A stretch of DNA of 28,574 nucleotides, from positions 1 through 28,574 of IMG/VR virus record IMGVR_UViG_3300030098_004395; one strand, 5' to 3'. The translations under genes were made by a program, and so were the position numbers. Positions 1-28,574 of this stretch are shown one piece after another. A model generated the notes under the pieces. The model had not been told where the DNA came from, searched no databases, and saw only the letters and a list, made by a program, of their open reading frames with translations. Positions within the stretch are counted from its first letter, which is position 1; each line of letters begins with the position of its first letter. The stretch comes from a virus.

Positions 1-516
1 ATCGGTTTGATCGGAATCATCGGTTTGAGGGGCTCTCTCGCGCTGGAGACGCGCCTGATAGCTCGCCTCGTCCCAACCTTTTGTAGAATCGTATCTGGAG
101 AATCGTCCTCCACTACTTCTGTACCACCTCCTCGTTTCTTTAATTTTACCTCCGAAGATTTCAGTGGATCTAATATTTTTGAACTGCTCAAGAAATCTCT
201 CAGCAATAGAAGCCTTCATGCCAGGGTTAACATCCGTAGAGCAATTCCACTTACGGAGAGCCTTGTTGATACGGCTGTCAGGATCTCTACGAGTCTTAGC
301 CGATGTCATACGTTTTTTCATACCTCCCATTCTAGCACAAAAAGACTTGCGACGTTTAGCAGATTTGCTACCTTTTTTAAGCTTTGAAGGCTTTGTGGTA
401 ACAGCAGTCTTTAGCTTAGAACCAGGGTTTGCAGCCCTGTATCTCTTTACTCCCTTAGCAGTAAGTCCACCTGCCGCAGACTTGTCACCACTTTTTACAG
501 AGAATTTCTTTGGCAT
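1..516 (-). CDS. Basic conserved phage protein, DUF6321-like (3' end outside window)
   Basis: The frame is open on the minus strand from an ATG at 516 to the window edge: 172 codons with no stop. The N-terminal ~66 residues are rich in Lys, Arg, Gly and Ser and match a conserved block that I recognise from marine phages, with GGLTAKGVKRYRAANPGSKL, then TTKPSKLKKGSKSAKRRKSF and CARMGGM. The function of this family is not known to me; the charge suggests nucleic-acid binding (inference). The C-terminal half is less familiar (RRWYRSSGGRFSRYD) and ends at the edge in an acidic QTDDSDQTD tail. That tail is encoded by an imperfect 18-base direct repeat at 1-28. ATG 516 has AAAAGG upstream and fits the family start. 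An in-frame GTG at 564 with GGAG upstream would add 16 residues. The gene is divergent from thyX. Confidence 0.8.
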   Translation of the reverse strand, partial: MPKKFSVKSGDKSAAGGLTAKGVKRYRAANPGSKLKTAVTTKPSKLKKGSKSAKRRKSFCARMGGMKKRMTSAKTRRDPDSRINKALRKWNCSTDVNPGMKASIAERFLEQFKNIRSTEIFGGKIKETRRWYRSSGGRFSRYDSTKGWDEASYQARLQRERAPQTDDSDQTD

Positions 517-566
517 GGTGCCTTTTCTTTTTTCCAATAAAACTCTAAGGTTACTTCTACTCACGA

Positions 567-573
567 CTATAAT
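567..573 (+). promoter_or_regulatory. CTATAAT -10-like box upstream of thyX
   Basis: CTATAAT lies in the 78-base divergent gap between the DUF6321-like gene and thyX. No TTGACA-like -35 is seen at 16-18 bases. Unlike the other copies it is 21 bases from the start codon, giving a leader of about 15 bases. It may serve thyX, but the spacing makes this the weakest member of the set. Confidence 0.4.
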
Positions 574-594
574 ACTCCTACACTATTTACCCTT

Positions 595-1371
595 ATGATA
601 GACTTTCTTAAAGATAAAAAGAGTTCCGTTTCTTTGGTTGACCGTATGGTGGCTGATTCAGCACTTAAGACAGTAAATGCTGCAAGATGCTCCTACGATT
701 TTCAGAAGGATGAATTTGATGAGAAAGATCAGAGACTCACTAAGTTTCTGTGGAAGCATGAACACACATCTCCCTTCCGTCACAGCTACTATACATTTCA
801 AGTAAAGCTTCCTATTTTTGTGGCAAGGCAGCTAATGAAATATCAAGTTGGTTCGGGGTTTAGGTCAGTAGAGGCTGACGGAAGGGAGATATTTATTGAA
901 GAGTTTGATCACTTGTATGATATCGACAAGGGCTGTTCTTGGAATGAAGTTAGCGGTAGGTACACTAAAACATCGAATGATTACTATCTCCCGGCAGAGT
1001 TGAGATCCAATCCTCCTCATGGAAACAAGCAATCATCTGAGGAATATGAAAACCCCATGGATGAAAATACCATGGGTTATATGTATCCAGGTGAGATTAT
1101 TGAATACATGGATCAGCTATGCACTAATTCCCTACACATGTATAATCGCATGATTAAAAACGGTGTAGCTAAAGAGCAAGCAAGAGGTATCCTCCCTCAA
1201 TGCATGTATACCAAGGCATACTGGACTCTCAGTCTGCAAAGTGTTATTTGGTTCCTGCATCAGCGTCTAAAGCCAGACGCTCAGTATGAGATTAGGATGC
1301 TGGCTGAAGGCATCTACGAATTGATGAGGGATGACTTGTGTAAACTTGGAATTACAAAGGAGAGTCTGTGA
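595..1371 (+). CDS. thyX: Flavin-dependent thymidylate synthase ThyX, with an insertion in the signature motif
   Basis: The protein makes dTMP from dUMP using FAD, NADPH and methylenetetrahydrofolate. The N-terminal part has the family pattern NAARCSY (28-34) and HTSPFRH (57-63), followed by PIFVARQL (73-80). The usual signature runs directly from RQ(L)-K-x-Q-x-G to W-N-E-x-S-x-R-Y. Here MKYQVG (81-86) is separated from SWNEVSGRY (115-123) by about 28 extra residues. The C-terminal part has the conserved EQARGILP (194-201), whose Arg contributes to dUMP binding and activation in the family. At 258 residues it is slightly longer than many ThyX proteins, which the insertion explains. The start is ATG 595 with no clear Shine-Dalgarno sequence. 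The stop overlaps the GTG start of the next gene by four bases, so the genes are probably cotranscribed. Confidence 0.93.
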   Translation: MIDFLKDKKSSVSLVDRMVADSALKTVNAARCSYDFQKDEFDEKDQRLTKFLWKHEHTSPFRHSYYTFQVKLPIFVARQLMKYQVGSGFRSVEADGREIFIEEFDHLYDIDKGCSWNEVSGRYTKTSNDYYLPAELRSNPPHGNKQSSEEYENPMDENTMGYMYPGEIIEYMDQLCTNSLHMYNRMIKNGVAKEQARGILPQCMYTKAYWTLSLQSVIWFLHQRLKPDAQYEIRMLAEGIYELMRDDLCKLGITKESL

Positions 1372-2420
1372 GGAAGTGTTTAGTTATTGGGGATACTCAC
1401 TACGACACTAAATGTGAAGGATATCTTCAAAGCCAGATAGAGTCCACGATTAGGCTCGTCAATGATCACAAGCCTACTCACGTTGTTTTTCTTGGTGATA
1501 TCTATCATCACAGAAAACCTTCACCTGATGTAATTGTAGAAACTCATAAGATGTTTCAAAAGCTGGCTCTTATTCCAGGTTTGAAATTTATGTATGTGCT
1601 CAGAGGCAATCACGATTCGCAAAATAGAAACGATGACGGATTGACTGCGCTGGAAACACTTCGCTACCCAGGGTCGAAAGTGCGGCTGGTCCAGCAAACT
1701 TTAACTGATACTGATTTGAAATTTTTATTAATACCACACTATGAAAACGAAGAGACGATTAAGAAGCACTTACGTGGAAGACCTGATGATAATTACATCG
1801 CTTTCGGCCATTTTAGCTACTGTCCTGCTCACCTTGGTATCCGTGGCTTTGATTCTGATCTTAAACTAAAAGATTTTGATTGCCGTACAATTCTTGGGCA
1901 TATTCACAAATACGTTGAGGATGAACACGTAACTATTCTGGGAACTCCTTGGTCTACTAACTTTGGAGAGTCTGATAATCAACATTATGTTGGAATCTTG
2001 GAAGAAACCGCTAACGGCTGGGGGCCTCTTAATAAATTTAAAGTAGGATTTGGGCCACGTTTTTACGAGGCTCCCTATGATGCTCTTGAAGCAATGCGGG
2101 ACGAGATATCTGACCCTAACTATTTTACTCTTCTACGTGTCACTATTGATAAGTTCTCCGATGACCCACCTTCTCTCCTCCGTGCCGACATCACTAATAA
2201 ATTTAAAGTGGCTTACGTAGATCTTAAATTTCAACCTGTCTATGATGATACTCTAAACGATAGATTGTCGGGCTACGATCCAAACGTGCCATTGACTGTG
2301 ATTGATGCAGACATTATTAGCAAATATATCGATGAGCAATGCTCCACAATACCAAAGGAGAGATTAGAGGAAGGTTTAAACCTTATCAAAGATTATGCAG
2401 ATCAAGAAGATCACAGCTAA
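1368..2420 (+). CDS. 47: SbcD/Mre11-like recombination nuclease subunit (T4 gp47-like)
   Basis: Calcineurin-type metallophosphoesterase that would pair with the SbcC-like ATPase encoded next, processing DNA ends for recombination-dependent replication. The metal-binding motifs are in family order: GDTH (8-11), GDIYHH (43-48), GNHD (80-83), then GHFS and GHIHK in the middle of the protein. The length of 350 residues is close to T4 gp47. The start is GTG 1368 in a GTGA overlap with the thyX stop, preceded by AAGGAG at good spacing. The gene overlaps the next one by 26 bases. The gp47-gp46 adjacency is the same as in T4-like phages. Confidence 0.92.
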   Translation: MRKCLVIGDTHYDTKCEGYLQSQIESTIRLVNDHKPTHVVFLGDIYHHRKPSPDVIVETHKMFQKLALIPGLKFMYVLRGNHDSQNRNDDGLTALETLRYPGSKVRLVQQTLTDTDLKFLLIPHYENEETIKKHLRGRPDDNYIAFGHFSYCPAHLGIRGFDSDLKLKDFDCRTILGHIHKYVEDEHVTILGTPWSTNFGESDNQHYVGILEETANGWGPLNKFKVGFGPRFYEAPYDALEAMRDEISDPNYFTLLRVTIDKFSDDPPSLLRADITNKFKVAYVDLKFQPVYDDTLNDRLSGYDPNVPLTVIDADIISKYIDEQCSTIPKERLEEGLNLIKDYADQEDHS

Positions 2421-3996
2421 AAACTTTTACTCATTCAAACATTTAGAGTTAAATTTCTCTAAACTTGACGGTATCACTCGAATACTGGGCCACAACAAAG
2501 ATAGCGGAGGCTCTAATGGTGCAGGAAAGAGCGTCTTGTTTGAAGCAGTTACATGGGGTATCTACGGCACCACGATTCGCAAGTCTACTGAAGCTGCCCT
2601 AGTTAACTCTCAGGCTGGCGAGGACTGCTCTGTTCGCGTTGAAATTGAAAAGAAGGGTGTTGGGGCCATTGTAATTACGAGGGCTAAGAGGCCCACTGGT
2701 TTGGACGTAGAAGTTAACGGCATTTTGATAAACAAGGCTAACGCGACTCAAACTCAAGATGCACTAGAGAGGTTGCTTGAGAGCGACTACAAATCTTTTC
2801 TAGCGTCGGTAGTATTTGGTCAGCATTCTACGTTCACTTTCCTCGACTCAACCCCAGAGGATAAGCGTAAGATTATAAAGAACTGTTTCAACCTGGATGA
2901 CATCTTCTCAAAGCGTGCCTCTGTTAAGCAACTAAAATCTTCGTATCAGGGTGAGTTGAAAGTGATTGGAACCCTGCTAGCTAACCTTATCAACGAGAAA
3001 GATAAGTTGCAGGCTGAAGTTCCTGATGAAAAGTATAAGTTAGTTAAACTACCTAGCTTAGAAAGAATTTTAAAAGATGAATCTAAGATTAGTGAGAATG
3101 AGAAACACATTCGAGAATATCAGAGAGCAGTAAAAAAAGAGCGTGACCGCCTTCGTAGAATTAACGATGCAATCAAAGAGGGAGTTTACGAGGATGAGAA
3201 AGAGTGCCACGTATGTAAAAGCAAATACATCAAGTCTCAAACCAAACAAGATGTTGTCAGTCTTACTAGAGATGCGGATCACCTCGCACAGCAGATTAAA
3301 GAAAAAGAGATTCTAATTAAGGATCTTAGAGACATCAATGAGACATCAGTCCCCAAGATCTCTTCATCTCAGTGGGCAAAGTATAATAAGAAAAATAAAC
3401 AGATTGAAAACGCGCAAAGCAGCATACATAGATTATCCCAAGTATCAGCACAGTTAGAGGAATACGAAACCAAAAGGCTACAGCTTGATTCTTTACTTGA
3501 GGTTATGAAGTTCTGGGAGATTGCTTTTTCAGAAAAGGGACTTATTCGTTACATCATCAGGAACATTTTGGATTACTTCAACTTACGATCTAATGAGTAT
3601 GCTTCAATCCTGACTGGTGGACAGTTCTCCTTGGAGTTCAACGACGAGTTGTCAGAAACCATTCGTAACAACAATGTAGAGACTAAGTATATTTCTTTAT
3701 CTGGGGGTGAGAAAAGAAAGGTTAACTTGGCTATCATGTTAGCCCTTCAAGATCTTAGCTCTAAGATTTCGAGAACTGATTGCAACCTCTTGTTTTTCGA
3801 TGAGGTTTGTGATAACATCGATAATCCTGGCATCTTGGCTGTCAACAATCTTCTTCGTACCCTAGAATCCCAGAATCCTGAGAAGAAGGTTTTAGTGATT
3901 ACACATAACAATTATTTACAGGAACTTCTGGGAGATACGAACGCGATTACAGTTAGAAAACACAAAGGAATTAGTAAGGTCAGTCATGGCGATTAA
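2395..3996 (+). CDS. 46: SbcC/Rad50-like recombination ATPase (T4 gp46-like)
   Basis: SMC-type ABC ATPase subunit of the end-processing complex. The N-terminal half has Walker A within GGSNGAGKS (38-46). The middle is a charged, coiled-coil-like region with a single zinc-hook candidate CHVC (about 271-274), through which Rad50-type dimers join. The C-terminal half has the ABC signature LSGGEKRK (about 434-441) and Walker B FFDE (about 466-469). At 533 residues it is short for SbcC but normal for phage gp46, so the coiled coil is short. It starts inside the end of the gp47-like gene and runs ten bases past the start of nrdJ. Confidence 0.93.
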   Translation: MQIKKITAKNFYSFKHLELNFSKLDGITRILGHNKDSGGSNGAGKSVLFEAVTWGIYGTTIRKSTEAALVNSQAGEDCSVRVEIEKKGVGAIVITRAKRPTGLDVEVNGILINKANATQTQDALERLLESDYKSFLASVVFGQHSTFTFLDSTPEDKRKIIKNCFNLDDIFSKRASVKQLKSSYQGELKVIGTLLANLINEKDKLQAEVPDEKYKLVKLPSLERILKDESKISENEKHIREYQRAVKKERDRLRRINDAIKEGVYEDEKECHVCKSKYIKSQTKQDVVSLTRDADHLAQQIKEKEILIKDLRDINETSVPKISSSQWAKYNKKNKQIENAQSSIHRLSQVSAQLEEYETKRLQLDSLLEVMKFWEIAFSEKGLIRYIIRNILDYFNLRSNEYASILTGGQFSLEFNDELSETIRNNNVETKYISLSGGEKRKVNLAIMLALQDLSSKISRTDCNLLFFDEVCDNIDNPGILAVNNLLRTLESQNPEKKVLVITHNNYLQELLGDTNAITVRKHKGISKVSHGD

Positions 3997-5890
3997 ACAA
4001 TTGGATAATACAGGTCAAGATATTTTTATGCAGCGTTACGCTTACCCAGGCGAAACGAAATATTCAGAGAGATGCAAGGCGATGGCGAAGCACATCGCTT
4101 CTGTTGAAGGTGATGAAGAAATTGAGAAGTATGAAAAGAAATTCTACGATGCTTTAAGTACAGGTGACCTCGTTCCTGGAGGTCGAATCATTTACGGCGC
4201 TGGCCGTAGCCAACAGAACCTTCTCAATTGCTATGCTATTGAGCCTGAAGACAGTGTTGAATCTATTGGTAAGACCATTCAAGATATGTACCGCATCTCT
4301 TGCGGAGGTGGTGGCATTGGCTTCAATTTTTCTAAGATTCGTCCGAAGGGCGATGACATTGGAAATGTGAAGAACTCTGCTCCTGGCTCTGTGTCAGTGA
4401 TGCAAATGATTAATGAGGTAGGAAATCATGTTAAAGCAGGTAAAAACAGAAGGACCGCACTTATGGCGGAACTTAATGTGGATCACCCTGATCTACTGGA
4501 CTTTTTGCATATTAAGCTGGATCTTTCTCAGCTAACGAACTTCAATATTTCGGTTGCGATCACCGATAAATTTATTGAAGCGTGTGAGAATGATGATACT
4601 TGGCAGTTTAAATTTGGTAACCGAGAATATCAAGTTTACTCGGCAAACAGAATCTCTAGCGATGGACACAGTGAAATCATTAACATTGTTGCACTGTCTG
4701 AAGAGGATGCTTTGGGCCGTGCGAAGCAGCATCATCTTCGTGGTTGGGATGATCAGTTTGAAGATGTTCAAGAAGTTCAATTCAAGGCTATTGACCTGTG
4801 GAATCGACTGTGGGAAAATGCGGTTAAGTCTGGTGAGCCGGGTATCTTCAACCTGTCACTGACGAACCGCTACACCAACATGTCCTACTTCCTTCGCATG
4901 AATGCCACTAACCCTTGTGGTGAGATTCCGTTGGACTCATATGCTAATTGTTGTTTGGGTCACGTTAACCTGTCCAATATGGTAAATGAGGACGGTAGCG
5001 ACTTGGACTGGAACCGACTTGCCAGAACTATTCGCACGGGTATTCGATTTCTCGACAACACTCTGACTGCAAATCACTACCCGATTGAGGAGTGCAAGAT
5101 TGCGGGTGATCGTTCTCGTCGGATTGGTCTAGGCACGATGGGCCTGCACCACATGCTCATCAAGCTGGGTATCAAGTATGGTACTGACAAGTGTATCGAG
5201 TTCATTGATAGACTCTATACTACTATCCGTAACGAGGCCTACCTTGCTTCTGTTTACATCGCCCGCGAGCGTGGCTCCTTCCCCGAGTTCAATGCTCGCA
5301 AATATTTGAATGAAGAGTTCGCTAAGACACTTCCTGCTCGGATTAGGATGCTTATCAAGGAGCATGGTATTCGTAACGCGGTGATGCTTACGGCTGCTCC
5401 TACAGGCACAATCTCAATGGTTCACGGCGCCTCAACTGGAATTGAGCCGATCTTTGCTCCAATGTACAACCGTCGTTATCGTGAGGGTAACACTTGGAAA
5501 TCTATTCTCGTTCTTGATCCTCTATTTAAGGAGGAGTTGATGAAGGGTAGTAACGGTAGGCATATTGTGGGATCTTATGATATCACTCCTGAACAACACA
5601 TGGCTGTTCAGGCCTGTATTCAGAAGTATGTTGATAACGCGATTAGCAAAACAATTAATCTGCCTAATGACGCAAGCCATGAGGTTGTCTCTAAGATGGC
5701 TCTAAAGTATGCTCCTTATCTTAAGGGCATGACGGTTTATCGCGCTGGATCAAAAGGCATGGAGCCACTGGAGGCTCTATCCCCCACTGAGGAAAACATC
5801 GCCAGGGCAATGGAGCTTATTGCTTCTGAGCAAGTTGAGACAGAGATGGCAGTTGAGGTCTGCAAGATTGGCGGGGAGTGTGGAGCCTAA
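3986..5890 (+). CDS. nrdJ: Adenosylcobalamin-dependent (class II) ribonucleotide reductase
   Basis: Reduces ribonucleotides to deoxyribonucleotides, supplying dNTPs for phage DNA. The reductase fold is shown by NLLNCYAIEP (C82, one redox cysteine), SCGGGGIG (105-112), NPCGEIPL (299-306, with the active-site Asn, Cys and Glu), NCCLGHVNLSNM (311-322) and a late APTGTISMV. The assignment to class II rests on the overall NrdJ-like pattern, the lack of an NrdB-like partner nearby and the cysteine-bearing tail (VCKIGGECGA) that would be re-reduced by thioredoxin. Residues about 190-255 form an extra segment between AITDKFIEAC and the KAIDLWNRLWENA block that I do not expect in a minimal enzyme. The gene appears to contain no AUA codons, unlike the glycan genes downstream. 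T4 itself uses class I enzymes, so this is a different solution. Confidence 0.88.
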   Translation: MAIKQLDNTGQDIFMQRYAYPGETKYSERCKAMAKHIASVEGDEEIEKYEKKFYDALSTGDLVPGGRIIYGAGRSQQNLLNCYAIEPEDSVESIGKTIQDMYRISCGGGGIGFNFSKIRPKGDDIGNVKNSAPGSVSVMQMINEVGNHVKAGKNRRTALMAELNVDHPDLLDFLHIKLDLSQLTNFNISVAITDKFIEACENDDTWQFKFGNREYQVYSANRISSDGHSEIINIVALSEEDALGRAKQHHLRGWDDQFEDVQEVQFKAIDLWNRLWENAVKSGEPGIFNLSLTNRYTNMSYFLRMNATNPCGEIPLDSYANCCLGHVNLSNMVNEDGSDLDWNRLARTIRTGIRFLDNTLTANHYPIEECKIAGDRSRRIGLGTMGLHHMLIKLGIKYGTDKCIEFIDRLYTTIRNEAYLASVYIARERGSFPEFNARKYLNEEFAKTLPARIRMLIKEHGIRNAVMLTAAPTGTISMVHGASTGIEPIFAPMYNRRYREGNTWKSILVLDPLFKEELMKGSNGRHIVGSYDITPEQHMAVQACIQKYVDNAISKTINLPNDASHEVVSKMALKYAPYLKGMTVYRAGSKGMEPLEALSPTEENIARAMELIASEQVETEMAVEVCKIGGECGA

Positions 5891-6453
5891 TGCCTTACTA
5901 TAACTATTACTGTGCCGAGTGCGACAAAGAGGAATTGCGTCATATTCCTTTAGTTGATGACGTTTTCACAGAGCAAGTATTAGTTAGTAGCCTTAATCAG
6001 GAAGAGATCGATGCTCTTCCTGATTGGGACGACCCCAGAGATTATGAAGTTTATAAAGAAGTTAAGTATGGCGATATGCCGCCTGATGTGGTAGACTGTT
6101 ACTGTGGCGGTAAAGGTGAACGGATAGTGGATGGCGCACCCACTATTAAGCATGGCAGAAATTCTTATCATGCTTTGAAAGAGAGACAGAGATACCACCA
6201 CTATGGCATGGATAAAAAACAAGGTGATAAATTTTTAGAGGAATCAATCGCTGCCACCAAGAAAAGGAGAAAAAGTGGTGGGCAAGCTTACGCTAAAATT
6301 GTCCCTAACTATGAGGTTCTAGCCAAAGAGGGCTCAGTCAGAAAGCTTAACGACGCAGAGGTCGCACAAAAGAAGAGAGATATGAAGCAGGTCAACGCGA
6401 CTCTAACAAAAGATGGGTCGTTAGGAAGACCAGCATATGTAAAGAAAACCTAA
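5890..6453 (+). CDS. FmdB-like zinc-ribbon phage protein
   Basis: A 187-residue protein starting at ATG 5890, which shares its A with the nrdJ stop (TAATG) and has GGAG just upstream. A GTG at 5878 would add four residues but is less likely, because MPYYNYYCAECD is a typical zinc-ribbon N-terminus of the FmdB kind. The metal ligands are probably the CAEC pair near residues 8-11 and a CYC pair further on, in VDCYCGGKGERIV. The C-terminal half is rich in Lys and Arg (TKKRRKSGG), consistent with nucleic-acid contact. No specific function is known. Its position between nrdJ and the helicase suggests expression with the replication genes. Confidence 0.72.
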   Translation: MPYYNYYCAECDKEELRHIPLVDDVFTEQVLVSSLNQEEIDALPDWDDPRDYEVYKEVKYGDMPPDVVDCYCGGKGERIVDGAPTIKHGRNSYHALKERQRYHHYGMDKKQGDKFLEESIAATKKRRKSGGQAYAKIVPNYEVLAKEGSVRKLNDAEVAQKKRDMKQVNATLTKDGSLGRPAYVKKT

Positions 6454-6471
6454 ATATTAGAAACCTAAACC

Positions 6472-6478
6472 CTATCAT
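6472..6478 (+). promoter_or_regulatory. CTATCAT -10-like box before the helicase gene
   Basis: CTATCAT ends five bases before the ATG at 6484, the same geometry as the CTATAAT boxes elsewhere. No -35 element is seen and there is no Shine-Dalgarno sequence in the 30-base gap. It is a one-mismatch copy, so support is moderate. Confidence 0.5.
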
Positions 6479-6483
6479 ACAGA

Positions 6484-7794
6484 ATGCCCTACCACATCTC
6501 AGACAACACCAAGCGTGGTTGTTTGTATCTTCTCAAGAAAGACGTTGAGTTTTTCTCTGAGATCGTTCCTCTACTGAAGCCTGAGTATTTCGATTTCCCA
6601 GCATACAAGAACGTATTTCTAGGCGTAAGAAATTACTATGAAAAGTATCAGAGACTTCCTTCCGATTCCATTCTGCCAGATTACATAAATGCGACAGTCT
6701 CTGGAGCTTGCGATCTTGGGGTGGACTATGAAAACACTCTCGCAGAAATCAACACTATTGATAAGGCTTGTTTAGGAGATAGAGAGTTTCTGCTAGATAC
6801 CGTTGAGCAGTTTGCTAGAAACAAGTCAATGGAGCAGGCAGTTAGAAAGGCAATTGTTATTCTTAATGAAGAGGGTGATATTGCTCAGGTAGAAGAACTT
6901 GTTAAGGATGCTCTGCTGGTAAACCGCAACGTGGATGTTGGTCAAGAATATTTTGATGATGTTCAAAACAGACTTAGACGATCTTATGAGGAGAGTAACC
7001 AAACTAAGATTGGTACAGCTTTTAGAACTCACGATAGACACCTTGAGGGTGGTCTAGCCCCTAAGGAACTAGCGATAGTTGTCGCACCCCCTGGTGTTGG
7101 CAAATCTCTTTATCTAGTTAATCAAGGTGCTCATGCGATCTACGAGGGTAAAAATGTACTATACGTGTCCCTGGAGATGAGCCAGGATAAAATTGCTGGT
7201 AGATTCGACTCTGTCCTAACTGAGATTAGGAATAGTGATTTAAAAAAACCACTTGCTCAACTCAAACTCAAGGATAGACTTCGAGAAGTTAAAGAGAGAA
7301 CTAATGGTAGACTTATCATCAAAGAATTTCCCACAGGCGAATCCAACGTAAACAAGCTCAGATCTCTTTTGGTGCAGTTAAAGCTTCATAGTGGATTTAC
7401 GCCAGATTTGATTATTGTAGACTACCTTGAGCTTCTACGCCCAAATCGTATTATTGATTCTGAATATCAAGCCCAGCAGCGTATCGCTGAAGAGCTTAGA
7501 GGTTTAGGAGTGGAAAACAACTGCCTCATCTGGACAGCCTCTCAAACTAACAGGCAGGCCAGAAGAGTGAACATTATTACGGATGCTGAACTTGGTGACT
7601 CCTACGGAAAAATTAGACCTGCTGATTGGGTTATTTCTTTGAATCAGACTCAAGAAGAGTATGATGAGGGTGCCATGAGAGTTTTTGTTATCAAAGCAAG
7701 AGACTCAAAACAACACTATTTAATTAATGTCGGAGTCGATTACTCTACTCTACAGATGAAGGAGCCCTCACATGAAGAACAACAAGCCAAGTGA
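6484..7794 (+). CDS. 41: DnaB-family replicative helicase (T4 gp41-like)
   Basis: Hexameric 5'-3' helicase that unwinds the phage fork and recruits primase. The N-terminal ~150 residues resemble a DnaB N-domain (all-helical). The RecA-like motor follows: Walker A APPGVGKS (201-208), the DnaB motif VLYVSLEMS, Walker B LIIVDYLELL (about 309-318) and WTASQTNRQARR, which matches the conserved motif H3/H4 region. At 436 residues it is close to DnaB and T4 gp41 length. The start is ATG 6484, after a -10-like box and with no Shine-Dalgarno sequence. The last 23 bases overlap the next gene. No primase gene is visible in the window. Confidence 0.92.
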   Translation: MPYHISDNTKRGCLYLLKKDVEFFSEIVPLLKPEYFDFPAYKNVFLGVRNYYEKYQRLPSDSILPDYINATVSGACDLGVDYENTLAEINTIDKACLGDREFLLDTVEQFARNKSMEQAVRKAIVILNEEGDIAQVEELVKDALLVNRNVDVGQEYFDDVQNRLRRSYEESNQTKIGTAFRTHDRHLEGGLAPKELAIVVAPPGVGKSLYLVNQGAHAIYEGKNVLYVSLEMSQDKIAGRFDSVLTEIRNSDLKKPLAQLKLKDRLREVKERTNGRLIIKEFPTGESNVNKLRSLLVQLKLHSGFTPDLIIVDYLELLRPNRIIDSEYQAQQRIAEELRGLGVENNCLIWTASQTNRQARRVNIITDAELGDSYGKIRPADWVISLNQTQEEYDEGAMRVFVIKARDSKQHYLINVGVDYSTLQMKEPSHEEQQAK

Positions 7795-8173
7795 CTTTCC
7801 TTTTATAAAGGATAAAAAACACATCTACAATAAACTTATTGATAGAGAAATTGGAGATGTAAAATTGGGTTGGTCTACTTTTACATTTGAACTTCACTCC
7901 GATCTTTATGAGGGTGATCAAAAAGTGGATGGCTTGTGCATTTGGGATGAGCGTAAAATTAAATTAGAAATGAGTCTTGATGATATTGATGCTAGAGAGA
8001 CTATAATTCATGAGATTTACCACTGCATGCTAGAGGGTGTAGGATTTGATGAAAAAAACTTCGATCAGCAAAAAATGCTATTGACCAACGAGCAGCTTGT
8101 GGTAGCCTTATCAAAGCAAACAATGACTCTGCACCATCTTAACCCTAAATTATTCGCTACAATTTATGCTTGA
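7772..8173 (+). CDS. Small HExxH metallopeptidase-like phage protein
   Basis: A 133-residue protein with a zinc-metalloprotease-type motif HEIYH (80-84) in a predicted helix (ETIIHEIYHCMLEG). It is preceded by a strand-like stretch, GLCIWDERKIKLEM, that resembles the edge strand seen in SprT- and ImmA-type minimal peptidases. The third zinc ligand is not obvious. Proteins of this type are common in phages and often sit in replication clusters, but their substrates are mostly unknown. The start ATG has GGAG nine bases upstream and lies inside the end of the helicase gene. The stop overlaps the next gene by eight bases. Confidence 0.68.
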   Translation: MKNNKPSDFPFIKDKKHIYNKLIDREIGDVKLGWSTFTFELHSDLYEGDQKVDGLCIWDERKIKLEMSLDDIDARETIIHEIYHCMLEGVGFDEKNFDQQKMLLTNEQLVVALSKQTMTLHHLNPKLFATIYA

Positions 8174-8588
8174 TCCTAACACCATTACTCAAGATACTTA
8201 TCAAAGCATCATTAAGGAAGTGAGTCGAGTGGCTCGCGATCCGAACGAAGTTGCCAATCAACTTCGTGAAATTTCAGCGTTGTATGGCTATTATTATGGA
8301 ATCATGATTAAGTCTAAGAGATTCCTAGACGATGCTGAGGACATCTTGGAGAAACACAAGTCTACATCTCGCAATGAAAAGAGAAGTGAAGGCGTAAAAC
8401 TCACTGCCGTAGCGGCTGAGGATTACGTTAATTCTCTTGAGTTGACTGATCAATTAAACAATGAAGTCTTACGTCTTAAGGAGTGCTATGGATATGCTAA
8501 AGGTATCTGTAGCACCTTGGATATGAAGAAAGATATGCTTGTCCAGCTTTCCGCTAACAGTCGGCAGGAATCCAAGCTTTACCAATAA
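8166..8588 (+). CDS. Helical protein next to the gp32-like gene; function unknown (UvsY-like role possible)
   Basis: A 140-residue, almost wholly helical protein with charged heptad-like stretches (FLDDAEDILEKH and LNNEVLRLKECYGYAKGICSTL) and a C-terminal SANSRQESKLYQ. I recognise no catalytic motif. Its size, helical make-up and place directly before the single-strand binding protein are what one would expect of a recombination mediator such as T4 UvsY, but I see no diagnostic residues. That assignment is therefore only a hypothesis. It overlaps the metallopeptidase-like gene by eight bases. Confidence 0.6.
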   Translation: MLDPNTITQDTYQSIIKEVSRVARDPNEVANQLREISALYGYYYGIMIKSKRFLDDAEDILEKHKSTSRNEKRSEGVKLTAVAAEDYVNSLELTDQLNNEVLRLKECYGYAKGICSTLDMKKDMLVQLSANSRQESKLYQ

Positions 8589-8634
8589 CTTGTTAGCACT
8601 CGTTTGCAAATCAATAGCTTAAAGGAGAAATACA

Positions 8635-9441
8635 ATGGCAAAAACACTAGCAGAACTTCGTGAGATGCACAAGAATATGATGTCCGATAACAAGCCTACA
8701 ACCACAGGAGGTGGTGGAGGTAAGTCTGATTGGGCTACTTTTGAAGACGGAGACAATATGGTTCGTTTCCTCCCAGGCAAGGAAGACCCTCTGGAATTTT
8801 TTGTAGAGGGCGCTGTTCACAAGTATCAGGATGATCAGGGCATGTGGAGGAATTACAAATGTCGAAAGACTCAAAATGAGAAGTGCCCCATGTGTGAGTA
8901 CTATTTTGATCTGTGGAAGCGGCATAAAGCTTTGAATCTAGGCAAAGATGAGAACGGTCGAAACATCAGGTCCAAGTATGGTGATCTTGCCGTTAAGATT
9001 AAACCCAAGCCACGTTTCTACTCTACCGCAGTCATCAGATCTTTGGAGGAGGCTGGCGAGGATCCGGTAAAGTATGTGGCTATGAGTCAACAACTTTTTG
9101 ATCGCGTTATGCATGCTATGATCAGTGATGATTACCAGGATGAGGACGACCCCGATAACACGACTATCATTTCTCTTGAGAGAGGTAATGACTTCAATAT
9201 TAAGATCACTAGGCAGGGACAATTCCCTAGCTTTGTAGAGTCTTCTGCCAAATACAAGAAGACTCGCGCTGGAACACCCGCTCAGGTTGCTGAGTGGATG
9301 GATAATGAACTGAACCTTCAATCTCTCGTTGAGATTGATAGCTACGAGAAGGGGAAGGAACTCGTTATGAGTTTTGAAGCTTCTCTTAACCCTATTAGGA
9401 CCGAGACGACCTCGGACAGTGGGGAGGATTTACAAGTATGA
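8635..9441 (+). CDS. 32: Single-stranded DNA-binding protein, T4 gp32-like
   Basis: Coats single-stranded DNA during replication, recombination and repair. The first ~20 residues form a basic/polar arm, as in gp32, where it mediates cooperativity. A glycine run (GGGGG, 25-29) precedes the core. The core carries a zinc-binding His-Cys3 set: H62, C76, C84 and C87, matching the spacing style of T4 gp32 (H-x12-C-x9-C-x2-C). The KPKPRFYSTAVI block fits the OB fold. The tail contains acidic residues (SDSGEDLQV), although it is less acidic than that of T4. It is 268 residues long. A strong AAAGGAG lies eight bases before ATG, the best ribosome site in the window, as expected for an abundant protein. 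Confidence 0.9.
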   Translation: MAKTLAELREMHKNMMSDNKPTTTGGGGGKSDWATFEDGDNMVRFLPGKEDPLEFFVEGAVHKYQDDQGMWRNYKCRKTQNEKCPMCEYYFDLWKRHKALNLGKDENGRNIRSKYGDLAVKIKPKPRFYSTAVIRSLEEAGEDPVKYVAMSQQLFDRVMHAMISDDYQDEDDPDNTTIISLERGNDFNIKITRQGQFPSFVESSAKYKKTRAGTPAQVAEWMDNELNLQSLVEIDSYEKGKELVMSFEASLNPIRTETTSDSGEDLQV

Positions 9442-10004
9442 TGAATAAGAAATTTTGGTTTACAGCCTTCTTCGCTACTGTGATGGGCTTGTTATGTACT
9501 GGTTGTGCTTTAGCGGAAAGTCTTTTCGCTGATAAAGTAGTCACTACCATTGGAAACGTGCGTCCTGAGGCTCGCGGTGAGGTGGTTCCGGCTGACCTAG
9601 GGATGTTGCCACCAGAAGTTGCAGGTAAAATGGCAGCTACAGGCGAAACTTTGGTTCTGGTAGACAAAGCTCACATTCTAGATCCTACGGCAGATGTCGT
9701 GGATGTGATGGACCCTGGTTCTGAAGCTTTGGACTCAGCAATTAGCATGGCTCTTGGTGGCTTAAACACAGTGTTCCCAGGAGTTGCTGCTCTTGAGGGT
9801 CTTGGGCTTTTATTCTCTAAGAGGAAGCGTAAACACTATGGAGCGGCTGTAAAGGCTGCTGTTCCTGGAAATGGCAAGATGGAACTCAAAGACGCTGTGC
9901 TGTCTCTTGGAAAGGCCATCGGCGCCTCTCACAGTTCTGAAGGATCGAAGAAGGTCTTTGAGGACGAAGTTGCGAAACCTACGGCTTCGGAACAAAAAAC
10001 ATGA
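9438..10004 (+). CDS. Putative exported or lipoprotein-like membrane protein
   Basis: A 188-residue protein with a clear N-terminal signal: MMNKK, a hydrophobic stretch to residue ~20, then CTGC (20-23, possible lipobox) and ALAES (24-28, possible signal peptidase I site after A26). Either processing route is possible. A second hydrophobic stretch (about 99-125, ISMALGGLNTVFPGVAALEG) is followed by a basic KRKRKHYGAAVKAAV segment and a C-terminal region with SHSSEGSKKVF. I have an impression of similar proteins in marine phages but cannot name a function. It starts in an ATGA overlap with the gp32-like stop and heads a run of three membrane proteins, which could be involved in lysis or in envelope modification (inference). 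Confidence 0.7.
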   Translation: MMNKKFWFTAFFATVMGLLCTGCALAESLFADKVVTTIGNVRPEARGEVVPADLGMLPPEVAGKMAATGETLVLVDKAHILDPTADVVDVMDPGSEALDSAISMALGGLNTVFPGVAALEGLGLLFSKRKRKHYGAAVKAAVPGNGKMELKDAVLSLGKAIGASHSSEGSKKVFEDEVAKPTASEQKT

Positions 10005-10186
10005 ATGATTCTCAACAAAAAGAAATCCAACGAGCACGGATGCTAGTGCTCGTTGGTGCAGGGCTTTCCTTCTTATTTTCTGTGAGCCTATGGTTCTATG
10101 GGATGAGGGATGAAGGATTGTTTGTTGGTTTGTGGGTTCCCTCTATACTGGGGCTTGGAAACTTGGTATTGTGCCGCGATGGTTGA
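10001..10186 (+). CDS. Small two-helix membrane protein
   Basis: A 61-residue protein with a charged N-terminus (MNDSQQKEIQRAR), a hydrophobic segment (about 14-33, MLVLVGAGLSFLFSVSLWFY), a short charged turn (GMRDEG), and a second hydrophobic segment (LFVGLWVPSILGLGNLVL) ending in CRDG. It starts in an ATGA overlap with the preceding gene. The hairpin topology and small size are compatible with a holin or other membrane effector, but nothing specific can be seen. Confidence 0.65.
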   Translation: MNDSQQKEIQRARMLVLVGAGLSFLFSVSLWFYGMRDEGLFVGLWVPSILGLGNLVLCRDG

Positions 10187-10277
10187 TTACGTAATCTTCA
10201 TCTTTGGACTGTGTGTAACAGTCATCGTTGGTTCTGGATTGGCTACGCTTATTATTTCAAATAATCGTAAGTCTTAA
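10179..10277 (+). CDS. Tiny single-helix membrane protein (32 aa)
   Basis: ATG 10179 to TAA 10275-10277 encodes 32 residues: MVDYV, then a continuous hydrophobic helix (IFIFGLCVTVIVGSGLATLI), then a polar basic tail (SNNRKS). It overlaps the previous gene by eight bases, which is typical of this operon, and is the last gene before the terminator at 10303. The composition is that of a genuine single-pass peptide rather than random reading. Its function is unknown, and its small size keeps confidence moderate. Confidence 0.55.
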   Translation: MVDYVIFIFGLCVTVIVGSGLATLIISNNRKS

Positions 10278-10302
10278 AAAAACGAAGAGAGAATCATAGT
10301 TT

Positions 10303-10337
10303 CTAACTCAGGTTATATGCCTGAGTTAGTTTTTTTT
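10303..10337 (+). terminator. Rho-independent terminator ending the gp32-membrane operon
   Basis: A perfect 10-bp stem, CTAACTCAGG (10303-10312) with CCTGAGTTAG (10320-10329), has a seven-base loop TTATATG and is followed by eight T residues (10330-10337). It separates the replication operon from the glycan island. The open frame that begins at 10317 lies across this hairpin, so the next gene must start further downstream. Confidence 0.93.
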
Positions 10338-10349
10338 ATACACACATGG

Positions 10350-10356
10350 CTATTAT
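10350..10356 (+). promoter_or_regulatory. CTATTAT -10-like box at the head of the glycan island
   Basis: CTATTAT ends five bases before ATG 10362 and lies just after the terminator, where a new promoter is needed. No -35 element is seen. It is one mismatch from the CTATAAT consensus found before other genes. Confidence 0.6.
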
Positions 10357-10361
10357 GTCTT

Positions 10362-11522
10362 ATGCGTAAATTAAAGATACTGGTTGTATATGCAAATCAT
10401 GGTGGGTGCAGCTATTACAGGCAGTTATCCCCGATGAAAATGATGCAAGAGGAATTGTCGGATAAGGTAGAAGTTAGATACACCGACAACCCATTGGAGG
10501 TTGACCCTGAAAAAAAGATTCAACCTCCTCCTGAGCAGCTTAAAGACTTAAACTGGTGTGACATCGTATTTGTAGCCAATATATTAAAATACGGTGGGCC
10601 TTACACAGCTAGAGTAATTGGTCTAGGTAAGCAACTTGGTAAATTTGTTCATTTTGATACTGATGATCTTCTCACAGATTTATATGAAGAGCATCACCTT
10701 TTTGAAACTTACAAAACTCACAAATTAGATGAGATCACTAAATTCTGTTATCATACAGCAGATTTGGTGACGGTAACTCAACTTAAGTTTGCGAACAGAA
10801 TTAAACCTTTTATTGGAAAATGTTTAGCAATTATAAAGAATGTAATTGATTACTCTCTACCTGCTTGGAATCACCCGAGAAGCAAGGCTAAGTTTACAAG
10901 AATTGGTTACGCGGCTGGTATTCACCATAGGGGAGATGTAAAAGTGTTTAACGCTGTTCCTCACCTCGTAAATCAAAAAGTTGGGAGAGAAAATGTGCAG
11001 TGGAATTTCTATGGACATCCTCCAAAGGATCCTAAGAAGAAGGGAACTTGGGAGGCTGCTGTCTGGCCTGAATACATGCGTGAGCTTCTAAGTGGCTTCA
11101 AGGGCCAGAAGAACTACAATATTCACTACGCATTACCTCCAGACTCTTACGGTCGCTACTACGCCGATATGGACGTTGCGATAGCTCCTCTACAGATGAA
11201 TCAATTTAATGATTCTAAATCTGATATTAAAGTTGCAGAATGTTCTAGGTATAAGATACCCTTGGTAGCTAGCAACGTGGGGTGTTATGACGACACTATT
11301 GTAAACGGAGAGACAGGATATCTAATCGATCATGACGCACCCAGAAGCGAATGGGTTAAAATTCTTTCTAAGCTTTGTAAGGATAAAAATCACAGAATTG
11401 AATTAGGTAAAAACTTGCACGATCGTACCAAAGATTTATTTGATGGTAGAAAGCAAACTCACGCTAGATATGACTTGTATCTTAGAGCCATAAAAGATAC
11501 GGGATACAAGTTAAATGATTAA
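10362..11522 (+). CDS. GT-B (GT4-like) glycosyltransferase
   Basis: A 386-residue protein likely to transfer a sugar from a nucleotide-sugar donor. The N-terminal domain begins MRKLKILVVYANHGGCSYYR, a GT-B-like opening. The C-terminal domain has DSKSDIKVAECSRYKIPLVA, with the E of the GT4 donor-site EAxxxGxP-like motif, followed by NVGCYDDTIVNGETGYLI, the characteristic NGETG loop. Acceptor and sugar are not predictable. I place the start at ATG 10362 rather than the longer ATG 10317, because the latter lies in the terminator stem and a -10-like box sits at 10350-10356. It overlaps the next gene by eight bases and heads the island. Confidence 0.85.
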   Translation: MRKLKILVVYANHGGCSYYRQLSPMKMMQEELSDKVEVRYTDNPLEVDPEKKIQPPPEQLKDLNWCDIVFVANILKYGGPYTARVIGLGKQLGKFVHFDTDDLLTDLYEEHHLFETYKTHKLDEITKFCYHTADLVTVTQLKFANRIKPFIGKCLAIIKNVIDYSLPAWNHPRSKAKFTRIGYAAGIHHRGDVKVFNAVPHLVNQKVGRENVQWNFYGHPPKDPKKKGTWEAAVWPEYMRELLSGFKGQKNYNIHYALPPDSYGRYYADMDVAIAPLQMNQFNDSKSDIKVAECSRYKIPLVASNVGCYDDTIVNGETGYLIDHDAPRSEWVKILSKLCKDKNHRIELGKNLHDRTKDLFDGRKQTHARYDLYLRAIKDTGYKLND

Positions 11523-12291
11523 AGTTATAAGTGGATGGGGTGGCCCAGGGGGCTCGACCGTAGCTTTTAATAACCTCGTTAATTTACTTAACGAGAAAGG
11601 ACGCGCAGCGTGCCTGTACACTCCTACTAAGTGGGAAGGTGTTACTTGTAGGTGGGACGCTCAAAGTAATTTAAAGTTTAGCAAGAATGATATCGTCATT
11701 TATCATTTTATGAAATTTACTAAGCGTCCTCCTGTTGAAAAAATTATTCTGTCTTGCCATGAAACTCAAGTGTTTCCGATAAAGAAGCAAGAAGATTTGA
11801 TTTATGATGACATTCATTTTGTCTCTGAATTTCAAAAAGAGTGGCAAGGAGTTGAGGGCAATGTAATACCTAATGTTGTTCAAAAATATCCTCCTAGGAA
11901 TAATAAATTTAAAGTGAAAAGTGCTGGTATAATTGGCAGCATAGACTCTAACAAGAGAACTCACCGCTCTATAGAGAGAGCCGTAGATGACGGACATAAG
12001 GATATTAGGCTTTACGGGGCGATCACAGATCAATCATATTTCAATAGTGAGGTATTGCCCTTATTAGGCGATAAAGTCTCTTACAGGGGCATTGCAAGCG
12101 ATATGAGCCTTGTTTATGACGCGATCACGGATGTGTATCACTCACCCGAACTAGAAACTTTTAATCTCATAAAGCCTGAGTGTGATTTCGCAAAAGTAAA
12201 TTACCATGGTGATGAGGGCAATGACACTAAGGCTGAATACTGGGATGACCAAGCCATCTACAGCGCATGGAAGAAATTACTACACAACTAA
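11515..12291 (+). CDS. Short GT-B-like glycosyltransferase
   Basis: A 258-residue protein. The N-terminus MIKVISGWGGPGGSTVAFNN resembles the glycine-rich acceptor-domain loop of GT-B enzymes. Later segments (IHFVSEFQKEW, NVIPNVVQK, GIIGSIDSNKRTHRSIERA) match the linker and the start of the donor domain in GT4-type proteins. The donor-domain end is short: after VYHSPELETFNLIKPE only ~45 residues remain, so this is a compact or reduced transferase. Its substrate is unknown. It lies between two other transferases and overlaps both (8 and 25 bases). Confidence 0.65.
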   Translation: MIKVISGWGGPGGSTVAFNNLVNLLNEKGRAACLYTPTKWEGVTCRWDAQSNLKFSKNDIVIYHFMKFTKRPPVEKIILSCHETQVFPIKKQEDLIYDDIHFVSEFQKEWQGVEGNVIPNVVQKYPPRNNKFKVKSAGIIGSIDSNKRTHRSIERAVDDGHKDIRLYGAITDQSYFNSEVLPLLGDKVSYRGIASDMSLVYDAITDVYHSPELETFNLIKPECDFAKVNYHGDEGNDTKAEYWDDQAIYSAWKKLLHN

Positions 12292-12866
12292 ATTCTATCT
12301 CAACCATATTGATAAATTTGGATGAGGCTGTAGAGAGATTAGAAAAGTCTAAAAAACTTTTAGAATCAATAGGTCAGCCTTTTCAAAGGTTCAGTGGTGT
12401 TAAGCATGAGAAGGGGATCATAGGTTGTGGCATGTCTCACCTAGCTCTCCTATCAAATATTAAGCCCAATTGTCTAATTCTAGAGGATGATATAGGTTTA
12501 ACAGAGCATTTTAAACCTAGTCTTAGGATTCCTAAAAATACAGATGCAATTTACTTAGGAGTTTCTGATCATGGATTTGTAAAGATAAGTCCTCATGGTC
12601 ATCGTGGTGCTGTTCTGGCCTCAAGACATTGTAACGATTATAAGAAAGTGTACAACATGTGCTCTACTCATGCTATCCTATACCTATCAGAAAGATATAT
12701 TAAAGCTTGCGCTCAAGTTATACACTCTTGTTTGGAATCAAATACTGCCTTTGACGTAGGGCTAGCCTCCATACATAGGCATTTCAACATACTCACACCC
12801 AACGACCCATACTTTTATCAGACTGAACAACCTCAATATACTAAACAGTCTGTGCCTTTATTTTAG
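12267..12866 (+). CDS. Glycosyltransferase family 25 (LPS-type) protein
   Basis: A 199-residue protein with the GT25 layout: ILINLDEAVERLEKSKKLL (14-32), then FQRFSGV, then GIIGCGMSHLALL, then the DxD-like LILEDDI. Family members transfer galactose or related sugars in lipooligosaccharide cores. Here the acceptor is unknown. The domain covers most of the protein. It starts 25 bases inside the previous gene and is followed by a promoter-like box at 12875. Confidence 0.8.
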   Translation: MEEITTQLNSISTILINLDEAVERLEKSKKLLESIGQPFQRFSGVKHEKGIIGCGMSHLALLSNIKPNCLILEDDIGLTEHFKPSLRIPKNTDAIYLGVSDHGFVKISPHGHRGAVLASRHCNDYKKVYNMCSTHAILYLSERYIKACAQVIHSCLESNTAFDVGLASIHRHFNILTPNDPYFYQTEQPQYTKQSVPLF

Positions 12867-12874
12867 AACTAATA

Positions 12875-12881
12875 CTATAAT
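12875..12881 (+). promoter_or_regulatory. CTATAAT -10-like box before the FkbM gene
   Basis: This is a perfect CTATAAT five bases before ATG 12887. The flanks (AATACTATAAT) are identical to those of the box at 23875. No -35 element and no Shine-Dalgarno sequence are seen, so a transcript would start at the ATG. Confidence 0.7.
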
Positions 12882-12886
12882 ATTCT

Positions 12887-13480
12887 ATGAATGAATTTCA
12901 GCGTTGGTTTGGTGATGATGGCGACAACACCCATTTACTTAATTATGAATTGTCGAAAGATAGCGTTGTGTTGGATATTGGCGGCTATCGTGGAGACTTT
13001 GCTCATGATATTCACAGTAAGTATGGATGCCAAGTGCATATATTTGAGCCTATCTCCAGCTTCTACGATTTTATAGTTGACAGGTTCAAAGAGGTAGAAG
13101 ATGTACATGTTCATAATTTTGGAATAGCTGATGAAGACTCCAGCGTTAAAATCAGCTTGAACGGTGATGAATCCAGTGTCTTCAAAGAGGGTAAGATCAT
13201 GGAGGACATCTCTTTAAGGGGAGTTTCAGATGTTCTAAAAGAGTTATCACTTGATAGAATAGATTTGGCTAAGGTTAATATTGAAGGTGGAGAGTATCCT
13301 CTTCTGTCGCATTTAATAGAGACTAAGCTGATAGAAAGAATATCTAATATTCAAATTCAATTTCACACCTTTGCTGACCCAGATGGGATGAGAAGATTTG
13401 CACTCAGAAATAAACTCAAAGAAACACACAACGAAAAGTTCAATTACGAATTTGTGTGGGAAGGGTGGCAATTAAAGTGA
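12887..13480 (+). CDS. FkbM-family methyltransferase
   Basis: A 197-residue SAM-dependent methyltransferase, probably methylating a sugar hydroxyl in the glycan. The SAM motif is VVLDIGGYRGDFA (27-39), then VHIFEP (50-55, the acidic residue binding the ribose), and the FkbM-typical LAKVNIEGGEYPLL in the second half. The length is normal for the FkbM core. The start at ATG 12887 is set by the CTATAAT box; an ATG four bases later is in another frame. Its stop overlaps the next gene in a GTGA. Confidence 0.85.
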   Translation: MNEFQRWFGDDGDNTHLLNYELSKDSVVLDIGGYRGDFAHDIHSKYGCQVHIFEPISSFYDFIVDRFKEVEDVHVHNFGIADEDSSVKISLNGDESSVFKEGKIMEDISLRGVSDVLKELSLDRIDLAKVNIEGGEYPLLSHLIETKLIERISNIQIQFHTFADPDGMRRFALRNKLKETHNEKFNYEFVWEGWQLK

Positions 13481-14382
13481 ACACAGTTAAGGTAGCCATC
13501 ACTTGCCCCTGGGGTTTACCCAGCAGTGAGTTACGCGAGATGTTTAAAAAGCTAACTCCTAAGCATGATGGTGTGTGGGAGAATTTAGTAATTGTAGAAG
13601 ACATCTATGATGCTGACTGGATTATCGCAAGTGAGCAGGTAGATCCCTCAATATCTTTAGATGATATTGATCAGAACAAAGTTATACTTTTTGAGAGAGA
13701 GCCTCCTTGGATAAGAACTCCTAATTGGGACAGATATACGACCCCATACAAGTTTAGATATTCTAATGGAGATTTCTACAGAGTTTGTGAGTGGTCCTCC
13801 AAGCATACCTACAGCGAAATGCTAAACTTTAAAAGGGAGAAAAGAACTAAAAAGCTTTGCACCATAGTTAGCAATAAACGCATGTGCATGGGGCATCTGA
13901 AGCGTCTACAGTTTATTAAAAGATTTTGTAATCGCTACCCTGGCGTGATGGACGTATATGGTATCGGTATGGATCAAGAGGGCTTAGGAGATGACTTCAA
14001 AGAATTCTCTACTTTTGGAGATAATGAAAAGTTTGATTGGGCAAAACAATACGATTACTGTTTAACCCTGGAGAATGACAGCGGCCTAGGTTGTGCTAGT
14101 GAAAAACTTTCGGATGTTTTCATGGCGTACACGGTTCCAATTTACTGGGGCTCAACAAATGTTGATACTTACTTCTCACCTAAATCGTTTTATAAGCTGG
14201 ACATTACACAAGAGAATGCAGAGCAGGAACTTTTAGATATAATATCTAAACCTGTTGAATCTGATTTGATTGATGAAATCTCTAAATCGCGAGAAAAAAT
14301 AATGAATGTTTATAGTTGGCTTCCTACGGCGAAGAGAATTATAGAAGGTGAGTATGACGATCTAGTGGGATTAAAAAATTGA
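13477..14382 (+). CDS. GT10-type (alpha-1,3/4-fucosyltransferase-like) glycosyltransferase
   Basis: A 301-residue protein of the GT10 type, whose members use GDP-fucose. The diagnostic C-terminal donor region reads ASEKLSDVFMAYTVPIYWGS, equivalent to the EKL-x5-GTVPVYWG motif. A preceding LTLENDSG matches the conserved xxENS block. The presence of GDP-mannose dehydratase in the same island fits a GDP-6-deoxyhexose donor. I use GTG 13477, in a GTGA overlap with the FkbM stop, as at the gp47-like gene. An earlier GTG at 13456 would add seven residues. Isoleucine AUA codons are frequent here (about eight by eye). Confidence 0.78.
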   Translation: MNTVKVAITCPWGLPSSELREMFKKLTPKHDGVWENLVIVEDIYDADWIIASEQVDPSISLDDIDQNKVILFEREPPWIRTPNWDRYTTPYKFRYSNGDFYRVCEWSSKHTYSEMLNFKREKRTKKLCTIVSNKRMCMGHLKRLQFIKRFCNRYPGVMDVYGIGMDQEGLGDDFKEFSTFGDNEKFDWAKQYDYCLTLENDSGLGCASEKLSDVFMAYTVPIYWGSTNVDTYFSPKSFYKLDITQENAEQELLDIISKPVESDLIDEISKSREKIMNVYSWLPTAKRIIEGEYDDLVGLKN

Positions 14383-15224
14383 GAACGCAACTACATGAGT
14401 ACAACGGAATACACAAAGGCGAGACTGGATATATTGTAGGCACATCTCCTTATCTAAATAATTTAACACAGAGGGATATACAATTTTTAAAAGGTAAACC
14501 CTCAATTGGAGTTAACTTAGCTTACGAAGGAGCCAATTGGATTTCTTACGCAATCTCGGCACACATAGCAAATGCCGTCTATTTGTTTGAGTATTGCAAT
14601 AAAGAAATTCCTATTTTCGTAGACTACAACAACGTTGAAAAGAAAAGAGCCTTCTCATACATGGACAATCTATTTTGGAATCAGGATAGAGTTGTTCACT
14701 TCTCTGCTGACCCAAAAGGTCCTTTAGATAAATTCAAAAGCGAAACAGATATATCTTTAAAGGGCGACACCAGCATCCTTCTGTTGGCTACACATCTGGC
14801 TTACATTATGGGCTTTCAGAATATCGTATACATTGGGTTTGATGAGACCTCTGCCTCTCATTACTGGGATGAGAATTTAGAATTAAAGAATAAAATAAGA
14901 AAAGGCTTGAGCGACATTGTAGAGAGTAAGAAGTATTGTAACGGAGGTTCGTACAATCCAGCCTCTCTGTGGGATGTTCATCATAGTGTTCATGGAGAGA
15001 TAGAATGGTTGTTAGGGAGACTTCCTGCCCTGCCTAATATCACTTTCGGGTCTCCTGAAGAAAAAGCTAATAGATCTTTTGGTAATCACTCTGCCATGAA
15101 CGTAGCACTATTCTCTCAATACGTTAAATTTTTAAATGATAACGGGGTGGGAACTTACACCTTATCAGACACCGGCATAACCTTACAATCTGGATGTAGT
15201 AAATTGGACTCCTTGGATCTATAA
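14379..15224 (+). CDS. Maf/DUF115-like protein (Rossmann-fold, sugar-linked)
   Basis: A 281-residue protein. The N-terminal segment KGETGYIVGTSPYLNNL (13-29) followed by KPSIGVNLAYEG, and later TSILLLATHLAYIMGFQNIVYIGFDE, resemble the DUF115/MAF_flag10 fold. That fold occurs in flagellin nonulosonate transferases (Maf) and in phage glycan clusters. Sitting directly before CMP-sugar synthase and nonulosonate synthase genes, it is a good candidate for the transferase that uses the CMP-sugar (inference). The start appears to be TTG 14379, overlapping the previous TGA as TTGA. No ATG is available nearby, so the exact start is less certain. Confidence 0.65.
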   Translation: MRTQLHEYNGIHKGETGYIVGTSPYLNNLTQRDIQFLKGKPSIGVNLAYEGANWISYAISAHIANAVYLFEYCNKEIPIFVDYNNVEKKRAFSYMDNLFWNQDRVVHFSADPKGPLDKFKSETDISLKGDTSILLLATHLAYIMGFQNIVYIGFDETSASHYWDENLELKNKIRKGLSDIVESKKYCNGGSYNPASLWDVHHSVHGEIEWLLGRLPALPNITFGSPEEKANRSFGNHSAMNVALFSQYVKFLNDNGVGTYTLSDTGITLQSGCSKLDSLDL

Positions 15225-15225
15225 T
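15219..15225 (+). promoter_or_regulatory. CTATAAT -10-like box before the CMP-sugar synthase gene
   Basis: A perfect CTATAAT overlaps the stop codon region of the previous gene and ends six bases before ATG 15232. No -35 element is seen. Confidence 0.65.
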
Positions 15226-15231
15226 AGATTC

Positions 15232-15912
15232 ATGATTAGGAACGTGGCCGTAATTCCTGCTCGCGCTGGCAGTAAACGCATAAAAGATAAAAATATAAAA
15301 TCTTTTTGTGGAAAGCCTTTGATAGACTACGCTATTAACGAAGCTTTGGGAAGTGATTTGTTTGATGAAGTGTTTGTCTCTACTGACTCCAGAGAGATAG
15401 CTGACATCGCTATAAAATGTGGCGCAAAGGTCCCTTACTATAGAGCCCCACGCTTGTCGGATGATTTCACTCCCTTATGGGAGGTTACTTTAGACTTTTT
15501 AAAGAGATTTGAAGGAAAAAAATATGATTACTGTTGCACTCTATTCTGTAATCCTTTTGTAAGAAAAGAGAGTATCAAAGAATCTTATCTCAAGCTGATA
15601 CAAACTGATAAGGACCATTGCTTCAGTGTCAGAAAATTAGATTACCATCCAGGCAGAATCTTCACTGTAAACAATGACACCTGTGAAATGCTCTCACCGG
15701 GCAATTTCAACACTAGAACGCAGGATCTCCCCGTTTTTTATGAGGAGGCTGCTCAATTTAGATGGAGCAAGACAAATTTCAGTTCTCCGTTCTCGTATGA
15801 CTATAATAGCATAGCTTTCCCTATACCAGAAAGTCTAGTTTGCGATATAGACACTGAACAAGACTGGTCCCTTGCAGAGTTAAAATTTAAAAGGTTGTTT
15901 CATCATGAATAA
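15232..15912 (+). CDS. pseF: CMP-nonulosonate cytidylyltransferase (PseF/NeuA-like)
   Basis: Activates a nonulosonic (sialic-acid-like) sugar with CTP to the CMP-sugar. The N-terminal nucleotide-binding motif is IPARAGSKRIKDKNIKSFCG (8-27), followed by VSTDSREIADIA. The later RTQDLPVFYEEAAQFRWSK resembles the PseF (pseudaminic acid) version more than NeuA. At 226 residues it is the usual single-domain length. The start ATG is set by a CTATAAT box, and the stop overlaps the next gene by eight bases. NeuA for a different nonulosonate cannot be excluded. Confidence 0.85.
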   Translation: MIRNVAVIPARAGSKRIKDKNIKSFCGKPLIDYAINEALGSDLFDEVFVSTDSREIADIAIKCGAKVPYYRAPRLSDDFTPLWEVTLDFLKRFEGKKYDYCCTLFCNPFVRKESIKESYLKLIQTDKDHCFSVRKLDYHPGRIFTVNNDTCEMLSPGNFNTRTQDLPVFYEEAAQFRWSKTNFSSPFSYDYNSIAFPIPESLVCDIDTEQDWSLAELKFKRLFHHE

Positions 15913-16933
15913 AACATATTTTATAGCAGACATTGCCGCTAATCACGATGGTAACTTACAAAGAGCTAAAATGCTCTGTCAGTTAGCCAAAAATAGTGGC
16001 GCTGATGCAGTGAAATTTCAACACTTTGATTGCAAAAAACTTGTTAGTGATTATGGGTTTAAGAATTTAGGTGATAAACTCAGCCATCAATCCTCTTGGG
16101 ATAAGTCCATATATGAAGTTTACAAGGACGCTGAAGTTCCTACTGCATGGATGAACGATCTTAAGCAGTATTGTGATGCCATAGGTGTAGACTTATTTTC
16201 TACACCGTATGATCTTGACATGGTGGATCACTTAGATCCTTACGTTGATTGCTATAAGATAGGCTCTGGTGATATAGCGTTTGAGCCCATGCTCCACAAA
16301 GTGGCAAAGACTGGTAAAAAAGTGATGATAGCCACTGGAGCCGCTACTTTACCGGAGGTGATCAAAGCGGTAGAGATTCTAAAGACTTACAAGATCCCCA
16401 TAGTCTTAATGCAATGTAATACTAACTACACTGGCAGTGATGAAAACTTTGATTACATACACTTAAATGTTCTTCACACCTATAGAAAGATGTTTCCTGA
16501 TGTTACTCTAGGTTTGAGCGATCATACTCCCGGTAGCGTAACGGTGCTAGGCGCAATTAGCCTAGGTGCTACTGTCGTAGAGAAACATTTTACGGATGAC
16601 AATAGAAGGATCGGCCCCGATCACTCTTTTTCTATGACCCCTGAAACCTGGAAGAAGATGGTTAAGGATACGAGAGTTCTAGAGAGATCTTTGGGTGGCT
16701 CTGATAAAAAAGTTGAGGACAATGAAAAAGAAACTGTAGTGCTTCAACGTAGGTCAATTCGATTTACCAGAGACGTAGCTAAGGGAGACATCATTAATAT
16801 TGAAGATATCCAATTTCAACGTCCATGCCCTGAAGATGCGTTTAACATAAACAACTATGAGTCTCTTATAGGTAAACCCGCAGCCAGAGATTTTATAAAA
16901 GGAGATTACGTAAAGAAAGATGATATACTCTAA
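15905..16933 (+). CDS. pseI: Nonulosonate synthase (PseI/NeuB-like) with SAF domain
   Basis: Condenses phosphoenolpyruvate with a six-carbon amino-sugar to a nine-carbon nonulosonate. The N-terminal TIM-barrel has FIADIAANHDGN (6-17), DAVKFQHF, STPYDLDMVDHL, YKIGSGDI, LGLSDHTPG and VVEKHFTDD, all family landmarks. The first acidic residue, usually Glu (AE-x-x-x-NH), is Asp here. The last ~65 residues form a SAF (antifreeze-like) domain beginning near RRSIRFTRDVAKGDII. At 342 residues it is full length. It lies directly after the cytidylyltransferase, the normal pathway partner. Confidence 0.9.
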   Translation: MNKTYFIADIAANHDGNLQRAKMLCQLAKNSGADAVKFQHFDCKKLVSDYGFKNLGDKLSHQSSWDKSIYEVYKDAEVPTAWMNDLKQYCDAIGVDLFSTPYDLDMVDHLDPYVDCYKIGSGDIAFEPMLHKVAKTGKKVMIATGAATLPEVIKAVEILKTYKIPIVLMQCNTNYTGSDENFDYIHLNVLHTYRKMFPDVTLGLSDHTPGSVTVLGAISLGATVVEKHFTDDNRRIGPDHSFSMTPETWKKMVKDTRVLERSLGGSDKKVEDNEKETVVLQRRSIRFTRDVAKGDIINIEDIQFQRPCPEDAFNINNYESLIGKPAARDFIKGDYVKKDDIL

Positions 16934-17450
16934 AGTTAAATCCTTTGGACTAAGAGCCATAGAGGAATCTGATCTACCGACAATTCATAAGTGGAGAAAC
17001 AGCGAGTGTTTAAGGCATTACTTTAGAGAGTATAGAGAATTATCCATGATTCAGATAAAAGACTGGTATCGTAAGATGATACCGGACAATAGATTTGAAA
17101 TGTTTGTTATTGAAAAGTTCGATGCTAATGAGATTATTGGAGTTGCTGGAATAACACATATTGATTGGGTTAATAGACACGCCGATTTACATTTTTACAT
17201 CGGGCAGGACGACAAATGGATTGATGACACATACTCTAAGAATGCCATGAAAATACTTTTAGATTATGGATTTAATACTTTGAATTTGAACAAGTTATGG
17301 ACGGAAGTGTATGAGGTTGATAAAAAGAAGCTACACTTTTATAATTCATTAGGGTTCACTTTAGATGGGTCTTTAAGAGAGCATTATTTCTACAAGGGTA
17401 GGTATTACACCTCCCATATGTTGTCCTTATTGGTAAAAGATTATGATTAA
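16920..17450 (+). CDS. pseH: GNAT N-acetyltransferase, PseH-like
   Basis: A 176-residue GNAT-fold acetyltransferase of the RimJ/PseH type. Its opening KSFGLRAIEESDLPTIHKWR (7-26) matches that group. The later NKLWTEVYEVDKKKLHFYNS followed by LGFTLDGSLREHYFYKGRY is the typical C-terminal block, with the N-x-x-S-x-x-x-Y-like acetyl-CoA helix end. In the pseudaminic pathway PseH acetylates the 4-amino group of the UDP-sugar, and the neighbours (synthase upstream, dehydratase downstream) support that role. It overlaps both neighbours by 14 and 8 bases. The substrate is inferred from context. Confidence 0.8.
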   Translation: MIYSKVKSFGLRAIEESDLPTIHKWRNSECLRHYFREYRELSMIQIKDWYRKMIPDNRFEMFVIEKFDANEIIGVAGITHIDWVNRHADLHFYIGQDDKWIDDTYSKNAMKILLDYGFNTLNLNKLWTEVYEVDKKKLHFYNSLGFTLDGSLREHYFYKGRYYTSHMLSLLVKDYD

Positions 17451-18303
17451 AATAGAAAAAGATAAAAAATATTTAGTTACTGGAGGAACTGGATTTCTCG
17501 GAGTCAAAGTCATTCAAAGAATATTGGATGAAGGGGGCAAAGTAGTAGTCCTCGCCAGAGACGAGGGTAAGCTTATTGAAGTAAATCAAAAATTTCCTAG
17601 TGTAGAGTTTTATACCGGGGATATCTGCGATCCTTTCAATGTTCATCAAGCTATGAGAGGTGTTGAAGGTGTGTTTCATTTAGCAGCTTTCAAGCATGTT
17701 GGGGTTGCTGAGTCCCTGGTAAGAGAATGCACTAGATCCAATGTCCTCGGCTCTCTCAACATTTTAGAAGAGAGTGCTAAAGTTGGCGTGAAGTTTGTTA
17801 TGGGCATTAGCACCGACAAAGCGTCTCAGGTTGCAGGCGTGTATGGAGCTACCAAGTACATCATGGAGAAACTGTTTACTCAGTTTGAGGAAAACTATCC
17901 TGATATTGAGTTTAGGGTGGTTAGGTATGGAAACATTCTGTACTCCACTGGCTCTGTCTTGTGTAAATGGAAGGAGTTGCTTTCTAAGGGTCAGCCAGTT
18001 ACAGTCACAGACCTTAACGCTACTAGATTCTTCTGGCCGGTTGAAGAGGCTGTAGAGCTTATCTGGGACTGCTTAATTAACGCTGAGAATAGCAGGCCAT
18101 ATGTACCAGAGATGAAGGCCATGAGTGTAGGCAACTTACTTAAGGCAATGTCTAAGAAGTATCTCCCAGAGGGTAAGGAGCTAATCATTAACGAGATTGG
18201 TCTTCAACCTGGAGAAAACATGCATGAGAAGATCTTGGCTGAGAGATCAGATTCTGATTCGGCAGAAAAGTATACCATAGAAGAAATCTTTGAAATGATC
18301 TAA
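17443..18303 (+). CDS. pseB: UDP-GlcNAc 4,6-dehydratase-like SDR enzyme (PseB/CapD type)
   Basis: A 286-residue extended short-chain dehydrogenase. NAD(P) binding is by VTGGTGFLG (12-20). HLAAFKHVGVAES matches the HAAALKxVPxxE stretch of PseB. The active site is ISTDKASQVAGVYGATK, where the Ser/Thr-Asp-Lys and Tyr-x-x-x-Lys correspond to the PseB catalytic set. VVRYGNILYSTGSV and ATRFFWPVEEAVELI complete the family pattern. The protein would begin the pathway from UDP-GlcNAc to a nonulosonate. It is a little shorter than bacterial PseB (about 330 residues), at the C-terminus. Confidence 0.85.
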   Translation: MIKIEKDKKYLVTGGTGFLGVKVIQRILDEGGKVVVLARDEGKLIEVNQKFPSVEFYTGDICDPFNVHQAMRGVEGVFHLAAFKHVGVAESLVRECTRSNVLGSLNILEESAKVGVKFVMGISTDKASQVAGVYGATKYIMEKLFTQFEENYPDIEFRVVRYGNILYSTGSVLCKWKELLSKGQPVTVTDLNATRFFWPVEEAVELIWDCLINAENSRPYVPEMKAMSVGNLLKAMSKKYLPEGKELIINEIGLQPGENMHEKILAERSDSDSAEKYTIEEIFEMI

Positions 18304-18308
18304 GAATC

Positions 18309-19085
18309 ATGCTCACAGTCACATCTAATTTAGTCGGACCTGATTACGGAAACTACGGTCTTGGTAATCAGATATTCCAGGTAGCTGCTCTGTTAAGCTT
18401 TGCTAAAGATAACAACTTTAAGGCTACATTTCCTGTTCTCAAAGATCCCAAACAGGGCGGCTACCTGGATAACTTTTTTAGAAATGTTAGCACTGATGAG
18501 CCAGAGTCAATTAGACACTGCTATACTGAACCATCATTTAGATACACCCCAATTCCTAAGTTTAATTTCTCTTTCCATGTATCGAACAGTTATTTGCAGA
18601 GTGAGAAATACTTTTTGGAAAATAGACAGCTTATACTGGATACGTTCAAACCTAAAGAGGATGACCTGAACTATCTTAAAAACAAGTATGCCACAGATCA
18701 TTACGATACATCCATGCACATTAGAAGAGGTGATTATCTGCACGATAGGTATAGTAATTATCACACTAACTTAATGACCACTGGCTATTATAGAAAGGCA
18801 TTACACAAGCTAGATGCATCCAAAGTTCTATTATTTTGTGACGAGCCCGAATGGGCTAAAATTGCATTTCCTGAGTACATGGTTGTAGAAGAGAAAGACT
18901 ACATGGAACTTTATCTAATGTCTTTGTGTAAGAACAACATTATTGCTAACTCTTCTTTTTCATGGTGGGGAGCTTGGCTAAACCAGAATGAAAACAAAAC
19001 GGTTATTGCTCCCGAAAATTGGTTCGGCCCTAGTAATAACTTGCCGAAAGATGACATAATACCAGAGGATTGGATTGTAGTATAA
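18309..19085 (+). CDS. GT11-type (alpha-1,2-fucosyltransferase-like) glycosyltransferase
   Basis: A 258-residue protein of the GT11 type. Diagnostic motifs are GNYGLGNQIFQVAALLSFA near the N-terminus (GGLGNQ-like), MHIRRGDYL (the GDP-binding HxRRGDY motif) and NSSFSWWGAWLN, followed by ENWFGP. The enzymes use GDP-L-fucose. The island also has GDP-mannose dehydratase, which is the first step to that donor, but no GDP-fucose synthase is seen. The gene lies five bases after pseB without a Shine-Dalgarno sequence. Its stop shares bases with the next ATG (TAATG). Confidence 0.88.
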   Translation: MLTVTSNLVGPDYGNYGLGNQIFQVAALLSFAKDNNFKATFPVLKDPKQGGYLDNFFRNVSTDEPESIRHCYTEPSFRYTPIPKFNFSFHVSNSYLQSEKYFLENRQLILDTFKPKEDDLNYLKNKYATDHYDTSMHIRRGDYLHDRYSNYHTNLMTTGYYRKALHKLDASKVLLFCDEPEWAKIAFPEYMVVEEKDYMELYLMSLCKNNIIANSSFSWWGAWLNQNENKTVIAPENWFGPSNNLPKDDIIPEDWIVV

Positions 19086-19498
19086 TGATTGACATAAAAT
19101 CTAAAGTAGAGGACGGCAAAGTGCTACATTGCATTCATCGAGGCTTCGATACTAAAAACGAGAGAAGTGAACTGGTCAGTGCTGAGAACTTTATCCAGTG
19201 TGCTCGTTTGTTGATGCACAAGGGTAGAACTTTTAAGCCTCACCGGCACATCTGGAAGGCCCCCAATTACGACAAGGTAATTGCTCAGGAAAGTTGGGTG
19301 GTGATTAAGGGTAGCGTTAAAGCTATCTTTTATGATCTTGATGGTGAATACTTAGAGTCTCATGTTCTCTACCCTGGGGACTGCTCATTCACTCTTGAGG
19401 GGGGTCACACCTACGAGATCCTAGAGAATAGTACGATGGTGTATGAATTTAAAACTGGGCCTTACGAGGGTCAAGAGCGTGATAAGGAGTTCCTGTAA
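19085..19498 (+). CDS. Cupin-fold protein of the glycan island
   Basis: A 137-residue single-domain cupin. HKGRTFKPHRHIWK holds the first metal-binding HxH-type motif, followed by ESWVVIKGSVKAIFYDLDG, YPGDCSFTLEGGHTYEIL and YEFKTGPY, the second half of the barrel. Similar small cupins (WbuC- or FdtA-like) occur in O-antigen clusters, where some act as sugar isomerases or epimerases; here the reaction is unknown. The start is ATG 19085, in a TAATG overlap with the GT11 stop. A longer frame from 19070 would lie inside the GT11 gene and is not needed. Confidence 0.72.
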   Translation: MIDIKSKVEDGKVLHCIHRGFDTKNERSELVSAENFIQCARLLMHKGRTFKPHRHIWKAPNYDKVIAQESWVVIKGSVKAIFYDLDGEYLESHVLYPGDCSFTLEGGHTYEILENSTMVYEFKTGPYEGQERDKEFL

Positions 19499-20028
19499 TG
19501 AAATTGCATTTAGGCTGCGGTATGAGAAATTTTGGTGAGGGTTGGGACCACATAGACTACGTGGGTTATCCTCATGTTGTATCAAATGATGTTACTAACT
19601 TACCCTACGATGACGATAGCTGTGATGTTGTTTACGCATCTCACTTGCTAGAGTACTTTGATAGGCATGAAGTATTAGGTGTCCTCAAAGAGTGGAAGAG
19701 AGTCCTTAAAAAGGATGGCATACTTAGGTTAGCGGTCCCTAACTTTGCTGTCCTAGCTCATCTGTACACTCATCAAAAGATAAATTTAAATCAAGTTATA
19801 GGTCCTCTGTATGGTAGATGGAATGTTCCACCTGTTTACCATAAGACAACTTACGACTATGATTCGCTTAAGGATGTTCTCCTGGGCAGTGGGTTTAAAG
19901 ATGTTAACCCTTATGATTGGAGAGAAACCGAACACTCTCATCATGATGATCACTCTCAAGCATACATACCTCACATGGATAAGGAGAACGGCGTGCTGAT
20001 TAGTTTAAATGTAGAGGCCATCAAATGA
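19498..20028 (+). CDS. SAM-dependent methyltransferase (class I)
   Basis: A 176-residue protein. Its opening KLHLGCGMRNFGEGWDHIDY (2-21) is the compact SAM-binding form common in glycan clusters. It is followed by LPYDDDSCDVVYASHLLEYF (motif II region) and ILRLAVPNF. Several His residues near the end (ETEHSHHDDHSQAY) may bind a metal or be part of the acceptor site. Probably a sugar or glycan methyltransferase, inferred from context. It starts directly at the cupin stop (TAATG) and overlaps the next gene as ATGA. Confidence 0.82.
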   Translation: MKLHLGCGMRNFGEGWDHIDYVGYPHVVSNDVTNLPYDDDSCDVVYASHLLEYFDRHEVLGVLKEWKRVLKKDGILRLAVPNFAVLAHLYTHQKINLNQVIGPLYGRWNVPPVYHKTTYDYDSLKDVLLGSGFKDVNPYDWRETEHSHHDDHSQAYIPHMDKENGVLISLNVEAIK

Positions 20029-20618
20029 GTTTTGCATGGGTTGAAGAGTTTGAAGTTAGGGTAGCAGAATTCTATAACGCTCCTCACGCCGTCGCAGTTG
20101 ATTGTTGCACTCATGCAATTGAATTATGTCTTCGGCATACCGAAGCTGATGACATCGTTATCCCAGCGAGAACTTACATATCTGTTCCTTTTACGGCAGA
20201 GAAGTTAAACTTGAACTGGTCGTTTGATAATTTTGGCTGGAATGATTACTACTTGATTGGTAATACTAACATTGTCGATGCGGCAGTTTACTGGGAAGAA
20301 GATGGCTACATCGCAAACACTTTAATGTGTCTGAGCTTTCAATATCAAAAACACCTCAGCTTAGGTCGAGGGGGCATGATTCTAACGGATAGTTATGAGG
20401 ACGCAGTAAAGTTGAAAAAAATGTCTTATGATGGTAGACTCCCACACGTACCTTGGCGTGACCAAGACATCGATACTGTTGGTTATCACTACTACATGAC
20501 ACCAGAGACGGCCAAGCTAGGCATTGAAAAACTAGAGAAAGCTAAAGCTATGAAGCCACGTTCCTGGACTATACAGGATTGGCCTGATTTAAGAAACATG
20601 AGCGTTTTTAAAGGTTAA
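20025..20618 (+). CDS. Miniature DegT/DnrJ/EryC1-family aminotransferase-like protein (PseC-like)
   Basis: A 197-residue protein, half the usual ~370-400 of this PLP-dependent sugar aminotransferase family. It keeps the N-terminal landmarks (WVEEFEVRVAEFYNAPHAVA and DCCTHAIEL, then DDIVIPARTYIS at 42-53). It keeps NIVDAAVYW in place of the vieDaAq motif and the PLP-lysine strand SFQYQKHLSLGRGGMILTD, with K109 the expected Schiff-base lysine. About 60 residues between the early and middle blocks and the whole C-terminal domain are missing. The frame is intact and tightly packed (ATGA overlap upstream), so it looks maintained rather than decayed. Whether it is an active PseC-like 4-aminotransferase is open. 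Confidence 0.7.
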   Translation: MSFAWVEEFEVRVAEFYNAPHAVAVDCCTHAIELCLRHTEADDIVIPARTYISVPFTAEKLNLNWSFDNFGWNDYYLIGNTNIVDAAVYWEEDGYIANTLMCLSFQYQKHLSLGRGGMILTDSYEDAVKLKKMSYDGRLPHVPWRDQDIDTVGYHYYMTPETAKLGIEKLEKAKAMKPRSWTIQDWPDLRNMSVFKG

Positions 20619-20622
20619 TGGG

Positions 20623-20629
20623 CTATAAT
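20623..20629 (+). promoter_or_regulatory. CTATAAT -10-like box before gmd
   Basis: A perfect CTATAAT ends six bases before ATG 20636. It overlaps an upstream in-frame ATG at 20618, which is therefore unlikely to be the start. No -35 element is seen. Confidence 0.68.
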
Positions 20630-20635
20630 CATATC

Positions 20636-21598
20636 ATGAATAAAGTAGCGTTGATTACAGGTATTGCGGGACAAGACGGAAGTTACTTGTCCGAATTGTT
20701 ATTGTCGAAAGGGTATGAGGTTCACGGCATAGTTCGTAGGAACTCTGTCGCTGAAAACCAAGACAGCAGAATTAGAGGTCTTAATGTCACCACACACTAC
20801 GGCGACTTGTTAGACTCTCTATCGATCAATAGAATCGTAAACGAAGTCCAACCCGACGAAGTGTATAACTTAGCTGCACAAAGCCATGTTAGGGTGAGCT
20901 TTGATGTTCCCTCGTTTACCATTCAGACTAATGCATTAGGTGTTCTAAACCTTCTTGAAGCTTGTAGAACTCTTAAGAAAAAAGTGAAGGTGTATCAGGC
21001 TAGCTCGTCTGAAATGTTTGGCAACTCAATCGATAGCGACGGGTTTCAGCGAAAGACGACACCCATGAACCCTACATCTCCTTACGGCTGCGCTAAGGTT
21101 ATGGCCTACAATCTTACTCGGCACTATCGCCAAGCATACGACATGCACATCTGTAACGGCATCCTCTTCAATCACGAATCCCCCAGAAGAGGTTCCAACT
21201 TTGTAACCAATAAGATTGTTAAGGGCGCTGTAGAAATTAAGAAAGGCAAGAGAGATAAACTTGCTTTAGGAAACTTGGACGCATCTAGAGACTGGGGACA
21301 CTCTAGAGATTATGTAAGAGCTATGTATATGATTCTCAATCATGATCAAGCTAACGATTGGACTGTGGCTACTGGTGAAAGTAGGACAATCAGAGACATG
21401 TGTGAAGTTACTTTTAACCTTTTAGGTTTGAACTATGAGGATCACGTCACCATAGACAAAAAGTATTTGAGGCCTCATGAGTTAAACTTCCTTAAGGGAG
21501 ATTCAACCGAGATTAGAGAGGTTTTAGGTTGGGAGCCTGCTTATACCTTTGAATCTATGGTTGGTGAGATGGTTAAACACTGGATGGAGATTGTGTAA
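20636..21598 (+). CDS. gmd: GDP-mannose 4,6-dehydratase
   Basis: Converts GDP-D-mannose to GDP-4-keto-6-deoxymannose, the precursor of GDP-fucose, GDP-rhamnose and related sugars. NADP binding is by ALITGIAGQDGSYLSELLL (5-23), then GIVRRNS, then NLAAQSHVRVSFDVP. The catalytic set is SSSEMFG with YGCAKVMAYNLTRHYR. NHESPRRGSNFVTNKI and DWGHSRDYVRAM are further family blocks. At 320 residues it is slightly short. I start it at ATG 20636, just after a CTATAAT box. The six-residue N-terminal extension from 20618 would be encoded across that box. It fits the GT10 and GT11 transferases in the island. Confidence 0.92.
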   Translation: MNKVALITGIAGQDGSYLSELLLSKGYEVHGIVRRNSVAENQDSRIRGLNVTTHYGDLLDSLSINRIVNEVQPDEVYNLAAQSHVRVSFDVPSFTIQTNALGVLNLLEACRTLKKKVKVYQASSSEMFGNSIDSDGFQRKTTPMNPTSPYGCAKVMAYNLTRHYRQAYDMHICNGILFNHESPRRGSNFVTNKIVKGAVEIKKGKRDKLALGNLDASRDWGHSRDYVRAMYMILNHDQANDWTVATGESRTIRDMCEVTFNLLGLNYEDHVTIDKKYLRPHELNFLKGDSTEIREVLGWEPAYTFESMVGEMVKHWMEIV

Positions 21599-21948
21599 TG
21601 GACTTTAATAAATTTCAAAAAGCTTGTAAGCGAACCGCTAATACTGAGCTTACCTATTCTCAAGCTGCTATGAACTGGGCTCTGGGTATTGCGGGAGAGG
21701 CAGGTGAATACTGTGAACTCATTAAGAAGAGTGAGTTTCACGGTAAGATGCTTGATAAGGATCACGCCAAGAAAGAGCTAGGAGACATTTTGTATTACGT
21801 TGCCATGGCAGCTACTAATCTGAGTATCGATTTAGATTCGGTTGCACAGGCAAACGTAGACAAGCTAACGGCGAGATACCCAGAGGGATTTAAGAGCGGA
21901 GGCGGCATCCGTCACGTAAACAATGATCACGAAGACGACGGCAATTAA
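21598..21948 (+). CDS. MazG-like nucleotide pyrophosphohydrolase
   Basis: A 116-residue all-helical NTP pyrophosphohydrolase-type protein. The Mg-binding signature is split in the usual way: GIAGEAGEYCELIKK (29-43) with E-x-x-E, then KKELGDILYYVAMAA with the E-x-x-D pair. MazG-type proteins hydrolyse nucleoside triphosphates. In phages they are proposed to adjust nucleotide or alarmone pools. It starts in a TAATG overlap with gmd, so it is translated with the last island gene. It ends eight bases from the converging minus-strand gene, with no obvious terminator hairpin between them. Confidence 0.82.
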   Translation: MDFNKFQKACKRTANTELTYSQAAMNWALGIAGEAGEYCELIKKSEFHGKMLDKDHAKKELGDILYYVAMAATNLSIDLDSVAQANVDKLTARYPEGFKSGGGIRHVNNDHEDDGN

Positions 21949-21956
21949 AGTCTTCA

Positions 21957-22121
21957 CTACACTACTCTGCTTCTAAGCTTTCTGATCTCATCTTCCAGCA
22001 TAGTTGAGGCATCTGCTAATGTCCTCTCATAAGTTTCGGTATCTTCGTAGGAGTCGCTGGGCTTTTCATCACTTTTAATAGTGGTAATCTTATCGAGAAG
22101 CTCTCTGTGAATGTTGGTCAT
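21957..22121 (-). CDS. Small acidic helical protein (54 aa), minus strand
   Basis: ATG at 22121-22119, sharing its A with the stop of the upstream minus-strand gene (TAATG), to TAG at 21959-21957. The 54 residues (MTNIHRELLDKI through DEIRKLRSRVV) are mostly charged and helical, without recognisable motifs. Translational overlap with the 92-residue gene and clean packing against mazG support it as real. Confidence 0.55.
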   Translation of the reverse strand: MTNIHRELLDKITTIKSDEKPSDSYEDTETYERTLADASTMLEDEIRKLRSRVV

Positions 22122-22399
22122 TAGCTTGCCTTACTTAATAAAGTTGCTGCTGTAGTGATTAGCGAGAATATCATACCCCAGAATAACCAGCCCTGTTTCC
22201 ATGATCTTCTCTCCAAAATATCTAAGGATTTATTCATTCTCTTATGGTCGTCAACACAATATGCTAGCTTTTGCAGTATGTCTTCCTGCTGTTTAGACAA
22301 CAAAATTTGAAGTTCAATTGTTTTGGCGTGAACCTCAAGTTGTTGATTAAGATCCGCTCTAGTTACCGTGTCGTTGGGGTTTTCAGGTACGATAGCCAT
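22121..22399 (-). CDS. Coiled-coil protein with C-terminal membrane anchor, minus strand
   Basis: A 92-residue protein. The first ~65 residues are charged and heptad-like (LNQQLEVHAKTIELQILLSK and DHKRMNKSLDILERR). The protein ends in a single hydrophobic helix (QGWLFWGMIFSLITTAATLL) with a short tail SKAS, giving a tail-anchored topology. It is divergent from the gene at 22455 and lies in a TAATG overlap with the small gene downstream. Being one of few minus-strand genes, it may be expressed at a different time. The function is unknown. A membrane-associated role such as exclusion or lysis control is possible but unsupported. Confidence 0.65.
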   Translation of the reverse strand: MAIVPENPNDTVTRADLNQQLEVHAKTIELQILLSKQQEDILQKLAYCVDDHKRMNKSLDILERRSWKQGWLFWGMIFSLITTAATLLSKAS

Positions 22400-22440
22400 G
22401 GTATATAAGTATTTAGTTCTGGTAAAATTTGAAATGGCTG

Positions 22441-22447
22441 GTATAAT
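22441..22447 (+). promoter_or_regulatory. Extended -10-like box (TGGTATAAT) before the glycosylase-family gene
   Basis: TATAAT at 22442-22447 is preceded by TGG (22439-22441), an extended -10 form. It ends seven bases before ATG 22455. No -35 element is seen at 16-18 bases. It faces away from the minus-strand pair. Confidence 0.6.
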
Positions 22448-22454
22448 CTAACCC

Positions 22455-22874
22455 ATGCAAACATTCTTACCCTATCCCGACTTCGTATCCTCCGTCAAAG
22501 CTCTTGATTACCGCAGGCTTGGCAAACAGCGGTTGGAGGCCATGCAACTTGTAAACAGCACCAACAAGCTAGCCGCTAACCCTAATGCTAAGGTGGGTTG
22601 GATGAATCATCCTGCTAGATTCATGTGGATTGGCTACATGGATGCTCTCAAGCTTTATCACAATGTCTGTGTTCAAGAGTGGATTGATCGCGGATACAAA
22701 AACACCATGAAGTTTTATGATCTTCCTGATGATATTCTCATGCCGCCCTGGATGGGAGACGATAGAGTCCATGCTAGCCATCGCTCTAACCTTCTGCGTA
22801 AGGCTCCTGATTATTACGCTAGCCATGGTTGGACTGAGCCTGATAATCTAGAATATTTCTGGCCTGTCAGTTAG
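22455..22874 (+). CDS. Pyrimidine-dimer DNA glycosylase-family (MSMEG_6728-like) protein
   Basis: A 139-residue protein. MQTFLPYPDFVSSVKALDYR (1-20) with RLGKQRLEAMQLVN, then GWMNHPARFMWIGYMDALKLY and the C-terminal DRVHASHRSNLLRKAPDYY, match a family that I know as MSMEG_6728-like. That family is usually annotated as pyrimidine dimer DNA glycosylase by relation to T4 endonuclease V. The activity has not been shown for most members as far as I know, so the biochemical call is tentative. A repair role fits its place beside the recombinase. It is transcribed from its own box at 22441. Confidence 0.65.
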   Translation: MQTFLPYPDFVSSVKALDYRRLGKQRLEAMQLVNSTNKLAANPNAKVGWMNHPARFMWIGYMDALKLYHNVCVQEWIDRGYKNTMKFYDLPDDILMPPWMGDDRVHASHRSNLLRKAPDYYASHGWTEPDNLEYFWPVS

Positions 22875-22881
22875 TATGCGG

Positions 22882-22888
22882 CTATAAT
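22882..22888 (+). promoter_or_regulatory. CTATAAT -10-like box before the recombinase gene
   Basis: A perfect CTATAAT ends five bases before ATG 22894. There is no -35 element and no Shine-Dalgarno sequence in the 19-base gap. Confidence 0.7.
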
Positions 22889-22893
22889 GATGC

Positions 22894-23871
22894 ATGAATA
22901 AAGATGTTTTAGCCAAACTAAAGAATGCTTCTATGCTCTCAGAGCAGGAGCTTACACCTGATTTGATTTCTACGGGCTCTTACGCCCTAAATAAGATAAT
23001 TTCAGGCAAATACAATGGGGGTGTTCCGATAGGAATGATCACTCAATTTATCGGACAGGCTTCTACAGCTAAGACTGTTTTTGGCACGCACATTCTTCGT
23101 GAAGCACAGAGAAAGGGCTATTACTCAATTATCATTGATTCAGAGAACGCATATAGTCCTAAATTTGCAGTGACTCTAGGCATCGATCCTGAAAAATTGA
23201 TTTATGCCGCGCCTCCTACAGTAGAGGATTGCTTCGATACTATTCAAAAAACTATTGACGCTATCCGTGAAGAAGATGAAGACACCCCGATAGTGGTGTT
23301 CTACGACAGTCTTGCAGTCTCTCCTTCCAAGGCTGAGATGGATTCTGAAGGTTACGAGGGGAATAACATGCAAGGCGCAGTGAGGGCGAAGACCATTGGA
23401 GCCGCTCTTCGTAAAATTAATCCTATTCTCAGACCTAAAAACGTTGCTCTAGTGTTGGTCAACCAAATAAGAACAAAGGTTGGTGTGATGTATGGGGACC
23501 CTAGAACCTCTGCTGCGGGCGGTAACGCTCTGGATTACTATCTGGGAGTGAACCTAGAGACAGCGAAGACTGATACCATAGGTGAGAAGGATAGCCCTAC
23601 GGGGATTAGGGGTAAAGTAAAAAATAAGAAGAACAAAATTATTGAGCCTTTTAAATCCTGTGAGTTTGAACTTGTATTTAATCAGGGTCTAAATCCTTAC
23701 TATGGTTTGTTACCTCTTTTAGAGCGTGATGGGGTTGTAGAGAGGGGAGGTGCTTGGTACACTGTAAAATCTACAGGAAAGAAGTTTCAGTCGCCATCTT
23801 TGAAAACTCTGATTGAACAGGGTGATGAGGGTGTTGCGCCTATTATTAATATTCTTAACGATGAAAACTAA
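22894..23871 (+). CDS. uvsX: RecA/UvsX-type recombinase with variant Walker A
   Basis: ATP-dependent strand-exchange protein of 325 residues. The core is ISTGSYALNKIISGKYNGGV, then Walker A as GQASTAKT (54-61), where the usual Gly before Lys is Ala59; T4 UvsX likewise departs from the consensus there. SENAYSPKFA corresponds to the RecA catalytic-Glu region. VVFYDSLAV is Walker B. LVNQIRTKVGVMYGDPRTSA followed by AGGNALDYY matches the RecA L2/NQIR region closely, so this protein is intermediate between RecA and UvsX. The C-terminal RecA domain is reduced. Partners present in the window are the gp32-like and gp46/47-like proteins. Confidence 0.9.
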   Translation: MNKDVLAKLKNASMLSEQELTPDLISTGSYALNKIISGKYNGGVPIGMITQFIGQASTAKTVFGTHILREAQRKGYYSIIIDSENAYSPKFAVTLGIDPEKLIYAAPPTVEDCFDTIQKTIDAIREEDEDTPIVVFYDSLAVSPSKAEMDSEGYEGNNMQGAVRAKTIGAALRKINPILRPKNVALVLVNQIRTKVGVMYGDPRTSAAGGNALDYYLGVNLETAKTDTIGEKDSPTGIRGKVKNKKNKIIEPFKSCEFELVFNQGLNPYYGLLPLLERDGVVERGGAWYTVKSTGKKFQSPSLKTLIEQGDEGVAPIINILNDEN

Positions 23872-23874
23872 ATA

Positions 23875-23881
23875 CTATAAT
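23875..23881 (+). promoter_or_regulatory. CTATAAT -10-like box before the 71-aa protein
   Basis: A perfect CTATAAT ends five bases before ATG 23887, with the same AATACTATAAT context as the box at 12875. An AGGA between box and ATG is too close to serve as a normal ribosome site. No -35 element is seen. Confidence 0.7.
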
Positions 23882-23886
23882 AGGAT

Positions 23887-24102
23887 ATGGGCATAGAAGA
23901 GAGACTCACCTCTATGATTAAGGAGGCTTTACGTCGTCAGCTTTCCAACAGCAACGACATAAACGCTCCATTCATAGATATTGAAGATTACAAAAAAAAG
24001 ACAGGAAAGAGATTTAGAATTACTAAAGCTCAAAGAGATGCAGGCCTTACAAGAGAGCAAGCGTTTCAAGAATTCATGGAAAAGATGATAGATAAGCAAT
24101 GA
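23887..24102 (+). CDS. Small unknown protein (71 aa)
   Basis: A 71-residue, charged, largely helical protein (MGIEERLTSMIKEALRRQLS, then YKKKTGKRFRITKAQRDAGL, then TREQAFQEFMEKMIDK). The middle block, basic with Thr/Gly turns, could be a small DNA-binding element, but nothing diagnostic is seen. It is directly behind a CTATAAT box and overlaps the next gene as ATGA, so it probably heads the operon that leads to the AAA+ ATPase. Confidence 0.65.
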   Translation: MGIEERLTSMIKEALRRQLSNSNDINAPFIDIEDYKKKTGKRFRITKAQRDAGLTREQAFQEFMEKMIDKQ

Positions 24103-24311
24103 ACTATTTTATCAAAAGAATTGGATTGTTGATGTATGGTGTGCTATCATTATTAGAATCTGTGGCTAATTTTGTCCTTTACGTCACACATTTGGATGTT
24201 ATCATCAAACCTAAAGATTGGTCTTTACCTTTTTACTTTTGGTATGTTGATAAATTTTTAAAAGGCAATTACATTTCTAACCTTAAAAATAAGCATGGGC
24301 AAAACTTTTAG
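24099..24311 (+). CDS. Small membrane-associated protein (70 aa)
   Basis: A 70-residue protein with one hydrophobic N-terminal helix (about 9-31, GLLMYGVLSLLESVANFVLY) and an aromatic-rich stretch (LPFYFWYVDKFL) before a polar tail. The topology is probably a single pass. No family is recognised. It starts as ATGA on the previous stop and overlaps the next gene by 17 bases. Confidence 0.6.
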   Translation: MNYFIKRIGLLMYGVLSLLESVANFVLYVTHLDVIIKPKDWSLPFYFWYVDKFLKGNYISNLKNKHGQNF

Positions 24312-24513
24312 AAGAGAGAAAACCTACGGTAACCGTCGTTCAGGGCTAAATACTCATAGGGATCTTCCCGATTATCAGGACGATCTTCTCGATGAAGAAG
24401 ATTTTGAATATTTTGAAGAGGAATTAACATATGGCAAATTACATTCTGAAGAACAAGATGTGGTCGGACGCAAAAATGAACCGACTCGTCAAAGAAATCA
24501 AAGAAAACGCTAA
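24295..24513 (+). CDS. Small charged protein (72 aa) overlapping the next gene
   Basis: A 72-residue protein with a basic start (MGKTFRREKTYGNRRSG), an acidic centre (DYQDDLLDEEDFEYFEEEL) and a basic end (PTRQRNQRKR). The first two-thirds look coding and fill a gap that would otherwise be empty. The last 83 bases overlap the following gene in another frame, so the C-terminal ~27 residues are constrained by both. The function is unknown. Confidence 0.55.
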   Translation: MGKTFRREKTYGNRRSGLNTHRDLPDYQDDLLDEEDFEYFEEELTYGKLHSEEQDVVGRKNEPTRQRNQRKR

Positions 24514-24841
24514 ATCCGACCGTCAAGCGGCCATAGAGTTGTTTCAAGACTGCAAGTCCGCAATGCAAGATCTTGCAGGTAACCGAGTAAGTTTTGATGA
24601 CAATGGTAATCCGAACGTGGACGCCTTCACCAAAATTATTGCCGCATCAACCAACGCTCTTGGTCAGATGGGTGTCGCTAATGAAAAACTTTTAAAACTG
24701 GCTCAAACCATGCAAAAGTATCAACTTAAGGAAATGGACTTGGAAGGCAAGGCTGGACCTGCTCAACAAGAACTTAAAGGTTCATTTTTTAGCAATCTAA
24801 ACGCAATGCTTGGTAAGGACAAAGATGCCCAGAAAGACTAA
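24431..24841 (+). CDS. Helical protein of unknown function (136 aa)
   Basis: A 136-residue, mostly helical protein (MWSDAKMNRLVKEIKENAKS, later FTKIIAASTNALGQMGVANE and KLLKLAQTMQKYQLKEMDLE). It has one polar turn, SFDDNGNPNVD, and a charged tail. GAGGAA precedes the ATG at good spacing. It overlaps the genes on both sides (83 and 17 bases). Size and helix content would suit a small packaging or assembly factor, but no motif supports a named function. Confidence 0.7.
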   Translation: MANYILKNKMWSDAKMNRLVKEIKENAKSDRQAAIELFQDCKSAMQDLAGNRVSFDDNGNPNVDAFTKIIAASTNALGQMGVANEKLLKLAQTMQKYQLKEMDLEGKAGPAQQELKGSFFSNLNAMLGKDKDAQKD

Positions 24842-26210
24842 TAGCATCAAGGCTTTTTCTGCTGAATTAAACTCAATCATTCATGTTAAGCGTCTAACTG
24901 AAAGACAATTCAAAATCATCTTTAACAAACTAAAGAAGTTCATCAAGGCCTCCAAGTCTGGTGACTTTGATTTTGTTAAGTATGTTAAGATTGTAGTTAC
25001 AGACGCTTTAACGACTGATGAGCGTAAAACTTTCGTATCAAGAATGGAGGAGGCACAGCGGGTTAAGGATACTGTAAAAGATCCTTTGTTAGAGTATAAA
25101 CTTCTAGGTGCTTACTACTCTACAATTGCAGAATACTATCCTGAACTTAGAATTGAATACGTGTGCTACGAGATAAACGAGGTTCTTCCTGAATCTTTTA
25201 TTCTCGAATCTTTGATAAAAGATTCCAAAGAGGATGAAGAGTTCAAGAAGAAACTTGAAAAGAAAACTAAAAAGAATGGCTCTAAGCCAGAAAAAGGTAA
25301 ACTAGAGACTATTAATCAAATAGTTCAGTTGGAGAAGTTTTTAAAGAAAAACATAATCGGCCAAGACGAAGCCATTGCTTGTGTTTCTGATGCTGTAAAA
25401 TTAAAGGCAGTAGAGTTTAGCAAGCACATGAATCTCTTTTTTATTGGTAAAACCGGAAGAGGTAAAACTCAATTAGCTCGTAAGTTAGGTGAGAAGTATT
25501 CAGATCACTTCTGGGTTATAAACTGTGCGGAGTATACAAACGGGCATGAGGTCAGCAGGCTTTTAGGCTCTCCCCCAGGATACATAGGACACTCTGAAAG
25601 CTCTCTAATTAAAGAAAAGGCTGACAAATCCAGCCGATGGACAATCGTATTTGATGAAATCGAAAAAGCACACCCCAAGTTATACAACATCCTACTTAGT
25701 TTGCTGGATACAGGTACTCTTACTGATAATTCTGGCAATGAAATTGATCTCACAGACTCAATTTTCATTATGACATCTAACTGTGGTCTCAAGGACTTGA
25801 AGACAACGAAGGTAGGCTTTAATGAGGATAAAAGTTCTGATGGTGATAGAGAGCAGATCATGAAGTCTCTTGAGGTCACATTCTCTCCAGAATTCAGAGG
25901 CAGAATTGATGACTTTGTATTCTTCAACGATCTTACGTCAGAAGATATAAAAAAGATAGCTAAGTTGGCATTATCAAAGTATCCAATTAAAGCCACCCCT
26001 GAAATTGTAGATTATATTGTAGAGCATGGTTATTCCGAGGAGTTTGGAGCAAGAGATATTCAAAGGGTTATTAAGAGACTTGTTGGACTCCCATTAGCTG
26101 ACGAAATTCTATCTAACAGACAACCTGATAACGGAACGGGTAGGTATGACGCAGAAGTTATTGAAGATAAACTAGAAATTGTTAACACTATTGACCTTTC
26201 AGCCCTATAA
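24825..26210 (+). CDS. ClpA/Hsp100 D2-like AAA+ ATPase
   Basis: A 461-residue protein. The N-terminal ~165 residues are helical and specific to this protein, ending in a Lys/Glu-rich linker (KKKLEKKTKKNGSKPEKGK). A single Clp D2-type ATPase follows: IIGQDEAI, Walker A GKTGRGKT, GSPPGYIGHSESSL (the pore-loop Tyr region), Walker B IVFDEIEKAH, sensor 1 IMTSNCG, Arg finger FRGRID and a small domain GYSEEFGARDIQRVIKR. No ClpP-binding IGF/L loop is obvious. It may remodel or unfold phage or host protein complexes. I start it at ATG 24825, with AAGGA upstream, rather than the TTG at 24810. Confidence 0.85.
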   Translation: MPRKTNSIKAFSAELNSIIHVKRLTERQFKIIFNKLKKFIKASKSGDFDFVKYVKIVVTDALTTDERKTFVSRMEEAQRVKDTVKDPLLEYKLLGAYYSTIAEYYPELRIEYVCYEINEVLPESFILESLIKDSKEDEEFKKKLEKKTKKNGSKPEKGKLETINQIVQLEKFLKKNIIGQDEAIACVSDAVKLKAVEFSKHMNLFFIGKTGRGKTQLARKLGEKYSDHFWVINCAEYTNGHEVSRLLGSPPGYIGHSESSLIKEKADKSSRWTIVFDEIEKAHPKLYNILLSLLDTGTLTDNSGNEIDLTDSIFIMTSNCGLKDLKTTKVGFNEDKSSDGDREQIMKSLEVTFSPEFRGRIDDFVFFNDLTSEDIKKIAKLALSKYPIKATPEIVDYIVEHGYSEEFGARDIQRVIKRLVGLPLADEILSNRQPDNGTGRYDAEVIEDKLEIVNTIDLSAL

Positions 26211-26211
26211 T
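26205..26211 (+). promoter_or_regulatory. CTATAAT -10-like box at the end of the AAA+ gene
   Basis: A perfect CTATAAT overlaps the stop codon of the ATPase gene and ends six bases before ATG 26218. A TTGACC lies nearby at 26191 but only nine bases away, too close to be a -35. Confidence 0.65.
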
Positions 26212-26217
26212 AAGTTC

Positions 26218-26475
26218 ATGACACCTGAACAAACAGAACTAACTAAGTACCTTACCGATGTCATTCATCAATTAAGAATCCTTGAGGGCAGGACTTCTAG
26301 ACGCAATAAAACTAAGAAGTTTAAGGCCATCGCATCAACTCTAACGATTGTTAAGAGTCGTGCAAATGCCACTCTACAATATGTAAGGGCGGGTGGGCAC
26401 GCTGATTTCTCGGTAATCATACAACAACAAATGTATGATCCCATTATTCAATGGTTGGAGTCGGAGATTGCGTAG
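26218..26475 (+). CDS. Small basic helical protein (85 aa)
   Basis: An 85-residue protein, MTPEQTELTKYLTDVIHQLR followed by RTSRRNKTKKFKAIAS, with a second amphipathic half. There is no recognised motif. The start is ATG 26218, behind the CTATAAT box. A longer frame from 26179 would run through the end of the ATPase gene and across the box. It overlaps the following zinc-ribbon gene. Confidence 0.62.
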   Translation: MTPEQTELTKYLTDVIHQLRILEGRTSRRNKTKKFKAIASTLTIVKSRANATLQYVRAGGHADFSVIIQQQMYDPIIQWLESEIA

Positions 26476-26662
26476 ACTTCCCGAAACAGGTAAGTGTGAG
26501 TCATGTGGAGATAAAGCATTGTTATATAATTACAACAATGCTAAAACGTGTGCTTCTTGCCTGGGAAGGGATGCTAGAGGAATTCTAAGAACGAGCATTT
26601 TAAACAAAAACATAGGAAAGAAAGATGAACAGATACGAAGAGCTAGGAAAAAGCGTTGGTAA
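26468..26662 (+). CDS. Small zinc-ribbon protein
   Basis: A protein of 64 residues from TTG 26468, or 75 from ATG 26435. Two CxxC pairs, CESC and CASC, about 21 residues apart (KCESCGDKALLYNYNNAKTC) form a classic zinc ribbon. The rest is basic (GKKDEQIRRARKKRW), suggesting DNA or RNA binding. I prefer the TTG because GGAG lies seven bases upstream and it overlaps the previous stop only slightly, like the TTG start at 14379. The ATG would overlap the neighbour by 41 bases. It overlaps the next gene by 38 bases. Confidence 0.65.
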   Translation: MRRLPETGKCESCGDKALLYNYNNAKTCASCLGRDARGILRTSILNKNIGKKDEQIRRARKKRW

Positions 26663-26939
26663 GTTAGTAGCTGAAAAACAAGAGGCGTATGGCGATTCCT
26701 TTGGTAAAGCTCACAAGATTCTTAAAGTTTTGTTTCCTGACGGTATACAGCCAGACCAATACTTAGATGTGCTTACTATTTGTAGAGTTGTGGATAAGCT
26801 TTTTAGACTGGCTACTGATCCCACTTATGGTGATGAGTCCCCCTGGCGGGACATCTGCGGCTACAGCCTTCTTAGTATGGGCAAGGATGCGCGTGAATCT
26901 TCTAGAGAAGAATCTGTCCGATTAGATGAAAATTCGTAA
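26625..26939 (+). CDS. Conserved phage protein resembling Nmad1/DUF1599-type proteins
   Basis: A 104-residue helical protein with KQEAYGDSFGKAHKILKVLF, then QYLDVLTICRVVDKLFRLAT, then GDESPWRDICGYSLLSM. The pattern of K-x-x-x-YGD, V-x-R-x-x-DK-x-x-R and PWRDI-x-GY-x-L is one that I have seen in many phages. It resembles the domain named nucleotide-modification-associated (DUF1599), related to all-alpha NTP pyrophosphatases. The function here is unknown. It is translated from ATG 26625 inside the end of the zinc-ribbon gene (GAAAG weak ribosome site). Confidence 0.6.
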   Translation: MNRYEELGKSVGKLVAEKQEAYGDSFGKAHKILKVLFPDGIQPDQYLDVLTICRVVDKLFRLATDPTYGDESPWRDICGYSLLSMGKDARESSREESVRLDENS

Positions 26940-26948
26940 CCTCTTGTG

Positions 26949-26955
26949 CTATAAT
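26949..26955 (+). promoter_or_regulatory. CTATAAT -10-like box before the sigma-factor-like gene
   Basis: A perfect CTATAAT ends seven bases before ATG 26963. The nearer ATG at 26954 uses the last bases of the box and would give MSSMVEL; it is probably not used. No -35 element is seen. Confidence 0.65.
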
Positions 26956-26962
26956 GAGTAGT

Positions 26963-27556
26963 ATGGTTGAATTAACTGACAAAGAATGGGCTCTGTATGA
27001 GGAGCGTTATGGCAAGCTAATGCATACTATCGCTATGAAGATCTCTGGCGACGATGCTATCGCTAGCCATGAAGATAACTATGCGGATTTGTGTATCGCT
27101 GCCCTTGAATCGATAGAGGGCTTTGAAAAGAAAACGGGAGAAAAGTTTAAGGCAGCTATAAATAATAAGCTTTTTGATCAGTATACAAAGACTGTTTTAT
27201 GGAATCGTAAGGCTAAAAAAGGCATTCCATTAACTAAGAGAATGGAATTCAGAAATAAGCACTACTCTCTTGAGCAGCACCAAACTTTTGGCGACAATGA
27301 TAGAGCGTTTGACACGCTTGCAGACGATCGTGCTCAGTTTGGACCTTCTGCTGTTGATCTTGAAGACTTTACTGAAGCTCAATCTGAAGATGTTCAGAAA
27401 GTTATAAAAGCCATTCTAAAAAATCCTGGCATCCTATCTAAGGACGGCACAGTCAATCATTCTGCTCTTCGGAATTCGACGGGGTTGTCTATTCACTTTA
27501 CCAATAAGGCTGTTAAAAGTTTGAAAAAGTCTATTCAGAGGAATTATGAGGTCTGA
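26963..27556 (+). CDS. 55: Candidate sigma-like transcription factor (T4 gp55-type role)
   Basis: A 197-residue protein. The first ~90 residues look like sigma region 2: YEERYGKLMHTIAMKISGDD, then NYADLCIAALESIEGFEKKT, then FDQYTKTVLWNRKAKKGIPL. The ED-x-x-Q-like/aromatic pattern corresponds to core-polymerase and -10 contacts. The C-terminal part (KAILKNPGILSKDGTVNHSA and later FTNKAVKSLKKSIQ) could form a helix-turn-helix. T4 gp55 and its cyanophage relatives are small region-2-like sigma factors directing late transcription from -10-only promoters, and this window has many -10-only boxes. I start it at ATG 26963. The assignment rests on pattern, not on a catalytic residue. Confidence 0.62.
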   Translation: MVELTDKEWALYEERYGKLMHTIAMKISGDDAIASHEDNYADLCIAALESIEGFEKKTGEKFKAAINNKLFDQYTKTVLWNRKAKKGIPLTKRMEFRNKHYSLEQHQTFGDNDRAFDTLADDRAQFGPSAVDLEDFTEAQSEDVQKVIKAILKNPGILSKDGTVNHSALRNSTGLSIHFTNKAVKSLKKSIQRNYEV

Positions 27557-27752
27557 GCACATAGAGCAGATTATAGATGAGGCAGTCTACAAAGTAGTCT
27601 GGAAAGACTACAAACCTAAGTATGAATTTTTAGCAGAATATGTCCCAGGCTCCATGATGCAGGATGACTGGGACGCTCTTGAGATGCTAAAATTTGAGCT
27701 TATGGCTATTGCAGCCAGGAAAACCTATGGCATCAACCTCCCTGTTGAATAG
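27546..27752 (+). CDS. Small acidic protein (68 aa)
   Basis: A 68-residue protein, MRSEHIEQIIDEAVYKVVWK followed by DYKPKYEFLAEYVPGSMMQD, with DALEMLKFELMAIAARKTYG near the end. It is helical and acidic, without recognised motifs. It overlaps the sigma-like gene by 11 bases and the kinase-like gene by 26 bases, so it is embedded in the same transcript. Confidence 0.6.
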   Translation: MRSEHIEQIIDEAVYKVVWKDYKPKYEFLAEYVPGSMMQDDWDALEMLKFELMAIAARKTYGINLPVE

Positions 27753-28422
27753 AATTGATTCCTACGCACAAAGCCTCATTCAAGATGAGGTTCAAGAGTT
27801 GTGGGAGCACTCTGATAAAATAGCCAAAAAATTCAAACTTAAGTTACTAAGTATTGATGGTACCACTAGAATTACTTTTAAAGAAAAATGTTCTAGAACA
27901 GTAATAAAAGTTGGTTATCCATCACACAATAAAGCTGAGTACTCTGCTTATAAATCTTTGGAGCATTCGTCTCTAGGAGATCTTTTTGCTCCTTGCTTAA
28001 AAATAAGTAGAGACGGATTTGCTCTAGAAATGTCTTACATATCTAAAGCCATACCTCAAGCAAAGGGTGAGCATTATTGGTTTAACCCTATCTTTGTTAA
28101 ACTCAGGGATAGATTAGAGAGTCATTTTTCGTTTGTAAAAAAGTTTAATATCTATTCTTGGGGCGCAGACTTTCATGAAGAAAATATGAGAGTTGAGAGG
28201 AATGGCGATATAAAAGTAATTGACTACAGCAACCTCTTGGTTGATATATTCGACAGAAATTCAGACATGACCATCTCCAACGCCATCAAATCTTTTCTTA
28301 AATTAGATTATCCTAAAGTTACAATTTCTCTTAGGTTAAAGAACCGTGTCATATACTACGAAGATGATGACGTTTCTCACAAAGTAACTGTTGACCCTCA
28401 GAGATCAAAGGCTATAATCTAG
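27727..28422 (+). CDS. Small protein-kinase-fold protein
   Basis: A 231-residue protein with the key residues of the kinase/aminoglycoside-phosphotransferase fold in order. These are TVIKVGY (58-64, K61 as the ATP-binding lysine), AEYSAYKSL (70-78, E71 as the helix-C glutamate), FALEMSYI (hinge-like), GADFHEENM (146-154, D148, H150 and N153 as the catalytic loop) and IKVIDYSNL (162-170, D166 as the DFG-type aspartate). The N-lobe is small and no glycine-rich loop is evident. Its target is unknown; phage kinases can modify host proteins. I start it at ATG 27727 with AGGA upstream. A TTG at 27694 would extend it into the neighbour. It is followed directly by the tRNA promoter. Confidence 0.75.
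   Translation: MASTSLLNRIDSYAQSLIQDEVQELWEHSDKIAKKFKLKLLSIDGTTRITFKEKCSRTVIKVGYPSHNKAEYSAYKSLEHSSLGDLFAPCLKISRDGFALEMSYISKAIPQAKGEHYWFNPIFVKLRDRLESHFSFVKKFNIYSWGADFHEENMRVERNGDIKVIDYSNLLVDIFDRNSDMTISNAIKSFLKLDYPKVTISLRLKNRVIYYEDDDVSHKVTVDPQRSKAII
28391..28418 (+). promoter_or_regulatory. Sigma70-like promoter for the tRNA genes
   Basis: TTGACC (28391-28396), a 16-base spacer and TATAAT (28413-28418, within CTATAAT) give a near-consensus two-element promoter. Transcription would start around 28425, just before tRNA-Ile. It lies within the 3' end of the kinase-like gene. It is the only CTATAAT box here with a clear -35 partner. Confidence 0.75.
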
Positions 28423-28429
28423 ACATCAC

Positions 28430-28506
28430 GGGGTAATAGCTCAGTTGGTTAGAGCAGGGGTCTTATATACCTCAGGTCCATGGTTCAAGTCCATGTTACC
28501 CTACCA
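28430..28506 (+). tRNA. tRNA-Ile (anticodon UAU)
   Basis: A complete 77-base cloverleaf. The acceptor stem is GGGGTAA with TTACCCT (first pair G-U). The D-stem is GCTC/GAGC. The anticodon stem is GGGGT/ACCTC with loop CTTATAT and anticodon TAT at 28464-28466. The variable loop is AGGTC, and the T-arm is CATGG/CCATG with TTCAAGT. The CCA end is encoded (ACCA at 28503-28506). It reads AUA. Most bacteria read AUA with a CAU-anticodon tRNA modified to lysidine, so a UAU anticodon is unusual. Confidence 0.9.
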
Positions 28507-28507
28507 T

Positions 28508-28574
28508 GACAGTGTGGTGGAATTGGCATACACGACAGACTTAAAATCTGTTGACCATATCGGTCTTGCGGGTT
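28508..28574 (+). tRNA. tRNA-Leu (anticodon UAA), cut by the window end
   Basis: Starts one base after tRNA-Ile. The acceptor 5' strand is GACAGTG. The TGGTGGAATTGGCATACACG D-arm is typical of leucine tRNA. The anticodon stem is ACAGA/TCTGT with loop CTTAAAA and anticodon TAA. The long variable arm begins at TGACCATATCGGTC, as expected for a class II tRNA. The T-arm and 3' end lie beyond 28574. Confidence 0.88.

Follow-up and report, generated by a model that had tools for sequence, protein, structure and literature searches.

By sequence comparison, a well-conserved homolog of sugar aminotransferases, half the usual size, is present in many phages and in a few marine bacteria, where it is usually encoded beside a GDP-mannose 4,6-dehydratase (GMD). 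The copy examined here lies in a 28,574-nucleotide stretch of IMG/VR virus record IMGVR_UViG_3300030098_004395, called the window below. The features of the window that bear on it are the following.

15232-18303: nonulosonate-type genes, encoding a CTP-transferase, a NeuB-family synthase, a PseH-like GNAT and a PseB-like dehydratase
19070-19498, plus strand: WbuC-like cupin, gene 1 of a recurrent cassette (TIGR04366, 43.2 bits against a cutoff of 42; relatives in 63 of 100 loci)
19498-20028, plus strand: small class I methyltransferase (Pfam Methyltransf_11; relatives in 39 of 100 loci)
20025-20618, plus strand: short DegT-type PLP aminotransferase homolog, 197 amino acids (Pfam, PDB alignment, AlphaFold, dN/dS)
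20618-21598, plus strand: GMD (TIGR01472, 397.9 bits against a cutoff of 415; best E value to GMDs in the PDB, 1.9e-98)

A sequence-only reading had described the gene as an open frame coupled to its neighbors, and the sequence bears this out: the frame is open for 197 amino acids and both of its ends overlap adjacent genes. The TGA of the methyltransferase and the ATG of the short DegT overlap as ATGA (20025-20028), and the TAA of the short DegT (20616-20618) shares 1 base with the ATG at 20618; from its sequence, the more GMD-like start at 20636 is the more likely one for the GMD. Pfam model DegT_DnrJ_EryC1 (PF01041) matches the protein with 65.9 bits (cutoff 19.8) in two stretches. These are the only PF01041 matches at an E value of ≤1 in the 36-kb record, so that no downstream frame completes the protein and a split gene was rejected for this record. 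Matches to PF01041 were likewise confined to the short open reading frames in 39 of 50 whole records. Farther along the window, at 21957-22399, two small adjacent open reading frames with a 1-base overlap run on the minus strand of an otherwise plus-strand stretch.

The short form is widespread. A search of viral contigs, of which we kept the best 80 of 134 confirmed relatives, those closest to the window, contributed to a set of 100 loci (84 viral and 16 bacterial) in which neighbors were counted in flanks of about 6 kb. The search for homologs of the same length that the earlier reading had proposed found them in abundance: all of the first 84 relatives read are 194 to 240 amino acids long, one per locus, and the short length is therefore not a chance event. 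One of the 84 (L005) has the same sequence as the window, being either the window itself or an exact copy of it, and many of the viral contigs are near copies of each other, for example L071, L072 and L076 to L078. A collection of named phages held seven records with a short DegT, four of them near-identical Flavobacterium phages. The five of these seven that are annotated call the protein "3-amino-5-hydroxybenzoic acid synthase" or "dTDP-4-amino-4,6-dideoxygalactose transaminase." Among the literature matches listed we found no paper on a half-length DegT; the excerpt of PMC9723584 that we matched names a phage DegT in a list. Together, the viral, bacterial and GMD-seeded loci gave 132 distinct family proteins of 194 to 265 amino acids, the window's included, in a set limited by design to matches above 100 bits with a start and a stop and so free of fragments and full-length forms.

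Selection on the gene is strongly purifying. Across 65 related pairs (identity of 78 to 98.5%, dS of 0.05 to 2, with sequences recurring between pairs), the median dN/dS was 0.091 and the highest 0.207. With the PLP-site residues present in 132 of 132 proteins and all 84 relatives holding the same length, a pseudogene was rejected, as the sequence-only reading had argued; so was the idea that homologs elsewhere are full-length only, given the short relatives in viral, bacterial and GMD-seeded loci. In a tree that sampled 22 rows of clade A (the window plus a random draw) and 22 hand-picked full-length DegTs, the 55 short forms make up one side of a branch with 100/100 support, which fits a single reduction event within this sample of sequences. 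A second group of 15 proteins, 229 to 265 amino acids long, keeps an N-terminal extension and lacks the same internal and C-terminal parts; one of them (L136) stands apart from the other 14. L003 and L004 make up a third clade. Searching with members of these two clades brought up no additional phage record. The third-clade L004 is from Flavobacterium phage immuto, in which a full-length and a short DegT (4268-5467 and 7977-8621) sit in one glycan cluster.

The bacterial short DegTs (L086 to L101) come from Prochlorococcus single-cell records and others, two of them named MAG Altibacter and Planctomycetaceae. In the tree they are nested at several places among the phage copies, and this scatter suggests transfer of the gene. 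Some of these hits may be phage contigs in bacterial bins, for example L086 (12 kb), in which the MazG- and GT11-like gene order is as in the window. Not all of them are likely to be phage contamination, since three of the contigs are 229 to 380 kb long.

With the full-length phage DegT of locus L148 (365 amino acids) as size reference, the matched residues T29/T58, D85/D153 and K109/K182 place the 168 absent residues: about 29 before T29, 39 between T29 and D85, 5 between D85 and K109 and 95 after K109. The sequence-only reading had proposed that about 60 residues were missing between the early blocks and the lysine; the missing segment is there, but the matched residues put it at about 44 (39 plus 5) by comparison with L148. 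The same reading had the protein as half-length and without its C-terminal domain, and the loss of about 95 residues after K109 takes away most or all of that domain. The N-terminal arm of about 29 residues is a further loss beyond those it had listed. On the PF01041 profile, the short DegT covers only positions of roughly 9 to 109 and 163 to 244 of 360, and a profile comparison of the short family with nine full-length phage DegTs gave a probability of 99.4 and an E value of 9.6e-22. A small C-terminal domain with a His-Tyr/Phe cis pair is described for Spr1654 in an excerpt of PMC5936713. We looked for this domain, and no PF01041 match extends past position 244 in the short open reading frames. 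The short DegT is thus no ordinary DegT enzyme but a reduced variant of one.

What remains includes the cofactor site. K109 (codon 20349-20351) aligns with the PLP lysine of the Caulobacter GDP-perosamine synthase, and D85 (codon 20277-20279), the pyridine-binding Asp, is Asp in 132 of 132 family proteins; retention of both had been read from the window alone. The column of K109 holds K in PDB entries 3bn1 and 3dr7 and A in 3dr4, whose title names it a K186A mutant. K109, D85, S104, T50 and Y51 are invariant across the 132 short-family proteins, and position 29 is T in 121 and S in 11. The nine full-length phage DegTs have invariant residues too, and those with an equivalent position in the short form (T, D, A, S, K, G, G and G) are all present in the window protein. 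The PLP contacts given for Spr1654 in the excerpt (Lys199, Asp170, Ser194, Thr59 and Tyr84; PMC5936713) are matched by the short-family Lys, Asp, Ser, Thr and aromatic ring partner, where Y51 and T29 were paired by alignment ranges and S104 by its distance from the Lys. Further residues are found family-wide, namely Y76, R138, G153, P160 and E161 (each 132/132), and the tail is marked by W181 (114/132), D185 (112/132) and an aromatic position 186 (W in 91, Y in 41).

The substrate side is changed. In the Spr1654 model, as far as the excerpt describes it, His344, Tyr345 and Asn342 flank the hexose and the diphosphate (PMC5936713), and their counterparts fall in the domain that the short DegT lacks. 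Three other Spr1654 residues from the same excerpt can be placed by spacing. His173, the partner of PLP O3', corresponds by spacing from the Asp to V88 (V in 117, T in 10 and others in 5 of 132); no short protein has a His three residues after the Asp (0/132), a residue that is not universal among DegTs either. The hexose-side His196 corresponds to Q106 (Q in 130, T in 2), and the water-linked Glu205 to R115 (R in 113, K in 19). The DegT loop G-x-N-x-R-M is replaced by GYHYYM.

An AlphaFold single-chain model of the window protein, built with 60 relatives, predicts a compact and confident fold (pLDDT 95.3, pTM 0.91). Foldseek ranked GDP-perosamine synthase first and second in the PDB (3dr4/3dr7). 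The 50 best VIA-align entries, which are DegT-type with few exceptions if any, have Z scores of 17.6 to 19.8 over 183 to 195 of the 197 residues; GDP-perosamine synthase is tied with many other DegTs, and none is singled out. The same alignment, read at its end points only, puts the last residue of the model near chain residue 356 of Spr1654 (6ewr), and from this the tail may lie where the missing His-Tyr strand would be, which we offer as a lead only. The nearest model in BFVD, A0A5Q2W5Y7, is a 316-amino-acid viral protein (E value of 1.5e-13, TM score of 0.85 by query length) that may be a longer relative or a fusion.

GMD is the commonest neighbor found. It occurs at ≥350 bits in 70 of the 100 loci (57 of 84 viral and 13 of 16 bacterial), in 51 of 73 when short DegTs more than 90% alike are counted once, and in 76 of 100 at a laxer E value of ≤1e-10. 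A count by identity, covering 80 of the 84 viral loci (4 were lost at gene picking), found a GMD with ≥56% identity to that of the window in 55, at position +1 in 44, +2 in 9 and +3 in 2. Of 50 whole records, 35 hold a GMD at an E value of ≤1e-30 and 15, among them the complete S-SCSM2R genome, do not. Seeding the search with GMD instead gave a short DegT within 3 kb in 56 of the best 80 GMD loci, those closest to the window, on contigs partly common to the DegT-seeded set. Among named phage records, 85 have GMD relatives (E value of ≤1e-40) and 7 a short DegT. Four distinct short-DegT phage records were searched whole, and only LR756511 has a GMD at that level, about 38 kb from the short DegT and adjoining a full-length DegT. 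The tight link is thus a feature of the viral contigs and bacterial loci nearer the window.

All four cassette genes (cupin, methyltransferase, short DegT and GMD) were found at 33 of the 100 loci, 12 of which are among the 16 bacterial ones. In 30 of the 33 they are in the same order on one strand, and in 17 the largest gap is ≤104 bases. In L098, where the contig is 380 kb long and belongs to an alphaproteobacterial record, the four genes are joined by overlaps or by a shared base, and the cassette looks to be inside a polysaccharide locus. A hexapeptide acyltransferase most like PDB entries 3vbi to 3vbp is found in 25 loci, 23 of them with a strong GMD. The PDB labels these entries galactoside O-acetyltransferase; we take them to be AntD, which N-acylates a 4-amino sugar. 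Genes resembling GDP-fucose synthase occur less often (in 9 of 50 records at an E value of ≤1e-20, none above the model cutoff). We rejected the motif RRxS..E[NH]Q..R as an exclusive mark of GMDs paired with a short DegT; it is also present in GMDs beside a full-length DegT (L145 and L148) and beside SDR genes, and copies with the canonical RRSS..NT..R occur in some of the same loci.

The 24 of the best 80 GMD loci that have no short DegT above 100 bits show what else can stand at this position. In L148 and L145, GMD is preceded by a full-length DegT and a cupin, with methyltransferases recognized by eye, and the full-length DegT of L148 is closest to GDP-perosamine synthase (E value of 1.1e-67). 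L150, L173 and L177 have a ColD-like gene and a fucose-synthase homolog; the three ColD-like genes group in the tree, and that of L150, directly before GMD, matches ColD with E values of 3.5e-66 to 6.5e-65. On these three viral contigs GMD, ColD-like and fucose-synthase-like genes lie side by side, and by homology a phage-encoded colitose-type pathway is possible. All nine fucose-synthase homologs scanned match the GDPFucSynFcl model below its cutoff (186 to 229 of 500 bits). At the remaining loci there is an SDR gene, a cupin, alone or accompanied by a methyltransferase (both in L112 and L144), or a contig edge. In L174 (1548-2120), L156, L178 and L179, a small SDR of 190 amino acids sits between cupin and GMD, the usual place of the short DegT; from its sequence it is maybe a ketoreductase. 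With perosamine-synthase-like DegT, ColD and fucose-synthase homologs found there, the position is often held by expected users of GDP-4-keto-6-deoxymannose.

Loci without GMD have a different company. In 13 of the 100 loci (7 of 73 after removal of near copies), none of which has a GMD, the short DegT is at most a few genes away from a StrB1-like amidinotransferase. The latter matches inosamine-phosphate amidinotransferase with an E value of 7.3e-63; the copy from L072, used as a query, had no match in the window's record. These loci (L072, L074 to L078, L001 and others) also hold a relative of an oxygenase annotated in S-SCSM2R; the 168-amino-acid protein of L078 has no solved relatives at an E value of ≤0.1 and matches Asp_Arg_Hydrox below the Pfam cutoff. 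Amidinotransferases require an amine acceptor, and therefore an aminotransferase, acting on another substrate, fits these loci too; a guanidino-sugar pathway is possible in such phages. Of the 15 records that lack GMD, 11 hold another PF16363-type SDR at some position, and at 11 of the 100 loci neither a GMD nor an amidinotransferase is seen.

The homology, the PLP-site residues, the predicted fold, the long maintenance, the GMD neighborhood and the enzyme swap are computed results, and from them we infer the activity, the dimer, the amino donor, the product and the holding of the sugar without a small domain. The short DegT is very probably an aminotransferase of some kind. Our favored reading, which we consider probable, is that of a half-size sugar aminotransferase that most often makes GDP-perosamine and does so without the small domain. 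The fold-type-I cofactor core would be kept, with PLP on K109, D85 at the ring nitrogen, S104 and T29 at the PLP phosphate and Y51 against the ring, most likely in a homodimer whose active site lies between the two chains. The GMD encoded next door would supply GDP-4-keto-6-deoxy-D-mannose, which is probably the substrate in the GMD loci, and amination at C4 would give GDP-4-amino-4,6-dideoxy-D-mannose (GDP-perosamine), which after N- or O-modification would go into a glycan. In the minority of loci without GMD, another keto-sugar would be aminated and the amine passed on, for example to the amidinotransferase.

A bolder form of this proposal, to which we give even chances, is that a 195-residue homodimer of the PLP core is fully active, that it arose once and spread among phages and marine bacteria, and that its own loop and tail or a partner dehydratase replace the small domain. 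Candidate replacements are the conserved loop from G137-R138 to Q147 and the tail from W181 to F195; alternatively, the dehydratase may hold the substrate in a channelling complex. To our knowledge, the 195-residue form would be the smallest fold-type-I aminotransferase. The DegT/DnrJ/EryC1/StrS enzymes ArnB, PseC, Spr1654 and WecE have PF01041, PLP-site residues and fold in common with it. Its closest solved relative, by sequence (3bn1/3dr7) and by Foldseek (3dr4/3dr7), is the Caulobacter GDP-perosamine synthase (3bn1/3dr4/3dr7), with an aligned PLP lysine and the same likely substrate supplier, GMD; that enzyme is about twice as long, however, and the short form has V88, Q106 and H155 in place of the usual contacts. 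ColD, the GDP-4-keto-6-deoxymannose 3-dehydratase, is of the same fold family and has the same expected substrate, but according to an excerpt of PMC8987622 it has a His in place of the PLP lysine, whereas all 132 short-family proteins have Lys there.

Other readings accept the same protein and assign it differently. The enzyme could have another regiochemistry or substrate, giving a 3-amino product of the GDP-mycosamine type with the cupin as 3,4-ketoisomerase, or acting on different NDP-ketosugars by locus. FdtA-type ketoisomerases are cupins, and a cupin is frequent near the short DegT (63 of 100 loci); the amidinotransferase in some loci and the other extended-SDR gene in some GMD-less records would suit a different substrate. 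However, the window's cupin has no Pfam match at an E value of ≤0.1 and no solved relative better than 0.26, and it barely passes the WbuC cutoff; cupins also occur at GMD loci in which no DegT was seen, and in L148 the full-length DegT found instead most resembles a perosamine synthase. We regard this alternative as unlikely. Somewhat less likely still is a PLP binder that is no transaminase alone and works within a hetero-complex, the other half being, for example, GMD or a host DegT that supplies the substrate domain. The absent small domain, the overlapping genes and GMD as the usual next gene would agree with it, but 39 of 50 records hold no other DegT and 15 of 50 no such GMD, many of the records being fragments, so that there is no universal single phage partner. 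A full-length phage DegT as the required partner was rejected as a rule; one is found in 11 of 50 records, in one of which (G036) it contains a stop.

The sequence-only reading had also raised a minimal PseC, and as a role for the family this is not supported. For this one phage the idea that the protein is the PseC or LegC of the nonulosonate pathway at 15232-18303 draws on the CTP-transferase, NeuB, PseH-like GNAT and PseB-like genes there and on the lack of any other DegT in the 36-kb record. Against it, the protein scores 30.7 bits with the PseC model (TIGR03588, cutoff 423.5) and 49.8 bits with the LegC model (TIGR04181, cutoff 420), cutoffs that a half-length protein could hardly reach. 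Nor do these models discriminate: in group A1 of the short DegTs, 60 of 60 proteins match LegC and 57 of 60 match PseC weakly, and the full-length DegT closest to perosamine synthase matches as well. Nonulosonate neighbors are nearly absent from the family. Among the 100 loci, NeuB-like and GNAT neighbors are confined to L005, the window's own sequence or its copy, and a PseB-like neighbor is found in 7 including L005, at 42 to 110 bits in the other six. We therefore hold this assignment improbable. Least credible of all is a noncatalytic relic or scaffold: the substrate-holding parts and the usual O3' partner are lost, but Lys, Asp and Ser are invariant in 132 of 132 proteins and dN/dS is 0.09.

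The half-size aminotransferase that makes GDP-perosamine thus stays our preferred reading. The conservation of the short DegT and its usual place beside the gene for its likely starting sugar suggest that half of this PLP enzyme may be enough to work. If it is active, the small domain and the N-terminal arm would be dispensable in a much-studied PLP fold, and the short form would be a natural minimal scaffold for sugar amination. The analysis also offers a likely function for a family now annotated under the names of other aminotransferases and synthases, and the short DegT may help to recognize phages that produce glycans with amino sugars.
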